This document shows, one piece after another, positions 1 through 64,000 of a stretch of 64,000 nt of DNA. This DNA comes from Acidisarcina sp. Its GTDB lineage: Bacteria > Acidobacteriota > Terriglobia > Terriglobales > Acidobacteriaceae. The position numbers and the translations under genes are program-made. The stretch spans positions 1-64,000 of the forward strand of contig DATLIY010000013.1 in NCBI GenBank assembly GCA_035539175.1, given 5' to 3'. Position 1 is the first letter of the stretch. Every line of letters begins with the position of its first letter. The notes below the pieces were generated by a model. That model saw nothing but the letters and a program-made list of their open reading frames with translations. It was not told the DNA's origin and ran no database searches.

Positions 1-1
1 G

Positions 2-214
2 CTATTTGGCAATGGTATCTGCGGTCCGGGTGTAGGGCAGTACCTCAGCGGATCTACCACGCTGGCGGTAGGTCAGCAGCTAGTTGTCAACTACAACCTC
101 TCTAATCTGCCATCTGCAACGGCTACATGGCCCCCCGACACCATAACCCTGACGGCGGCCACATGGACGAACAATTCTACAGTGTCCGTGACCCTCAACT
201 ATGTAATCTGGTGA
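2..214 (+). CDS. Partial phage structural-type protein (3' end only)
   Basis: This reading frame is open from the left edge to a TGA at 212-214 and encodes about 70 residues rich in Thr, Ser, Asn and Val. It ends in a beta-strand-like stretch (VSVTLNYVIW). The next protein ends in a similar way (AISNVTYTVI), so the two may be related small beta-rich tail or decoration proteins. The start lies outside the window. I recognise no family; the phage assignment rests on the neighbours. Confidence 0.6.
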   Translation, partial: LFGNGICGPGVGQYLSGSTTLAVGQQLVVNYNLSNLPSATATWPPDTITLTAATWTNNSTVSVTLNYVIW

Positions 215-218
215 ACCA

Positions 219-563
219 ATGTCATTCATAATCAACGATGGCACACAGAGATTCGCTTCCGATAACTCTCTTAATGTCGAGGTAGGATCGGCAACTCCGT
301 CAGGACCTATAACCCTGAATGGAGTTGCCCTGCTGAGTGGTTCTAAGCTGGCGCGGTCCCGCGTTCCGTCGGCTGCCCTACTCCGCACCTCGGGGGTAGT
401 CGCTACCATACCGCTGTACTCGCAGGTGACAGCCTCTTACACGGGTAAAACTGGATGCGGCTCATGCTCTGCTGGCATCTATGTTTCCGCCACGTCTACC
501 ACAATCACGCTGGCAAACGGGACAACCACCGCGATCAGCAACGTAACCTACACGGTGATCTAA
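219..563 (+). CDS. Small beta-rich phage tail-type protein
   Basis: A 114-residue protein that starts MSFIINDGTQRF and is rich in Ser, Thr and Val, with no membrane segment. Its start lies 4 bases after the preceding stop. Its stop codon overlaps the next start (TAATG), which suggests translational coupling. The N-terminus resembles that of the next protein (MPILINDES), so the pair may share a docking segment for a virion or tail structure. No enzymatic motif is visible. Function is inferred only from position in a compact phage-like gene array. Confidence 0.65.
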   Translation: MSFIINDGTQRFASDNSLNVEVGSATPSGPITLNGVALLSGSKLARSRVPSAALLRTSGVVATIPLYSQVTASYTGKTGCGSCSAGIYVSATSTTITLANGTTTAISNVTYTVI

Positions 564-1021
564 TGCCCATCCTGATAAACGATGAATCTGGCGGTGTAAC
601 TACCCAACTGCTGCAGATCGACAATAACGGTCAGCTATGTCTCGGTACAGGTACACCTCTGGCGAAGCTAACAGCAAACGGGGTAGGGCTATGCGATGCC
701 TCGGGGAATCTGCTGACAGGAGTAGCCAGTGCAACACTCGCGCCGGGTAGCGGGACCGTGGTGCTTGGATCGAATCAGTATGCGACGGTCTACACCGTAT
801 CGGGGTTTGAACCTAATGTATGGCTGGCTGCCTATTTCCCCGCTACGAAGCATACCTACAACACGGTAAATAATACGTGGAGCACTGCGCCACTGTACAA
901 AGTCTCCCACCAGGTCGACAACGTGGTGAGCGGCAACTTCGAGGTGATGTCGAATGATCTCTGGGTCAACGATCAATTTAATGCGGCCACCTATCCAGAT
1001 GTTTCCTACATCTACATGTGA
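563..1021 (+). CDS. Small phage tail-type protein, paralogous N-terminus to preceding gene
   Basis: The frame is open upstream to 455, but I place the start at ATG 563. This ATG overlaps the previous stop (TAATG) and gives an N-terminus, MPILINDES, that parallels MSFIINDGT in the gene before. The product is 152 residues. Its second half is rich in Tyr, Asn and Val (for example the ending DVSYIYM), as in phage tail-fibre or baseplate decoration proteins. No catalytic motif is seen. The assignment is positional. Confidence 0.6.
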   Translation: MPILINDESGGVTTQLLQIDNNGQLCLGTGTPLAKLTANGVGLCDASGNLLTGVASATLAPGSGTVVLGSNQYATVYTVSGFEPNVWLAAYFPATKHTYNTVNNTWSTAPLYKVSHQVDNVVSGNFEVMSNDLWVNDQFNAATYPDVSYIYM

Positions 1022-1027
1022 GGACAA

Positions 1028-1297
1028 ATGATCTATTTTCTTGAGTACGATTCAGGAGGAAACATCGTGCACGTTTGCGGTGACCCCACTATTACGATTG
1101 TTCCGTTGATAAACCGGGTGGAGTACAAAGACGCGAACGGCAACCCTCTGGTAGATGCGAGCGGTGCTCCACTCTCTGGATCGGACCATCCCATGCAGGA
1201 ACCGGTCGGTATCGACCAGGCGACACATGACATGTTAATCGCCAACGGGCTGGATAAATACACCTACAGCAATGGCGCAGTAGTCGCAAAGGTATAA
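1028..1297 (+). CDS. Hypothetical phage protein (89 aa)
   Basis: A short acidic protein starting MIYFLEYDSGGNIVHV. The start is preceded by a GAGGA ribosome site and lies 6 bases after the upstream stop, so it belongs to the same transcription unit. The beta-type beginning and the ending NGLDKYTYSNGAVVAKV could fit a tail-fibre assembly or chaperone-like role, but I recognise no family. It has no signal peptide and no membrane segment. Confidence 0.6.
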   Translation: MIYFLEYDSGGNIVHVCGDPTITIVPLINRVEYKDANGNPLVDASGAPLSGSDHPMQEPVGIDQATHDMLIANGLDKYTYSNGAVVAKV

Positions 1298-1303
1298 CTC
1301 CCC

Positions 1304-1879
1304 ATGCCCAATAAAAAGACATCTCTCCTCGCATCGCTCGATCACTACTGCTACCGAGATCCAGTCATGCACATCCACGAGTATCCGGCTCTCTACGTCT
1401 GTCAGTGCCCTAGCTGCGCAGATCCTAACGTCCCCTGCACCTGCTGCCATGCGTCTCTGTCTCCGGAGATGGCAAAGCAGGCTGGACTAATGCAAAAAGA
1501 CGGTACTGTCCTCTGTCCTGACTGTGGAGTAGCCATGACGCTCAACCCCGCACGGAGAGAGGCTGAGGTCCATGTGCAGCTCTGCACGGACAAGACGATC
1601 CACTATCCCGAGATGCACAAGGCCAAGACCATCAGCGATGCAGATTATGCTGCATGGAAAGCCACTCTCATCCGTGATGAGCTACTGGGCAACTATGTAC
1701 GTGTGCCGACTAGCACAGTGTTTGCTAGGTTCTCCCACGATGAGACAGCATTGCTAGATTCCGCTCCAGACAAATTCCAGACCATCATGCAGGGTCGGGT
1801 GAATGACAGCGCGGAGAACGCAATGAGGCACTCTATCCCGAGTCAGCACAAGACCACTAAAAAACCCGTCAAGATCTAA
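1304..1879 (+). CDS. Cys/His-rich, probably zinc-binding phage protein (191 aa)
   Basis: The first half holds several cysteine pairs: CQCPSC near residue 33, CTCC near 46 and CPDC near 71, with scattered histidines. This suggests one or two zinc-ribbon-like sites. The C-terminal half is charged and ends in a basic tail (HKTTKKPVKI). It lies in the phage gene array, 6 bases after the previous stop. I do not recognise the family. A nucleic-acid-binding or structural zinc protein is possible, but nothing in the sequence decides between them. Confidence 0.6.
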   Translation: MPNKKTSLLASLDHYCYRDPVMHIHEYPALYVCQCPSCADPNVPCTCCHASLSPEMAKQAGLMQKDGTVLCPDCGVAMTLNPARREAEVHVQLCTDKTIHYPEMHKAKTISDADYAAWKATLIRDELLGNYVRVPTSTVFARFSHDETALLDSAPDKFQTIMQGRVNDSAENAMRHSIPSQHKTTKKPVKI

Positions 1880-1906
1880 AAAGCCACCAAAGAGGAATCC
1901 CCCAAA

Positions 1907-3718
1907 ATGAGAAAATATATCCTTGCCCTGCTGCTCTGCGCGGCCTCGCTCTCCTATGCTCAGAGCAGCTTTGTCACCATCAGCGCGAGCAAGCTCTATG
2001 CCGGTGGAAGTCACCTAGTGCGAGCTGGTAAGCTCTGCGCTACTGCTACCGATGCCAGCGATCAGCCACTGTCTATTGGTGTGCAGGGTGGTGGTATTGT
2101 CCTGCCTCTTTCTGCATGCTCCACCATCAGCAATGGTGCAGCGACTCTACAGGTGGCGGACCCTCGCACAGCTAGTCTCAATGCTGAATACAGGATCACG
2201 GTGTTCGATGCGGACAGCCAGCGGACATCTATCTATAGCCGGGTAGTAGTCGATGGATCATGGTGCACCGGGACTACCTGTAGTCTCGACAGTTACGATC
2301 CGACTACCAGCGTACCTATGATAGTCCCGGATATCACGCTGGGCTCTGCCGATGCTACGGGGACCAAGGACGTATCCAGCAGGGTGAATGCTGCTATCGC
2401 TGCGCAGGTGGGTAGCTATCTCGGAAGTAGTGCATCGTTCACGTTGCCTCCAGGACAATTCTGGGTTCCAAGTCTGAGCAATGTCTACGGTGTACCCTTT
2501 ACCGGTCCGGGAAGATTGCTGAAGACGGTCAATCAGACATCGCTCAACTCGTCGAATGCGACCGTGACCGCTACTACGGCGCAAGCTAACAGCTATGCCT
2601 ATGCGACTCCTCGTCTGGTATTCGGGCAGGAATACATGAGCCACTGGATGGCTAACATACAGGGAGGAGCAGCGACCAAGGTACTATTTAGCGGTGACTC
2701 TACGACGCAGGGAGTCAACATCACCAATAACGCCTACCTTGTGGATAAATTGTTCGCTGCGTCGGCTTCGTCTGCGGGTTTGGTTAATATAACAACTTCC
2801 AATTCCGGTCAGTCGGGTAAAGATACTGCTGATTGGGTATCCACCTTTTTAGCCTCGGACCTAGCGACATCCCCTGACGTCTATGTAGTCCGGTGGGGTA
2901 TCAATGACCCATTCTGGGGACTCACTCCTGCTCAGACCATTGCCAACATCCGTAGCGGTCTGGCAACGATCCGGGCATCGAAGAATGTGGATCAGATGAC
3001 CGTAGTGCTGGAGATGCCGTCTGCGGTCAACGACAATCCCAATGGTCGTGGAGCTACCTATTACGAGCAACTGCGAAACGGGTATGCTCAGGCCGCGAGA
3101 GACTATCAGGCGGTATTCATCGACCTGTATGGCCTGATGCCAGACAATGACTTCGCGGTGCAGACCTGCATGATGGATCAGCCTTTTGCGGGTACGTCTA
3201 CACCGCCAGTCCATATCCATCCGGGTAACTGCAAAAACCCCATCTACAACGACATATTAGCTAAGACCTTGATCGATCCAGTGCGGGTGTGGGGTAGCAG
3301 CAGCTCGACTCCGACAGGATCATTTACTGGTCCCGTCTCCACAAACTACCCCGGCTCTGGGGTATTCATGGGGGCTAACCCTACCTATGGACCTACGCAG
3401 GTGTTCTATAACTCGCTTGCGGGAACAGACAATAAGCTGTGGCAGTTTTACCCGGACACGGCTGGCACGTTTAACCTCTGGATGGTGAATGATGCGTCTA
3501 ATGCTGTCACCACGGTGCTAGCGATCCCCCGCTCGGGGATAAATCCTCAGCCTATGAGGATCAATGACGACCTACAGGTGAGCGGGACTATATCCGCTGG
3601 TGGTGGCGCTATAGCTGTGTATCGCTGCACTACTGCGGGTACTCTGCCAGTCGGTGCACTGACTGTAGATGGTAGTACCTGTGGAGCCAGCACAGACACC
3701 GGCCTCCGCGTCAAGTAG
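1907..3718 (+). CDS. SGNH/GDSL-type hydrolase with signal peptide, phage-encoded
   Basis: A 603-residue protein starting with a clear Sec signal (MRKYILALLLCAASLSYAQ, likely AxA-type cleavage). After a beta-rich N-terminal region it carries SGNH blocks: GDSTTQG near residue 263 (nucleophile Ser), WGIND near 332 and a C-terminal HIHPGN near 433 supplying the His. The last ~130 residues look like a separate beta domain rich in Gly, Thr and Asn. SGNH enzymes cleave esters, often acetyl groups on glycans. A signal peptide is unusual for a virion component, so it may act on the host cell surface instead. RBS AAGAGGAA precedes ATG 1907. Confidence 0.75.
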   Translation: MRKYILALLLCAASLSYAQSSFVTISASKLYAGGSHLVRAGKLCATATDASDQPLSIGVQGGGIVLPLSACSTISNGAATLQVADPRTASLNAEYRITVFDADSQRTSIYSRVVVDGSWCTGTTCSLDSYDPTTSVPMIVPDITLGSADATGTKDVSSRVNAAIAAQVGSYLGSSASFTLPPGQFWVPSLSNVYGVPFTGPGRLLKTVNQTSLNSSNATVTATTAQANSYAYATPRLVFGQEYMSHWMANIQGGAATKVLFSGDSTTQGVNITNNAYLVDKLFAASASSAGLVNITTSNSGQSGKDTADWVSTFLASDLATSPDVYVVRWGINDPFWGLTPAQTIANIRSGLATIRASKNVDQMTVVLEMPSAVNDNPNGRGATYYEQLRNGYAQAARDYQAVFIDLYGLMPDNDFAVQTCMMDQPFAGTSTPPVHIHPGNCKNPIYNDILAKTLIDPVRVWGSSSSTPTGSFTGPVSTNYPGSGVFMGANPTYGPTQVFYNSLAGTDNKLWQFYPDTAGTFNLWMVNDASNAVTTVLAIPRSGINPQPMRINDDLQVSGTISAGGGAIAVYRCTTAGTLPVGALTVDGSTCGASTDTGLRVK

Positions 3719-3775
3719 CTCCTCCTCACTCCCTCTCTCTGCTCTACCCATCCCCCCGATAAGGACCAGACCGCC

Positions 3776-4042
3776 ATGCATGAGACTACCCCTCCCACTT
3801 TTCCTAGCCAGAACGACTATGAATGGATACGCGAGACTCTGATGCTGCATACAGCGGCTCTCGCCACCCTGACAGCAGACTCAGCAGCGCTACGAAAATC
3901 TCTGGAGGGGAATGGACATATCGGACTCATAGGCAGGGTGGAGAGGATCGAGGGGCTAAAAAACAAGCTGTATGGGGTAGCCGTATCTATCTCCGTACTA
4001 AGCGGTATCGCATGGCACCTGCTCTCTCTGGGGCATCGATAG
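3776..4042 (+). CDS. Small coiled-coil plus C-terminal membrane segment protein (XhlA/holin-like)
   Basis: An 88-residue protein. Residues ~15-62 are predicted helical with heptad-like Leu/Ile spacing (LMLHTAALATL, IGRVERIEGLKN). One hydrophobic segment follows near the C-terminus (LYGVAVSISVLSGIAWHLL). This layout matches the XhlA/hemolysin-type lysis accessory proteins of phages, which work with a holin and endolysin. It heads the lysis-type genes. The match is by architecture, not by a diagnostic motif. Confidence 0.55.
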   Translation: MHETTPPTFPSQNDYEWIRETLMLHTAALATLTADSAALRKSLEGNGHIGLIGRVERIEGLKNKLYGVAVSISVLSGIAWHLLSLGHR

Positions 4043-4044
4043 AT

Positions 4045-4830
4045 ATGGGGACATCTAAGAGGTATGTACTGGCCTTTGATATACACTACCCCGAGCATGA
4101 CGACCTCTCGTGGCGGTGTGTGCTGGACTACACACGGAAGAATGATATCGATGGCTTCATCTTCGGGGGCGACCAGCTAGATCTAGCCTGCATCAGTCAT
4201 CACACCGCGTCTCAGCCACTCTACCGGCCTCAGGGAGCCCTGAGGTCTAACTTGGATGGGTTCAAAAAATACATCCTCGATCCTGTGGATGCGGCACTTA
4301 AACCGGGTACAGACAAGCGCTTCCTGATGGGCAACCATGAGGCCTGGCTGACCGAGCAGTACAAAGAGACTAACCCGGAGCTGGATGGATTGCTCGACCT
4401 CCCTGACCTGCTAGGACTCGCAGAGCGAAAGTATGAGGTCATCCAGCAGGGGGGACACACACAGATTGGCAAGCTATACGTCATCCACGGGGACACCATA
4501 GGTGGCGGAGTAAACCACGCTAAAAAGTGTGTGGATGTCTGGGCTAGGTCCGTCGTCTATGGGCACCATCACACACTACAGAGCTACACCCGGACCAGTC
4601 CCGCGCATGAGTCAGAGCGCTGGACAGCTATCTCCCTCCCCTGCCTGAGCCACACCGCTCCCCGGTATGGTCGAGGCCGAAGCAATATGTGGGTAAATGG
4701 CTTTGGCGTCGTCGATGTGCGGTCAGGTGGCGCGTTCAATGTCAATCCGGTCATCATCACGGATGGCACCTGCTCCCTAGAGGGAAAGACCTACACCGGC
4801 AAGCGGTCACACCACAAGAGAGGAGCCTAG
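4045..4830 (+). CDS. Calcineurin-like metallophosphoesterase, phage-encoded
   Basis: A 261-residue protein with the full set of metallophosphoesterase blocks in order: FDIH (DxH) near residue 11, GGDQLD near 40, MGNHE near 95, VIHGD near 150 and YGHHH near 175. These bind the two-metal centre and hydrolyse phosphate esters; the substrate is unknown. The frame is open to 3823, but I choose ATG 4045. It lies 2 bases after the preceding stop and just before the first conserved strand. ATG 4012 is an alternative. Related enzymes occur in many phages. Confidence 0.75.
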   Translation: MGTSKRYVLAFDIHYPEHDDLSWRCVLDYTRKNDIDGFIFGGDQLDLACISHHTASQPLYRPQGALRSNLDGFKKYILDPVDAALKPGTDKRFLMGNHEAWLTEQYKETNPELDGLLDLPDLLGLAERKYEVIQQGGHTQIGKLYVIHGDTIGGGVNHAKKCVDVWARSVVYGHHHTLQSYTRTSPAHESERWTAISLPCLSHTAPRYGRGRSNMWVNGFGVVDVRSGGAFNVNPVIITDGTCSLEGKTYTGKRSHHKRGA

Positions 4831-4834
4831 CGCC

Positions 4835-5065
4835 ATGATCGGGTTCGGAGTCCAGCGGGTGGTCAGGCGGCCTATCTATTCCGTGACAGGTCAAAAACTC
4901 TGCTACTACATCGACGGTCCACGGGGGATAGAGCTACTCACCCTGCGGGGGAAGAAATATGCAAAGCTCACCGCCAAGCACGTAGAGTGGATCGCTTCCC
5001 TATCCGCTGGCTCCTCCGCATGTGGAGGGACCATTTTGTCGAATAACGATATATACGAGGATTAG
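4835..5065 (+). CDS. Hypothetical small phage protein (76 aa)
   Basis: A basic 76-residue protein (MIGFGVQRVVRRPIYS) with a central helix (KLTAKHVEWIASL). It begins 4 bases after the phosphoesterase stop, inside the same unit, after a GAGGAG sequence. I see no transmembrane segment, no catalytic motif and no recognisable family. Confidence 0.5.
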   Translation: MIGFGVQRVVRRPIYSVTGQKLCYYIDGPRGIELLTLRGKKYAKLTAKHVEWIASLSAGSSACGGTILSNNDIYED

Positions 5066-5070
5066 CATAT

Positions 5071-5310
5071 ATGAACATTACAGACACGATTCAATCCGCC
5101 AAAGTGTGGCTCACCACGCATCCCTATTATGGTGGCCTCTGGGTGGTGATCGAGTCCGCTGCCATCGGCGCGGTGCTCGATGCGGTAACCACCGGCATGT
5201 ACTACTCGACAAATGGTCTGAAGCACCTGTCTTTTGTCATCGTGACGACTGTAGGGCTGTCCATCAGAAACTACATCCGCCAGTCCCCGATTCCTCCTCC
5301 TTCGAAGTAG
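5071..5310 (+). CDS. Small membrane protein, holin candidate
   Basis: A 79-residue protein with two hydrophobic stretches, roughly residues 22-42 (GLWVVIESAAIGAVLDAV) and 50-66 (LSFVIVTTVGLSI), and a short charged tail. Size, two membrane segments and position next to a cell wall hydrolase gene fit a phage holin or a similar lysis membrane protein. Holins diverge too fast for a firm family call here. Confidence 0.5.
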   Translation: MNITDTIQSAKVWLTTHPYYGGLWVVIESAAIGAVLDAVTTGMYYSTNGLKHLSFVIVTTVGLSIRNYIRQSPIPPPSK

Positions 5311-5367
5311 ATACATCCACGCAAAACCTAACCCAAGAACGCCGTCCCAAAGGAGGGACGTACACCT

Positions 5368-5700
5368 ATGGCCATAACATTCAAGAGTGTCGGACATTTT
5401 TTTGCCTCGTTTTTTACAGCCGTCAAAAACGACCTGCCCAAGGTCATGGCGACTGCTGCTGTGGTCGAGTCGGTCACCGCTGCGATCCCGGTCTACGGTC
5501 CGCTTGCCGTCTCCGCAGAGAAGCTGGCCTATGCCGCTATGGGAGAGTTGGCTGCGGTGCTGCATAGCGGTGATGCAGCGGTAAAAACCAAACTGCAGGA
5601 TGCCGGGCTGGATATCGCGGTCATCCAGAGCATCGAGGCTCTGGTGGCGACCTACCCTTCTATCGCTGCCTTCGCAGCCAGCCTCACAGCAAAAAAGTAA
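5368..5700 (+). CDS. Hypothetical helical phage protein (110 aa)
   Basis: A 110-residue Ala-rich helical protein with a strong ribosome site (AAAGGAGGGACG) ahead of ATG 5368. It has moderately hydrophobic amphipathic helices (VMATAAVVESVTAAIPVYG, SIAAFAASLTAKK) but no clean transmembrane segment. It lies between the holin candidate and the cell wall hydrolase and is followed by a terminator. It may be a lysis accessory protein. I do not recognise the family. Confidence 0.5.
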   Translation: MAITFKSVGHFFASFFTAVKNDLPKVMATAAVVESVTAAIPVYGPLAVSAEKLAYAAMGELAAVLHSGDAAVKTKLQDAGLDIAVIQSIEALVATYPSIAAFAASLTAKK

Positions 5701-5724
5701 TCCAGTAGCACGTATCTATATATA

Positions 5725-5761
5725 TGAGGCCGCCTCCGTCATGGGGGCGGCCTCAGTTTTT
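5725..5761 (+). terminator. Intrinsic terminator after phage lysis-type genes
   Basis: A perfect 10-bp stem (TGAGGCCGCC pairing with GGCGGCCTCA, arms 5725-5734 and 5746-5755) with an 11-base loop is followed by a run of five T. It would end the rightward phage transcript before the cell wall hydrolase gene. Confidence 0.8.
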
Positions 5762-5774
5762 GGGAGGTCTGACA

Positions 5775-6041
5775 ATGCAGACAATACCTACCACCCCGGA
5801 TGATGAGCACACACTGGCCCTCTGCCTCTGGCGGGAAGCACGCGGGGACGGCGAAGCCGGTATGCGTGCCGTCGCAGGAGTGTGCCTGAATCGGGCTCTG
5901 TCACACACCCAAAAACTTGCACTATCGGGAGGCAGGATTTTTACCGGTGATCGAGATCCCGTGTACGCTCCATGTACATTTTTGGTGAGTTTCTGCTACT
6001 TCTACGCTTTTTACGCTCCTTTAGAATCAGTAAGTTGCTGA
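5775..6041 (+). pseudogene. SleB-type (Hydrolase_2) cell wall hydrolase, truncated at probable att site
   Basis: ATG 5775 has an excellent ribosome site (GGAGGT at 5763-5768). Residues ~10-38 carry the family's signature (LALCLWREARGDG, then AVAGVCLNRAL), in which the WREARG glutamate is catalytic. SleB-type hydrolases cut peptidoglycan and serve as endolysins in some phages. The frame loses sensible sequence at about residue 62, exactly where the 86-bp repeat begins (5960). It then runs into an AT-rich Tyr/Phe/Cys tail and stops at 6041, so most of the domain is missing. The cause is inferred to be integration or deletion at this end. Confidence 0.65.
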
Positions 6042-6045
6042 TTTT
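5960..6045 (+). repeat. 86-bp imperfect direct repeat, copy 1, with palindromic core (probable att)
   Basis: This copy matches 6095-6180 at 60 of 86 positions with no gaps, and at 45 of 56 in the last two thirds. Its core is an imperfect inverted repeat: arms CCTTTAGAATCAG and CTGATTTTAAAGG around a 7-base spacer TAAGTTG. That is the geometry of a tyrosine-recombinase crossover site. The shared motif TACG-N-TTTTTACG upstream of the core could be integrase arm sites. Both copies begin CGTGTAC. Confidence 0.65.
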
Positions 6046-6077
6046 AAAGGAGCCATTTTTGTACTCGATCAACAGAC

Positions 6078-6123
6078 CGCTCATTTTAGGCCGCCGTGTA
6101 CAACGGGTGTACAAAAATGAGCG
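6078..6123. repeat. Inverted repeat between the two att-like copies
   Basis: A perfect 10-bp inverted repeat, CGCTCATTTT (6078-6087) and AAAATGAGCG (6114-6123), is separated by 26 bases. It links the gap between the direct repeats to the start of copy 2. Its role is unknown; it could be part of a recombinase-binding region. Confidence 0.5.
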
Positions 6124-6180
6124 ATTTCTATTACTTTTACGATTTTTACGACCCTAAGGAATCAGTAAGTTACTGATTCT
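6095..6180 (+). repeat. 86-bp imperfect direct repeat, copy 2, overlapping ABC-F 3' end (probable att)
   Basis: This second copy lies 135 bp after the first. Its core is a perfect palindrome of arms GAATCAGTAA and TTACTGATTC around a central G (6159-6179). Read on the minus strand, 6154-6180 supplies the last residues and the stop of the neighbouring ABC-F gene. This is consistent with an element that integrates into the gene's 3' end and rebuilds it. No integrase lies in the window. Confidence 0.65.
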
Positions 6181-7776
6181 ACTACGGTTACTGGCGTACT
6201 CTTCGTACGGCCCCTTGAAGTCCTCGATGGTTCCGTTGTCAAAATGCCAGATGCGAGTCGCAACTTCGTCGATAAGGTCGTGATCGTGAGTGACCAGTAG
6301 CACGGTGCCTTCGTAACGCTGGATCGCGATATTCAACGCATTGATCGACTCCAGATCCAGGTGATTCGTGGGTTCGTCGAAGATCAGGATGTTCGGCTTT
6401 GCCAGCATCAGCTTGCAGAAAAGGAGTCGCGCCGCTTCACCGCCCGAGAGCGCGTCGGTTGGCTTCAGCCCCTCTTCGCCGCTGAAGAGCATCTGGCCCA
6501 GCAGTCCCCGGATATCCTCTTTGGTGGCCTTCGGATCAAACTGGTGCAGCCAATCGGAGACCGTCATCCCCTTTTCAATAATGTTGGATACGTCCTGCGG
6601 AAAGTATCCGATCTGCGCCTCGTGGCCCCACTTCACCGAACCTCCATCTGTCGTGAAGCCGGGCTCCTCAAGATCGCGATTGCCCGCCAGCAGGGATTTC
6701 AGCATGGTTGTCTTGCCGAGTCCATTGCGCCCCATCAGGCAGACCTTTTCTCCCCGCATCACCGCCGAGTTAAAGCCCTGGATCACCTTCAGGTCTCCAT
6801 AGCTCTTGGAGAGGTCCTCGATTTCGAGCACATGTTTGCCGGATGGCCGCAGCATGTCAAAGCGGATGTACGGGCGTTGAATGTTCGAGCGTGCCAGGTC
6901 GTTTGTCTGCAGGCGCTCGACTTCCTTCTTACGGCTCGTAACCTGGCTGGAGCGGGTGCCGGCGGCAAAGCGCGCAATGAACTCATTCAGTTGGGCAATC
7001 TTCTTTTCGCGCTGGGCGTTCTCCGCCTCCAGGCGTGAGCGGATTCCGGTCTTGGCCAGCACCATCTCGTCATAGCCGCCGGTGTAGGTGATGATCGTCT
7101 CATAATCGATATCGGCGATGTGCGTGCACACGCTGTTCAGGAAGTGGCGATCGTGAGAGATGGTGATCAGCGATCCTTCGAAATGGAGGAGAAAATCCTG
7201 CAGCCAGTGAATGGAGTCAAGATCCAGATAATTCGTAGGCTCATCGAGCAGCAGCGCCTGTGGTTTGCCGAAGAGGGCCTGGGCCAGCAGCACACGGACC
7301 TTTTGCCCACCTTGCAGCTCGCCCATCTTGCGCTCGTGGATCTCATCGGGAATGTCGAGGCCTTGCAGCAGAATCGCCGCATCGCTCTCGGCCGTGTAAC
7401 CATCCTCTTCGCCTACGATGCCTTCCAGTTCGCCGAGGCGCATTCCATCTTCATCCGTCAACTCACTCTTGGAGTAGATCTTTTCGCGTTCCTCCAATGC
7501 CGACCATAGGCCCTTGTTGCCCATAATGACGGTGTCGATCACACGATACGCGTCGAAGGCGAACTGATCCTGACGGAGCACGCCGAACTTCCGCGGACGG
7601 ACGACCGAGCCCTTCTGAGCATCGATTTCGCCGGTCAGGATCTTCATGAAGGTCGATTTGCCCGCGCCATTTGGACCGGTCAAGCCGTAACGGCGGCCTG
7701 CGATGAAGTTGATCGATACGTCTTCGAAGAGAACCTTCGACCCATAGCGCATACTCACGTTGCTGACTGAAATCAT
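6154..7776 (-). CDS. ABC-F family ATPase, YbiT-like
   Basis: A 540-residue soluble protein with two ABC cassettes and no membrane domain. The first has Walker A GPNGAGKST, signature LQGGQK and Walker B LLLDEPTNYLD. The second has GRNGLGKTT, LSGGEA and LIFDEPTNHLD. The charged linker between them (~240-320) is typical of ABC-F factors, which bind the ribosomal E site and relieve stalled translation or confer antibiotic protection. The start MISVSNVSMRYGSK and the length resemble E. coli YbiT. Its last ten or so residues are encoded by the palindromic repeat at the prophage junction, so the C-terminal tail may be altered. Confidence 0.9.
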   Translation of the reverse strand: MISVSNVSMRYGSKVLFEDVSINFIAGRRYGLTGPNGAGKSTFMKILTGEIDAQKGSVVRPRKFGVLRQDQFAFDAYRVIDTVIMGNKGLWSALEEREKIYSKSELTDEDGMRLGELEGIVGEEDGYTAESDAAILLQGLDIPDEIHERKMGELQGGQKVRVLLAQALFGKPQALLLDEPTNYLDLDSIHWLQDFLLHFEGSLITISHDRHFLNSVCTHIADIDYETIITYTGGYDEMVLAKTGIRSRLEAENAQREKKIAQLNEFIARFAAGTRSSQVTSRKKEVERLQTNDLARSNIQRPYIRFDMLRPSGKHVLEIEDLSKSYGDLKVIQGFNSAVMRGEKVCLMGRNGLGKTTMLKSLLAGNRDLEEPGFTTDGGSVKWGHEAQIGYFPQDVSNIIEKGMTVSDWLHQFDPKATKEDIRGLLGQMLFSGEEGLKPTDALSGGEAARLLFCKLMLAKPNILIFDEPTNHLDLESINALNIAIQRYEGTVLLVTHDHDLIDEVATRIWHFDNGTIEDFKGPYEEYASNRSRISNLLIP

Positions 7777-8030
7777 CTTCCCTTATCTCTTGTTGAATGT
7801 TGCGTTTCTTCGTTGGAGCGCGGTTCAGCGGGAGTCGCTTTTGCTTCCCAGCTTGTCTTTGAGTTTGTCCCGTGCGATGGAAACGGAGGAAACCTCGGGC
7901 GGCGTCCAATCCAGATGGATTGCGGTGTAAGCCGCCCTTTCTACTAGGTTCTCACAGATTCGACGGAGCAGGAAATACCAGCGCCGTTCGAGATCGAACC
8001 GAAAGGTTAAAAAATCGGAAATGCCCTTTG
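7777..8030. other. Intergenic region between feoB and the ABC-F gene
   Basis: These 254 bases follow the feoB stop and hold no confident gene. A minus-strand frame runs from 8118 (inside feoB) to 7825 and could encode a charged peptide ending KLKDKLGSKSDSR. It has no start codon outside feoB and no ribosome site, so I do not call it. The leader of the ABC-F gene must lie here, but no clear promoter hexamers stand out. Confidence 0.4.
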
Positions 8031-9914
8031 TTAAAAGAAGCGCGAAATGACCTGATTCGCAATGAATGCGCCGGTATAAGCCAGTACGAACATATAGGAG
8101 AACTGCAGTACCGGCCACTTCCAGCTATTCGTCTCGCGCCGCACCACGGCCATGGTGGAGGTGCACTGCATGGCAAAGGCAAAGAACACGATCAGCGCAA
8201 TAGCGCCGCCCAGGTGAATGTCCTGGCGCAAAGCCGCCTGCAGGCCCAGCGACTGCGTTGCCGGATCGGTGCCATAGAGCGTGCCCAGCGTGCCCACGAT
8301 TGTCTCCCGCGCAAGCACCGAGGTCAGCAGGCCAATGCCGATCTTCCAGTTGAAGCCGAGCGGACGGATGGCCGGCTCAATCCACTGGCCGAGCTTTCCG
8401 ATTGCGCTATCCGCCAGCAGCGGGAATTTGCCGCCGTGCATGGGCAGGTGACCGAGAATCCAGAGCACAATCGTGACGCTCACAATGATTGTGCCCGCCT
8501 GATGCAGAAAGACGCGAGCACGATCATAGAGCCGCAAACCCAGGGAACGCAGGGTCGGCCAGCGGTATTGCGGTAATTCCAGGATGAACGGCGTTACCGA
8601 GCTCTTCAGGATCGAAGACTTGAGCAGCCGCGCCGTCAGCAGCGCTGCAAGAAACCCGAGCAGGTACAACGAGAGCATGACGCAGGCCCGCAGCCCGAAG
8701 AAGCTTCCCAGCACAGGGCGATTCGGAATGAAGGCCGCGATAATCAGCATGTAGACCGGCAGACGGGCCGAGCACGTCATAAACGGCGCGACGAGAATCG
8801 TAGCAATACGGTCACGCTTGTTCTCGATGGTGCGCGTTGCCATGATCGCCGGTACCGCGCATCCATACGCAGAAAGCAGGGGAATAAACGCCTTGCCGTT
8901 GAGGCCAATACTGCGCATCGTGCGATCGGAAATCAGCGCAGCACGCGCCAGGTATCCTGAATCTTCCAGAATGCCAATAAAGAGAAACAGCAGCAGGATC
9001 TGCGGCAGAAAGACGAGAACCGACTGAACGCCGGTCCACGCGCCATCGATCACGAGTGATTGCAGCCACTCACTGGGAATAAGGGGACGAATCTGCGATC
9101 CCAGGGCCGAAAGCAGGTTGCCGAAGGCATTGCTCAGCGGCTGCCCCATGGTAAAGATCGACTGGAATACGCCGATCACCACTACCACAAACAACAGTGG
9201 ACCCCAGATGCGATGCAGCAGAATCCGGTCAATCTTCAGGCTGGTCTCTGCGGAAAGCGGAGCTTTATATCCCGTCTTGGAACTGATCTGGACAGCCCAC
9301 TGGTGCGTGCTGGCCGCATTCCCGATCACCGGAAGCTGGAAGGGAGCGACCGTGGAGTGCTGATTCAGGAACACGTTAATGGCCTGCAACCCGGTGCCCT
9401 TATTTGCGCTGATCTGCGCTACCGGAGCGCCCAGTTCCTTGGCCAGCTTTAGCGGATCGACAGTGCCGCCGCGTTGCTCCATCAGGTCCGTCATGTTCAG
9501 CAGAATGAGCGTCGGCAAACCCAGCGCCAGGATGGGAGCGGCCAGCATGAGTTGGCGTGTCAGGTGCAGGGAATCAAGAACGAGCAGGACAGCGTCGGGC
9601 ATCGGAGTGCCCGGCATATTGCCCTTCAGAACATCCACCGCAACGCGAGCATCTTCAGAATAGGAATCGAACGTGTAGATGCCGGGTAGATCGATCAGGG
9701 TAAGGTCGCGCCGGCCTATACCGCTAAGGTGGCCGATCTTTTGCTCGACGGTGACCCCGGGATAATTGGCGACCTTCTGCCGCATTCCGGTCAAGCGATT
9801 GAAAAGAGTCGTCTTACCGGAGTTCGGAGGGCCTATAAGGGCGACCGTGTGGATCTCACCCGCAACCTTGGGTGCGATGGGGAGATCAATGGTCGGCGGG
9901 GTGCAGCAGCTCAT
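8031..9914 (-). CDS. feoB: Ferrous iron transporter FeoB
   Basis: A 627-residue inner-membrane protein. The N-terminal G domain has G1 GPPNSGKTT near residue 28, switch region YPGVTVEQK, G3 DLPG and G4 NMTD. The C-terminal part has about ten membrane helices with the gate repeats. FeoB moves Fe2+ into the cytoplasm with nucleotide-dependent gating. It is shorter than the ~770-residue E. coli protein and ends soon after the second gate, with no C-terminal Cys-rich extension. It overlaps feoA by one base (TAATG), so the pair is translationally coupled. Fe2+ uptake suits low-oxygen life and the Fe-S-rich enzymes encoded next door. Confidence 0.95.
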   Translation of the reverse strand: MSCCTPPTIDLPIAPKVAGEIHTVALIGPPNSGKTTLFNRLTGMRQKVANYPGVTVEQKIGHLSGIGRRDLTLIDLPGIYTFDSYSEDARVAVDVLKGNMPGTPMPDAVLLVLDSLHLTRQLMLAAPILALGLPTLILLNMTDLMEQRGGTVDPLKLAKELGAPVAQISANKGTGLQAINVFLNQHSTVAPFQLPVIGNAASTHQWAVQISSKTGYKAPLSAETSLKIDRILLHRIWGPLLFVVVVIGVFQSIFTMGQPLSNAFGNLLSALGSQIRPLIPSEWLQSLVIDGAWTGVQSVLVFLPQILLLFLFIGILEDSGYLARAALISDRTMRSIGLNGKAFIPLLSAYGCAVPAIMATRTIENKRDRIATILVAPFMTCSARLPVYMLIIAAFIPNRPVLGSFFGLRACVMLSLYLLGFLAALLTARLLKSSILKSSVTPFILELPQYRWPTLRSLGLRLYDRARVFLHQAGTIIVSVTIVLWILGHLPMHGGKFPLLADSAIGKLGQWIEPAIRPLGFNWKIGIGLLTSVLARETIVGTLGTLYGTDPATQSLGLQAALRQDIHLGGAIALIVFFAFAMQCTSTMAVVRRETNSWKWPVLQFSYMFVLAYTGAFIANQVISRFF

Positions 9915-10180
9915 TAACCAGCCTCTTCTACCAGATTCGCAGGTGGACGCATCACAATAGACTGCGCTGTTTCCCGCCGCAAGGCTATCTCAATCCCATC
10001 TACGGCATAAACTGTAGGATCTCCGGCAGGAGCGCGGCGCAGCGCAAGCACACTGGCTTCCGGCATGATACCCATATGCATGAGGTGGTATTGCACGGTG
10101 GGCGGCAGATTCAGTTTGCTGACGATCGCAGTTTGCCCAACCTTCAATTCACTCAGTACGTTCAACTTGCGCTTCTGCAT
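9914..10180 (-). CDS. feoA: FeoA, SH3-like accessory protein for ferrous iron uptake
   Basis: An 88-residue cytoplasmic protein with the FeoA pattern: LSELKVGQTAIVSKL, then a turn with HLMHMGIMPEASV and IEIALRRETAQSIVM. FeoA binds FeoB and is needed for transport. A longer frame would start at a TTG (10207). I prefer ATG 10180, which gives the usual FeoA length. A possible CRP/FNR-type site lies about 240 bases upstream. Confidence 0.9.
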   Translation of the reverse strand: MQKRKLNVLSELKVGQTAIVSKLNLPPTVQYHLMHMGIMPEASVLALRRAPAGDPTVYAVDGIEIALRRETAQSIVMRPPANLVEEAG

Positions 10181-10386
10181 TTGCCCGCCTTGCGTCGGTC
10201 GGTCCAAGTGCGACTTGTTTGGTCCGACTTTGAGTATACGACCATTTGGGTCTGAATTACAACCCTAATCCCATCTCATTATCGGGCGGAAAGACGGGAA
10301 GGCGTTGCCTTGTTTTCCTTGGCACCACTTTCCTTGGCTTCCCACTCGTCTGCTTGTTACTTCATCTATGCTTTGGTGTTGCTTTT

Positions 10387-10430
10387 CTTGTATCAGAAAT
10401 ATGTCACTGGTTTATGTGATAACGGTCACA
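10387..10430 (-). promoter_or_regulatory. Candidate CRP/FNR-family operator with weak -10, facing feoAB
   Basis: TGTGATAACGGTCACA at 10415-10430 fits the CRP-type consensus TGTGA-N6-TCACA exactly. Reading leftwards, TACAAG (10392-10387) is a weak 4/6 match to a -10 hexamer. The operator would be centred about 42 bases before the resulting start site, as in class II activation. Activation of feo by FNR under anaerobiosis is known in E. coli; its use here is inferred. The site could instead act on the rightward gene at 10454. Confidence 0.45.
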
Positions 10431-10453
10431 TGGGTCGCCTAAAATCAGCCCAA

Positions 10454-10762
10454 ATGACACCGGAAGACTTCCAGCAATCCCTGTCGCAAAACACTCCGCC
10501 TATGGCGTTCGCGGCGCCTCTTCGCGCGTTGTGGTGGGACGCAAGAGGAGATTGGGAGCAGGCGCATGCACAGGTCGATTCCCTGGAAACCGATCAGGGG
10601 ATGAGGGCGCACGCATATCTTCATCGCAAACAGGGGGATGAGGCAAATGCGGCCTATTGGTATCACAGGGCTGGCAGAGCCACTCCCGCCGTGTCGCTTG
10701 CAGAGGAATGGGGGAGCCTGCTGCAGGAATTTCTGCTGGCAGCATCCCGCAATCTTCTGTGA
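10454..10762 (+). CDS. Conserved small hypothetical protein (about 102 aa)
   Basis: The product is soluble and starts MTPEDFQQSLS. Its core is ALWWDARGDWEQAHAQVD, then MRAHAYLHRKQGD and AAYWYHRAGRA. I know this pattern from a widespread family of small uncharacterised bacterial proteins that resemble a single helical repeat unit. ATG 10430 in the same frame is an alternative start but lies at the edge of the palindrome at 10415-10430. No strong ribosome site precedes either. Function is unknown. Confidence 0.65.
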   Translation: MTPEDFQQSLSQNTPPMAFAAPLRALWWDARGDWEQAHAQVDSLETDQGMRAHAYLHRKQGDEANAAYWYHRAGRATPAVSLAEEWGSLLQEFLLAASRNLL

Positions 10763-11078
10763 GGATGTCCGCATGCCGCTTTAACGACCTCCTGAGTGTT
10801 CCTTGAAATGGAACCCACTAAAAATAGGATCGACATAATCTGTCGACACAAATAATTGGCATCTATGCGTTTTCGTGGTGTGCCAGCCCTGTTTTCCAAG
10901 AGTCGGAGTAGGGCGACGACAACCCTGATTCCGTTTTGCTGGACCTGATGTGTTGTTCGTCACAGCGCCGCAGGAGCCTCAGGAGGAGACTGTCTTAGGT
11001 ATCCCAATACAGGAGCTCGCGGAGCCATTGTGAGGTCGGAAGACCGCTTGTGCCATTGACTGGGATGAAGGGAGAAGC
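10763..11078 (+). promoter_or_regulatory. nifJ upstream region with three palindromes
   Basis: This 316-base gap has no gene. It contains TGTGTTGTTCGTCACA at 10949-10964, one mismatch from TGTGA-N6-TCACA. It also has GTTCC-N7-GGAAC at 10798-10814 and TCGACA-N5-TGTCGA at 10830-10846. A GGGAGAAGC ribosome site precedes ATG 11079. No clear -10 hexamer sits at the expected distance from the CRP/FNR-like site, so its use at nifJ is less certain than at hox and hyp. Confidence 0.45.
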
Positions 11079-14000
11079 ATGAAGGACACAAATACGGTCA
11101 TTCTCGACGCCAACGAAGCAGCCGCGTCGGTAGCGTACCGGCTCGCCGAGGTTGTCGCGATCTATCCGATTACACCATCGTCCCCGATGGCAGAGTGGTG
11201 CGATCAATGGAAATCCGAGGGCAAGAAGAACATCTGGGGTGCCCTGCCTATTGTCGAAGAACTGCAGAGTGAAGGTGGCGCCGCCGGTTCCTTGCATGGT
11301 GCGCTTCAGGCTGGAGCCTTCGCCACGACGTTTACCGCATCGCAGGGCCTGCTGCTGATGATCCCGAACATGTACAAAATCGCTGGCGAATTGACCGCAG
11401 CGGTGATGCATGTAACGGCCCGCACGGTTGCGACGCACGCGCTGTCCATCTTCGGAGATCACTCCGACGTGATGGCCTGCCGCCAGACGGGATTCGCAAT
11501 GCTCTGCTCCAATTCCGTACAGGAAGCAGCCGATCTCGCTCTTGTCTCCCATATCGCCACGCTGGAATCCCGTGTGCCTTTCGTTCACTTCTTCGATGGT
11601 TTCCGGACCTCGCACGAAGTTAACAAGATCATTCCCATCTCGGATGACGATATCCGTGCGCTGCTCGATAACAAGTATGTGGTTGCGCATCGCGAGCGCG
11701 CTTTGAGCTCCGATCGCCCGATCCTCCGTGGTACCGCGCAGAACCCCGATGTGTTCTTCCAGGCCCGCGAAGCCGCCAATCCGTACTACCTGGCCTGCCC
11801 GACGATTGTGCAGGACGTGATGAACCGCTTTGCAAAACAGACGGGCCGCAGCTACAAGCTGTTTGACTATGTTGGCGCACCGGATGCCGAACGCGTCATC
11901 ATCCTGATGGGCTCGGGCGTGGGCGCGGCGGAAGAGGCAATTGAGAACCTGATCGCCCAGGGCGAGAAGATTGGCGTCCTGAAAGTGCGGCTGTTCCGCC
12001 CCTTCTCCTCCGAAGCATTTCTGAACGAATTGCCGGCGACGGTTCGCAAGATCGCGGTTCTCGATCGCACCAAGGAACCAGGTTCTGTAGGTGAACCGCT
12101 CTATCAGGATGTGGTTACCGTCTTCAGCGAGGCCTTCACCGAAGGCAAGACGAAGTTTGCGGAGATGCCGCGCATTATCGGAGGCCGCTATGGCCTGTCA
12201 TCGAAGGAATTCACTCCCGCCATGGTCAAGGGCATCTTCGACGAGCTGAGCAAGCCGCAGCCGAAGAATCACTTCACCATCGGCATTCACGACGACGTGA
12301 CGCACACCAGCCTTGCCTACGATCCCGAGTTCTCCACCGAGAACCCGCGCACCGTACGCGCTCTGTTCTATGGCCTCGGCTCAGATGGTACGGTGGGTGC
12401 GAACAAGAACTCAATCAAGATCATCGGCGCCAACACGCCGAACTATGCTCAAGGGTACTTTGTCTACGACTCCAAGAAGTCCGGAGCTCTGACGACTTCG
12501 CATCTACGTTTCGGCCCGGATCCGATTCGCTCCACATACCTCATTACCAAGGCGAACTTCGTGGCCTGCCACCAGTTCTCCTTCCTGGAGAGGATGGACA
12601 TCGTCTCAGCCGCGGCCCAGGGCGCGGTCTTCCTCCTGAACGCGCCTTACAGTGCGGAGGAGGTCTGGCAGCATATTCCACGCAAGACGCAGAAGGAGAT
12701 CATCGACAAGCAGTTGAAGTTCTACGTGATCGATGGGTATCAGGTTGCGCGCGGCGCCGGAATGGGCAATCGCATCAACACCATCATGCAGACATGCTTC
12801 TTCGCTATCAGCGGCATACTTCCGCGAGAAGAGGCAATTGAGCAGATCAAGAAGTACATCCAGAAGACCTATGGCAAACGTGGTGATGCCGTAGTGCAGC
12901 AGAACTTTGCCGCTGTGGACGCAGCCCTCGCACACCTGCATGAGGTAAAGGTGCCAGCCACCGTGACAGCGACCTTCGAAATTCTGCCGACGATTCCCGC
13001 GAAGGCGCCTGCATTTGTGCGGGACGTTCTCGGCAGGATCGCCGACGGGCACGGCGACGAGTTGCCGGTAAGTGCGCTGCCGGCGGGCGGAACGTTCCCC
13101 ACTGCTACAGCGCAATGGGAGAAGCGGAATATCGCGCAGATTATCCCGGTCTGGGACAAGGATCTGTGCATCCAGTGCGGCAAGTGTGTCATGGTATGCC
13201 CGCATGCAGTCATCCGCGCCAAGGTATTTGACGCTCCGCTGGCTGCAGGAGCTCCGCCTACCTTCAAATCGGTCAAGGCGAAGTGGCGCGGTATGGAGCA
13301 GGATCTCTACAGCCTGCAGGTGGCGGCGGAAGATTGCACCGGCTGCAAGTTGTGCGTGGAGGTCTGCCCGGTAAAGAGCAAGAGCGAAGCCAAGCACAAG
13401 GCGATCAATATGGAGATGCAGGCGCCATTGCGCGAGGCAGAGCGCGAGAACTGGAACTTCTTCCTGTCCCTGCCGGAAGTCGATCGCAGCAAGCTCTCGC
13501 ACACGCAGGTGAAGGACATCCAGCTTCTGCAGCCGCTGTTTGAGTTCTCCGGCGCCTGCGCAGGTTGCGGTGAGACACCATATATCAAACTGCTGACGCA
13601 GCTTTTTGGCGACCGCCTGTACATCGCCAACGCAACTGGCTGCTCGTCGATCTACGGTGGCAACCTGCCGACCACGCCTTACACGGTCAATCCGCAGGGA
13701 CGCGGCCCGACATGGTCCAACTCTTTGTTTGAGGACAATGCCGAGTTTGGCTTCGGCATGCGGAGCGCCCTGGACCAGCAGAAGACGTATGCGGAAGGGC
13801 TCTTGAGCAGCCTCTCCTCGATCCTCGGTGACAAACTGATCCACGAGACACTGGAAGCGGAACAGCGGACCGAGGCGGACATTACTGCACAGCGGGCTCG
13901 CGTAGAGGAGATCCGCAAGAAGCTGAAGACTGCGGATTCCATCGCGGCGCGGACCTTGCTTCCGATTGTGGATTCTCTGGTTCGCAAGAGCGTGTGGATC

Positions 14001-14708
14001 GTCGGCGGCGATGGCTGGGCTTACGATATCGGCTTTGGCGGCGTAGATCAGGTGCTGGGCTCCGGGAAGAACATCAAGATCCTGGTGCTCGACACGGAAA
14101 CCTACTCCAATACCGGTGGCCAGATGTCGAAGTCGACCCCACGGGGAGCTGTTGCGAAGTTCGCCGCGGCCGGTAAACGGACGAGCAAGAAGGACATCGC
14201 GATGGAAGCGGTCAGCTATGGTTCGGTGTATGTGGCGCGGGTTGCCATCGGCGCTCAGGACATGCACACGGTCAAGGCCTTCCAGGAAGCGGAAGCCTAT
14301 GACGGGCCAGCATTGATCATCGCGTACAGCCACTGCATTGCACACGGCTATGACCTGTCGCATGGTCTGGACCAGCAGAAGGCCGCGGTCGCCTCGGGAT
14401 ACTGGCCACTGATGCGCTATAACCCGATGCTCCGCGAGGAAGGGAAGAATCCGTTTCTCCTTGACTCCAAGGCGCCTGCGATTGCGTTGAAGGAATACAG
14501 CTACCACGAGGCTCGCTATACCATGCTGGCTCGCAGTAATCCGGAGGCCGCGAAGATGTTGCTCCGCGAAGCACAGGATGATGTCGAGCGTCAGTGGCGT
14601 GTTTACTCCGGCCGCGCTTCCATGGCGGGCCGCAGTGCCACTCCGGGAATCGCGCCGCCTGAAAAACCCAGCGAAGTCGCTGCCGTCGCGAAGGAAGGTG
14701 AAGAGTAA
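11079..14708 (+). CDS. nifJ: Pyruvate:ferredoxin/flavodoxin oxidoreductase, single-chain type
   Basis: A 1209-residue enzyme that oxidises pyruvate with CoA to acetyl-CoA, CO2 and reduced ferredoxin or flavodoxin. All domains of the homodimeric type are present. The N-terminal pyrimidine-binding domain starts with EVVAIYPITPSSPMAEW. An 8Fe ferredoxin-like insert has CIQCGKCVMVCP near residue 695 and CTGCKLCVEVCP near 752. The TPP domain has CAGCGETPY near 826 and GDGWAYDIGFGG near 977. It overlaps the next gene by one base (TAATG), so both are translated together. The enzyme is oxygen-sensitive in many organisms, which fits the neighbouring hydrogenase and the CRP/FNR-like site upstream. Confidence 0.97.
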   Translation: MKDTNTVILDANEAAASVAYRLAEVVAIYPITPSSPMAEWCDQWKSEGKKNIWGALPIVEELQSEGGAAGSLHGALQAGAFATTFTASQGLLLMIPNMYKIAGELTAAVMHVTARTVATHALSIFGDHSDVMACRQTGFAMLCSNSVQEAADLALVSHIATLESRVPFVHFFDGFRTSHEVNKIIPISDDDIRALLDNKYVVAHRERALSSDRPILRGTAQNPDVFFQAREAANPYYLACPTIVQDVMNRFAKQTGRSYKLFDYVGAPDAERVIILMGSGVGAAEEAIENLIAQGEKIGVLKVRLFRPFSSEAFLNELPATVRKIAVLDRTKEPGSVGEPLYQDVVTVFSEAFTEGKTKFAEMPRIIGGRYGLSSKEFTPAMVKGIFDELSKPQPKNHFTIGIHDDVTHTSLAYDPEFSTENPRTVRALFYGLGSDGTVGANKNSIKIIGANTPNYAQGYFVYDSKKSGALTTSHLRFGPDPIRSTYLITKANFVACHQFSFLERMDIVSAAAQGAVFLLNAPYSAEEVWQHIPRKTQKEIIDKQLKFYVIDGYQVARGAGMGNRINTIMQTCFFAISGILPREEAIEQIKKYIQKTYGKRGDAVVQQNFAAVDAALAHLHEVKVPATVTATFEILPTIPAKAPAFVRDVLGRIADGHGDELPVSALPAGGTFPTATAQWEKRNIAQIIPVWDKDLCIQCGKCVMVCPHAVIRAKVFDAPLAAGAPPTFKSVKAKWRGMEQDLYSLQVAAEDCTGCKLCVEVCPVKSKSEAKHKAINMEMQAPLREAERENWNFFLSLPEVDRSKLSHTQVKDIQLLQPLFEFSGACAGCGETPYIKLLTQLFGDRLYIANATGCSSIYGGNLPTTPYTVNPQGRGPTWSNSLFEDNAEFGFGMRSALDQQKTYAEGLLSSLSSILGDKLIHETLEAEQRTEADITAQRARVEEIRKKLKTADSIAARTLLPIVDSLVRKSVWIVGGDGWAYDIGFGGVDQVLGSGKNIKILVLDTETYSNTGGQMSKSTPRGAVAKFAAAGKRTSKKDIAMEAVSYGSVYVARVAIGAQDMHTVKAFQEAEAYDGPALIIAYSHCIAHGYDLSHGLDQQKAAVASGYWPLMRYNPMLREEGKNPFLLDSKAPAIALKEYSYHEARYTMLARSNPEAAKMLLREAQDDVERQWRVYSGRASMAGRSATPGIAPPEKPSEVAAVAKEGEE

Positions 14709-15724
14709 TGATTGACCTGTCAACAGAGTATCTAGGGCTGAAGCTGAAGAATCCGTTGGTGGTCTCTTCCACCCCGCTTTCTCAGTCCATTGCAACCATT
14801 CGGAGGATGGAAGACTGCGGAGCCTCCGCAGTCGTCCTCTCCTCTCTATTCGAAGAGCAGTTGATTCTCGAGAGCCGGGCACTCGACAAGGATCTGACTC
14901 GCGGAACGGAGTCCTTCGCCGAGTCGTTGGATTATCTGCCCAAATTCGATGATTACCGCCAGGGCCATGAGACTTACCTGGAGCATCTGCGCAAGGCAAA
15001 AGCAGCCGTTTCTATCCCTGTCCTCGCCAGCCTCAACGGCGTGACGCCAGGAGGATGGATTCGCTTTGCGAAGGATATTGAGCAGGCAGGTGCGGATGCG
15101 CTCGAACTGAACACATACTCTCTTGCCACCGATCCGCTGATCTCCAGCATGGACGTGGAAAAGGGAGTGGTGGAACTGGTTCGCCAGGTGAAGGCGAGCG
15201 TCGGTATTCCGGTGAGCGTTAAGCTCTCGCCCTTTTACACCAGCATTTCCAACCTCGCAACGCAGTTGGATGCGGTAGGAGCAGACGGGCTCATTCTCTT
15301 TAACCGCTTCTATCAACCCGACTTTGACATTGAGAACCTGGACGTCGTTCCCAGCCTGCACTTCAGCACTTCGGAAGAACTGCTGTTGAGGCTCCACTGG
15401 GTCGCGATCCTCTTCAGCCACGTCAAGGCCGACCTTGCCATTACGGGCGGCGTCCATACCGCGGAAGATGTTTTGAAGACAATGATGGCGGGTGCCCAGG
15501 TTGCCATGATGGCCTCCGCACTGCACGTTCAGGGCATCGACCACCTTACCAGCCTGCGCGAGCAGATTGTTCGCTGGATGACCGAACATGAGTATGAATC
15601 GATTCGGCAGATGCGTGGCAGTCTGAGCCGGCGTTCAGTACCGGATACCTCGCCTTTCGAGCGCGGCAATTACATCAAGACTCTGAGTTCTTACACGATG
15701 GAGAAGCCGACGACGCTGCAGTAG
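14708..15724 (+). CDS. Dihydroorotate dehydrogenase-like flavoprotein coupled to nifJ
   Basis: A 338-residue TIM-barrel protein of the DHOD/PreA superfamily. The N-terminus (YLGLKLKNPLVVSSTPL), the KLSPF lysine strand and the FMN-phosphate loop (ITGGVHTAEDVLKTMM) are clear. Where true DHODs have NxSCPN or NxSSPN it has NTYSLATD. The serine base may be kept, but the substrate-binding Pro-Asn is lost, so dihydroorotate is unlikely to be the substrate. The start overlaps the nifJ stop. Such a gene beside nifJ is known in several phyla, but its reaction is not established to my knowledge. It may pass electrons or act on a product of the PFOR. Confidence 0.85.
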   Translation: MIDLSTEYLGLKLKNPLVVSSTPLSQSIATIRRMEDCGASAVVLSSLFEEQLILESRALDKDLTRGTESFAESLDYLPKFDDYRQGHETYLEHLRKAKAAVSIPVLASLNGVTPGGWIRFAKDIEQAGADALELNTYSLATDPLISSMDVEKGVVELVRQVKASVGIPVSVKLSPFYTSISNLATQLDAVGADGLILFNRFYQPDFDIENLDVVPSLHFSTSEELLLRLHWVAILFSHVKADLAITGGVHTAEDVLKTMMAGAQVAMMASALHVQGIDHLTSLREQIVRWMTEHEYESIRQMRGSLSRRSVPDTSPFERGNYIKTLSSYTMEKPTTLQ

Positions 15725-15753
15725 ACGCGCCGGTGCAACTCCAAGAGTCCCTG

Positions 15754-15791
15754 TGCCACCACAATGCCTGCACGGATTGTGGTGGCATTTT
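15754..15791 (+). terminator. Strong intrinsic terminator after the nifJ operon
   Basis: A perfect 12-bp stem (TGCCACCACAAT, 15754-15765, with ATTGTGGTGGCA, 15776-15787), a 10-base loop and a TTTT tail. It separates nifJ and the DHOD-like gene from the convergent hox operon. Confidence 0.85.
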
Positions 15792-15892
15792 CATTTCCGC
15801 TATTTATCTACTTTTAGTGGTTTGGCGCAGGGCTGCGAGACTACTGAAGAAGATCGCGTCGGATCGAGCAGGTTAGATTTTTGGAGGAGGCT

Positions 15893-16372
15893 TCAGACCT
15901 CGGCGGAGTCGTCCCGCAGTGCCTGTCGAATTGCTTGTACGGCTCGTGGGAGGGCGGAGCTTACTTCGTCGGTCAACTCCTCTGCGAGCTCAAATGATTT
16001 GCCGCCAACGGTAACTGCGATGGCACGGCGCGGGAGCGAACCGAAGAGTTCCTCCGACAGGGCCAGCAGTGCCGATGGGCTCACGTGATGGGTCAGGCTT
16101 CCGTTGGTGCCGGGCGTGGGTTCGACCGGGAACGTCGATACCTCTCCCGGCAAAGAAATCGCGGAGCAGTCTACAAAAATGACCGTATCTGCTCCGCTGA
16201 TCGTCTCTGCAAGTTCAGGCGCCAACTGCTGCGCGATTACCACTTCGACGCCCGGCAGGGAAGCATCGTTTTCCACCGCTGCGGCAATCTTCCAGCCCAC
16301 TCCATCATCGCCCCGCAGCGGATTGCCGCAGGCGAGAACCAGTTGGCGAGCCACTCTAGCGATGGATCTCAT
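15893..16372 (-). CDS. hoxW: [NiFe] hydrogenase large-subunit maturation endopeptidase
   Basis: A 159-residue protease of the HycI/HoxW (M52) family. It removes the C-terminal tail of the large subunit once the Ni-Fe site is filled. The nickel-sensing residues are in place: GNPLRGDDGVGW (acidic residue in the first strand), VDCSA (second Asp) and HHVSP (His). I place the start at ATG 16372 because the family begins just before LVLACGNPL; the frame is open to 16426. It overlaps hoxH by 17 bases and is the last gene of the operon. Its substrate tail is visible in HoxH. Confidence 0.88.
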   Translation of the reverse strand: MRSIARVARQLVLACGNPLRGDDGVGWKIAAAVENDASLPGVEVVIAQQLAPELAETISGADTVIFVDCSAISLPGEVSTFPVEPTPGTNGSLTHHVSPSALLALSEELFGSLPRRAIAVTVGGKSFELAEELTDEVSSALPRAVQAIRQALRDDSAEV

Positions 16373-17777
16373 CGAGCCGCGAACCATCTGGCGCGACCAG
16401 TTCAATCGAGAGCGGCATCTGGCCAAAGGCGTGGGTCGAGCAACTCAGGCAGGGATCGAAGGTGCGGATCACTGCTTCTACCCGGTTCAGCATGCCTTGT
16501 TCCAGCTTCTTGCCGCTGATGTACTTCTGCGCGGTTTGAAGAACTCCCCGATTCATCGCGTTGTTATTCTGGCCTGTCGCGATAATGAGATTGGCATAGA
16601 GCATCTGCCCCTTATCGTCTACCTTGTAGTGATGCATCAAGGTGCCGCGTGGAGCTTCCGCGACTCCGAAGCCTTCCAGGCGATTGACCCCGGCGGTTGC
16701 TCGCACATGCTTGTCCAGGATGAGCGGATCGCTAAGGATACGCTCAATCATTTCGATGCCGTAGAGGATATCGATGAGGCGAGCGTAGTGGTAGTGGAAG
16801 GAACCAAGCACCGGCCCCTTCGCCAGTTGCTTGAACTCGACTAGCTCCTGGTCCGCAAGCGGCGTTCCCATGTGGCTGGCGATGTTCAGCCGGGCCAGGG
16901 GGCCGACACGATAACTTCCCTGCGGGTAGCCGAGAGGTTTGTAGTATGGAAACTTCATGTAGGAGAAAGGCTCGACTGCCTCGCCGAAATTCTCTTCGAA
17001 GTGCGCGGCTTCTATCCCGTCCTTCAGAATATTTCCCTCGGCGTCGATCAGCCGCAGCGCGCCATCGGTGAACTCGATGCTGTCGTCTTCGTTGACCAGA
17101 CCCAGAAAGAGGGAAGGGAAGTTCGCGAATGAGTCGATCTCGCTCTTGAAGTTCGGGTAGATCTGCTTATACCAGTGCAGAGCATACTTGATGTTGGCGT
17201 AAGCCTCCGGAATCATCGCCAGGATCTCATCGCGCTTGGCGCTGGCGAGCGGCTCGGTTACGCCGCCAGGAATCACCCACCCAGGATGGATGCGCTTGTT
17301 TCCGAGCAGCTCAATGATGTGCTGCCCAAAGCGGCGCAGACGAACGCCTCCGCGGCCCAGTTCCGGCTTTGCCTGCACTACGCCGAACAGGTGGCGTACG
17401 GCGGGATCGGCATCCATGCCCAGCAGCAGATCGGGCGAGGAGAGGTAAAAGAAGCTCAGCGCATGCGACTGTACCATCTGGGCCAGGTTCAGCATGCGGC
17501 GCAGTTGTGCTGCGGTATGCGGAATCTCCACCGACATAATGGCTTCGCAGGCCTTTGCAGAGGCGACCAGATGGCTGACAGGGCAGATACCGCAGATGCG
17601 CGCCATCAGGCTCGGCATCTCGTAGAATGGACGTCCCTCGCAGAACTTCTCAAAACCGCGCACCTGGGTGACAGTAAAGAAGGCCTCCTGCACAGCGCCG
17701 TTGTCGTCGGTCTTCAGCGTGATCTTGCCGTGACCTTCGAGGCGTGTTACGGGATCAATCGTAATCGTTTGCGACAT
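16356..17777 (-). CDS. hoxH: HoxH, large subunit of bidirectional NAD-linked [NiFe] hydrogenase
   Basis: A 473-residue catalytic subunit. The two nickel-binding motifs are intact: RICGIC near residue 60 and DPCLSC near 441. After the histidine at about 449 a 24-residue tail starting AFGQMPLS remains in the gene product; this is the peptide removed by the protease. With HoxEFUY upstream this is a group 3d enzyme, which couples H2 and NAD(H) in the cytoplasm. It starts 11 bases after hoxY. Confidence 0.95.
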
Positions 17778-17788
17778 CGTGATCTCTC

Positions 17789-18322
17789 CTACGCACCAAA
17801 GCGGGTTAGGCTGGCAATGTCCGGCGTCTTGCCGGCCAGCAATTCACTCAAAACTGTGTAGAAGGTATCCGCGGAGGGTGGGCATCCCGGCAGAAAGACG
17901 TCGACAGGCACAAACTCATGCACTGGGCGCACCTTCGCGAGCAGCTTGGGAACGAGTTGGCAGGGAACCTGCTGTTGCAGGCTGGCAGTCTCGAAAAAGG
18001 CTCGGTCGGTAATGTTCTCAACCCCGAACTGATTCCTCATCGAAGGAACATTCCCCGCGACCGCACAATCCCCCATGGCGATCAGCATTTTGGTGTGCTT
18101 GCGGATGTGGCGGATCTTGTGCTCATCTTCCACGCTGCTGATTGCGCCTTCTACCAGAGCGATATCCACTTCGTCCGGAAAGACCTTGAAGTCCACGATC
18201 GGACTAAATACGAGGTCGAATTTGCTGCTCAACTCGATAAGGCGCTCGTCCATATCCAGAAAGGACATGTGGCATCCAGAGCAGCCATCCAGCCAGACCG
18301 TTGCTAGTTTGATTTTGCTCAT
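17789..18322 (-). CDS. hoxY: HoxY, small subunit of NAD-linked [NiFe] hydrogenase
   Basis: A 177-residue subunit carrying the proximal Fe-S cluster. The ligands are visible: WLDGCSGCH near residue 10, GDCAV near 85 and LPGCPPSAD near 144. It has no Tat signal and no C-terminal anchor, as expected for a short cytoplasmic group 3 small subunit. It overlaps hoxU by 4 bases. Confidence 0.95.
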
Positions 18323-19032
18323 CGTCCTTCTCTCATCACGTTCAGGTTTATCAGGAAGTCAGGATATTTCGGATGATCGGTTCCCACCTTGCTCTTGTCG
18401 AAGAGCGCTCCGGTCGGACATACCTGGACGCACTTGCCGCAGCGGGTGCAGGTAGAAGAACCCCATGGCTCGTGGAGATCCGTGATAACGATGGAGTCGA
18501 TTCCGCGGCCCATGACATCCCACACATGAGCGCCTTCAATCTCCGCGCATGCGCGTACACAGCGGGAGCACAGGATGCAGCGATTGTGATCGGCGACAAA
18601 CCGCTCGTGCGAAGCATCGATCGGCAGAACGGGATTGCGATACGGCAGCCGCACATGCGTCACACCCTGCGACTGGGCCACTGCCTGCAATTCGCAATGC
18701 CCATTGGCAACGCAAACAGAGCAGATGTGGTTGCGCTCCGCGAATAGCATCTCCAGAATCGTGCGGCGGTATTTCTTCAGCTTTTCGGAGTTGGTGGTGA
18801 TCTCCATCCCCTCATCTACGGTGGCCACACAGGCAGGAAGAAGCTTGTTGACTCCCTTGATTTCGACCAGGCAGAGGCGGCAGGCGCCAACGTCGCTCAG
18901 GCCATCCAGGTGGCATAGCGTGGGGATGGGAATGTTGTTCTCTCGCGCCACTTCCAGAATGGTCTGGCCGGCACGGGCACTCACGTCCTGCCCATCGATA
19001 ACCAGTGTTTTTACGTCAACGGCAGCACTCAT
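18319..19032 (-). CDS. hoxU: HoxU, Fe-S diaphorase subunit
   Basis: A 237-residue electron-transfer subunit resembling the N-terminus of NuoG. The [2Fe-2S] domain contains [11 protein letters not shown] His/Cys region around residues 100-115 ([12 protein letters not shown]) follows. Two [4Fe-4S] motifs, [11 protein letters not shown] near 145 and [12 protein letters not shown] near 190, complete it. It links HoxF to the hydrogenase dimer. It overlaps hoxF and hoxY by 4 bases each, so the operon is tightly coupled. Confidence 0.93.
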
Positions 19033-20684
19033 GCTCTCACCTCCTCAGCCGCGGCGGACATGTTGCATACGCCGGCGGTACAGCGCTTGTGCTCGATATG
19101 ATCGATGTACTCATTCTTGAAGTAACGAAGAGTGCTGAGCACAGGGTTGGGAGCAGTCATACCCAGACCGCATAGACTCGTGTCCTTGATGACTCCGCAG
19201 AGATCCACCAGCAGGTCCAGGTCATCGTACGTGCCTTCGCCGTTGCAGATCTTGGTCAGCAGCCCATACATCTGAGCAGTTCCGGCGCGGCAGGGAATGC
19301 ACTTTCCGCAGGATTCCGTCATGCAGAACTCTACGAAGAAGCGGGCTACGTTCACCATGCACGAGGTGTCGTCCATGACGATCATGCCGCCGGAGCCCAT
19401 CATGGACCCCACGCTGATCAGCGATTCGTAGCTAACGGCGAGGTCGAGATGTTCTTCGGGAATGCAGCCGCCGGATGGTCCTCCGGTCTGCACGGCTTTG
19501 AACTTATGTCCATCGGGAACGCCGCCACCGATTCCATAGATGATCTGACGCAGCGTCATTCCCATCGGCACTTCCACCAGCCCGGTGTTGGTGATCTTTC
19601 CAGTGAGTGCGAAGACCTTGGTCCCCTTGCTCTTTTCCGTACCCATCTGTGCAAACCACTCGCCGCCATTGCGAATGATCGGAGGGATGTTGGCAAAGGT
19701 CTCGACGTTATTGATGAGGGTCGGCTTGCCGAACAAACCGGAAACCGCGGGATAGGGAGGACGGGGTTTTGGAGTTCCGCGTTTGCCCTCGATGGAGGCG
19801 ATCAAAGCCGTCTCCTCCCCGCAGACAAAGGCTCCCGCACCGAGCCTGATCTCAATATCAAAATCGAAGTCAGTGCCGCAGATGTTGTTGCCGAGCAGGC
19901 CGCGACGGCGCGCATCGCGAAGAGCAGAGGTGAGGCGGCTGACGGCGAGCGGATACTCAGCGCGTACATAAAAGAAGCCGCGGCTTGCACCTACCGCGTA
20001 TGCAGCGATCGTCATGCCTTCGATCACACGCTGCGGATCGCTCTCCAGAACACTGCGATCCATAAACGCGCCAGGGTCACCTTCATCGCCATTGCAGATG
20101 ACGTACTTGGGTTCGCCGACTGCCTTGGCAACCGTGCCCCACTTCAGGCCCGTGGGATAACCACCACCGCCACGTCCCTTCAATCCGCTCTTGGAGATCT
20201 GGTCGATGACAGAAGCCGGCGTCATCTCGGTGAGCGCCTTCAGCAGACCCTGATATCCTTCACGGCCGATGTAGTCGTCGATCTTTTCCGGGTCAATGCG
20301 GCCGGAGTTCTCCAGCACCACGTGAACCTGATCGTCGAAGTGCGCCCTGAGGTCACAATGCAACTCCGGGATCGCCGCCTGGCCCACGCTGTCGACAACG
20401 CGCCCGGCATCCTCGACCGTCACGCCCTTGTAGAGAACCTCCGTTGGTTCGATCAGAACCAGGGGACCAGCCGCGCACAACCCCATGCAGCCTGTTCTGC
20501 GTACAAAAACTTTCTTGCCGGATGCTGCCGCAGCTTTCGAAATCTCTTCTTTGATCTTGTCGCTGTGCTGAGACAGGCAGCCCGTGCCCATACACACGTT
20601 GACTTCGTAATCGAATTTTTGCCGCTCTTGATTTACGCCGTCGGCAATCTGTTCCAGTTCTTGGAGGTCCATCAGGCTTGCCAC
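19029..20684 (-). CDS. hoxF: HoxF, NAD(H)- and FMN-binding diaphorase subunit
   Basis: A 551-residue NuoF-like subunit. An N-terminal thioredoxin-like [2Fe-2S] domain has CMGTGC near residue 32 and CMGLCAAGP near 67. The NADH/FMN domain has [13 protein letters not shown] and [12 protein letters not shown]. The C-terminal [4Fe-4S] site is [12 protein letters not shown]. It exchanges electrons between NAD(H) and the Fe-S chain to the hydrogenase. It overlaps hoxE by 13 bases. Confidence 0.95.
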
Positions 20685-21166
20685 CTTTCAAACTGCTCCA
20701 CCATGCCGGCGCCATCGAGATGAGCCACCAGTTCTCCATCGATGAGTACCACCGGTGCGCGGCCGCAGGCGCCGACACAACGCGCCGTCATCAGGGCAAT
20801 CTTGCCGTCCTTGGTGGTTTCTCCCTGCTTGATGTTCAGGAATTTTTCGCTTGCGGCAATCAGCTTGTCGGCACCCTTGATGTAGCAGGCGGTTCCGGTG
20901 CAAACCGTGCAGGTATGTTCCGCGGGTGGCTTCAGGCTGAAGTGGTGATAGAACGTGACCACTCCATATGCCTGGCTCAACGGTACGCGAAGCGACTTCG
21001 CAACGAATCGGATGGAATCATCGTCCAGAAATCCAAAGGAAGACTGAACTGTGTGAAGTGTCTCGATCAGTGCCGAACGCGCATAGCCGTGGCGGCGCAT
21101 AGTTCCATTCACGATCTTCCATCGTTTGTCTTCGGATGGCAGAGGCGGCATTTGATAAGCTGGCAC
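20672..21166 (-). CDS. hoxE: HoxE, [2Fe-2S] diaphorase subunit
   Basis: A 164-residue NuoE-like subunit and first gene of the hox operon. The thioredoxin-fold [2Fe-2S] ligands are CTGTAC near residue 90 and CVGACGRAP near 130. A helical N-terminal part contains YGVVTFYHHFSLKP, typical of NuoE/HoxE. HoxE is found in cyanobacterial-type pentameric enzymes and may add a second electron entry. An upstream palindrome and -10 hexamer (21323-21366) look like its promoter. Confidence 0.93.
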   Translation of the reverse strand: MPAYQMPPLPSEDKRWKIVNGTMRRHGYARSALIETLHTVQSSFGFLDDDSIRFVAKSLRVPLSQAYGVVTFYHHFSLKPPAEHTCTVCTGTACYIKGADKLIAASEKFLNIKQGETTKDGKIALMTARCVGACGRAPVVLIDGELVAHLDGAGMVEQFERWQA

Positions 21167-21322
21167 GTTTCCTCCTGCTGGTTTCCTGCAACATGCGCGG
21201 GTTGGTTTGTCACCCTTTTCGGCTGTCTTTCTCCTGGCTTCCCAATACTCCTTCAGCCATGCATGAGACGACCGAAACTGAGGATTTCAGCCCCAAAATC
21301 ATGTCTTGCAAGATCTGCGGTC

Positions 21323-21366
21323 TTTATAGTGCTGGAGGTGGAGAAGTAGCAGTGACAGCCGTCACG
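21323..21366 (-). promoter_or_regulatory. Predicted hox operon promoter with CRP/FNR-type operator
   Basis: In the 322-base gap before hoxE, read leftwards, AGTGACAGCCGTCACG (21351-21366; core GTGA-N6-TCAC) is followed by TATAAA (21328-21323). A start site near 21316 would place the operator centre at about -42.5, close to the -41.5 of class II activators, with no -35 box needed. The rest of the gap holds no gene. The regulator is inferred. Confidence 0.55.
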
Positions 21367-21488
21367 GGGAGACAGGGCATCGATCACTGCGCCGCAATCA
21401 ACCGGAACATAACATTCATGCGGTCAAACGAGCTTGCATGCGTTGCAGAGAACTCAATGTTTTCGCAACGTTTCTTGAAGAGAATTTT

Positions 21489-22232
21489 TCATCCCAGTGC
21501 GGGGAGCCTGGCCGAAGAGCCAGCCAGAAAAATTGCGCCAAGTGCAACGCTGTAAATTGCTCCAGCCCAGGCCACTCCGCGACACAGCTTCGGACGATGG
21601 GAACTCGCGCCGAATAGTCCGCCCAGGGAAGCCGTCATCAAGGTATTCATCGCGATCAGGCCCAGGGTAAAGGCAGCCAGGCCCATGAATCCCCGGGAGG
21701 TACCGCCCAGCGATGCGGTCAGCAGAAAGAGCATCAACTGGCTTGGAGTCTCTGCGCCAAGTCCATGCAGAACCCCGATTCCGAAGGCCGAGCCACCGTT
21801 GTAATTCCATGAAAACGGGTCAGGCCGAGGGGTTTGCGGTTGGAAGAGCAGCTTGGCTCTCCACCAGAGCCAATTGATTCCCGAGATCAAAACAGCCAGG
21901 CGGCTTTGCACCCGCGAGTGCGTATGGTCATGCTTTGCAAGACTGGCAACTACGCCGATCCCCAGCACGATCAGCGTGATCCCGATTAACTTCTCCGTCC
22001 AGGAGTCCAGTTTCTCAGGGAGCGGAATGTGCAGCATAATGACCGCTGCGCCCAGCATAGCCACAGTCAACGCATGGCCCAGCGCGTACGTTACCCCCAG
22101 GCGCATGCCGCGCTTCCAGGAGTGTTGCACCGCTGTAATGTCGGAGATGGCCGCAAGATGATCGTAATCAAAGCCGTGCCGCAGGCCGAGGAGCGCACAG
22201 GAGACCAATGCCAGTTCGAGTTGCCAGTTCAT
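21489..22232 (-). CDS. NiCoT-family nickel/cobalt permease
   Basis: A 247-residue membrane protein with six to seven hydrophobic segments. The first helix carries the NiCoT metal motif RHGFDYDHLAA (HX4DH), and a later helix has HGLGAETPSQ. NiCoT permeases import Ni2+ or Co2+ with high affinity. Placement between the hox and hyp operons points to nickel for the hydrogenase. AGGAG lies before ATG 22232. There is no His-rich loop beyond HDHTHSR near residue 101. Confidence 0.88.
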   Translation of the reverse strand: MNWQLELALVSCALLGLRHGFDYDHLAAISDITAVQHSWKRGMRLGVTYALGHALTVAMLGAAVIMLHIPLPEKLDSWTEKLIGITLIVLGIGVVASLAKHDHTHSRVQSRLAVLISGINWLWWRAKLLFQPQTPRPDPFSWNYNGGSAFGIGVLHGLGAETPSQLMLFLLTASLGGTSRGFMGLAAFTLGLIAMNTLMTASLGGLFGASSHRPKLCRGVAWAGAIYSVALGAIFLAGSSARLPALG

Positions 22233-22299
22233 TTTTGGCTCCTAAAGGCTTGCCAAGCTCGCGAGCAAAGCAGCGCGAACATCCTGATGAAGTCCATGA

Positions 22300-22317
22300 T
22301 GTCACGCTTTTGTGACA
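22300..22317. promoter_or_regulatory. Palindrome in nickel permease-hyp divergent region
   Basis: TGTCAC-N6-GTGACA is a perfect inverted repeat about 70 bases upstream of the nickel permease start. The half-sites face the opposite way from the GTGA-N6-TCAC operators nearby, so another regulator may bind. It does not match the NikR consensus. Confidence 0.35.
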
Positions 22318-22377
22318 CTTATTTTTAATTCTTATGCAGCGCTGAGTCCAGTATTGCTCTGGAAGCCAGACTCCGAG

Positions 22378-22420
22378 AGTGATCTTGATCACAAGAGGGC
22401 CAGTAGTCCAGGGCTAAAAT
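22378..22420 (+). promoter_or_regulatory. Predicted hyp operon promoter with CRP/FNR-type operator
   Basis: AGTGATCTTGATCACA (22378-22393) contains the perfect palindrome GTGATCTTGATCAC. It fits both GTGA-N6-TCAC and, apart from the outer bases, the FNR half-site TGAT-N4-ATCA. TAAAAT at 22415-22420 is a 5/6 -10 match. A start site near 22427 puts the operator centre at -41.5, the classic class II position. The remaining ~130-base leader to hypC has further small inverted repeats, for example GGTCTAGACC at 22437-22446. Confidence 0.6.
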
Positions 22421-22555
22421 GACAGCAACATCCGCTGGTCTAGACCCAGGTCTGCTAATCCGTTCGAGGGCGATTCGGGGCAATCCGGGGCTGTTGAACG
22501 ATGGATCTCCGGCCCCGCACTGGGGATCCGGCAACGATAGGGAGAGAGGTTTCCC

Positions 22556-22852
22556 ATGTGTCTTGCGATTCCCGGTAAGCTCGTCGAAAAGCGCGAAGTA
22601 GACGGCATTCTCACAGGAAAAGTGAAATTTGGCGGAATTACCCGCGAGGCCTGCATGGATTTTCTGCCGGAGGCCGAAGTAGGCGACTATGTGCTCGTCC
22701 ACGTCGGCTTCGCCATCAGCAGAATCGATGAGGAAGAGGCTCACAAAACCTACGAATATTTGCAGAAAACAGGCATGGTTGACGAAGAACTATCTGCGAT
22801 GCGTGAATCCTCCGCTTCAGAAGAATCTCGCGCCGTGGAGGTGAAGCCATGA
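22556..22852 (+). CDS. hypC: HypC, [NiFe] hydrogenase maturation chaperone
   Basis: A 98-residue protein that starts MCLAIPGKLV. The Cys2 is essential and carries the Fe(CN)2CO precursor together with HypD. The beta-barrel core (VKFGGITREACMDFLPEA, VGDYVLVHVGFAISRID) is typical. The C-terminal ~20 residues are an extra Ser/Glu-rich tail. It is the first gene of the hyp operon and overlaps hypD by 4 bases. Confidence 0.95.
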   Translation: MCLAIPGKLVEKREVDGILTGKVKFGGITREACMDFLPEAEVGDYVLVHVGFAISRIDEEEAHKTYEYLQKTGMVDEELSAMRESSASEESRAVEVKP

Positions 22853-23967
22853 AGTATATCGACGAGTACCGCGACGAGAAAGTGGCACGCGCCCTGCTGG
22901 CAAACCTGCAGCGGATTGCCACGCGAGACTGGGTACTGATGGAGGTGTGCGGCGGCCAGACGCATACGCTGATGCGTTATGGCATCGACGAATTGTTGCC
23001 CAGGAATATGCAGATGGTTCACGGGCCGGGTTGCCCGGTGTGCGTCACTCCGCTGGAGACGATCGACAAGGCGGTGGCCCTGGCGGAGCGGCCTGAGGTC
23101 ATTCTGGTTTCCTACGGCGACATGCTGCGGGTGCCGGGATCGGCCACGGATCTGCTCCACGTAAAGGCGCGCGGCGGGGATGTCCGGATGGCATATTCTC
23201 CGCTGGAAAGCCTGAAGATCGCACGCGAGAACCCTACGCGGGAGGTCGTCTTCTTTGGCATTGGATTTGAGACCACGGCTCCGCCGAATGCAGCCGCAGT
23301 ATGGCAGGCGCAACGCATGGGGCTGAAGAACTTTTCCTTGCTGGCTTCGCATGTTCTGGTTCCTCCCGCAGTGCGGACGCTGATGTCGTCCCCAAAGAAC
23401 CGTGTGCAGGGGCTGATTGCTCCAGGGCACGTCTGCGCCATCGTGGGAACGGAGGATTACAAATCGCTGGCGAGCGAATTTCACATTCCGATTGTGGTTG
23501 GAGGATTTGAGCCGGTAGACCTGCTGGAAGCGATCGTCATGTTGACGGCGCAGTTGGAAGAAGGCCGCGCGGAGGTGGAGATCCAATACACCAGGTCGGT
23601 CACCGCTCCTGGCAATTTGCGCGCGCAGCAGATTGTTGCGGACGTATTTGAGGTGTGCGACCAGAAGTGGCGTGGCCTGGGCCCGGTGCCGAAGAGTGGG
23701 TTGAGAATGCGCGAGGGATACCGGGCCTTCGACGCAGAGGCGAGGTTTGATCTTCACGGCATCTCAGTGGATGAACCTACCGAATGCATCAGCGCAGAGA
23801 TCTTGCAGGGTTTGAAGCGTCCCACCGATTGTCCGGCCTTTGCCGGGCGCTGTAAGCCAGAGGCGCCGCTTGGGGCACCGATGGTCTCCGCAGAAGGCGC
23901 GTGTGCTGCCTACTACCACTATCGCCGTCATGAGTCGGCATCGCTGGTTTCGATTGGGGGAAACTGA
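22849..23967 (+). CDS. hypD: HypD, Fe-S scaffold for Fe(CN)2CO assembly
   Basis: A 372-residue protein with conserved blocks CGGQTHTLMRYGID near residue 25, HGPGCPVCVTP near 59 and GFETTAPPNA near 140. The C-terminal cluster ligands lie around CPAFAGRC and EGACAAYY. It works with HypC to build the iron site of the hydrogenase. Its stop overlaps the hypE start by one base. Confidence 0.95.
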   Translation: MKYIDEYRDEKVARALLANLQRIATRDWVLMEVCGGQTHTLMRYGIDELLPRNMQMVHGPGCPVCVTPLETIDKAVALAERPEVILVSYGDMLRVPGSATDLLHVKARGGDVRMAYSPLESLKIARENPTREVVFFGIGFETTAPPNAAAVWQAQRMGLKNFSLLASHVLVPPAVRTLMSSPKNRVQGLIAPGHVCAIVGTEDYKSLASEFHIPIVVGGFEPVDLLEAIVMLTAQLEEGRAEVEIQYTRSVTAPGNLRAQQIVADVFEVCDQKWRGLGPVPKSGLRMREGYRAFDAEARFDLHGISVDEPTECISAEILQGLKRPTDCPAFAGRCKPEAPLGAPMVSAEGACAAYYHYRRHESASLVSIGGN

Positions 23968-25016
23968 TGACTGGCTTTCCCACACTCGACTGTGCCTTGC
24001 CGATACCCACGAACACCCACGTGGTGCTCGGCCATGGCAGCGGCGGCAGGCTCTCTGCCGATCTGATGCGCGATATCTTTCTTCCCGCGTTCGGCAACGA
24101 TGCCCTGAATCGGCTCGACGATCAGGCGTCGCTGGAGATGGTAAGCGGTCGCATCGCCTTCAGCACGGATTCCTTTGTTGTAAAGCCTCTGTTTTTTCCC
24201 GGCGGAAACATCGGGGAACTGGCCATCTATGGCACAGTAAACGATCTGGCTGTGGGTGGAGCAGAACCCAGATATCTAAGCGCCTCTTTCATCCTGGAAG
24301 AGGGCCTTCCACTGGAAACGCTCCGCGAAATTGTGAATGCGATGAGCGCAGCAGCGAAGCGCGCAGGCGTCTTAATTGTCACCGGCGACACCAAGGTCGT
24401 GGAAAAGGGAAGCGGCGATCAGGTATTCATCAATACCTCAGGCATTGGAGTTATTCCTGCGGACATCACACTCTCCGCCTCGCTGGTGGAGCCCGGCGAC
24501 CACATTCTCCTGAGCGGTCCAATCGGCGAACATGGGATCACGATCCTGTCGCAGCGTGAGGGGCTGGAGATCGACGGGGAGTTGAAGAGCGATGCAGCGC
24601 CCTTGCACACGTTGGCCCAGGCCATTCTCAAAGCGGCTCCTCACACGCGCTGCATGCGGGATCTGACACGCGGTGGGTTGTCCAGTGCGCTTAATGAAAT
24701 CTCCGCCAGCGCCAAGGTAGGCATGGAGATCCGTGAGAGTGCGATTCCGGTACTCGATACCGTCCGCGGAGCATGCGAGATCTTCGGCCTTGATCCGCTC
24801 TATGTTGCGAACGAGGGGAAACTCATCGCGATTGTGCCCGCATCGCAATCCGAAGCTGCACTTGCAGCCATGCGCGCGGTCGATATCGCAGAGCAATCCT
24901 CGGAGATTGGTGTGGTCACGGAGGCGCACGCTGGCCTGGTGACGATGCGGACCGCACTGGGCGCGATGCGTGTGGTGGATATGCTGGCGGGTGATCAGCT
25001 TCCTCGAATCTGTTGA
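23967..25016 (+). CDS. hypE: HypE, carbamoyl dehydratase making the cyanide ligands
   Basis: A 349-residue protein of the PurM/AIR synthase fold (HGSGGRLSADLM, DSFVVKPLFFPGGNIG, VTGDTKVVEKG). It ends with PRIC. The C-terminal Cys receives the carbamoyl group from HypF and is dehydrated to thiocyanate. It is 6 bases before hypA. Confidence 0.95.
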   Translation: MTGFPTLDCALPIPTNTHVVLGHGSGGRLSADLMRDIFLPAFGNDALNRLDDQASLEMVSGRIAFSTDSFVVKPLFFPGGNIGELAIYGTVNDLAVGGAEPRYLSASFILEEGLPLETLREIVNAMSAAAKRAGVLIVTGDTKVVEKGSGDQVFINTSGIGVIPADITLSASLVEPGDHILLSGPIGEHGITILSQREGLEIDGELKSDAAPLHTLAQAILKAAPHTRCMRDLTRGGLSSALNEISASAKVGMEIRESAIPVLDTVRGACEIFGLDPLYVANEGKLIAIVPASQSEAALAAMRAVDIAEQSSEIGVVTEAHAGLVTMRTALGAMRVVDMLAGDQLPRIC

Positions 25017-25022
25017 GGCACT

Positions 25023-25385
25023 ATGCATGAGCTTTCGATAGCCGAATCTATTTTGGATGCCGTCCGCAAAGAGATTGCGATGCGTCCCGGTACCATACCT
25101 GTGCGAGTGGGCGTTCGCATCGGCTCCATGGCAGCGATCGACGCGGAAGCGCTCACCTTTTGCTTCAGCGCGGTTGTGCACGGCACGGAGTGGGATGCGT
25201 TGAAGCTGGATACAAATGTCGTTCCTGCACGCCGGGTTTGTAACGACTGCGGTGACTCGTTTCTGGTAGAGGATTACAACGCCGTTTGTCCCGGCTGCGC
25301 GAGCGAAAACACTGCCGCAGATGGCGGAGACGAATTGGATCTGGAATATCTGGAGGTAGAAACAAATGGAGCGCCTGTCCCTTAA
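25023..25385 (+). CDS. hypA: HypA, nickel insertion metallochaperone
   Basis: A 120-residue protein that starts MHELSIAESI; His2 and the N-terminal amine bind nickel. Two CxxC pairs, CNDC and CPGC near residues 74-98, hold structural zinc. It delivers nickel with HypB. It overlaps hypB by 20 bases. Confidence 0.93.
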   Translation: MHELSIAESILDAVRKEIAMRPGTIPVRVGVRIGSMAAIDAEALTFCFSAVVHGTEWDALKLDTNVVPARRVCNDCGDSFLVEDYNAVCPGCASENTAADGGDELDLEYLEVETNGAPVP

Positions 25386-26052
25386 ATCAAAGGTTTTGAG
25401 TGAGAACCAGCGAATTGCCGAGTCACTACGCCAGCGCTTTCGTGAGAATGGGGTGCTCTGCCTGAATCTCATTAGCTCGCCCGGCTCAGGGAAGACGGCC
25501 CTGCTGGAGCAGACGCTTGCGCATCTCGATCCGACGACGCGAGTGGCAGTGCTTACAGGCGATATCCAGACAGATAACGATGCTCGCCGGCTTGCACGGT
25601 TTGGCTTTCCGGTGAAGCAGATTACGACGGGCGGAACATGCCACCTCGATGGAAGCATGATCGAGAGGCATCTGGCAGACTGGTCTCTAGCGGATATCGA
25701 TCTCCTGTTGATCGAGAATGTGGGCAATCTGGTTTGTCCGTCCAGCTACGATCTGGGGGAGGCATCTAAAATTGTGCTTCTCTCTGTTACAGAAGGCGAA
25801 GACAAGCCGTTAAAGTACCCTTCTATCTTCTTCAAGTCCGATTTGTTTGTCCTGACGAAAGTGGATCTGCTGCCATACGTACCTTTTAATGCGGAACTTG
25901 CCGAGGAGAATGCACGGCGTGTTCATCCCGGAATGGAGGTGGTGCGTGCCTCCGCCGTTGCACCCGGAGGACTCGACCAGTGGCTCGAGTGGTTGCGTGC
26001 GCGTATCGCTGCCGCCAAGGCATCTCCGGAACTCGCCGTCACAGGGGCCTAG
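25366..26052 (+). CDS. hypB: HypB, GTPase for nickel delivery
   Basis: A 228-residue SIMIBI GTPase with P-loop ISSPGSGKTALLE near residue 37, the TGDIQTDND switch, the metal-binding GGTCHLDGSM near 90 and the guanine motif LTKVDLLPY. It lacks the N-terminal His-rich or CxxGCxxC nickel-storage extension of some homologues, so it probably acts only in delivery. Two bases after its stop comes the proposed hypF GTG start. Confidence 0.93.
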   Translation: MERLSLKSKVLSENQRIAESLRQRFRENGVLCLNLISSPGSGKTALLEQTLAHLDPTTRVAVLTGDIQTDNDARRLARFGFPVKQITTGGTCHLDGSMIERHLADWSLADIDLLLIENVGNLVCPSSYDLGEASKIVLLSVTEGEDKPLKYPSIFFKSDLFVLTKVDLLPYVPFNAELAEENARRVHPGMEVVRASAVAPGGLDQWLEWLRARIAAAKASPELAVTGA

Positions 26053-26053
26053 C

Positions 26054-28387
26054 GTGGCACATGTCCGTCGCAGTGTCCGGGTCTCCGGAGTCGTGCAGGG
26101 CGTAGGGTTTCGGCCCTACATCTACAGGCTTGCGACGGAAGAGCGGGTTACAGGAAATATTTCGAATGACACTGCCGGAGTGACCATCGAGATTGAAGGC
26201 CCCGCCGCTCATATCGATGCATTTCTACGGCGTCTCCCGCTTGAAGCACCTCGTCTGGCGCATATTGCTCACGTTGAAGTTCAGGATGTGCCCTGCGAAG
26301 GAGACCAGCACTTTAACATACGCCCGAGTGAGGTCCGCGGCCATGTGGTGACACAGATTCCAGCCGATGCTGCGACCTGTGATGACTGTCTACGGGAATT
26401 GCTGAATGTTAGAGATCGGCGTTACCGCTACCCCTTCATTAACTGCACAAATTGCGGACCGCGTTTTACCATAACGCGTCGAATCCCTTACGACCGCCCC
26501 CAAACCTCCATGGCAAAGTTCCCCATGTGTCCCGCCTGCCAAGCGGAGTACGACGATCCATTGAACAGGCGCTTCCATGCACAACCTAATGCCTGCTGGG
26601 ATTGCGGTCCTCAACTATGGATGGTCAACGCGATGGGGCAGCGCATCGAGACGAAGGATGCGATCGAGGAGACGATTTCACGCCTGGCTGCTGGCCAGAT
26701 CGTCGCAATCAAAGGCATCGGAGGATTCCATCTTGCGGTGGATGCCACGAACACTGCGGCTGTCGAGCGATTGCGCCAGCGAAAACATCGCTACGGAAAA
26801 CCGCTGGCAGTCATGGTTCCCGACATTGCCTCGGTCGCCAAATTCTGTAAGTACGATTCGTTGCAGGAACAGCTCCTGATCAGCGTGCAGCGGCCAATTG
26901 TTCTCTTGCAAAAAAAGGTCGTCTCGCCGATCGCGGCGTCTGTGGCGCCAGGAATTCCATGGCTGGGCGTATTCCTTCCCTATGCGCCGCTCCATCATCT
27001 GCTCTTTGTGAATCAAAAACTGCAGGCGCTCGTCATGACCAGCGCGAATCTGAGCGAGGAACCGATTGCGATTGACAACGACGAAGCGCTTGACCGCCTT
27101 GACGAGATTGCGGATGCATTCCTCTTTCATGATCGGGAAATTCTGCAGCGATGCGATGACTCTGTAATGGCGGTTGTCGACGGCCAGCAACAGATCATCC
27201 GGCGAGCACGCGGATTCGTTCCGCTGCCCGTTTCTTTGCCGGTCGAGTCGCCCCCTTTGCTTGCAGTTGGCGGTCATCTTAAAAACGTCTTTTGCCTTGC
27301 CGCTGGCCATAACGCCTATCAGAGCCAGCATTTGGGCGATCTTGAAAATCTTACCGGCTTGGAATTCTTTCGTGAGGCGCTGGAGCACCTGAAGCGAACC
27401 TTTGAAATTGAGCCAGTAGCGATTGCACATGATCTGCATCCGGGCTATCTGTCGACACAATGGGCGCTGCAGCAGCCCTTGCCGCAGATCGGTGTGCAGC
27501 ATCATCACGCACACATTGCCAGTTGCATGGCAGAGCATAATCTGATGGCTCCCGTGATTGGCATCGCGCTCGATGGGACGGGCTATGGAACGGATGGTCA
27601 CGTGTGGGGAGGGGAAGTCCTGATCGCCTCTTTCGAGGGATTCGATCGATTTGCGCATCTGCGATATGTTCCTATGCCCGGCTCTGCGGCGGCGATTCGT
27701 GAGCCGTGGCGCATGGCCTTTGGCCATCTCCTCGCTGCGTTTGGGGAAGAAGTCATGGGGCCGGAGCTGCGATCCATGCTAGGAGCGACGGAGAAGGAGG
27801 CGCGGCTGCTTGCGAGAATGATCGAGCGCAAGGTGAACAGCCCGTTAACCTCAAGTTGCGGACGCCTTTTCGATGCTGCTGCTGTGCTCATCTCAGGCCG
27901 TCGCGTCGTGGACTACGAAGCACAAGCTGCAATTGAGTTGGAAGGTCTGGCGGTAGATGCAGCGGATATTCCTGCAGATGCCTACCATCTCGTCCTGGGT
28001 CCGGGCGAGAGTACGACGTGCCCCTGGCAGCTTGACCCGGCTGCCATGTGGCATTCGCTCCTTCGCGATCTGCGGGCTGGAGTAGCCCCAGGCATTATGA
28101 GTATGCGCTTCCATTCCGGAGTGGCGCAGGCTTATTGCGACCTAGCGGTCGCCGCTTGCGCTGCGACGGGCATTTTGCAGGTATGCCTTAGCGGGGGCGT
28201 TTTTCACAACGCCCTACTGCATCGCCTTCTCCGCGAGAGGCTTCAAGGTCAGGGCTTCGAGGTCTTTGCGCAGAGCCACGTTAGTCCCGGAGACGGCGGC
28301 CTGAGTTATGGCCAGGCGGCGGTGGCGGCAACACGCCTTAAGGCTGTGAGTCAATCTGTACCAGACGTTGTGACAAATATAGACTAG
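26054..28387 (+). CDS. hypF: HypF, carbamoyltransferase for cyanide ligand synthesis
   Basis: A 777-residue protein. I start it at GTG 26054, one base after the hypB stop, which places the acylphosphatase domain (VSGVVQGVGFRPYIYRL) at the N-terminus; the frame is open further upstream inside hypB. The order is acylphosphatase; two zinc-finger pairs (CDDC, CTNC, CPAC, CWDC); YrdC-like domain; Kae1-like domain with HHHAHIASC near residue 485. It makes carbamoyl-adenylate from carbamoyl phosphate and loads HypE. Its stop overlaps that of the convergent acetyltransferase gene at CTAG. Confidence 0.95.
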   Translation: MAHVRRSVRVSGVVQGVGFRPYIYRLATEERVTGNISNDTAGVTIEIEGPAAHIDAFLRRLPLEAPRLAHIAHVEVQDVPCEGDQHFNIRPSEVRGHVVTQIPADAATCDDCLRELLNVRDRRYRYPFINCTNCGPRFTITRRIPYDRPQTSMAKFPMCPACQAEYDDPLNRRFHAQPNACWDCGPQLWMVNAMGQRIETKDAIEETISRLAAGQIVAIKGIGGFHLAVDATNTAAVERLRQRKHRYGKPLAVMVPDIASVAKFCKYDSLQEQLLISVQRPIVLLQKKVVSPIAASVAPGIPWLGVFLPYAPLHHLLFVNQKLQALVMTSANLSEEPIAIDNDEALDRLDEIADAFLFHDREILQRCDDSVMAVVDGQQQIIRRARGFVPLPVSLPVESPPLLAVGGHLKNVFCLAAGHNAYQSQHLGDLENLTGLEFFREALEHLKRTFEIEPVAIAHDLHPGYLSTQWALQQPLPQIGVQHHHAHIASCMAEHNLMAPVIGIALDGTGYGTDGHVWGGEVLIASFEGFDRFAHLRYVPMPGSAAAIREPWRMAFGHLLAAFGEEVMGPELRSMLGATEKEARLLARMIERKVNSPLTSSCGRLFDAAAVLISGRRVVDYEAQAAIELEGLAVDAADIPADAYHLVLGPGESTTCPWQLDPAAMWHSLLRDLRAGVAPGIMSMRFHSGVAQAYCDLAVAACAATGILQVCLSGGVFHNALLHRLLRERLQGQGFEVFAQSHVSPGDGGLSYGQAAVAATRLKAVSQSVPDVVTNID

Positions 28388-28905
28388 ACCAGCAGCTTTA
28401 CCAGTTGATCCGCGCCAATTTTCGGTCCGAGTATTGAAACCTTGGGAACCTGGCCTCGCACCATCGCAACCTCATCGCACTTGTAAAGCCGCGGGCAAGT
28501 CTGGCAGTCTTTGTAGATCTTGTCCGGGAGGGCGGTGCGATCTTCTACCACGCGAAAACCGTGGTGGAAAAAGAATTCAGGAATCCGCGTGAAGAGGCAG
28601 ATGGAGTTCACTCCGTTTTCTTCTGCTTCATGCATCAGCGCTTCCAGTATCTTGCTACCTGCACCTTGTCCGCCCGCGTCTGGCCGCACAATGATGGATC
28701 GAACTTCTGCCAGGTGAGGCCCGTAGAGGTGCAACGCTCCACAGCCGAGGAAGGCACCGTCCTCCGCCTCTGCGACGGTGAAGTCCCGGATATTCTCACA
28801 GACCTCCGCGAATGGACGACGCAACAGCGTGCCATCGTGGGCGAGGCTGTTGACGAGTTCGTAGACGTTGGAGGCGTCCTGAAGACGCGCTTTACGAATG
28901 ACCAT
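28384..28905 (-). CDS. argA: Short N-acetylglutamate synthase (GNAT family)
   Basis: A 173-residue GNAT acetyltransferase with the acetyl-CoA loop RPDAGGQGAGSKILEAL near residue 75. The Cys-rich segment KDCQTCPRLYKC near 133 is typical of stand-alone bacterial NAGS proteins that lack the kinase-like domain of classical ArgA. It makes N-acetylglutamate, the first step of arginine synthesis. It overlaps argH by 14 bases as the last gene of the arg operon. Without an amino acid kinase domain, feedback inhibition by arginine would work differently from E. coli ArgA. Confidence 0.85.
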   Translation of the reverse strand: MVIRKARLQDASNVYELVNSLAHDGTLLRRPFAEVCENIRDFTVAEAEDGAFLGCGALHLYGPHLAEVRSIIVRPDAGGQGAGSKILEALMHEAEENGVNSICLFTRIPEFFFHHGFRVVEDRTALPDKIYKDCQTCPRLYKCDEVAMVRGQVPKVSILGPKIGADQLVKLLV

Positions 28906-30304
28906 CGATGAATCCTGTTAGCTCGATGAGCCGTGGTTCCAGACGGGAGAGGGCTTCGTGCACTCGTTCCGTCGCGGTTCCGCCGGTCACATCGTGGCAA
29001 TCCACGGTTGCCTGCAGTGTGATGCACGCGAAGAAGTCTTCCTCAAATTCTTCGCCGAATTGTTTTAGCTCGTCGAGCGAGAGATCGCCGAGTTCACACC
29101 CTTTTTCGAGACTATATCGCACCGCGTGGCCGATCTTTTCGTGCGCTGTACGGAACGGCACACCCTTGTGTACAAGATAGGTTGCAGCCGCCATGGCATT
29201 CAGGTAGCCGGTTGCGCATGCTGCCCGCATCTTCTCGGTCTTGAACTCCAGCGCGAGCGTGAACCGCGTCAGCAGGCTTACCAGGCTGATAGCCGCGGTG
29301 GAGGCCGCAAAAACCGGCTCCTGCGTTTCCTGCATGTCTTTGTTGTAGGCGAGCGGAAGCCCCTTCAGCAGAAGCGTTACCGTTTGTGCGGCGCCACTGA
29401 TGCGTCCTACTTTTGCGCGCGCCAGCTCCGTCAAATCAGGGTTCTTCTTTTGCGGCATCGCACTCGATCCGGTCGAGAAAGCCTCAGGCAGATCGATGAA
29501 TCCAAACTCCGCAGTTGCATAGAGAGTGATCTCCTCTGCAAAGCGGCTAACATGCAGACCGACGATCGTCAGCGCCTGGAGATACTCCAGCACGAAATCC
29601 CGGTCGCTGGTCGCGTCCATGCTGTTGAGCGTGGGCCCAGAGAAACCAAGCTCGTCGGCGGAAATAGTTCGATCCAGCCGAAGCGTCGCTCCCGCTACCG
29701 CTCCCGATCCGAGAGGGCAGAGATTCAGCCGGGCTCTGCAATCGAACAGCCGCGTTACATCCCTCAGCAGCATCTCGACATACGCCTGCAGCCAGTGCGC
29801 TACGAGTACTGGTTCAGCGCGTTGCAGGTGTGTGTAGGCGGGCATCACGGCATCGCCGACCGCATGAGCTTTTTTGGCCAGTGCTGCCGACCATTTAATA
29901 AGCTGGCCGGCAACAACGGTGATGCATTCCCGAACATAGAGCCGCAGGTCTGTCGCGATCTGTTCATTGCGGCTTCTGCCGGTATGCAGTTTCAGCCCAA
30001 GATCGCCAATATGCGCAACCAGCTGAAGTTCCACGAAGTGGTGAATATCCTCTGCCGTTGCGTGGTCGCGAATAGCGCCATGCTTCTCGGGAGTCCAGAA
30101 TTCTTCCTGTACCTGGTCAAGCGCCTCACATATCTGCGCGAGTTCAGGAGCGGTGAGAATCCCAGCCGCGTGCAGAGTTTTGGCATGCGCTTTGCTGGCA
30201 GCAACTTCCTGGGGAAGAAGCTGCCAGTCAAAAACGATAGATCGTTGCCATTGCTCGAATGCCGGGTCGAGCGGCTCGTGAAAGCGGCCTGACCACATCT
30301 TCAC
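28892..30304 (-). CDS. argH: Argininosuccinate lyase
   Basis: A 470-residue enzyme of the fumarase/aspartase superfamily, splitting argininosuccinate into arginine and fumarate. Visible motifs are HTGRSRNEQIATD near residue 108, THLQRAEPV near 155 and the signature GSSAMPQKKNPD near 280. It overlaps argG by 4 bases and the acetyltransferase gene by 14. Confidence 0.96.
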   Translation of the reverse strand: MKMWSGRFHEPLDPAFEQWQRSIVFDWQLLPQEVAASKAHAKTLHAAGILTAPELAQICEALDQVQEEFWTPEKHGAIRDHATAEDIHHFVELQLVAHIGDLGLKLHTGRSRNEQIATDLRLYVRECITVVAGQLIKWSAALAKKAHAVGDAVMPAYTHLQRAEPVLVAHWLQAYVEMLLRDVTRLFDCRARLNLCPLGSGAVAGATLRLDRTISADELGFSGPTLNSMDATSDRDFVLEYLQALTIVGLHVSRFAEEITLYATAEFGFIDLPEAFSTGSSAMPQKKNPDLTELARAKVGRISGAAQTVTLLLKGLPLAYNKDMQETQEPVFAASTAAISLVSLLTRFTLALEFKTEKMRAACATGYLNAMAAATYLVHKGVPFRTAHEKIGHAVRYSLEKGCELGDLSLDELKQFGEEFEEDFFACITLQATVDCHDVTGGTATERVHEALSRLEPRLIELTGFIDGHS

Positions 30305-31515
30305 TTAACAGCCTCTTTCTTCAAGCTCTGCAGACGGGCACGCGTGCGTGCAGGAAGGCCAAGGATCTGGATGAAGCCCTTGGCATCTTTCTGATCGTAC
30401 GTGTCACCCATGGTGAAAGATGAGAGTTCGTTGGAATACAGGGAGTACTCACTCGCGCGGCGGACGACATCCACATTGCCCTTGTAGAGGGAAAGTGTAA
30501 TCGAGCCAGTTACGTTTTCCTGCGTCTTATCCACAAAGGCGTCAAGAGCCTCGCGTAGAGGCGTAAACCACAGGCCGTTATAGACGATCTCCGCGTAACG
30601 GAGCGCAACATGCTCCTTATAGTGAGCCACTTCCCGATCCAGGGTAAGTGCTTCGAGCTCCTGGTGAGCGGTTACAATCAGCGTTCCGCCAGGAGTCTCA
30701 TAACAGCCACGGGACTTCATCCCGACGAAACGATTCTCCACCAGGTCAATGCGGCCGACGGCGTTGCGCGCAGCAACTTCGTTCAGTACTTCCACCAGTT
30801 TGGCTGGCGCCAGGCTCTTGCCATTGACGGAGGTTGGGCAGCCTTTTACAAAACCGATTTCGACAGTCTCGCTTTTGTCAGGAGCCTCCTGTGGGCTCTT
30901 GGTCAGGGTCCAGGTGGTCGCGAGCGGCGCGTTTCCTGCATCTTCCAATTCGCCGCCTTCGTGGCTGATGTGCCACAGGTTGCGATCACGGCTATGAATC
31001 TTTTCGCGGCTCTGGGCCACAGAAATTCCATGGGCCTCGGCATAGTCGAGGCAGTCTTCCCGCGACTTCAGCGTCCATTCGCGCCACGGAGCAATGACCT
31101 TCAATTCTGGCGCGAGAGCCTGGTAGGCATGCTCAAAACGCACCTGGTCGTTGCCCTTGCCTGTGCAACCATGCGCTACAGCTTCGGCGCCTTCTTCGAG
31201 GGCGACCTCAACCTGGTGCTTGGCGATAACCGGGCGGGCGATGGAAGTTCCCAACAGATATTTGTGTTCGTAAATCGCGCCGGCTTTTACGGTAGGGAAG
31301 ACGAAGTCGCGTACGAACTCATCGCGAAGATCACGCACAACAACTTTCTTCGCGCCAGTCGCGTAAGCCTTGGCGACAACGGCGTCGAGATCCTCACCTT
31401 GTCCCACGTCGGCAACCATGGCAATGACATCCATGCCGTAATTCTCATTGATCCAGGGGATGATGATGGACGTATCCAGTCCTCCCGAATAAGCCAGGAC
31501 AACTTTCTTTGACAT
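30301..31515 (-). CDS. argG: Argininosuccinate synthase
   Basis: A 404-residue enzyme joining citrulline and aspartate with ATP. The N-terminal PP-loop is AYSGGLDTSIIIPW, followed by HGCTGKGNDQVRFE near residue 115. I start at ATG 31515 (MSKKVVLAYSGG), preceded by AAGGAG; the frame is open to 31545. A 79-base gap to argF is the largest inside the operon. Confidence 0.96.
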   Translation of the reverse strand: MSKKVVLAYSGGLDTSIIIPWINENYGMDVIAMVADVGQGEDLDAVVAKAYATGAKKVVVRDLRDEFVRDFVFPTVKAGAIYEHKYLLGTSIARPVIAKHQVEVALEEGAEAVAHGCTGKGNDQVRFEHAYQALAPELKVIAPWREWTLKSREDCLDYAEAHGISVAQSREKIHSRDRNLWHISHEGGELEDAGNAPLATTWTLTKSPQEAPDKSETVEIGFVKGCPTSVNGKSLAPAKLVEVLNEVAARNAVGRIDLVENRFVGMKSRGCYETPGGTLIVTAHQELEALTLDREVAHYKEHVALRYAEIVYNGLWFTPLREALDAFVDKTQENVTGSITLSLYKGNVDVVRRASEYSLYSNELSSFTMGDTYDQKDAKGFIQILGLPARTRARLQSLKKEAVK

Positions 31516-31594
31516 ATGAAGCTCCTTCAAAAAAGGTGCAGCCACAAGGGCGGTTATAAAGTGTTCGGTGCTATCAGGTCATGCGCCAGTCGGC

Positions 31595-32593
31595 TTAAGA
31601 ACTTTGTTTCCCACCAGCCAGCATCAACAGCAGAGCTTTCTGTGCGTGCATACGATTTTCGGCCTGATCAAATACGATTGATTGAGGGCCATCGAGCACG
31701 GCGTCGGTAACCTCGGCATTGCGTCGCGCTGGCAAGCAGTGCATAAACACGGCTTCAGGTTTGGCGTGCGCCATGAGTGCCTCATTCACCTGGTAGGGCT
31801 TAAAGATTGGAGCGCGCTTGGTCTCTTCATGCTCAAAGCCCATGCTGGTGCACACGTCCGTGTAAACGGCGTCGGCGCCGGTTACCGCAGAGACGGGATC
31901 TTCGGTGAAGGTCAGTGTGCCGCCGGTCGCATTGGCGATCTCCGCTGCCTGTGCGACGATCTCCCCCTTTGGACCGTATTTCCGCGGCGTCGCGATGGTG
32001 CAGTGCGCGCCAAGCAGAGCGGCCGTAAGCATCAGCGAATGGCAGACGTTGTTCCCATCGCCTACGTAGGTGAACTTGAGGCCCCTCGCCGTGCTGAAGC
32101 GCTCCTCAAGCGTCATAAAGTCAGCCAGTGCCTGACAGGGATGCTCAAGATCGCTGAGTGCATTGATCACCGGAACCTTGGAGTAGAGAGCCATCTCCGT
32201 GATGGTCTCGTGCGCATAGGTGCGCAGCACGATCAAGCTCGCCCAGCGTTCGAGGTTGCGTGCCATGTCGGCCAGGGATTCACGCTCGCCCAAAGGCGAT
32301 TGTGTCTGGTCGACAAAAATTGCCGAACCACCGAGAGTGTTGATTGCGGTCTCAAAGGTAAGGCGCGTGCGCAGCGAAGCCTTTTCGAAGAACATCACCA
32401 TCTGCTTGGCGTCCAGCGCCCAGCGATATTTTTCCGGATGCGCCTTGAGTTGATGGGCAAGATCCAGAATCGCGCGCAACTCGACGGCGGAGAGATCGGC
32501 GGTAGAGCAAAGATCGCGCCCCTTGAGGGATAGAACAGGATCCGCAGAATCGCCCAACGCAATGTCTTTATAAAAATCGGCTTTCGTTGCCAT
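31595..32593 (-). CDS. argF: Ornithine carbamoyltransferase
   Basis: A 332-residue transferase forming citrulline from ornithine and carbamoyl phosphate. The carbamoyl phosphate loop reads SLRTR instead of the usual STRTR, a variant seen in some bacterial enzymes. HPCQ near residue 150, the SMG loop (DVCTSMGFE) and HCLPAR near the C-terminus are present and fit ornithine as substrate. The acetylornithine-specific type cannot be ruled out by eye. It is 2 bases downstream of argD. Confidence 0.92.
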   Translation of the reverse strand: MATKADFYKDIALGDSADPVLSLKGRDLCSTADLSAVELRAILDLAHQLKAHPEKYRWALDAKQMVMFFEKASLRTRLTFETAINTLGGSAIFVDQTQSPLGERESLADMARNLERWASLIVLRTYAHETITEMALYSKVPVINALSDLEHPCQALADFMTLEERFSTARGLKFTYVGDGNNVCHSLMLTAALLGAHCTIATPRKYGPKGEIVAQAAEIANATGGTLTFTEDPVSAVTGADAVYTDVCTSMGFEHEETKRAPIFKPYQVNEALMAHAKPEAVFMHCLPARRNAEVTDAVLDGPQSIVFDQAENRMHAQKALLLMLAGGKQSS

Positions 32594-32595
32594 TG

Positions 32596-33858
32596 TCAGT
32601 TCCTTTTCTCGTAGGTATTCGTGTGAGCGGCTCCCGTCGCCGTGGCTTCCTGCTCGGTGAAAATTTTGTCGAGGGCAGCGATCGCTGTATCGACATCGCT
32701 CTTGCTCAGAATGTATGGAGGCAGGAAGCGCAGCACCGTCTCGCTGGTGCGATTGATCAGGATATGTCGCTCCAGCATCTTTGCCACCACGAGCTTGGCC
32801 AGGTCTGCGGAATCCAGTTCAGCGGCCAGTATCAAGCCCATGCCACGCACGTCCGTGATGGCTGCGTGCCGCTTTGCGAGATCGGCCAGCTTCTGCTTGA
32901 AATAACCGCCCACATCGTTGATGTGCAGCAGAAGGTTCTCCTCCCGCATGGTGTCGATGACGGTGATGGCAACGGCGCAGGCCAGCGGACCTCCGCCAAA
33001 GGTTGTGCCGTGCATACCGGAGTGGATCGCACGCGCAGCCTCTTCCGAGCAGACCATAGCGCCCATCGGAATTCCCCCCGCAAGTGGCTTGGCGAGTGTG
33101 GTGATATCCGGCAGAATATCGTATTGCTGATAGGCGCACCACTTACCGGTTCTGCCCAATCCGGATTGAATCTCGTCTGCGATGAGCAGGGAACCGGCTT
33201 CCCGGGTAAGCTCACGCGCCGCTGCGAAGAACTCCGGCGAGATGGGACGAATCCCGCCCTCTCCCTGAACCGCTTCGATCATCACCGCACAGACATCGTT
33301 CGAAAACTTGGCCTTTAGATCGTCGATGTCGTTGAAGCGAACAAACTCCACGCCCGGCACAACGGGCGCGAAGGGCTCGCGATACTTCGCCTTGTGCGTG
33401 GTGGAAACAGCACCGAACGTACGGCCGTGAAAGCTGTTTTCGAGTGCCAGAAATTTGGTGCCGATGGAATGGCCTTCGCTGCGGCGCAAGCCTGCGTACG
33501 CCCGCGCTACCTTCATGGCTGCTTCCCAGGCCTCGGTTCCACTGTTGGCAAAGAAGACGCGATCAAGTCCCGTAATCTCCGTCAACCGCAGCGCCAGCTC
33601 CGCCTGTCCCTGATGGAAGTAGAGATTGGAGGTGTGAATGAGCTTGCGGCTTTGCTCAGCAATCGTATTCACAATAGCCGGATGACTATACCCCAGCGCA
33701 TTCACGCCAATGCCGCTCAGCAGGTCGAGATACTTCTCGCCCGCCTCATCTGTCACATGAACACCTTCACCACCGACCAGGAGGATGGGATTGCGTTCAT
33801 AGGTGGACAGCAGCAACTTTGACTCTGCTGCCCGAATCGAATCCAGATTTATCTTCAT
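32596..33858 (-). CDS. argD: Acetylornithine aminotransferase
   Basis: A 420-residue class III PLP aminotransferase with ADEIQSGLGRTG and the PLP lysine in TTLAKPLAGG. The start is ATG 33858 (MKINLDSIRAAE) after GAAGGTGA; the open frame reaches 34152 inside argB, but that part is not family-like. It converts N-acetylglutamate semialdehyde to N-acetylornithine. Confidence 0.95.
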   Translation of the reverse strand: MKINLDSIRAAESKLLLSTYERNPILLVGGEGVHVTDEAGEKYLDLLSGIGVNALGYSHPAIVNTIAEQSRKLIHTSNLYFHQGQAELALRLTEITGLDRVFFANSGTEAWEAAMKVARAYAGLRRSEGHSIGTKFLALENSFHGRTFGAVSTTHKAKYREPFAPVVPGVEFVRFNDIDDLKAKFSNDVCAVMIEAVQGEGGIRPISPEFFAAARELTREAGSLLIADEIQSGLGRTGKWCAYQQYDILPDITTLAKPLAGGIPMGAMVCSEEAARAIHSGMHGTTFGGGPLACAVAITVIDTMREENLLLHINDVGGYFKQKLADLAKRHAAITDVRGMGLILAAELDSADLAKLVVAKMLERHILINRTSETVLRFLPPYILSKSDVDTAIAALDKIFTEQEATATGAAHTNTYEKRN

Positions 33859-33866
33859 CGTCACCT

Positions 33867-34649
33867 TCAGGCCACCATCACTTCTGTGCCGTGTGTAATC
33901 CGCGAGCTGCACAGGTTGGGCAAAAGCGCTGCCGCCTCCGCAGGTAAGATTTTTACGCGCTTCACGCCGTGGACGAGCGCTTCCCGGCACGCGCTCAACT
34001 TCGGCAGCATTCCACCACTGATCACCGAGTCCTTTGCCAGCACTGCGATCTGATCCACCGTGAGCCAGCGCATGATCTCGCCGTCTGCGCCACGAACACC
34101 GGGCACATCGGTGAGAAAGACCAGGGCATCTGCCTGGCAGGAGATGGCGCACGCGGCGGCCATCTCATCCGCGTTGATGTTGTAGTATTCGCCGTCGAAG
34201 CCGAGTGCCAGGCTGGAAAGCACCGGGACGGCATCCATCTTCCAGATGGCGTGCAGCCAACGCGGATCGGAGGCAACAATCTCTCCCACGAAGCCGAGGT
34301 CGGGAGCGGTCCGCTTCTTGCGGGCGCGGAAGATCAGCCCATCTCCGCCGGATAGCCCCATCGCGGATTGACCATGCGCGCCCAGCGCTGCCACCAGTGC
34401 CTTATTCACGGCACCGCCCAGCACCATCAGCGCGGTGTCGCGCGTCTCGGCATCCGTAACGCGCAGTCCGCTGATGAATTCGCTTTGCTTGCCCAGTTGT
34501 TTCAATGTTCTGGTCAACTGCACGCCGCCACCGTGGACTAGCGCGACCTGGTTGCCATCGCGGACTAAATCCGCAATCGCCTGCGCACACTGGTGAAGCA
34601 GCGTGGGATTTTCAAGGGCAGCTCCTCCGAGCTTGACCACATACTTCAT
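33867..34649 (-). CDS. argB: Acetylglutamate kinase, form without N-terminal regulatory helix
   Basis: A 260-residue amino acid kinase with KLGGAAL at the very N-terminus, VHGGGVQL near residue 38, GLSGGDGLIF near 97 and NINADEMAAA near 155. It starts directly at the catalytic core (MKYVVKLGG). It therefore lacks the N-terminal helix that arginine-inhibited hexameric enzymes use, which suggests it is not feedback-inhibited. It overlaps argC by 4 bases. Confidence 0.94.
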   Translation of the reverse strand: MKYVVKLGGAALENPTLLHQCAQAIADLVRDGNQVALVHGGGVQLTRTLKQLGKQSEFISGLRVTDAETRDTALMVLGGAVNKALVAALGAHGQSAMGLSGGDGLIFRARKKRTAPDLGFVGEIVASDPRWLHAIWKMDAVPVLSSLALGFDGEYYNINADEMAAACAISCQADALVFLTDVPGVRGADGEIMRWLTVDQIAVLAKDSVISGGMLPKLSACREALVHGVKRVKILPAEAAALLPNLCSSRITHGTEVMVA

Positions 34650-35707
34650 ACGAGCCCCTCCGCCTCATTCCAGCCATACATCAAGTTCATGTTTTGAACC
34701 GCTTGTCCCGCGGCCCCCTTCAACAGATTGTCCAGGCACGAAACGATAACGCAGCGTCGTCCATCAGACGATAGTTGAAAGCCGATATCGCAATAGTTGG
34801 TGCGCACCGAGTATTGAAGCTGCGGCACCTGCGTGCCAAAGACGCGGACCAGTGGACTGTGTGCGAAGAATTTATGATAGCGGCGATTCACCTCCGCCGC
34901 TGTCTTCGGCTCCCAGAAGGTCACATAAATCGTCGAGAGAATCCCCCGGGGAATCGGCAACAGGTGCGGCGCGAAGGTGATCTCATCCTGGTCCAGCTCC
35001 AGCTGCTCGAGCAACTCGCCCACGTGCCGGTGGGTGAAGATGCCATACGCAGACAGATTGTCCGCCGCGTGCATAAAGTGCGTCTTCGCAGTGGGAGCCT
35101 TGCCCGCGCCCGAGACTCCCGACTTCGAGTCACAGACGATGCCACTCTCCGTGTTCACCCATCCGGCGGAGATCAGCGGCTTGAGCGCGAGGATGATCGA
35201 CGTTGCGTAGCAGCCGGGATTGGCGACCAGCCGCGCTTTGGCAAGCTTCGCGCGGTGCAGCTCCGGCATACCGTAGACGCTCTCTATTTGCAGCTCGGCG
35301 GCTCTCTCCGGATCTTCGTCAGTGAGGTTGTAAACAGCGCGATTCTCGGACTCGTCCAACCGCCATGCGCCACTCAGATCGACCACGCGAAGGCTGCGAT
35401 CGATCGCCTCCGGCACCCAGCTGCGGGATTGCTCATGCGGAGTTGCAAGAAAGAGTACGTCCACCTTGCGTTCTTCCAGCAAGTCCCAGCTGAAGGGCTC
35501 CATCTTCAACTCCGGCGAGCCGTGATGATCCATAAGCTGGGGATACAGCGCCGCGAACGGCACAGACTCGCGGCCATCTTCAACGCGGCCCGTGAGAACC
35601 GGAGGCGCCTCCGCAAGCCGTGGATGATGCAGCAGAATCCGTGCCAGCTCCATTCCGGCGTAGCCACTGACTCCCACTATCGCTGTTTGTATCGTTCCGT
35701 CCTTCAT
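34646..35707 (-). CDS. argC: N-acetyl-gamma-glutamyl-phosphate reductase
   Basis: A 353-residue NADPH-dependent reductase with Rossmann motif AIVGVSGYAGMELARIL and catalytic NPGCYAT near residue 170. I start at ATG 35707 (MKDGTIQTAIVG), which overlaps the argR stop by one base. The frame is open to 35767, but that part lies inside argR. Confidence 0.95.
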   Translation of the reverse strand: MKDGTIQTAIVGVSGYAGMELARILLHHPRLAEAPPVLTGRVEDGRESVPFAALYPQLMDHHGSPELKMEPFSWDLLEERKVDVLFLATPHEQSRSWVPEAIDRSLRVVDLSGAWRLDESENRAVYNLTDEDPERAAELQIESVYGMPELHRAKLAKARLVANPGCYATSIILALKPLISAGWVNTESGIVCDSKSGVSGAGKAPTAKTHFMHAADNLSAYGIFTHRHVGELLEQLELDQDEITFAPHLLPIPRGILSTIYVTFWEPKTAAEVNRRYHKFFAHSPLVRVFGTQVPQLQYSVRTNYCDIGFQLSSDGRRCVIVSCLDNLLKGAAGQAVQNMNLMYGWNEAEGLV

Positions 35708-36150
35708 TAGCCCATCATCACTTCCAGCCGATTCCTCAGGTGCGTGGCGCATTTCTGGTCTGGGCAAATCACCAGGACGGTATCGTCTCCGGCAATGGTG
35801 CCGATCACCTCGGGCCAGGATTCCTTGTCGATGGCCAGCGCCACTGGCTGTGCACTTCCGTTTGTGGTGCTCAATACAAGTTGGTTCAATGCTTGCTTGA
35901 CTCTCAGCCCAAAGCTGCCAAGAACGCGGTCGATGGAGGTAAGGTCGTCCTCCTCATCGCCGATATGCCCATTGGGCAGCGCATAGCCATTAGGACCCTT
36001 GTATAAATGCATCTCATGAATGTCGCGTGACAGCGTTGCCTGGGTCACATCGAATCCATGGCGCTGCAGCTTGCGACGCAACTCGTCCTGGCTCGTAATC
36101 GATGCCGAACGAACTACTTCGCGAATTGCGTTGTGACGTTGCTGCTTCAT
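35707..36150 (-). CDS. argR: Arginine repressor ArgR
   Basis: A 147-residue regulator. The N-terminal winged helix (TSQDELRRKLQRHGFDVTQ, then ATLSRDIHEM) binds ARG boxes. The C-terminal hexamerisation and arginine-binding domain has GTIAGDDTVLVI. The frame is open to 36234, but that would read through the two ARG boxes. I choose ATG 36150 (MKQQRHNAIRE), downstream of them. As first gene of the arg operon it should repress itself and the pathway when arginine is plentiful. Confidence 0.93.
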   Translation of the reverse strand: MKQQRHNAIREVVRSASITSQDELRRKLQRHGFDVTQATLSRDIHEMHLYKGPNGYALPNGHIGDEEDDLTSIDRVLGSFGLRVKQALNQLVLSTTNGSAQPVALAIDKESWPEVIGTIAGDDTVLVICPDQKCATHLRNRLEVMMG

Positions 36151-36184
36151 TTTGGGATGCGAAGATGGCGGTGTGGCCGCTTGG

Positions 36185-36220
36185 ATGTATAAAAATACAT
36201 CTCTATGTATAAATATGCAG
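36185..36220 (-). promoter_or_regulatory. Two tandem ARG boxes
   Basis: ATGTATAAAAATACAT (36185-36200) and ATGTATAAATATGCAG (36205-36220) match the ARG-box pattern of AT-rich 16-18-bp palindromes. Their centres are 20 bp apart, on one helix face, as ArgR hexamers prefer. They lie 35-70 bases upstream of the argR start. Confidence 0.85.
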
Positions 36221-36317
36221 AGGCGGATTGTCAACCTTCAGGCAGCTTTTTCTGTGAATTTCCTGTCCATGCCCGGCCTCCTACCTGCCCTCGACAATCC
36301 GGCCTGAATAGCCGAAG

Positions 36318-36361
36318 CAATCGATCCATCCAATCGAACAATGCAATCGAATGGTGCAATC
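36318..36361. repeat. 13-bp-period tandem CAATCGA repeats upstream of tetR gene
   Basis: CAATCGA starts at 36318, 36331 and 36344, and CAATCCC at 36357, a strict 13-bp period. The sequence between is not conserved. They lie between the ARG boxes and the tetR start at 36448 and could be binding sites for the TetR-type protein or an unknown regulator. The rest of this ~300-base divergent region holds no gene. Confidence 0.5.
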
Positions 36362-36447
36362 CCTGTCGGCTGAATGACGTACACTGTCTACTTGGCAATG
36401 TCGTTGAGGTCGCTTACAGTAGTGCGGGTAATTTCTGAAGCAGGCGA

Positions 36448-37083
36448 ATGAAGTCTACGTTGAAAAATACTGAAGATGCGGCACAGCTCTCCCGCGGCGG
36501 GGAGAAATACGATCGAATTCTGGAAGCAGCGATCGAGGTCGTCGCCGAGAAGGGCTTACAGCACGCACGCATTGCTGACATTGCCGCCAGCGCCGGCGTA
36601 GCCGATGGCACCGTCTATCTCTATTTCGACAACAAGAATCACATTCTGCGGGCCGCGATCGACTCGGCGTTTGAGAGGTTTTCTCTACGGGTTCAGACGG
36701 CGCTTGCCACCACCCATGATCCCGTTGAGCAGTTAAAGACCATCGCGCGCTTGCACGTGGAAACGCTGGTCGCGAGCCGCAATCTTGCGATCATCGTACA
36801 GACGCAGGTTCGCCAGAGCGCAAAGTTTCTGGAGCAGTTTTCTCATCACTCCTTTGTGGACTACATCAACCTTGTCCGCGAGATTGTCCGCGCCGGTCAG
36901 CGCGAGGGCTTGATCCGCCCTGAGATATCGGATCGTGTTGCTGCCCTGTGCCTGTTTGGAGCGCTGGATGAGATGATCAGCTCCTGGCTCTTTACTGGCA
37001 AACCTATCGACCCCGAACAGACCTCGACCCAGGTCCTCGACATCCTGTTAGACGGCATTCGTACGACCCCCAGCCATGCTTGA
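36448..37083 (+). CDS. TetR-family regulator, probably of fatty acid activation
   Basis: A 211-residue regulator with the N-terminal TetR helix-turn-helix (KYDRILEAAIEVVAEKG, VADGTVYLYFDNKNHIL) and a helical ligand domain resembling FadR-type TetR proteins that sense acyl-CoA. The stop overlaps the start of a long-chain acyl-CoA ligase gene by 8 bases, so the two are co-translated. This context supports a role in fatty acid breakdown control. The ligand is inferred. Confidence 0.85.
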   Translation: MKSTLKNTEDAAQLSRGGEKYDRILEAAIEVVAEKGLQHARIADIAASAGVADGTVYLYFDNKNHILRAAIDSAFERFSLRVQTALATTHDPVEQLKTIARLHVETLVASRNLAIIVQTQVRQSAKFLEQFSHHSFVDYINLVREIVRAGQREGLIRPEISDRVAALCLFGALDEMISSWLFTGKPIDPEQTSTQVLDILLDGIRTTPSHA

Positions 37084-38866
37084 TTTAAGAACCCTCAACG
37101 ACGTCTTTTTCAATATCACTTCGAGTCATCGCGAGCGCGCCATCCTATGGCAAGACGCGAAGGATCAGTGGCAGCCAATCTCTTCCACCCAGCTTTACCA
37201 GCGGGTTCGCGCTCTGGCGGAAATCTTCCTGTCGTGGGGCATCAATAAAGGAGACCGCATTGCGCTGCTGGCGGAGAATCGCTGGGAGTGGGCCGTCGCC
37301 GACTTTGCTGCGCTTACGCTTGGCGCGGTGGACGTGCCCATTTATCCGACGCTGACCGCTGAACAGATAGCTGTGCTGCTGGCGGATTCCGGCGCGCGTA
37401 TTGCTGTTGTCTCCTCGCGCAAGCAGTACGACAAGGTGGAGTCCATACTTCACCAAACGCAGGTGGAGCACATCGTTCTGATGGATGATGAAGGCACTCC
37501 GGATGCAGTGCTGCTTTCCTCGCTGCTGAAGGATGCGGATGCCCGTGGCAAGGAGCGCGACCCGGTATTCGACCGGCGCGCCTATGAAGTGCAGCCTGCG
37601 GATCTGGCGACGATCATCTACACCTCCGGTACAACGGGTGAGCCCAAGGGTGTGATGTTGACGCATGGCAACATTGCCTCCAATCTGACTCACTCGACCG
37701 ACCAGTTTGGCTTCGACGAACTCGATTCGTGGATTTCGTTTCTGCCGTTGTCGCACATTACAGCGCGGCACCTCGACTATGCACTCGGCTGCCACGGAGC
37801 CACCGTCGCCTATTGCTCCAATTTCGACAAGCTGCCCACCGCAATGACCACGATTAAGCCCACCGTGTTCGTGGCCGTGCCGCGGGTTTACGAGAAGATC
37901 CGGCAGGAGGCTGAGCGGCGTGCCTCGCTCTCTCCCGCCAAGGCGCGGCTCTTCGCCTGGGCGCTCTCTACAGGCAAGCGGCATCGCGATTCCGTGCTAA
38001 AAGGGGAGACGCCGAAATCCCCCGTCTGGAAGCTTGCCAACAAGCTCGTCTTCAGTAGAGTGAGGGATGCCTTTGGCGGGCAGGTGAAATATTACGTCTC
38101 CGGCGGCGCGCCGCTCGGTCTGGATACGGCAAAGTGGTTCGCCGATGTGGGCATTCGCATATTTGAAGGGTACGGCCTGACGGAGACCTCTCCGCTGATC
38201 GCGTTGAACGCACCCACAGCCTATCGCATTGGTTCCGTGGGGAAGACGGTGCCAAACATCGAGTGCCGCATTGCCGAAGACGGAGAATTGCTGGTACGCG
38301 GTCCTTCGGTCTTCGTGGGATATTGGCAGAAGCTGATCGTCACGGCGGAAGCCTTCGACGAAGGTCATTGGTTCCGTACTGGGGATATTGCGCACTTTGA
38401 CGAGGATGGGTTTCTCTTCGTAACGGATCGCAAGAAAGAGCTGCTGAAGACCTCCGGAGGCAAGCTGATTGCTCCCCAGCCCATTGAAAATAAGCTGAAA
38501 GCGAAGCTGCTCGTGTCCCAGGCGGCTCTGGTGGGAGATCGCCACAAATTCGCCAGTGCGCTGCTGTCGCCGAACTTTGCCGCGCTGGAGGAGTGGGCCA
38601 AAGCCCAGGGGATCGAAGTGCAGACACGACGGCAACTGGTGTCAAACCCGAAGGTGGTGGAACAATACCAGGCGATTGTGGACCATGTGAACGGCTCGCT
38701 GGCGAACTTTGAGACGATCAAACGCTTTCGGATTGTCCCGGATGAGTGGTCGATTGACAGCGGAGAGTTGACCCCCAGCCTCAAACTGAAGCGCCGCGTG
38801 ATCACCGAGCGCTATGCAGAAGAGATCGCCGCGTTTTATGAGGATGAAGCGGTGTCGCGGGGGTAG
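37076..38866 (+). CDS. Long-chain fatty acid--CoA ligase (AMP-forming)
   Basis: A 596-residue adenylate-forming enzyme. The P-loop is IIYTSGTTGEPKGVMLTHG near residue 182. The YGLTETSP motif is near 367, and WFRTGDIAHFDEDGFLFVTDRKKELLKTSGG near the C-terminus is split here as TGDIAHFDEDG and DRKKELLKTSGG. It activates long-chain fatty acids with ATP and CoA. Length and the DRKKELLKTSGGK motif match the FadD15 group. It is translated with the TetR gene. Confidence 0.92.
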   Translation: MLDLRTLNDVFFNITSSHRERAILWQDAKDQWQPISSTQLYQRVRALAEIFLSWGINKGDRIALLAENRWEWAVADFAALTLGAVDVPIYPTLTAEQIAVLLADSGARIAVVSSRKQYDKVESILHQTQVEHIVLMDDEGTPDAVLLSSLLKDADARGKERDPVFDRRAYEVQPADLATIIYTSGTTGEPKGVMLTHGNIASNLTHSTDQFGFDELDSWISFLPLSHITARHLDYALGCHGATVAYCSNFDKLPTAMTTIKPTVFVAVPRVYEKIRQEAERRASLSPAKARLFAWALSTGKRHRDSVLKGETPKSPVWKLANKLVFSRVRDAFGGQVKYYVSGGAPLGLDTAKWFADVGIRIFEGYGLTETSPLIALNAPTAYRIGSVGKTVPNIECRIAEDGELLVRGPSVFVGYWQKLIVTAEAFDEGHWFRTGDIAHFDEDGFLFVTDRKKELLKTSGGKLIAPQPIENKLKAKLLVSQAALVGDRHKFASALLSPNFAALEEWAKAQGIEVQTRRQLVSNPKVVEQYQAIVDHVNGSLANFETIKRFRIVPDEWSIDSGELTPSLKLKRRVITERYAEEIAAFYEDEAVSRG

Positions 38867-38946
38867 CTGGGCCGGCGAAGGAGGGAACCGCACCGCCTGC
38901 GAGGGATGCTGCAGCCAGGTGCGGACTCTTTTCCTGGGGCTTCTGG

Positions 38947-40422
38947 CTATGTCGTCAGACGGTTGTGGCTGATGGGCTTCATTTGCCAGACCGAAAGATC
39001 CTGCAGTTGGTCGGAGCCGCCCTCGAACTTCACCAGAACGTCGGTGGCTTTTTCTCCCCGCATATAGATTCGCCGTGTACAGGCGATCCGGTCGTTGATA
39101 AAGAGTTCCAGGACAGAGCCATCGAGATAGAGCCGAAGCTCTAATTTGCCGCTCCCGATCTTCCCGGCAATTGGCTTGCCGTCGATTCTAAGTGGCGCCT
39201 CCCCGCCCCCGGGGTGGTAGCTCACGCTGAAGAAGGCGCCCGACACCTGCGCCTCCGAGATCAACGACAGTCGTACCGGGCTGGTCACCTGCCGGGTTAC
39301 GCAATGCACTTCACCGGAGTAGTTGCCGATCACCAGATCATTCACCGTCCCTGCCGCTGCGCGTGCCTTGCTTTCCCGCCATCGCAGAGCCTGTACTCGC
39401 GCATCGACCCGCATCTCCAGTTCTCCATCGGCGTTCAACGTCAGCACGCGGGGAAGCGACATGACCCCGGCCCAGCCTGCACGCTTGTATTCCTCCAGGG
39501 GCCGCGTCTCTGGAATCCATCCCCAGAGGATGCGATTGCCCGCTCTGTCCAGCATGCTCTTGGGTGCATAGTAGGCCCCGTCGTCCAGCAATCCCTGCTT
39601 CTCGCTGTGGAAGACCATCTCCTTGCGGTCCAGTTCGCCGCTCTGCCAGTAGACCTTGCGTTCAGTGGAGTAGAGCAGTACGTGTTTCCCGCCCAGCGGG
39701 AAGAAGTCCGGGCACTCCCATTGCTCGCCTGAATCCACCGGGTCCGAAGTATCCTTGCCGTTCCATGTCCCCGTTGCGAGCGGGTGGAGGTACTCCCACG
39801 TGCGCAGATCCCGGGAGCGATATAGCAGGACCACGCCACCGCGTTTCTTGATTCCTGAACCGATTCCCATGTACCAGATGTTGCCTTCGCGCCAAAGGCA
39901 GGGATCCCGGAAGCCGGTCACGTTCAACCCCGCGGGCGGAGCCGCAATCACCGGTCTGGCAGCCTTCTCCCATTGGCTCAACAGGGGATCATGGGAGATC
40001 GCCAGGCACTGCACCTCGGGATTGACGCCGGTGTAGAGCATGGTGGGCACTCCCTGGTCCACGACGATGCTTCCCGTAAAGCAGCCATCCTTATCGGGTC
40101 CGCCGGGCGTGGGTGCCAGGGCCACCGGGAGGTGATGCCAATGGACCATATCGTCGCTGATGGCATGGCCCCAGTGCATATCTCCCCAGAACGCGCCATT
40201 GGGATTGTATTGGTAGAAGATGTGGTATTTGCCGTGCCAGAATACAGGCCCGTTCGGATCGTTCATCCAGTTTGCCGCGGGCAGCAGGTGAAATTGCGGC
40301 CTCTGGGGGTCCAGCGCCAGCCGCGAAGAGGCCTCACCTGCCTCGGCGGCGCTCAGGTTAAGCCCTTGAGCCAGGGGAAGTGCCGCCAGGCCATACAGAA
40401 CGCTGCGCCGTGTCATGTTCAT
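38947..40422 (-). CDS. Exported GH32 beta-fructosidase (levanase/invertase type)
   Basis: A 491-residue enzyme with an N-terminal Tat-like signal (MTRRSVLYGLAALPLAQG). The five-bladed propeller carries the GH32 catalytic set: WMNDPNG near residue 52 (nucleophile Asp), FRDP near 175 and WECPDF near 230 (acid/base Glu). A C-terminal beta-sandwich follows with EAPLRIDGKPI. It hydrolyses fructans, sucrose or similar beta-fructosides outside the cytoplasm. I start at ATG 40422 after AAGGAG; the frame is open to 40524. Confidence 0.93.
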   Translation of the reverse strand: MNMTRRSVLYGLAALPLAQGLNLSAAEAGEASSRLALDPQRPQFHLLPAANWMNDPNGPVFWHGKYHIFYQYNPNGAFWGDMHWGHAISDDMVHWHHLPVALAPTPGGPDKDGCFTGSIVVDQGVPTMLYTGVNPEVQCLAISHDPLLSQWEKAARPVIAAPPAGLNVTGFRDPCLWREGNIWYMGIGSGIKKRGGVVLLYRSRDLRTWEYLHPLATGTWNGKDTSDPVDSGEQWECPDFFPLGGKHVLLYSTERKVYWQSGELDRKEMVFHSEKQGLLDDGAYYAPKSMLDRAGNRILWGWIPETRPLEEYKRAGWAGVMSLPRVLTLNADGELEMRVDARVQALRWRESKARAAAGTVNDLVIGNYSGEVHCVTRQVTSPVRLSLISEAQVSGAFFSVSYHPGGGEAPLRIDGKPIAGKIGSGKLELRLYLDGSVLELFINDRIACTRRIYMRGEKATDVLVKFEGGSDQLQDLSVWQMKPISHNRLTT

Positions 40423-40488
40423 TTTCAGCCGACTCCTTCCGAAAAGCCATTGTAGGGGGCAGCCACGTGCTGACTCTACAGGAATGTG

Positions 40489-40504
40489 GATTCCTTGCGG
40501 AATC
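40489..40504. promoter_or_regulatory. Palindrome in the GH32-pfk divergent region
   Basis: GATTCC-TTGC-GGAATC is a perfect 6+4+6 inverted repeat 67 bases upstream of the GH32 start. A sugar-responsive operator is possible but unproven. The 307-base gap between the two genes holds no coding region I can support. Confidence 0.35.
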
Positions 40505-40660
40505 ACGAGATTTTTTGAAGCCAATCCGTCGTGCGCGCATTGAAACCCGTGCCGGAGGTCAGTATCATTCCATTGAGGATCCAGTGACTACTTGTGCCTG
40601 CTCTCAGGACGCGCGAGAGAATCGCGGTCTTCCCGGGCGGAGTGCGTACCAACCACGAAT

Positions 40661-40675
40661 GACTGCGACGCAGTC
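40661..40675. promoter_or_regulatory. Palindrome upstream of phosphofructokinase gene
   Basis: GACTGCGACGCAGTC is a perfect 15-base palindrome (7+1+7), 55 bases before the pfk start. It could be an operator; the regulator is unknown. Confidence 0.4.
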
Positions 40676-40729
40676 TTAGCCGGACGGTCGATTTCAGTCC
40701 AGGCCTACTTTCTTTTGAGGAGAATTGCA

Positions 40730-41761
40730 ATGCGTATTGGCATGTTAACGGGCGGCGGAGACTGCCCGGGCTTGAATGCGGTGATCGCTGCCGCTGTGAA
40801 AAAGGGCATTCAACACCACGGCGACGAGTTCGTCGGCTTCCTCGAGGGTTGGCGTGGAGTTCTGGAAAACAGATCGATTCCGCTGACGCTGGAGACGGTC
40901 GACGGCATTATCACCCGCGGAGGAACCATCCTCCACTCCTCGCGCACCAATGTCCGCAAGATCGAGGGTGGTATCGAGAAGTGCGTGGAGACGCTGAAGG
41001 CCAACAAGATTGATGCCCTCATCGCCCTTGGCGGAGACGACACCCAATCGGTTACCAAGGCTCTGGTTGAAGCCGGGGTCCCCGGTGTCGGCGTGCCGAA
41101 GACCATTGATAACGATCTGAATGGTACGGATGCCTGTTTTGGCTTCGATACCGCGGTGATGATTGCCACAGAGGCCATTGATCGCCTGCACACCACCGCC
41201 GATGCTCACAACCGCGTCATCGTCTGCGAGGTCATGGGTCGCGATGCAGGCTGGATTGCCCTGACATCCGGCGTTGCCGGCAACGCGCATGTCGTCCTGG
41301 TGCCGGAAAAGCCTATCGATCTGGACCACGTCTGCGCCCTGCTCAAGTACAACTACGACCACGGGAAGCACTACGGCATCGTCGTCGTGGCAGAAGGCGC
41401 CAAGCTGCCGGAGGGACAGGTCATCAAGGGCACGAAGGTGGATTCGTTCGGGCACGCTATTCTCACTGGCATCGGCGAGACGCTGGCTAAGCGGATTGAG
41501 GAAAAGACCGGCTATGAGACCCGCTCCGTCGTCCTCGGGCATACCCAGCGCGGAGGAACACCTACCGCTGCGGACCGTATGCTGGGCACCCGGTATGGCC
41601 TTGCCGCCATCGATCTCGTCCACAAGGGCGAGTTTGGCCGCATGGTCGTCCTGAAGGGCACAGAGATCAAGAGCATCAGCATCGCGGAAGCGGTTTCCCG
41701 CAACCGTACAGTGGACGATAACTTCCTGGAGATTCTTTCGGGGCTTGAACCGACAGTTTAA
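40730..41761 (+). CDS. 6-phosphofructokinase with PPi-type active site
   Basis: A 343-residue PFK. ATG 40730 has GAGGAGA ahead of it and the family start MRIGMLTGGGDCPGLNA. The phosphoryl-donor site reads GGDDT (ATP enzymes have GGDGS/T), and the substrate loop reads PKTIDND (ATP enzymes have PGTIDND). Asp and Lys at these places are the known marks of pyrophosphate-dependent PFK, which is reversible and saves ATP. MGRDAGW is present. A strong terminator follows, so it is a single-gene unit. PPi use is inferred from these residues. Confidence 0.9.
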   Translation: MRIGMLTGGGDCPGLNAVIAAAVKKGIQHHGDEFVGFLEGWRGVLENRSIPLTLETVDGIITRGGTILHSSRTNVRKIEGGIEKCVETLKANKIDALIALGGDDTQSVTKALVEAGVPGVGVPKTIDNDLNGTDACFGFDTAVMIATEAIDRLHTTADAHNRVIVCEVMGRDAGWIALTSGVAGNAHVVLVPEKPIDLDHVCALLKYNYDHGKHYGIVVVAEGAKLPEGQVIKGTKVDSFGHAILTGIGETLAKRIEEKTGYETRSVVLGHTQRGGTPTAADRMLGTRYGLAAIDLVHKGEFGRMVVLKGTEIKSISIAEAVSRNRTVDDNFLEILSGLEPTV

Positions 41762-41787
41762 GTATTGCGGCTTAAGTTAATCATAAT

Positions 41788-41824
41788 AAAGAACAAGGTC
41801 AGCTCTTCGCTGGCCTTGTTCTTT
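41788..41824 (+). terminator. Intrinsic terminator after pfk
   Basis: AAAGAACAAGGTCAGC (41788-41803) pairs with GCTGGCCTTGTTCTTT (41809-41824), a 16-bp stem with one non-canonical pair and a 5-base loop. The A-run before and T-run at the end suggest it may work in both directions. Confidence 0.75.
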
Positions 41825-42048
41825 CTCTGGTCGTTTCTGCGGCGACCGAATTTTACTCTTATTGCCAAACGTTCCTTTTCCATAGAGTGCAACAAGGCCG
41901 AACAGTGGCGGAAGAGAGCCTGGGAAAACCGAATATTTCGTGAAACATACAGGAACTTCTTGAAAGCGACGGGTAAAACAAGGTATATACAAGGGCGCTG
42001 GTGTGCATTTTTGCGCCTGCCAAAAACGACTTGCTTAGGAGAGTCCGA

Positions 42049-42321
42049 ATGAGACCGTCAGCCGTGAAGATCGCAGAAGTACGTGAGGTCATGGACATTC
42101 GCCAGGCATCGGACTACCTCGGCATCAGCTCCGATACGCTTTACAAGTACGCCTCGGAAGGATTCATTCCCGCCTTCAAACTGGGGAATCGCTGGCGCTT
42201 CAAGAAGTCCCGCCTCGATGACTGGATGGATCAGCAATCTTCCGCATCGCTGGCTCCGCACGACCTGAAGGAGACCGCCCGCCCGCGGCAAAAGAAACCA
42301 GTGCGGGCCGCGGGGCGCTAG
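42049..42321 (+). CDS. Small excisionase-type/MerR-like DNA-binding protein
   Basis: A 90-residue protein. ATG 42049 is preceded by AGGAGAG. The core (VMDIRQASDYLGISSDT, LYKYASEGFIPAFKLGNRW, RFKKSRLDDWM) is the winged helix-turn-helix of excisionase-family DNA-binding proteins (HTH_17). A basic tail (RPRQKKPVRAAGR) follows. It stands alone, far from the prophage, between a terminator and pepP, so it is more likely a chromosomal regulator than a phage excisionase. Confidence 0.8.
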   Translation: MRPSAVKIAEVREVMDIRQASDYLGISSDTLYKYASEGFIPAFKLGNRWRFKKSRLDDWMDQQSSASLAPHDLKETARPRQKKPVRAAGR

Positions 42322-42401
42322 AGCCGCTTCGCTGACGCGGTCACAATCGGACTCATAGTTTTGCCCTTTTCCCTCCCGATCCTGATATACCTGGACTTAA
42401 G

Positions 42402-43490
42402 ATGAATGACACAAAACGTCTGCGAACCCTGCGCCGTCGCATGGCTGCGGCAGGACTGGAATCCCTGCTCGTTTCCCATCTTCCGGACGTGCGTTATCTC
42501 TGTGGCTTTACGGGGTCGAACGCGGCGCTGGCGATCTCTCCCGGCCGTGCGGCGTTGTTTACCGATGGCCGCTATACGGTTCAGGCGAAGCAGGAGACCT
42601 TTGGAGCCCGAGTCGTCATCGCGGAGCACTCCGCACTGCGCGAGGCCTGCGCCTTTCTCGCTGCCAGCGGTGTTGCCCATGCCGCTTTTGACCCTTCGAA
42701 TACAACCGTCGCCGCATTGGAGACGATGCGCAGCGCCATCCCGGCCAGGCAGCGCCGGAGCTTTTTCCAACCCTCCCCGTCACCGCTGGTAGCAGATCTG
42801 CGCATGGTGAAGGACAGTGGCGAGTTGCAGCGCATGGAGGAAGCAGCCGCGCTCGGTTGCAGGCTCTTTGAGGAGCTTCTGCCAAAGATTGCGAGAGGCA
42901 CGCCGGAAACCGTGATTGCCGCTGAGCTGGAGTATGCGGCGCGCCGCAGCGGGGCCGAGGGAATGTCTTTCGATACCATCGTCGCTTCCGGGCCGCGCTC
43001 CGCGTTGCCGCACGGTCACGCCACGTCGGCAAAGCTGCCCCGCAACGGCTTCATGGTGCTCGACTTCGGTGTTATCCTCAAAGGTTATTGCTCGGATATG
43101 ACGCGTACCGTTTTCGTGGGAAAAGCAGGGAACCGCGAGCGCTTCGCGTATGATTCTGTGCTGGAAGCACAACAGGCCGCAGTGCAGGCCGTGCGCCCAG
43201 GCGTGACCTGTGGCGAGGTGGATGAAGCCGCCCGCAGCGTGCTTCGCAAGGCGGGGCTGGCGCAGTATTTCACCCATTCGACCGGGCATGGAGTGGGTAT
43301 GGAAGTTCACGAGGCACCGCGTGTGGCGGCTGCTCAAACCCAGGTCTTGAAGCCTGGAATGGTGATTACGATTGAACCCGGCATTTATATCGCCGGAGAG
43401 TTTGGCATTCGCATCGAGGATATGGTGGTCGTGACGGACCGGGCTGGCCGGGTAATAACTCCTGCGACCAAGGCGTTGATTGAACTTTGA
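42402..43490 (+). CDS. pepP: M24 aminopeptidase P family protein (Xaa-Pro peptidase)
   Basis: A 362-residue metallopeptidase. The N-terminal creatinase-like domain begins [18 protein letters not shown]. The pita-bread domain has the five metal ligands: Asp in [11 protein letters not shown], Asp in CSDMTRT, His in [13 protein letters not shown], Glu in TIEPGIYI and Glu in IRIEDMVVV. It removes N-terminal residues next to proline. It lies directly before accBC. The efp gene often found between them elsewhere is absent here. Confidence 0.88.
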
Positions 43491-43552
43491 ACTGCTCCTC
43501 GAAATCGATGGCAGCAGCACACCAGCAGGGGATGCAAGGACGAGATTCCATA

Positions 43553-44074
43553 ATGAATCCTGAAGATATGAAAGAACTCAAGGAGCTCATCGAGTTCCTG
43601 AAAGACAATCAGATCGGCGAATTCGATCTGGATCGCGGCGATCTGAAGGTGCGTATCAAGTTTGCCCAGGAGACTACCTCCGCGGCGGATCTGGCGGGGC
43701 TATCGCGGCTGCTGAATGCGGCGCAGGGAGCCGCCCCCATCGTGCAGCCTGTAGTTGCTGCAGCGCAGTCGTCGGCAATTGCTGCACCTCAGGCGGAAGT
43801 GGCGGCCGCGGCTCCGGTAGACGAGAATGCGGGCCTTCACATCGTGAAGTCGCCGATTGTCGGCACCTTCTACGAATCCCCCTCTCCGGGTGCGCAGGCT
43901 TTTGTCAAAGCTGGAGATCAGGTGGAGAACGGTCAGGTTCTCTGCATTGTGGAAGCTATGAAGTTGATGAATGAAATTGAGTCTGATGCGGCAGGCGAGA
44001 TCGTAAAACGACTTGTGGCCAATGGACAACCGGTCGAGTATGGCCAACCTCTCTTCGCATTGCGGCTACGGTAA
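43553..44074 (+). CDS. accB: AccB, biotin carboxyl carrier protein
   Basis: A 173-residue carrier of acetyl-CoA carboxylase. It has an N-terminal helix ([16 protein letters not shown]), an Ala/Pro/Gln-rich linker around residues 55-95 and a biotinyl domain with [10 protein letters not shown] near 140 (biotin on Lys). I start at ATG 43553, the family start; the frame is open to 43487. It is 2 bases before accC. Confidence 0.95.
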
Positions 44075-44076
44075 CT

Positions 44077-45453
44077 ATGTTTCGGAAAGTTCTCGTCGCC
44101 AATCGTGGCGAAATCGCGCTTCGTGTCATCTGTGCCTGCAAAGAGCTGGGCATTCGCACGGTCGCCGTCTACAGTGAGGCGGACCGGAACTCCCTGCACG
44201 TTCGCTTTGCGGATGAGGCAATCTGCATCGGCCCGGCGCGCGCGTCGGACAGCTATCTGAATGTCCCCGCAGTGATCAGCGCGGCGGAGATCGCCGACGT
44301 GGACGCCATCCATCCTGGCTATGGCTTGCTGAGCGAAAACGCAAACTTCGCCGAAGTCTGCCGTGCGTCGAACATCAAGTTCATCGGCCCGCCCCCGGAA
44401 GTGACCCGCCTGATGGGAGAGAAGGACAAGGCGCGGCAGGCGATGAAGCGCGCCAAGGTTCCAATCCTGCCCGGTTCGGACGGCATTATCCAGTCCGAGG
44501 GCGAGGCGATGGAGTGGGCGCGGACGGTGGGGTATCCCGTCATCCTGAAAGCCGCAGCAGGCGGCGGTGGCCGTGGTATGCGCATCGTTCGCTCCAAGGA
44601 AGAGCTGCCGGGGCTGTTTCAGGCTGCCCATACCGAAGCTGCGAATGCCTTCGGAAACGGCGACCTCTACATGGAGAAGTTCATCGAGCAGCCGCGCCAC
44701 ATTGAGTTCCAGGTGCTGGCCGATGAGCACGGCAATGTGTTGTCGCTTGGGGAACGCGAGTGCTCGATCCAGCGCCGTCACCAGAAGCTGATCGAAGAAG
44801 CGCCGTCGCTGCAGGTTACTCCCAAGCTGCGCGAAGAGATCGGAAAGACGCTGCGTCGCAGCCTCTCCAACATTGGCTATCAGAACGCCGGAACGGTCGA
44901 GTTCCTGATGGATGAAGAGGGGAGTCTCCACTTCATCGAAATGAACACCCGCATCCAGGTGGAGCATCCGGTCACGGAATTCATCACGGGAATTGACCTG
45001 GTGAAGGCCCAGTTGCGCATTGCCGCGGGCGAAAAGCTGAGCAGCATTATTCCTGATCCCATTGTCATGCGCGGGCACTCCATCGAGTGCCGCATCAATG
45101 CAGAGCACCCTGAGAAGTTCACTCCCTCAGCAGGCAAGATCACGGCATACAACGTTCCCGGGGGGAATGGGGTCCGTGTGGATACGGCGCAGTACGCGGA
45201 AGGCGTTGTGCCTCCCTACTACGACTCGCTGATTGCCAAGCTCATTACCTATGGCAAGGATCGGCCAGAGGCCATGGCCCGCATGTCGCGCGCTCTCGAG
45301 ATGTTCGTCGTGGAGGGAATTCACACATCCATTCCGCTGCATCGTCGTATTCTTCAAGATGAGGACTTCAAAGCAGGCCGCTTCGACACGAAGTTCATGG
45401 AGCGCTTTTTCGAACGTGAGAAGGAGCGCAACCAGGCCGCTGCCGGGAAATAG
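44077..45453 (+). CDS. accC: AccC, biotin carboxylase
   Basis: A 458-residue ATP-grasp enzyme starting [16 protein letters not shown]. It has the Gly-rich loop [11 protein letters not shown] near residue 164 and the active site [14 protein letters not shown] near 290. It carboxylates biotin on AccB to begin fatty acid synthesis. It is co-transcribed with accB. Confidence 0.96.
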
Positions 45454-45577
45454 TCCTGGAGTGGCTCCAGCGAGGCTGCAGGGAGTTCTGCCCTTGAGAC
45501 AAAACAGCCTCGGCCAGCACAGGCGCTCTGTTCCGGAACACGGGCAGAGACGCCCATCCGGCCCTATTGGATAGATC

Positions 45578-46987
45578 ATGGAGAAGTTTCAACCTGGCCA
45601 GCTTGCACTCGCTCTGCGCGAAAAGTTGTATGGTCTGCTTGCCAGGCTAGTTCCAACGGAACGGGCACAACTCCTTTTCCTCACGATACTGAGCGGCGTT
45701 CTTTGCGGCCTGGCTGCGGTTGGCTTCCACGTCGGAATCGAAAAGGCCGATCATCTGATGATGGGGCGCGCTCTCGCTGCTGCGGGGCATCGCTGGATCT
45801 TCTGGGGAATCATCACGCCTGCACTTGGAGGCCTGGTTTCCGGACTGGCGCTCTACTATCTGGTTCCCGGTGCTGCCGGAAGCGGTATACCCCAGGTGAA
45901 GGCAGCCTACGCCCTGCACGGTGGCCGTGTTCCGCTGCGCGACGCGGTGGGTAAGTTCTTTCTGGGAATCCTGCAGATCGGTAGTGGCGGCTCTCTCGGC
46001 AGAGAAGGACCTACGGTCCAGATCTGCGCAGGCATCTCCAGCCTGCTGGCGCGCGTATTCTCCTTGTCGATCAAGAACCAGCGGAGGATGACTGCCGTCG
46101 GTGTGGCGGCTGGCATAGCGGCTGCCTTTAATGCGCCGATCGCTGCCGTCACCTTCACGCTGGAAGAGATCATCGGAGACCTTGACCAGACGATGCTCTC
46201 CGGGGTGATCGTCGCTGCGGCCATCGCTGCTGCGGTCGAACGCGCCGTCCTTGGCAAGCATCCGGTCTTTGCGCTCCGGCACGTGGACCCGTTGGTTCCG
46301 GCCAAATCCTTGCTCTTTTACGTCGTCCTGGGATTTGCCGCCGCTCTGATTTCGGTGATTTTTACGGATTCGCTGCTGGGGCTTCGAGCGGCTTTCAAGC
46401 GCCTGAACACCGTGCCGAAATGGGCTCATCCAGCGCTGGGTGGAGCAGCGACCGGCGCGCTCGCTGTGCTGGCGTTTTTCTGGCTCCGGCAGGGTGGGAT
46501 TGCCGGGGGCGGATATGAAACCCTTTCTTTCGCTCTGAACGGGACACTGACCGTGAAGGTTCTGCTGGTTCTGTGCGTGCTGAAGGTCGCGGCGACGATT
46601 TTTTCCTACTCCAGCGGCGGAGCCGGAGGTATCTTTGCCCCGGCATTATTCATTGGCGGAATGCTGGGCGGAGCCGTGGGCTATCTGGACGTCGCGGCCT
46701 TTCATCATCCCGCCGGAGCTCTTGGCGCATTCGCCCTGGTGGGAATGGGAGCTGTATTTGCGGGGATTGTCCGCGCCCCCATGACGTCTGTCCTGATCAT
46801 CTTTGAGATGACGGGTGCTTACGAACTGATTCTGCCCTTGATGATCTCCAACATGATCGCCTACACGCTTGCACGTCGCTGGCGTGGAGTCGCGATCTAC
46901 GAAGCACTTCTGCTGCAGGACGGGGTTCAGCTCCCTCACGAGCATCCGCGAAACGTCGATACGGACGAGGGAGAAGCATTACCGTAG
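45578..46987 (+). CDS. ClC-family chloride channel or H+/Cl- antiporter
   Basis: A 469-residue membrane protein with the three ClC selectivity motifs in order: GSGIPQVK near residue 105, GREGPTVQ near 142 and GIFAPALFIGG near 350. The gating glutamate in GREGP is present, as in antiporters such as E. coli ClC. There is no C-terminal CBS pair. It may help pH or ion balance. Its stop is 55 bases before thiE. Confidence 0.92.
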   Translation: MEKFQPGQLALALREKLYGLLARLVPTERAQLLFLTILSGVLCGLAAVGFHVGIEKADHLMMGRALAAAGHRWIFWGIITPALGGLVSGLALYYLVPGAAGSGIPQVKAAYALHGGRVPLRDAVGKFFLGILQIGSGGSLGREGPTVQICAGISSLLARVFSLSIKNQRRMTAVGVAAGIAAAFNAPIAAVTFTLEEIIGDLDQTMLSGVIVAAAIAAAVERAVLGKHPVFALRHVDPLVPAKSLLFYVVLGFAAALISVIFTDSLLGLRAAFKRLNTVPKWAHPALGGAATGALAVLAFFWLRQGGIAGGGYETLSFALNGTLTVKVLLVLCVLKVAATIFSYSSGGAGGIFAPALFIGGMLGGAVGYLDVAAFHHPAGALGAFALVGMGAVFAGIVRAPMTSVLIIFEMTGAYELILPLMISNMIAYTLARRWRGVAIYEALLLQDGVQLPHEHPRNVDTDEGEALP

Positions 46988-47042
46988 AATTGCGTAAGAC
47001 TCCGGCATTGTGTTTCGGTATTCTGCCCTGGCATTGTCTTCT

Positions 47043-47687
47043 ATGGCATACACGATTTCTCCTCTTTACCCCATCCTCGATGCCAGTTTGTTGCCGCTTG
47101 AGGATCGCAGCGGTTTTGTCACCCGGCTGGCCGGCGAACTGCTGGATGCGGGCGTCAGCCTGCTGCAGTACAGGAACAAGACCGGCAGCGATCGCGAGGT
47201 GCTCGAAGACGTGGCTATGCTTCGCCACCTGCTGCCCGCGGGGCGCTGTGTACTCATCCTGAACGATCGACCGGATCTGGCTGTGCTTGGCGGATTTGAC
47301 GGCGTCCATGTCGGCCAGCAGGATCTTTCTCCAGACGCTGCCCGGGGCATTGTCGGCAAGGGAAGGGTGGTTGGCGTTTCCACGCATAATGCCGAGCAAC
47401 TGCGAATGGCCGCAGAGGCGCCAGTGGACTATATCGCCATTGGCCCGATCTTCCCAACTGCCTCCAAACAAAACCCCGATCCGGTTGTCGGTCTGGAAGG
47501 GATTCGCCTGGCGCGTTCGCTCACCTCAAGGCCGCTGGTCGCGATCGGCGGAATCACTCTCGAGAATTGCAGCCAGGTCAAAGAGGCCGGGGCGGATTCC
47601 ATTGCGGTGATCTCCAGCCTCTTCCAAAGCCCGTCAGGGGAGTCTCCCGCGAAAGTCGCTAGAGACTTTCTTGCGCGTTTCCGGTAG
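47043..47687 (+). CDS. thiE: Thiamine-phosphate synthase ThiE
   Basis: A 214-residue TIM-barrel enzyme that joins HMP-PP and thiazole phosphate. Motifs are LLQYRNKTGSDRE near residue 39, NDRPDLAVLGGFDGVHVG near 78, GVSTHN and IGPIFPTASK near 138, and VAIGGIT. I prefer ATG 47043 (MAYTISPLYPIL) to an upstream ATG 47010. No THI-box riboswitch is visible upstream. Some TenI-like homologues look similar, but the pyrophosphate loop is conserved. Confidence 0.88.
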   Translation: MAYTISPLYPILDASLLPLEDRSGFVTRLAGELLDAGVSLLQYRNKTGSDREVLEDVAMLRHLLPAGRCVLILNDRPDLAVLGGFDGVHVGQQDLSPDAARGIVGKGRVVGVSTHNAEQLRMAAEAPVDYIAIGPIFPTASKQNPDPVVGLEGIRLARSLTSRPLVAIGGITLENCSQVKEAGADSIAVISSLFQSPSGESPAKVARDFLARFR

Positions 47688-47699
47688 AACAGAGAGCAC

Positions 47700-49280
47700 G
47701 TGACGACCAGCAGCCCACCACTACCCGCCGGTGCAGATGCTCCCGGCACTCCACATTTTGTTCAGGGCCTCGGCCTGTTCAGCGCCACCGCGATTGTCGT
47801 GGGTTCGATGATCGGTTCGGGCATCTTCATTGTCCCGGCGGACATAGCACGAGGCGTCGATTCCCCTGCGCTGTTCATTGCGGCCTGGATCGTGACGGCT
47901 GTCATGACGATCATCGGCGCGCTCAGCTATGGGGAACTTGCTGCGATGATGCCCCGGGCCGGCGGACAGTATGTTTACCTGCGTGAAGCTTTGGGGCCGA
48001 TGTGGGGCTTCCTCTACGGATGGACGCTCTTTCTGGTCATTCAGACCGGCACCATCGCCGCCGTGGCTGTCGCCTTTGGAAAGTTTCTGGGAATCTTCTT
48101 TCCCTCCGTCTCCGCCACAAACTGGATCTGGCATATCGGTCACGTTCCGGCCTGGCACGTCGGACCGATGGTGTTAGGCAACATGGACCTCGGTCTGAAT
48201 ACGGCGAATCTTGCGGCCATTGTGATCGTGCTGCTGCTTGCCGGGGTCAATATCTTCGGCGTCAGGACAGGCGCGCTGGTGCAGAACATCTTCACCACGA
48301 CGAAGACCGCGGCACTGCTGGGTCTGCTCGTCTTCGGTTTTCTGCTGGGCCGCAACCCGGCGGCGATTGCGGCGAACTTCGGCGTGGGCTGGCATGCCTT
48401 CTGGCACAATGCATCGCTGGCCACTTTGCATCCGGTGCAGGTGGGCATCGGCGGTCCCACCGCCATGGTGGGCTTTTTCACCATTCTTGCCGTGGTGCAG
48501 GTGGGTTCGCTCTTCTCTGCGGATGCGTGGAACAACGTGACCTTTACCGCGGGCGAAGTCTTGAACCCCAGGCGCAATCTGCCACTCTCGCTTGGGCTGG
48601 GCACCGGGATCGTTCTGCTGATTTATATCCTGGCGAACTTCGTGTATCTCTGTGTGCTGCCGCTGCACGGGGATCCGGCGGGGGCCTCGAATTTTGCGCG
48701 GGGCATCCAGTACGCATCGCAGGACCGCGTGGGCACCGCTGTGCTGGAGCAGATCTTTCACTCCAGCGGGGCGTACTTGATGGCCGCTGCGATTTTGATT
48801 TCGACCTTCGGTTGCGCCAATGGAATGACGATGGCAGGCGCCCGCGTCTACTACGCGATGAGCCGCGACGGACTCTTTTTCCAGGCCGCGGGCAGACTGC
48901 ATCCCCGGTACAAAACGCCGGTGGCATCCCTGATCGCGCAGGCCGTGTGGACCAGCCTGCTGTGCCTCTCCGGCTCCTATGGCCAGTTGCTCGATTACAC
49001 GATCTTCGCTGCGCTGTTGTTTTACATCCTTACCATTGGCAGCCTGTTTATGCTGCGAATCCGCAAGCCGCTGGCGCCGCGTCCCTATCGCGCCATCGGG
49101 TATCCGGTGCTGCCTGCGGCATACCTGGGTATGGCCGTGTGGATCTGTGTCGTATTATTGCGTTATAAACCTCAATACACTTGGCCGGGGCTGATTCTCG
49201 TTGTACTCGGTATCCCGGTCTTCATTTTTTGGTCCCGTAAGGGCCGGCGTTCTGGACTGCCGCACGAAACAGCACTATAA
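47700..49280 (+). CDS. APC-family amino acid permease
   Basis: A 526-residue protein with 12 or more hydrophobic helices and the APC start motif (VVGSMIGSGIFIVPADIARG). The start is GTG 47700, 12 bases after thiE, so the genes may be co-transcribed. Helices contain the consensus IGALSYGELAAMMPRAGGQY. It imports amino acids or related compounds; the substrate cannot be read from the sequence. Confidence 0.88.
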   Translation: MTTSSPPLPAGADAPGTPHFVQGLGLFSATAIVVGSMIGSGIFIVPADIARGVDSPALFIAAWIVTAVMTIIGALSYGELAAMMPRAGGQYVYLREALGPMWGFLYGWTLFLVIQTGTIAAVAVAFGKFLGIFFPSVSATNWIWHIGHVPAWHVGPMVLGNMDLGLNTANLAAIVIVLLLAGVNIFGVRTGALVQNIFTTTKTAALLGLLVFGFLLGRNPAAIAANFGVGWHAFWHNASLATLHPVQVGIGGPTAMVGFFTILAVVQVGSLFSADAWNNVTFTAGEVLNPRRNLPLSLGLGTGIVLLIYILANFVYLCVLPLHGDPAGASNFARGIQYASQDRVGTAVLEQIFHSSGAYLMAAAILISTFGCANGMTMAGARVYYAMSRDGLFFQAAGRLHPRYKTPVASLIAQAVWTSLLCLSGSYGQLLDYTIFAALLFYILTIGSLFMLRIRKPLAPRPYRAIGYPVLPAAYLGMAVWICVVLLRYKPQYTWPGLILVVLGIPVFIFWSRKGRRSGLPHETAL

Positions 49281-49297
49281 GAGGAGAGATCTCGCCC

Positions 49298-50842
49298 ATG
49301 CCTAATTTGTTTGCTACCAAACCCCTCTCGCTCCTGACTCAGGAAGCGAATGAAGAAGGGGAGCACACCCTCAGGCGATCTCTCAGCTCGTTAAACCTGA
49401 TCACACTCGGCATTGGGGCAATTATCGGAGCGGGTATCTTTGTCCTTACCGGACAGGCTGCCGCGAAGTACGCCGGACCGGCAGTTGCGCTTAGTTTTGT
49501 GCTGGCCGGCTTCGTCTGCGCATTCGCCGGCCTTTGCTATGCGGAGTTTGCTTCGATTATTCCAATAGCCGGTTCAGCCTACACCTATGGCTACGCGACG
49601 CTGGGCGAGTTCGTCGCATGGATCATCGGCTGGGACCTGGTGCTGGAATACGCATTTGGAGCGGCCACGGTGGCATCCGGCTGGTCTGGCTATCTGGTGA
49701 GCCTGCTGGAGCAGCTCAATATTCACCTGCCGCCGCAATTCACCACCACCTACGGCAATGTGATGGTGAAGTTTAACGACAGGTGGACTCCACTTAATAC
49801 GCTTCCCGCCGGGATCAATACCGCTGCGTTGCCGCATGCGACGGGATTGTTCAACCTGGTCGCCTTTCTGGCGATCCTGACGATCACAGCGATTCTGGTG
49901 ATCGGTATCAAGGAATCAGCAAATCTGAACTCTACCATCGTGATTGTGAAGCTGGGAATCGTAGCCATCTTTCTTTACCTGGGAATTGCCTACCTCCTGC
50001 ACCATCACGAACTGGTCCAGGCGAACTGGCATCCCTTCATTCCGCCAGCGGAAGGGCCAAAACACTTTGGACTGGGTGGCATAGCCGCCGGAGCCGCATC
50101 GGTATTTTTCGCATACATCGGCTTCGACGCTGTCTCCACCGCCGCGCAGGAGGCGAAGAATCCGCAGCGGGATATGCCCATCGGCATCCTGGGATCGCTG
50201 GTTGTCTGCACGATCCTATACATCATGGTTTCTCTGGTGTTGACTGGCCTGGTGAACTTCCGGCAGCTGAACGTTGCCGATCCGGTTGCGCTCGGAATCG
50301 ACGTCACCGGTGTGAAGTGGGGCAGTCTGCTGGTGAAGATCGGAGCCGTCTTTGGCCTGGGCACCGTGATGCTCGTCATGCTGCTGGGGCAGTCGCGCGT
50401 CTTTTTCTCGATGTCGCGCGATGGGCTGCTGCCGCAGTGGGCGAGTGCAATCCATCCGAAGTTCCGCACACCGTGGATTTCGAATATTATCGTCGGGACC
50501 ATTGTGGCTTTTCTGCCCGCAGTCCTGCCGATCGACAAGCTCAGCCAGTTGGTCAACATTGGTACTCTGCTGGCCTTTACCATTGTGTGTGCCGGGGTAT
50601 GGATCCTGCGGGTTCGCCAGCCTGATCTCAAGCGGCCATTCAAGACGCCGTTTGTGCCACTGGTGCCCATTTGCGGGATGCTCAGCGCGTTTTACCTGAT
50701 GGTCAAGCTGCCGTTGCTAACCTGGGCCGTTCTGATCATCTGGCTCTTGATCGGGCTGCTGATTTACTTCGGGTATAGCGTGCGACACAGTAAGGTGCAG
50801 AAGCTCCCCTCGGCGATGACAACGGGACGGGCGGATAGCTAG
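49298..50842 (+). CDS. APC-superfamily cationic-amino-acid-transporter-type permease
   Basis: A 514-residue protein with about 12 membrane helices. It opens HTLRRSLSSLNLITLGIG, then IGAGIFVLTGQAA, typical of the CAT/YfnA group. CYAEFASIIPIAGSAYTYGY follows in the third helix. It starts 17 bases after the other permease with an AGGAGAG site, so the two probably form one unit. The substrate is unknown. Confidence 0.88.
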   Translation: MPNLFATKPLSLLTQEANEEGEHTLRRSLSSLNLITLGIGAIIGAGIFVLTGQAAAKYAGPAVALSFVLAGFVCAFAGLCYAEFASIIPIAGSAYTYGYATLGEFVAWIIGWDLVLEYAFGAATVASGWSGYLVSLLEQLNIHLPPQFTTTYGNVMVKFNDRWTPLNTLPAGINTAALPHATGLFNLVAFLAILTITAILVIGIKESANLNSTIVIVKLGIVAIFLYLGIAYLLHHHELVQANWHPFIPPAEGPKHFGLGGIAAGAASVFFAYIGFDAVSTAAQEAKNPQRDMPIGILGSLVVCTILYIMVSLVLTGLVNFRQLNVADPVALGIDVTGVKWGSLLVKIGAVFGLGTVMLVMLLGQSRVFFSMSRDGLLPQWASAIHPKFRTPWISNIIVGTIVAFLPAVLPIDKLSQLVNIGTLLAFTIVCAGVWILRVRQPDLKRPFKTPFVPLVPICGMLSAFYLMVKLPLLTWAVLIIWLLIGLLIYFGYSVRHSKVQKLPSAMTTGRADS

Positions 50843-51008
50843 ATCGAGTGTCCATCACTCCAGCGGGCTCGTGGTTGCTGTTCCGTGAGCATTCCCCATA
50901 CTGCGAGCAACTGAAACAGGCTTTGTGGATGCACCTGCGCGACGCGTGCCGGAACAACAATGCAAGCAACACCAAGAGGGAAAGAGCGTAAGCGATCAGC
51001 CAGATCAT
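50736..51008 (-). CDS. Possible small membrane protein, antisense to permease 3' end
   Basis: A possible 90-residue product starts MIWLIAYALSLLVLLALLF, a single N-terminal membrane helix, then a Cys/Arg/Ser-rich tail. GAGGTG lies 3 bases before ATG 51008. The last ~100 bases run antisense to the permease gene, and the tail composition is not clearly protein-like. The membrane start and ribosome site are real features; that it is expressed is a guess. Confidence 0.3.
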   Translation of the reverse strand: MIWLIAYALSLLVLLALLFRHASRRCIHKACFSCSQYGECSRNSNHEPAGVMDTRSSYPPVPLSSPRGASAPYCVARYTRSKSAARSRAR

Positions 51009-51066
51009 TTCCACCTCTTACAGCGGAAGAGCTCGCAGTGGTGCTGCGGCCATGATAGCCGAGATT

Positions 51067-53238
51067 TTACTTCGCAGCTTCCAAGGTAGCCGCGGCGCGG
51101 TTCAGCGCAGCACTTAAAGTGGCGATCTGCGTCTGTGCACGCTCTGCATCCTGTGCATCGATGGCCTCGTTGACGCCGGGAATCACCACAGCGGAATAGC
51201 CCGTGAACTCTCCCGGCGCATAGATCGTGTGGCGGAACCACGGGCGGTGGGGAAGCCCCTCCGGCGCCAGCAGAGCACCCTCGGTTGCCCGCAGTGCCGC
51301 GTTCAGCGCCGTCAGATCACCAGTGCCGGACAACTGCCTCTCCTTTACCGCTGCTGCCGCCGTGGCAAAGCGCCGCGCAGCCGTGGTTGCCGGGGCAAAG
51401 TCCAAGGCCTTCAGGCCGCTATCGCTGGCGCGTCGCTTTGCGGCATCCAGGTAGGAATCAATCTCGCTGGCATAGGTCACATAGTCATAGGGGAGAACGT
51501 CGGAATCGGCCATGTGGAGGATCTCAAGGCCGAATACGCGAGCCATCTCCTGTTCGTAGACAAAGGTTGGATCCGCGTTCTTTACAAACCATGCATAGTT
51601 ATCGAATACGGAGTGGTAGACGCCGTAGGGGCCTTCCGAACCGATGTCGATGGAGGGAACTCCCACATGTTGGAAGAAAGGCGTGAAGTCCGATCCGCTG
51701 CCAAGATCTCCCACCGGCGCGTCGCTATGGGAGCTGTTCGCCGCGGAGCGCATACCGATATCCTGCCCATGTTTGATCTCGTTGGCCTGCTCGGTCTGCT
51801 TCCACACGTCGTATACGCTGCCCCCCTTGGGGCTGGGCACTTCTCTCGTCACCTCGCGTACAAACTGCTTCAAGGAAGGAACGGCGGAGGAGGAGAACTC
51901 CGGCCCGGAAACGCCCACATCGGTATTGAAGTAGGCTACCGCGTGCTCCAGATCCTTCTCATGCTCTTCGGCCCATTCTGTGGAGCCGACGAGCCCCTCT
52001 TCCTCCGCATCCCAGCTGGCAAAGAGGATCGTCCTCTTCGGCTTCCAACCCTGCCTGAGCAGTTCACCCACTCCATGGACCGATTCCAGCATGGCTGCTG
52101 TGCCGCTGTTGGGATCGACCGCACCGTAGACCCAGGCATCGCGATGGTTGCCTGCGACGACCCATTCATCGGGGAAGTCGGTGCCATTGATTCTCCCTAT
52201 CACGTTCCAGATGGTTCGGAAGGCATAGTTCTGCTTCACCAGCATGTGAACCTTCACCTTGCCGGGGCCAACGTGGTACGCGAAGGGAAGAGCGCCTTGC
52301 CACTCATGCGGAACGGCCTGTCCACCGAGATGCTCAAGGATCGGAGCCGCGTCGTGGTAGGAGAGGGGTGTTGCAGGAATCCTGGGCAGGCTTGTGGAAC
52401 TCTCCGGTGCGATGCGTTTCGTGTCGGGCAGATCGACGACCGAGGCGATGCCGGGAGTTGTGGGGTCGCCGGGATACTCAAACATGAATTGCACGGAGCC
52501 GCGCTGCACCGCGGTATCGGGTCGGTACGGGCCATTGGGATACTTGTCGCCGCGGAAATAGCCATCATCGGCGGGGTCCGAATAGAGGATGACGCCTGCG
52601 GCTCCATACTGCTGCGCCAGAAATACTTTGACGCCACGGAAATTGTTTCCATAACGAACAAGGACGATCTTGCCCTTGACGTCCACGTGCATCGCTTCCA
52701 GCCGCTTGAAGTCCTCCGGACGGCCATAGTTGGCATACACGGCTTCCGCTGTGATATCTCCGGAGGCGGACGAGCCATTGAATGCGGTTAAGACGCGCGA
52801 ATCATCCTGGAAGGGGTCAGCCGTCACATGCTCGCGAATGGGCCCCTGCATGAGCAGCTTGCCATCGCTGTCCGTTGCTTCCACGCGGATTTCGCCGGGC
52901 ATGTTCATCCACACGCGATAAGGGACGATGCTTGTTTCCAGCCCCGCAGCCTTGAACTTGGACGCAACGTACTCCGCTGTGGCGTAGTCCTCTTTGGAGG
53001 AAGCAATGTGAGGTGTACTCGTCAGCGTCTTAAGGTGTTCTCCGGCAAGCTTTGCGTCCGGAACCTTCAGAAAGTCCTGATCGATCTTCGCCTGTGCGCT
53101 GAAGTTTCGATAGCCGAACACATGAGTTGGGGAAGATGCGAGGGGAGCAGAGTTCTGGCCGAGCAGAACCGCAGGGCAAAATAGCATCCAGGAAAGAGCA
53201 GGCAGAATTGGACGAATCGACAAGGGCACAGTCCTCAT
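51067..53238 (-). CDS. Exported M28 metallopeptidase, glutamate carboxypeptidase II-like
   Basis: A 723-residue protein with an N-terminal signal (ALSWMLFCPAVLLGQ). A PA domain follows (GKIVLVRYGNNFRGVKVFL, DPADDGYFRGDKYP). The M28 zinc domain has NHRDAWVYGAVDPNSG (His, Asp), WDAEEEGLVGSTEW (catalytic and ligand Glu), NTDVGVSG and YHSVFDNY (His). A C-terminal TfR-type dimer domain follows. This is the PSMA/NAALADase layout. It probably trims peptides in the periplasm or outside the cell. Confidence 0.9.
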   Translation of the reverse strand: MRTVPLSIRPILPALSWMLFCPAVLLGQNSAPLASSPTHVFGYRNFSAQAKIDQDFLKVPDAKLAGEHLKTLTSTPHIASSKEDYATAEYVASKFKAAGLETSIVPYRVWMNMPGEIRVEATDSDGKLLMQGPIREHVTADPFQDDSRVLTAFNGSSASGDITAEAVYANYGRPEDFKRLEAMHVDVKGKIVLVRYGNNFRGVKVFLAQQYGAAGVILYSDPADDGYFRGDKYPNGPYRPDTAVQRGSVQFMFEYPGDPTTPGIASVVDLPDTKRIAPESSTSLPRIPATPLSYHDAAPILEHLGGQAVPHEWQGALPFAYHVGPGKVKVHMLVKQNYAFRTIWNVIGRINGTDFPDEWVVAGNHRDAWVYGAVDPNSGTAAMLESVHGVGELLRQGWKPKRTILFASWDAEEEGLVGSTEWAEEHEKDLEHAVAYFNTDVGVSGPEFSSSAVPSLKQFVREVTREVPSPKGGSVYDVWKQTEQANEIKHGQDIGMRSAANSSHSDAPVGDLGSGSDFTPFFQHVGVPSIDIGSEGPYGVYHSVFDNYAWFVKNADPTFVYEQEMARVFGLEILHMADSDVLPYDYVTYASEIDSYLDAAKRRASDSGLKALDFAPATTAARRFATAAAAVKERQLSGTGDLTALNAALRATEGALLAPEGLPHRPWFRHTIYAPGEFTGYSAVVIPGVNEAIDAQDAERAQTQIATLSAALNRAAATLEAAK

Positions 53239-53291
53239 TCAGGAGATCAACAGGGGAGCCTTGATTTCTCAGCTTACACTAACTATCAGCA

Positions 53292-54674
53292 GTGCAAGCT
53301 GAGTTGCGGAGCGAGAGGCCATTGGCGGAAAACCTAGAAGAGTCGCCGCGACCGGGGAGTACGGAACCTTCCGTCGACCAGAACCCGCCTGCCGAGGTGT
53401 TCGTCGAGCCGGAGGTTCCTTTTAAGCCGGAGTCTTCCCGCCTGCAGAGCGAAGACGACCTCGGCGGCTGGCCCCCCATTGTCCGTGCGCTGCGTAATCC
53501 GGATTTCCGAATCTTCTGGAGCGGCAACTTTCTCTCCAACATCGGAACGTGGATGCAAAACGTGGCCCTGGGCTGGCTGATCCTTGAACTCACGGAATCC
53601 AGTTTCTGGCTGGGCATGGTGGGTTTCGCCGCCTCGTTTCCGTTTCTCATTTTCACCTTGTTCGGAGGGGTGATTGCGGACCGCGTGAATAAGCGCTATC
53701 TGCTGGTAGGCACGCAAACGATCATGATGATTCTGGCGTTTCTACTGGCCGCGCTGGCGTACTTCAAGATCATCACCATCCGTTCCCTGATCGTCATCGC
53801 GTTTTTGAATGGCATGGTGATGTCCTTGAACGCGCCCAGCTACCAGGCCATGGTTCCGCAATTGGTACGTTCCAGCGATCTGCCAAACGCCGTGGCCTTG
53901 AACTCCGCGCAATTCAATATGTCGCGAGTGGTGGGGCCAACGCTGGGCGGCTATGCTATGGCGTTTTTTGGAGTGGCGGGGAACTTCTTTCTCAACGGAG
54001 TCAGCTTCCTCGCGGTGCTGGCATCTCTGTTTCGAATTCATTATCCGGAGACGAAGCCGGGGGATGGTTTGACCATGTGGCAGAGCCTGAAGGAAGGGTT
54101 CGCGTATGTTCGCGCCAATGCGCAGATGTGGGCGATTATCGGGTTGGTGGGAACAGTCAGTTTCTTCGTGGTTCCGTTCCTCACGTTCATTCCGTTCTTC
54201 GCCCGCAACATTCTGCATACAAGCGCGCGTGGACTCGGCATTCTGATGGCCTGCTCCGGGCTGGGTGCGTTCTTTGCCGCGGTGACCATCGCGTATTTCG
54301 GCAAACTGCGCCACCGGGGAGCGGTAATCGTGGCGTCGGGATTATTCGTGATGGCATCGGTGATCGGCTTCTGCTACTCGCACTCCTTTGTGCTTTCGGC
54401 GTTTCTGCAAATGTGCGAAGGATACGGCCTCATCCTGACGGTATCGACGGTGAACGTCTCTATGCAGCAGTTGAGTTCGAGCGAAATGCGTGGAAGAGTG
54501 ATGAGCATCTACTCCACCAGTTACCTTGGCCTGCCACCTGTCGGCGCACTTATTGCCGGTGCATTCTCGAAGTATCTGCCAACGACACACGTGCTTGCGG
54601 CGATGTCCGGGCTGGCGATGCTCGTCTACATCCTCTACTACATGACCTCGGCGCCGCTCAGAGAGCTCGATTAG
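53292..54674 (+). CDS. MFS transporter, EntS/MFS_3-type exporter
   Basis: A 460-residue protein. About 75 Pro/Glu-rich cytoplasmic residues come before the first helix. The transporter domain begins PIVRALRNPDFRIFWSGNF and includes GGVIADRVNKRYLLV. It has 11-12 helices. Related proteins export siderophores or drugs; the substrate is not known. The start is GTG 53292. It is divergent from the M28 peptidase with a 53-base gap. Confidence 0.85.
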   Translation: MQAELRSERPLAENLEESPRPGSTEPSVDQNPPAEVFVEPEVPFKPESSRLQSEDDLGGWPPIVRALRNPDFRIFWSGNFLSNIGTWMQNVALGWLILELTESSFWLGMVGFAASFPFLIFTLFGGVIADRVNKRYLLVGTQTIMMILAFLLAALAYFKIITIRSLIVIAFLNGMVMSLNAPSYQAMVPQLVRSSDLPNAVALNSAQFNMSRVVGPTLGGYAMAFFGVAGNFFLNGVSFLAVLASLFRIHYPETKPGDGLTMWQSLKEGFAYVRANAQMWAIIGLVGTVSFFVVPFLTFIPFFARNILHTSARGLGILMACSGLGAFFAAVTIAYFGKLRHRGAVIVASGLFVMASVIGFCYSHSFVLSAFLQMCEGYGLILTVSTVNVSMQQLSSSEMRGRVMSIYSTSYLGLPPVGALIAGAFSKYLPTTHVLAAMSGLAMLVYILYYMTSAPLRELD

Positions 54675-54686
54675 TCTCTCGCAAAA

Positions 54687-54723
54687 CAGAATTGGCTCTC
54701 CATCTATCGGAGAGCCAATTCTG
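54687..54723. terminator. Bidirectional intrinsic terminator
   Basis: CAGAATTGGCTCTCC (54687-54701) pairs perfectly with GGAGAGCCAATTCTG (54709-54723), a 15-bp stem with a 7-base loop. AAAA lies before it and CTTTCTT after. It serves the convergent MFS and mscL genes. Confidence 0.85.
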
Positions 54724-54742
54724 CTTTCTTCGTGTGTAGGAA

Positions 54743-55138
54743 CTAGGCCACGGGCTCGCCACAGAACTTGCAGCGCCGCGCGGTGATGGGAATGTCGCTC
54801 TGGCATTCGGGGCAGGTCTTGGTGGTTGCAGCGGCTGCCGGGCGCAGTCTCGCCATCAGAGAATTGAACGGCAGGATGATGATGAAGTAAACCACTCCAG
54901 CCATCAGCACAAACGCAATAACTGCATTCAGAAAATTGCCGTACTTGATGATGCCACCGTTGAGGTTAAAGACCAGAGAAGAGAAGTCTGGTTTGCCCAC
55001 AGTTGCAGCAATCAATGGATTGATGAGATCCGCGACGAAGGAGTTAATGATCGCGGTAAATGCGGCACCGATAATGACTGCAACCGCCAGGTCAATCACG
55101 TTGCCGCGCATAAGGAAGTCGCGAAATCCTTTGAACAC
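54743..55138 (-). CDS. mscL: MscL mechanosensitive channel with C-terminal zinc ribbon
   Basis: A 131-residue protein. The N-terminal part is standard MscL: MFKGFRDFLMRGNVIDLAVA, IIGAAFTAIINSFVADLINP, a periplasmic loop, then the second helix. In place of the usual C-terminal helical bundle it ends in CPEC-N10-CKFC (residues ~110-128), a four-Cys zinc ribbon. The channel opens on membrane tension to release solutes. The ribbon's role is unknown; it may replace the cytoplasmic bundle as a sieve or dock a partner. Confidence 0.92.
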   Translation of the reverse strand: MFKGFRDFLMRGNVIDLAVAVIIGAAFTAIINSFVADLINPLIAATVGKPDFSSLVFNLNGGIIKYGNFLNAVIAFVLMAGVVYFIIILPFNSLMARLRPAAAATTKTCPECQSDIPITARRCKFCGEPVA

Positions 55139-55170
55139 TTTGGCTGCTCCTCAAGCGAAGGTATGTACAG

Positions 55171-55188
55171 TTAGATCGAACGATCTAA
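55171..55188. promoter_or_regulatory. Palindrome upstream of mscL
   Basis: TTAGATCG-AA-CGATCTAA is a perfect 8+2+8 inverted repeat 33-50 bases before the mscL start. It could be an operator for mscL or lie in the promoter region of the divergent CoA-transferase gene. No regulator is identified. Confidence 0.4.
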
Positions 55189-55343
55189 AAGTCCAACTAT
55201 CGTAACCTACCGTGCACCTTTACGATGGCAGTTTTTCAAATCAACTTCGGTTGGCCCATGCCGGGTTGCTTGCAGTACTATGATCTGCCGTGCCTTGATC
55301 CTGCCTAAAACAGGGTCAATCCTTGAGCGGCAGGAGGGGAAAG

Positions 55344-56039
55344 ATGAGGAAGGTAGTCCGCACAGCAGAGGAAGCGGTGGCGGACATCCCTGCGGGTGCA
55401 ACGCTGATGATTGGCGGCTTCGGCCTCTGCGGCATTCCAGAGAACCTGATCGATGCCCTGGTGCGGAGAGGGATCGGCGGCCTCCACACCATCAGCAACA
55501 ACATGGGCGTCGATGGCTTTGGCATGGGGCGCATGCTGGAGGCGGGCATGATCGCCTCTCACACCGGCAGCTATGTAGGCGAGAACAAGTTGCTGGAGGA
55601 GAAGGTGATCCGCGGCGAACTGAAGCTGACCCTGATGCCGCAGGGTACTTTGGCAGAGCGCATTCGTGCAGGGGGAGCGGGAATTCCCGGCTTTTACACT
55701 CCAGCCGGCGTGGGGACGCTGGTGGCGGAGGGCAAGGAGACGCGTGAGTTCGATGGCAGGATGTACCTGCTGGAGCGCGGCCTCACTGCTGACTTTGCTC
55801 TCGTCAAAGCATGGCGGGGCGATACGGCCGGCAATCTCGTCTACCGCAAGACCGCGAGAAATTTCAATCCAATGATGGCGGCTGCGGCCCGGGTGACGAT
55901 TGCCGAGGTGGAGGAACTTGTGGTGCCAGGAGCCATCGATCCGGATTACGTGATTACGCCGGGAGTTTACGTGCACCGCATTCTGCAGGGAGCGGGATAT
56001 GAGAAGCGCATCGAGCGCCGAGTGGTGCGAAAGTCTTAG
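55344..56039 (+). CDS. scoA: 3-oxoacid CoA-transferase subunit A
   Basis: A 231-residue subunit with GATLMIGGFGLCGIPENLI near residue 20 and FYTPAGVGTLVAEGKE near 115. I start at ATG 55344 after GGAGGGG; an upstream TTG in frame is not needed. With subunit B it transfers CoA between succinyl-CoA and acetoacetate or another 3-oxoacid. Its partner gene lies 742 bases away, across two genes on the other strand. Confidence 0.92.
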   Translation: MRKVVRTAEEAVADIPAGATLMIGGFGLCGIPENLIDALVRRGIGGLHTISNNMGVDGFGMGRMLEAGMIASHTGSYVGENKLLEEKVIRGELKLTLMPQGTLAERIRAGGAGIPGFYTPAGVGTLVAEGKETREFDGRMYLLERGLTADFALVKAWRGDTAGNLVYRKTARNFNPMMAAAARVTIAEVEELVVPGAIDPDYVITPGVYVHRILQGAGYEKRIERRVVRKS

Positions 56040-56095
56040 ACGCAGCGGCCCGTTGAGCTTCCATGCATGCTCAATGCTGGGTCACGGCACCAGCG

Positions 56096-56410
56096 CTAGG
56101 GTACAGTGTTCGTCGTGGGCAGAGGAGCATTGCAGACTTCCCGGTATTGGAGCACGAAACGGGCATCGGCGAAGACACACGCAGCGGCGAGAAGCAACGC
56201 CGCGAGAAGAATGTTTCTCGAACCACTGGAGAGGGAACCGGAAAACTGCCGTAAGCAGAAAGCGATTACGAAGGCGCCCAGCGTAGCCATTACGGTAAGG
56301 GGAGCACGTTGTTCGCAGGGCTGATGCTGCAGGTTGAGGAGCAGGGAAGCAGAGCCGAGGCCAACGAGCACGGCCAATCCCAGCGCAACGCGGCTTTTCT
56401 TCAAGGTCAT
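56096..56410 (-). CDS. Small membrane protein between scoA and scoB (104 aa)
   Basis: The protein starts MTLKKSRVALGLAVLVGLG and has three hydrophobic segments (about residues 6-25, 38-55, 65-85), then a short polar tail. It starts 10 bases after the stop of another small membrane protein on the same strand. I recognise no family. The clean membrane pattern supports a real gene. Confidence 0.55.
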   Translation of the reverse strand: MTLKKSRVALGLAVLVGLGSASLLLNLQHQPCEQRAPLTVMATLGAFVIAFCLRQFSGSLSSGSRNILLAALLLAAACVFADARFVLQYREVCNAPLPTTNTVP

Positions 56411-56420
56411 GGCATCCAGC

Positions 56421-56717
56421 TTAAAGCAGCCAGCCTGCATAGGGGTAGAAGAGGAAGAACAGGATCATGGCGAGAGCCATCATGTCCGCGTAGAGCAGCA
56501 GCAGGACCGCACCGTGGTAGAGACTCCATCGATGGCGCAGGCAGCGGGTGGTGTCCCACGTGCCATAGAGGGCTATCAGGGCGGGCAGAAGAAGCAGGAG
56601 CGTTGCGCGGTTGTGGGGAAAGTCTGAGAGCAGGAATGCGGCCAGCAGGCTCACCAGGACCAGCAGTGTGCCACGAAGCAATGACCGCGAACGCAGATGG
56701 AAGACGGCGAATTGCAT
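56421..56717 (-). CDS. Small membrane protein between scoA and scoB (98 aa)
   Basis: The protein starts [16 protein letters not shown] and has three to four hydrophobic stretches ([53 protein letters not shown]). The frame is open to 56858, inside scoB, but I choose ATG 56717 outside it. It precedes the 104-residue membrane gene by 10 bases, so the two look like a small operon. Family and function are unknown. Confidence 0.55.
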
Positions 56718-56781
56718 GGTAGAACCGGGAATCCATTCACTGAAGGACGGCAACCGTGACGAAACCAACGGAAGCAACCAT

Positions 56782-57486
56782 ATGACTACTTTACCGAACC
56801 CGGCAGACCGCCAGGCAGAGAAACAGCAGGAATCGGAGAAGCGCGAGCGCATCGTCAAAAGAGTCGCCCGCGAATTGCAGGATGGCTACTACGTAAATCT
56901 CGGTATCGGCATGCCAACGAGGATCGCCTGCCACGTTCCGCCCGGTATAGAAGTGGTTCTGCAATCGGAGAACGGAATGCTGGGTGTGGGACCGTATCCG
57001 CTCGAAGGCGAAGAAGATCCTGACCTGATCAATGCAGGTAAGGAGACCGTCTCCGAACTGGCGGGTACCTCATTCTTCTCCAGCGCAGATTCCTTCGCGA
57101 TGATCCGCGGCGGCCACATCGACCTGAGCATCCTTGGAGCCATGGAGGTAGACGAGGAGGGCAATCTGGCGAACTGGATGATCCCCGGCAAGATGGTGAA
57201 GGGAATGGGCGGCGCCATGGATCTGGTGGCAGGCGCCCGCCGGGTGATTGTCGCCATGGAGCACACGACAAAAGACGGGCAGCCCAAGATCCTGAAGAAG
57301 TGCAGCCTGCCACTCACCGGGCTGAAGGTCGTCGATACCATTGCCACAGAGATGGCGTGGATTCGGGTGACTCCAGAGGGCCTGGTGCTGGAGGAGATCG
57401 CTCCCGGCCTGACGGTGGAAGACGTGCAGCATGCGACGGAGCCCACGCTGATCCTCAGTAAGGATCTGAAGACGATGCAGGTCTAA
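56782..57486 (+). CDS. scoB: 3-oxoacid CoA-transferase subunit B
   Basis: A 234-residue subunit. The catalytic glutamate is in [11 protein letters not shown] near residue 59, which forms the CoA thioester. [19 protein letters not shown] and [18 protein letters not shown] follow. The N-terminus ([11 protein letters not shown]) is placed at ATG 56782; the frame is open to 56611, overlapping the opposite-strand gene. Normally scoA and scoB are adjacent; here they are split. Confidence 0.92.
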
Positions 57487-57502
57487 GCGGTTATTCCGCC
57501 CC

Positions 57503-57556
57503 GATAGCTTTGCCGCGACAGCTTTGCCCCGACAGCTTCGCCGCTATTGTTTCGCC
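57503..57556. repeat. 14-bp tandem repeat at mtnA 3' end
   Basis: Three near-identical 14-base units, such as GACAGCTTTGCCCC, start at 57503, 57517 and 57531, and a weaker fourth unit follows. The last overlaps the mtnA stop. They fill most of the gap after scoB. Slippage is a likely origin; no function is seen. Confidence 0.6.
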
Positions 57557-58602
57557 AGCTCGCCCACCGCGCGTTGTATCGATTCGCCATAGGGAGCGCG
57601 AAGTACTTCCCGTTCTGTAATAATTGCGGTTACATATTTGGCCGGAGTCACATCGAAGGCTGGATTGGCAATGCCCACGCCGTTGGGAGTGAGTTGCTTG
57701 CCGCCATGGTGTGTCACCTCTACCGCAGGCCGTTCTTCGATTGGAATGCTGTCTCCGGTTGGTGTGGCGACGTCGATGGTGGACCAGGGCGCGGCTACAT
57801 AGAACGGAATGCCGTGCTCCTTTGCCAGGACGGCCACGCCATAGGTCCCGATCTTGTTGGCCACATCGCCGTTGGCGGCGATGCGGTCCGCCCCCACGAT
57901 GACGGCCTGAATCTTTCCTCCGCGCATCAGGCTGGCGGCCATGTTGTCGCAGAGCACGGTGGTAGGAATGCCATCGTGAATCAACTCCCACGCCGTCAGC
58001 CGCGCTCCCTGCAGAAAGGGCCGCGTCTCATCGGCATAAACATGCAGCCTGTGACCCTGCTCGATTGCTGCGCGAATCACTCCCAGCGCGGTTCCATACC
58101 CGCAGGTAGCCAGGGCGCCCGCGTTGCAATGCGTCAGCACGGAGCCGGACTCCGGCAGGAGTTTCGCACCGTTTGCGCCCATTGCCTTGCAGGCGGCGAT
58201 ATCCTCGTCATACATCTGCTGCGCCTCGTGGATGAGCGCCTGCTGAATCCCGGCGATGGAGATGCCGGGCTGGGCAACCAGGCGGCTAAAGAGCGCCCGC
58301 ATCCTCTCAATGGCCCAGAACAGATTCACGGCCGTGGGCCGCGTGGCAGCCAGCACCTGGGCGATGCGGTTGAAGTCTTCCGTCAGAGCGGGCAGCGTCG
58401 TCGCCGGACTCTGTGCCACGCCGAGCGCGACGCCCATGGCGGCGGAGACGCCGATAGCCGGGGCTCCGCGGACGACCATGGTGGTGATTACATCGGCCAC
58501 CTGCTGGTAACTGGTGGCCAGGACATAGGTTTCTTCCAGAGGCAGGCGTGTCTGGTCGAGGAAGCGAACGCCCTCGCGGGTCCATTCAAGTGTAGGAATC
58601 AT
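57544..58602 (-). CDS. mtnA: S-methyl-5-thioribose-1-phosphate isomerase
   Basis: A 352-residue enzyme of the methionine salvage pathway with the catalytic Cys in [13 protein letters not shown] near residue 160 and Asp in [15 protein letters not shown] near 240. [13 protein letters not shown] near 44 is also conserved. It isomerises methylthioribose-1-phosphate to the ribulose form. No other salvage gene is nearby. eIF2B-like relatives lack this exact set, so the call is firm. Confidence 0.94.
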
Positions 58603-58710
58603 CGTTTACCAGTTTAGAGCAGGGGATGGGGTTCCGGGAAACGGCTGGGTAGGGCCAGCGCCGGAAAGGGGAAAGTAGAGGGAGGCCAGCGCCCAACGGA
58701 AGTGGTTGTT

Positions 58711-58757
58711 TTGTCATTCCGACAGGAGCGAGACGGAGGGGAGGAATCTGCTTCTGT
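58711..58757. repeat. REP-like intergenic element
   Basis: The stretch from TTGTCATTCCGACAGGAGCG to GAGGAATCTGCTTCTGT has ATTCC and GGAAT arms. It resembles intergenic repeats I recall from Acidobacteriaceae genomes. Only one copy is in the window, so the repeat nature cannot be shown here. The surrounding gap (58603-58894) holds no other feature except a small GGGG/CCCC hairpin before the symporter. Confidence 0.4.
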
Positions 58758-58894
58758 TCTCCCCGGTATAAAAGCCAGTATTTCTTGGGTTTTCTTGCGA
58801 TGTAATCGCTTTCCTCTGGACTGAAATTCGACTTCTGCGTACATTGGGCTTTCGGGGTCTCGCGCCCCGACAGAAGGGATGTAATCAGGAAACC

Positions 58895-60703
58895 GTGAAT
58901 CTGACCCTCATCGATTGGCTCATCATGCTCCTGTACTTCGTCTTCGTGCTGGGCATCGGCTTTGCCTTGAAGCGCTTCATGAAGACGAGCAAGGACTTCT
59001 TTCAGGCTGGCCGTTCGCTGCCTGCCTGGATCTGCGGACTCGCCTTTATCTCCGCCAATCTTGGCGCCCAGGAAGTCATCGGAATGGGCGCGTCGGGTGC
59101 CAAATATGGCATCTCGACCAGCCACTTTTACTGGATCGGCGCCATCCCGGCAATGATCTTCGTCGGCGTCTTCATGATGCCGTTTTATTACGGATCCAAG
59201 GCGCGGTCGGTGCCCGAGTTCCTGCGGCTGCGCTACGACGATAAGACGCGCATCTTCAACGCCTGCACCTTTGCCGGCATGACGGTTCTCTCCTCGGGAA
59301 TTTCGATGTACGCCATGGCGCGGCTGATCCAGACTCTGCACGTTTTTGACGGGGTCTTCCTGCGGCTGGGCTGGCCGGTGAGCTGGATCTTCCATTTCGC
59401 CATCGTGATCTCCGCGATTATCGTGCTCGGCTACATCTTCCTCGGCGGCCTTACCAGCGCCATCTATAACGAGGTGCTGCAGTTCTTCCTGATCGTGGCA
59501 GGATTTTTGCCGCTGGTCTGGGTGGGCATGCGGAACGTGGGCGGATGGAGCGGCCTGAAGGCCACCCTGCCCAGCGCCTACACCCACTCCTGGCAAGGAA
59601 TGACGCACGCCAATACAAATCCGCTGGGCGTAGAGGTCTTCGGCCTGGCAATGGGCCTTGGCTTCGTGCTCTCCTTCGGCTACTGGTGCACGGACTTTCT
59701 GGTGATTCAGACGGCCATGGCTGCCGAGACGGAGGAATCCGCGCGACGGGTGCCGCTGATTGCGGCAATTCCGAAGATGTTCTTCCCCTTCCTGGTGATT
59801 CTGCCCGGCCTGATCGCGATCTCTGTCCCAACCACTCATGTGGGTACGACAGCCGCCATGGTACGCTCGGCGGACGGGACGATGGTGAAGGCGGCGGAGG
59901 AGGGCAAGGGCCTGATTCCCGCCAAGGTGGACCCGATCAGCGGCAAGGTGATGCGGGATACCTCCGGCAAGGCATTGCTGGACTATGATCTTGCGATTCC
60001 AAACATGCTGCTGCACTTCTTTCCGACAGGCATTCTGGGTCTTGGCCTGACGGCGCTGCTGGCCAGCTTCATGTCCGGCATGGCAGGCAATGTGACGGCC
60101 TTCAATACGGTCTGGACCTACGACCTGTACCAGGGGTACATCCATAAGGGCGGAACGGATCGCCACTACCTGAACATGGGGAGGTGGGCCACAGTAGGGG
60201 GCATCTTACTTTCCATGGGGGCGGCGTATGCGGCGACGTCCTTCAACAACATCATGGACACGCTGCAGCTGGTCTTCTCCTTTGTGAACGCACCGCTGTT
60301 CGCTACCTTCCTGCTGGGTATGTTCTGGAAGCGCACTACCGGCAACGGAGCCTTTACCGGGCTGGTGAGCGGCACCTTCGCTGCTGTTCTTCACCATGGG
60401 CTCACCATGCCGATCAATGCTCATCCGGGCCTGCATGGCGGCTGGATCACTGTGCTGCACAACTACCCCAGCGACATGGCGATGAACTTCTACGGCGCAA
60501 TCTGGGCGTTTTCGGTCAACTTTATCGTTACCGTTCTGGTGAGCTTCATGGGTAAGCCAAAGCCGGAGCCGGAGCTGGTGGGGTTGGTCTACTCGCTTAC
60601 GCCGAAGCCGGCGGAACACCACATGGCCTGGTGGGAACGGCCTTCGACGATTGCCGTTGGCCTCATCGTCATGCTGGTGGCCCTCAACGTGATCTTCAAG
60701 TAG
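58895..60703 (+). CDS. Sodium:solute symporter (SSS family)
   Basis: A 602-residue membrane protein with about 13-14 helices. SSS motifs are visible: SLPAWICGLAFISANLGAQE near residue 46 and the later GMAGNVTAFNTVWTYDLYQ near 400. I start at GTG 58895 with AGGAAA before it; the frame is open to 58844. It imports a sugar or another small solute with Na+. A small membrane protein gene follows 18 bases later. Confidence 0.9.
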   Translation: MNLTLIDWLIMLLYFVFVLGIGFALKRFMKTSKDFFQAGRSLPAWICGLAFISANLGAQEVIGMGASGAKYGISTSHFYWIGAIPAMIFVGVFMMPFYYGSKARSVPEFLRLRYDDKTRIFNACTFAGMTVLSSGISMYAMARLIQTLHVFDGVFLRLGWPVSWIFHFAIVISAIIVLGYIFLGGLTSAIYNEVLQFFLIVAGFLPLVWVGMRNVGGWSGLKATLPSAYTHSWQGMTHANTNPLGVEVFGLAMGLGFVLSFGYWCTDFLVIQTAMAAETEESARRVPLIAAIPKMFFPFLVILPGLIAISVPTTHVGTTAAMVRSADGTMVKAAEEGKGLIPAKVDPISGKVMRDTSGKALLDYDLAIPNMLLHFFPTGILGLGLTALLASFMSGMAGNVTAFNTVWTYDLYQGYIHKGGTDRHYLNMGRWATVGGILLSMGAAYAATSFNNIMDTLQLVFSFVNAPLFATFLLGMFWKRTTGNGAFTGLVSGTFAAVLHHGLTMPINAHPGLHGGWITVLHNYPSDMAMNFYGAIWAFSVNFIVTVLVSFMGKPKPEPELVGLVYSLTPKPAEHHMAWWERPSTIAVGLIVMLVALNVIFK

Positions 60704-60721
60704 CGCCGAAAGGAATAAGCA

Positions 60722-60982
60722 ATGAATCTCGATCTACGTCTTCCCATGGGGCTCATGTTCCTCATCACCGGCGCCATGATGACCGTATTCGGTATCTTCA
60801 CCTGGGGCAGCACGATCTATCAAAAGTCCATGGGTATGAATATCAACTTCATCTGGGGACTGGTGATGCTGATCTTCGGCCTTACGATGTTCCTGCTGGG
60901 CAAGCGCGCCACCAGGTTGGCCAAGCTGGCTCCGCCGGCGCCGATGGACGAATCCCTCAATCGTCGTCCGATGGGACACTAG
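60722..60982 (+). CDS. Small membrane protein paired with the symporter
   Basis: An 86-residue protein with two membrane helices (LMFLITGAMMTVFGIFTWG and FIWGLVMLIFGLTMFLLG) and a Pro-rich tail. It starts after AAAGGAAT, 18 bases downstream of the symporter. It probably is a partner or unrelated co-expressed protein. I do not know the family name. Confidence 0.75.
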   Translation: MNLDLRLPMGLMFLITGAMMTVFGIFTWGSTIYQKSMGMNINFIWGLVMLIFGLTMFLLGKRATRLAKLAPPAPMDESLNRRPMGH

Positions 60983-61030
60983 AGCGGAGTCTATTGAATC
61001 TGAACCATCGAACCTGAACCCGATGTAAGG

Positions 61031-61065
61031 AAACGGCCCGCATGAAGATGGCGGGCCGTTTCGTT
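61031..61065. terminator. Intrinsic terminator between symporter unit and DUF5054 gene
   Basis: AAACGGCCCGC (61031-61041) pairs perfectly with GCGGGCCGTTT (61051-61061), an 11-bp stem with a 9-base loop, followed by CGTTT. It separates convergent genes. Confidence 0.8.
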
Positions 61066-61082
61066 TGTCTGCTGCGCCGCTG

Positions 61083-63173
61083 TCAGGCGCGTATCCGAAA
61101 GCGGAAGCGCATATTCTCGCCAAACCACTGGATGTAGTTCGTTCCCCAGGCGTTGTTGTAGAGGCTGTAGTGGACTCCCTTTGAAAGGACTGGCTGCTGA
61201 TTGGAGAAGCCGATCGGAGATCGCTCGCCCAGCGCGATCACCGGAGCATCGGCCGACTCGATGGATAGCCCGCCACGCTCGTCTTTGTAAGCGATGGCGC
61301 CAGAGAGCGCATGCATGTGGCGATTTCCGCTGCTGACGACATCAAAAGGGGAGACTTGCTGCTCCACCTTTTCCATCGACCAGCCTTTCTCCTGCTGCGC
61401 CGCTGGAAGAAAGCTCAGCCACAAGGCCTCCGGCATGCGGTTCGAAACCTTGTCGAACCAGGAGAAGTTGATTTCGACAAGAGGCTCGCGATCAGGCAGC
61501 AGAATCTCGAGATACATGCGATGGGGCCATGCCACGCGGCCTTCGCGCTCCGCCTCGGCGTCATGAATGTTCAACAGCGAGAGCAGGCGCAGTCCGGCAG
61601 GCGTTCGTTCCAGCCAACTGGAGGTCAGCGTCGGGGTCCAGGTCTGGCTCTTCGCGCCGAAGTGATCGATATTCGGTTTCCCGAAATCCTGAAAAGCCCA
61701 TAACTCGGCGATCTTCAGGTAATTCGCGTGAAAGACATCGTAGTCGGCTTTGGACAGCGTCTGGTAGCTGAAGAGTGCAAGCGGATTGGCCGCGGAGGCC
61801 CATTCGCGCCCGCTGGGCTTGTGCTGCAGCAGATGAATCGCACCTGTCCTGGGGTCAAGTCCCACCTTGAAGTGGCGCGATTCGATCGGCTCGCCCGGCT
61901 CATGCGGCTTCATGCTTGCAGTGCCGGGTTCGACAGGGCGCAAACCATCCAGCCTTCGTTGTGCTTCCGTGCGCATCTCGTCGGGCATGCTGGCCACGGC
62001 CTGCGCCAGGTCGTCCCGCTTCTCTTCCCAGCTATGCGTCACCACTTTGTACTTGGGCGTGTCGAGCATCTCTGCCAGGTCGTGAGGAGTGTAGTGGTCG
62101 AAGTCCATCCAGGTCTTGGTGTCGGTGCCCCAGGTGTGCTCCGTCGCGAGCAGCAGACTGCGCAGGATGCGGATGTCGGTTGCATCGCCGGTGCGGAATC
62201 TTCCGGCGGCAATCTGTTCCTTTCGCAGGCGGGTGAGTTCAAGGTACTGGGCCATCTTTACCGGATCGCTGGGTACGCCATAAATCCATGTATCGCCGAT
62301 CTCCTGGGTGACTACCGGCAGCGTATCCCGATAAGGCTGGACGGCGTTGGCCACGTCTGTCAGGCTTGCGGCAGTGATCTTCGCGTTGGGAAACTGCTCG
62401 CGGAGCCGCGCGTAGATCTGCCGAATCTCCTCGATGGTGTGCGGGCCGGAGTTATCTCCCCGGACCTCAACGTCAATGGCCAGATCCGTGCCCGGCACCT
62501 GCACCACTCCTCCATAACCGTGCCGGTGATACAGCATGACGAGGGAAGCGCCGCTTTTGTCTTTCCACAGAAAGAGCGGCGGAACCTCGGGACCAGTGCT
62601 GGCGTGATTCACGCCAATATCCAACAGCTTGACGCCGTGCTCGGCCAGTGGCGCGATGATGCCGCGTGAGTGGCCGGGGACATCCGTCATCTTCGCTCCG
62701 GTAGTGGTATGTCCGAAGCGTCGATCCAGCGTTTGCGATAGCCCCAGGGAGCCCGCGATGAGGGAGCGATCCATGATCTCGGTCTGCCAGGTGAAGGGGA
62801 GCGCGTGCCATGCGATGTCGCCGGAGGCAACAGCCTTCTCCATCAGCCGGCGCTGTTCGGGCTGGGCCTGTTCAAGGTATTCATAGAGCAGCCACGATCC
62901 CGTCGTCCATACATAACGGTCTTCTCCGGAGGCGCGCATCTCCTCGGTCACCTTGAGCGCTTGCGGGTAGTAGACATCGAAATATTTGCGGATGACGTTG
63001 GCCTGGGTGTCGATGAATCCCAGATCGAGGTGGCATTTGAAGATGACCAGCACGCGCTTGGTTGCGGCGGGATCGGAGGGTGTCAAAGCACCCAACGCAT
63101 CCATGCCGTGTGCGCCGTAGGTGGTAATCGCGCCCGTTGCGAGCCCACCTTTAAGAAAATCTCTGCGCTTCAT
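61083..63173 (-). CDS. Tat-exported GH38-like protein (DUF5054 type)
   Basis: A 696-residue protein with a Tat signal (MKRRDFLKGGLATGAITT). The first domain has VLVIFKCHLDLGFIDTQ near residue 43, close to the HxD metal motif of GH38 alpha-mannosidases, and TDVPGHSRGIIAPLAEHG near 170. A beta-sandwich C-terminal half follows. I start at ATG 63173; the frame is open to 63299, but that part is not a signal. It probably cleaves glycans outside the cytoplasm; the substrate is unknown. Confidence 0.8.
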   Translation of the reverse strand: MKRRDFLKGGLATGAITTYGAHGMDALGALTPSDPAATKRVLVIFKCHLDLGFIDTQANVIRKYFDVYYPQALKVTEEMRASGEDRYVWTTGSWLLYEYLEQAQPEQRRLMEKAVASGDIAWHALPFTWQTEIMDRSLIAGSLGLSQTLDRRFGHTTTGAKMTDVPGHSRGIIAPLAEHGVKLLDIGVNHASTGPEVPPLFLWKDKSGASLVMLYHRHGYGGVVQVPGTDLAIDVEVRGDNSGPHTIEEIRQIYARLREQFPNAKITAASLTDVANAVQPYRDTLPVVTQEIGDTWIYGVPSDPVKMAQYLELTRLRKEQIAAGRFRTGDATDIRILRSLLLATEHTWGTDTKTWMDFDHYTPHDLAEMLDTPKYKVVTHSWEEKRDDLAQAVASMPDEMRTEAQRRLDGLRPVEPGTASMKPHEPGEPIESRHFKVGLDPRTGAIHLLQHKPSGREWASAANPLALFSYQTLSKADYDVFHANYLKIAELWAFQDFGKPNIDHFGAKSQTWTPTLTSSWLERTPAGLRLLSLLNIHDAEAEREGRVAWPHRMYLEILLPDREPLVEINFSWFDKVSNRMPEALWLSFLPAAQQEKGWSMEKVEQQVSPFDVVSSGNRHMHALSGAIAYKDERGGLSIESADAPVIALGERSPIGFSNQQPVLSKGVHYSLYNNAWGTNYIQWFGENMRFRFRIRA

Positions 63174-63424
63174 TCTTTCTTCCCTCAACTGTTCCCGACA
63201 TCGCATCTGCATTTGCCAGCATCGGAAACTGGATTTTTCGCTGTGCTGGAAATGTATCTCGACGCAAGCCGCGATGCAAAAAGGAACCGGGTGCCTCATG
63301 GGAGGCCAGAGAGGTTGCCTGGATCGATTTTTTTAGGGTGGCGAAGCCATGAAACAATGCGCAGCCCGGCGGGTTTCTTCGTCCTGCAACGATTCGCACA
63401 AGCGGACCCGTTAGACTTACATGT

Positions 63425-64000
63425 ATGAAGCGTCGGGTAATCGAGCATTATGAACTGATTCGTCGTCTTGGCGCAGGCGGTAGCGGCATCGTCTACCTGG
63501 CAACCGATCTGCTGCTAATGCGGCCAGTCGTGCTGAAGATTCTGAAGCGCGGCGCCCTGACCCTGGAGCAGATGCGAACCACGGTTCTGCGTGAGGCGAG
63601 GCTGGCTTCGGCGATTGAGCATCCGAATGTCTGCGCAATCTACGAGGTCGGAGAGTCCAGCGAAGAAGCCTATATCGTCATGCAGTATGTGCCGGGGCAA
63701 TCGCTTGACAAGCTCATCGCACAGGGACCGGGAAGCCTGCAACTGGTGCTTTCCGTGGGCATCCAGATTGCCGACGGTCTCAGCGCGGCACACGCGCTTG
63801 GCATCTTCCATCGGGATCTGAAGCCTGCCAACGTCATGCTGACCGACGGCGGACTGGTGAAGATCCTCGACTTTGGTCTTGCCCGCCGTATCAATCCTGA
63901 CGAAGGCGAGTTCGACCCGGCAAAGTCGCGCCGCAAGACAGGGCCCGTCGCAGCGACCTACACGGCACGCGGCGGAACCATTGCCTATATGGCTCCGGAG
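63425..64000 (+). CDS. Ser/Thr protein kinase, N-terminal part
   Basis: The frame runs off the right edge after 192 codons. The start at ATG 63425 gives MKRRVIEHYELIRRLGAGG. The Gly loop is LGAGGSGIVYL, the ATP lysine is in VVLKILK, the catalytic loop is HRDLKPANVML, the metal motif is DFGLA and the P+1 region is YMAPE. This is a bacterial Hanks-type (PknB-like) kinase. Any C-terminal sensor lies outside. The 251 bases between it and the DUF5054 gene hold no gene I can see. Confidence 0.92.
   Translation, partial: MKRRVIEHYELIRRLGAGGSGIVYLATDLLLMRPVVLKILKRGALTLEQMRTTVLREARLASAIEHPNVCAIYEVGESSEEAYIVMQYVPGQSLDKLIAQGPGSLQLVLSVGIQIADGLSAAHALGIFHRDLKPANVMLTDGGLVKILDFGLARRINPDEGEFDPAKSRRKTGPVAATYTARGGTIAYMAPE

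Follow-up and report, generated by a model that had tools for sequence, protein, structure and literature searches.

Hydrogenase maturation genes of this acidobacterium are preceded by a short inverted repeat, and the question raised by this locus is what type of promoter the repeat belongs to, which protein reads it, and under what signal the hydrogenase would be made. These points were followed in the window, which is the whole 64,000-nucleotide stretch of DNA analysed here from contig 13 of the source genome (3.9 Mb), in the remainder of that genome, and in its relatives.

The upstream region of hypC has the layout of a class II CRP/FNR promoter

The hypC, hypD, hypE, hypA, hypB, and hypF genes are tightly packed on one strand from 22556 to 28387 (Table 1), and HypD and HypE are adjacent in relatives too. 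The 323-nt gap between hypC and the divergent NicO-like gene contains GTGATCTTGATCAC, that is, GTGATC-TT-GATCAC, an inverted repeat of the GTGA-N6-TCAC or TTGAT-N4-ATCAA type expected of a CRP/FNR class II promoter. The initial annotation had described a perfect palindrome from 22378 onwards, followed by TAAAAT. Both elements are present and the two 6-base arms are perfect, but the repeat begins at 22379 and its central TT is asymmetric, leaving 12 of 14 positions symmetric, so that the description was slightly too strong. Its placement of the palindrome centre 41.5 bases before the expected start was reproduced, as TAAAAT follows the operator by 22 nt and, with six bases between the -10 box and the start, the arithmetic puts the centre (22385.5) at -41.5 from a +1 at 22427. 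Judged from the -10 box, this is the class II placement (centre at -41.5, 22-24 nt before the -10). No -35 box was found in the hyp promoter; CAAGAG, which occupies the position at 17 nt spacing, has 0/6 matches to TTGACA, and any spacing of 15-19 nt gives at most 2/6.

The known systems closest to this arrangement are the class II CRP and FNR promoters of E. coli, where the site is also centred at -41.5 and overlaps the place of the -35 box (PMC5957442), and the hypBFCDEX operon of Rhizobium leguminosarum, which has an FnrN-type promoter used in low oxygen (PMC3534401). In R. leguminosarum too, hydrogenase maturation genes are expressed from an FNR-type promoter, as is proposed here, whereas the present operon belongs to an acidobacterium, its half-site is GTGAY and not the TTGAT of FNR, and the structural hox operon has a copy of its own. 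Thus, both an FNR-type hyp promoter and the -41.5 class II placement are already known, and the new element is the acidobacterial case.

Table 1. Positions of the genes, predicted promoter elements, and proposed reader discussed in the text (window coordinates unless a genome contig is given).
Feature	Position	Strand	Basis or remark
hoxE, hoxF, hoxU, hoxY, hoxH, hoxW: Hox-type NAD-linked [NiFe] hydrogenase and protease	15893..21166	-	Pfam, NCBIfam
TATAAA, proposed -10 box of hoxE promoter	21323..21328	-	23 nt after operator
GTGACGGCTGTCAC, hyp-like operator upstream of hoxE	21352..21365	-	conserved in 29/32 acidobacterial hoxE loci
NicO-like gene (putative nickel transport), divergent from hypC	21489..22232	-	matches below curated cut-offs
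GTGATCTTGATCAC, proposed CRP/FNR-family operator of hyp promoter	22379..22392	+	centred at -41.5; conserved in L031-L034
TAAAAT, proposed -10 box of hyp promoter	22415..22420	+	22 nt after operator; no -35 box
Predicted hyp transcript start	22427	+	from -10 box position
hypC, first gene of operon	22556..22852	+	Pfam HupF_HypC, E = 4e-26
hypD	22849-23967	+	ORF and translation; name read from sequence
hypE	23967-25016	+	ORF and translation; name read from sequence
hypA	25023-25385	+	ORF and translation; name read from sequence
hypB	25366-26052	+	ORF and translation; name read from sequence
hypF	frame open from 25889, stop 28387	+	ORF and translation; name read from sequence
Proposed reader, FNR-like protein	G000:C9:95754-96581		helix SRETVTR; CxxC-x8-C and a fourth Cys

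The hox operon carries a putative second copy, and both copies are conserved in relatives

The structural hox operon, which lies on the opposite strand, was found to have its own predicted copy of the hyp-type switch with the same geometry (Table 1), which the initial annotation had missed. A third site in the window, GTGATAACGGTCAC at 10416-10429 upstream of a small ORF, has TAAAAT only 10 nt further on, a distance that would be more compatible with a repressor site than with class II activation.

The hoxE site was compared across 80 HoxH loci from other species; the nearest HoxH relatives in named records are from Acidobacteriaceae and other Acidobacteria. A GTGAN6TCAC sequence was present upstream of hoxE in 29 of 32 acidobacterial loci and in 0 of 33 others, nearly all of which belong to different phyla (Fisher 2e-15, not corrected for kinship). 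In 21 of 28 hoxE regions (27 relatives with GTGAY-N4-RTCAC plus the window), a -10 box follows at 22-23 nt. Furthermore, the identity between species was 93% in the arms of the site, 33% in its centre, and 34% in the spacer. The position and arms are therefore kept while the intervening sequence can vary, which is the pattern to be expected if an activator has to face RNA polymerase.

The hyp site and its spacing were retained in the four hox-linked relatives, in which hyp is linked to hox or NicO. These promoters read GTGATCTGGATCAC-22-TAGAAT (L031), GTGACTTGCGTCAC-22-TAAACT (L032), GTGATTCGCGTCAC-23-TAGACT (L033), and GTGACCTGTGTCAC-22-TAACAT (L034). The initial annotation had stated that its reading would be refuted if close relatives retained the operon but had lost the palindrome; these four loci retain both. 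In hyp operons unlinked to hox, the site is often missing. A chance palindrome beside a chance TAAAAT also had to be considered, since a single site taken alone is weak and the whole window would contain 0.74 GTGAN6TCAC by chance; only 0.007 are expected in the 323-nt hypC intergenic region, however, the hyp site and spacing are kept in relatives, and the hoxE geometry is kept while its spacer drifts. The chance reading is effectively refuted by this conservation, and we consider it hardly credible.

On the side of the hyp operator that faces the NicO-like gene, no hexamer at the class II distance made a convincing -10 box. The idea that the promoter works in both directions and serves nicO as well was considered on account of AATACT at 23 nt on the minus strand and was rejected, as this hexamer has no counterpart in L031 or L032. 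Near the NicO-like gene, an inverted repeat TGTCAC-N6-GTGACA at 22300-22317 is followed by a T-rich stretch, and its half-sites are oriented opposite to those of the hyp site. This repeat was set aside as a component of the system, as no counterpart was found ahead of hypC in L031-L034.

The hyp site belongs to a genome-wide set with a preferred distance to the -10 box

In the source genome, GTGAN6TCAC occurs 86 times and its reversed control 36 times, while the stricter GTGATN4ATCAC occurs 13 times and its control not once. We sampled 53 GTGAN6TCAC sites, 27 of the form GTGAY-N4-RTCAC and 26 of other forms; the sample takes in all 13 GTGATN4ATCAC by design, and the 27:26 split is no estimate of frequency. 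The sampled GTGAY-N4-RTCAC sites were non-coding in 26 of 27 cases versus 10 of 26 for the others. When TANNNT was scored downstream of the 27 sites in both orientations, a peak was observed at 22, 23, and 24 nt (4, 4, and 3 hexamers), which is 11 against 1.8 expected from a background of 0.6 per position (Poisson probability about 4e-6 for 22-24 nt and 8e-5 for 20-24 nt). A scan of GTGA-N6-TCAC relative to the -10 box had been proposed as a check on the hyp promoter, and on these 27 sites the outcome was in its favour. The arrangement of site and -10 box at 22-24 nt was seen before, among others, hypC, rex, adhE, nuoA, ccmC-like, ccsA-like, ferredoxin, and cytochrome c genes; rex, hypC, and the hox genes were tested with profiles, and the other names were read from translations. 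The hyp site thus appears to be one of dozens of such sites in the genome, a set that the initial annotation had missed.

The presence of the motif before rex itself initially made Rex, an NADH/NAD+-sensing redox repressor with the operator TTGTGAAN4TTCACAA, attractive as the reader, which would then repress hyp and hox. The Rex operator has the GTGA-N6-TCAC skeleton in common with the present sites and the kinds of targets overlap (rex, adhE, nuo); Rex is encoded in the source genome (NCBIfam, E = 4e-85), and the motif precedes both rex and adhE, as is common for Rex targets. The hyp site, however, has T at position 5 and lacks the flanking TT/AA of TTGTGAA-N4-TTCACAA. The fifth base in the non-coding class of sites is T or C and never the A of the Rex consensus, and the sampled GTGAA-N4-TTCAC sites resemble coding chance matches. 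A repressor such as Rex would not be expected to keep a constant, activator-like distance of 22-24 nt from the -10 box. Moreover, Rex was found in only 1 of 150 family genomes and is absent from the same-genus relative G019 and from G002, G081, and G130, all of which keep the hyp site. Since relatives with the site lack Rex, it was discarded as the conserved reader, and we regard its operator function here as very improbable.

An FNR-like protein is the preferred candidate reader

Only three CRP/FNR proteins above the HTH_Crp_2 cut-off are encoded in the genome, and all three have the R-E----R recognition helix, with which CRP reads GTGA, so that proteins able to read such sites are available. 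The preferred candidate, C9:95754, combines FNR-like cysteines with a CRP-like helix and lacks the cAMP motif, which sets it apart from both CRP and FNR of E. coli. In FNR, four cysteines hold a [4Fe-4S] cluster; C9:95754 has CxxC-x8-C and a fourth cysteine that aligns three residues away from FNR C122. This fourth cysteine is kept in the closest orthologs, although it is missing from several more distant homologs. Its recognition helix is SRETVTR rather than the FNR-type E--SR, and it scored 61.7 bits against the curated Fnr model, the cut-off of which is 228. Because it falls so far below this cut-off, we propose that the protein may work like FNR and do not claim that it is FNR.

The distribution of the three proteins in relatives distinguishes between them. 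Orthologs of C9:95754 with 73-89% identity occur in G019, G002, G081, and G130, and it is the only one of the three with orthologs in all four of these hyp-site keepers. The main reader could instead be C9:491465 (helix TRETITR) or C3:155314 (helix VRELVSR), in which case the signal might be something other than oxygen. The R-E----R helix is present in both, and every ortholog of C9:491465 that was inspected has GTGA palindromes upstream of its own gene; this protein may therefore have a part in the regulon. Orthologs of C9:491465 are missing, however, from G002, G081, G121, and G130, and those of C3:155314 from G081 and G130, whereas G002, G081, and G130 all retain the hyp site (genome completeness 97% for G130 and 84% for G081 and G002). 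As with Rex, this absence from relatives that keep the hyp site eliminates both as the conserved reader, and a role for either as main reader seems rather unlikely.

A catabolite switch of the cAMP-CRP type was also weighed, as a single central base separates the hyp site from GTGATCTAGATCAC, the core of the E. coli CRP consensus. Yet all three proteins are far under the curated CRP cut-off, and the Arg-Ser of the cAMP pocket is present in 0 of 3, C9:95754 included. As these pocket residues are missing from every CRP/FNR protein of the genome, cAMP is an unlikely signal, which weakens the nucleotide option offered in the initial annotation; control of hyp by such a switch was dropped and is judged highly doubtful.

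The C9:95754 protein was then considered across the family. Over 150 family genomes, the motif occurs 6637 times versus 1098 for the control, a six-fold excess. Each genome has between 0 and 14 homologs of C9:95754, and palindrome density follows their number, the motif excess per Mb correlating with homolog number (rho 0.67, 150 genomes, not corrected for kinship) and rising from 5-6 sites per Mb with 0-1 homologs to 16.5 with 7 or more. Some excess remains in genomes without any match to C9:95754, which implies that other CRP/FNR proteins read similar sites, and several CRP/FNR paralogs may share them.

These results together support the class II CRP/FNR reading of the initial annotation, through the spacing peak, the site kept in relatives, the three R-E----R proteins, and the absence of Rex from relatives that keep the site. 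We consider it very likely that 22379-22420 is a CRP/FNR class II promoter, and hold nearly as firmly that this promoter type and control by a member of the family apply jointly. That the reader is the C9:95754 protein with oxygen as its signal is proposed with moderate confidence.

Proposed mechanism and the wider regulon

In the mechanism that we propose, a CRP/FNR-family dimer would bind GTGAT-N4-ATCAC at -41.5, in the place left by the absent -35 box, and would contact RNA polymerase so that hypCDEABF transcription starts near 22427. The second operator copy, with the same geometry, would drive hoxEFUYHW. The most likely reader, the C9:95754 protein, would be active at low oxygen, so that an FNR-like sensor of low oxygen probably reads the hyp and hox switch. 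Four parts of this scheme are inferred from sequence, namely that the protein activates and does not repress, where transcription starts, that an iron-sulphur cluster is present, and that oxygen is the signal.

Further genes outside the window bear the motif. The rex gene (G000:C7:1298957-1299637; L016, L028), which only the source genome among the 150 possesses, lies near an adhE-like gene, and each of the two has GTGAY-RTCAC upstream with a -10 at 22 nt; rex has the appearance of an acquired redox repressor gene placed under the control of the resident activator. The C9:491465 gene (L005) encodes a CxxC-x8-C protein and adjoins a universal stress protein gene. At least one GTGA-N6-TCAC was found upstream in 6 of 6 copies looked at among this gene and its orthologs (L211-L216), which suggests autoregulation or a cascade.

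Acidobacteriota are abundant in soils and peat, and a limited search of the open-access literature found no described FNR-type regulon for them. On somewhat better than even grounds, we suggest that the sites form a family-wide acidobacterial regulon with dozens of GTGAY-N4-RTCAC per genome, many in class II position. Its readers would be an expanded CRP/FNR set (up to 14 homologs per genome) with an FNR-like N-terminal CxxC-x8-C and a CRP-like helix, and its targets hydrogenase, complex I, cytochrome c, and fermentation genes and, in the source species, the rex that relatives lack. A guess about one site would thereby become a testable regulon, and the motif with its fixed -10 spacing would provide a means of finding the rest of the response. 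Since the genes for the Hox hydrogenase and those for its maturation have this activator geometry in common, it allows a prediction of the times at which these bacteria produce or consume hydrogen; in the present acidobacterium, hydrogen metabolism is likely switched on under oxygen shortage.
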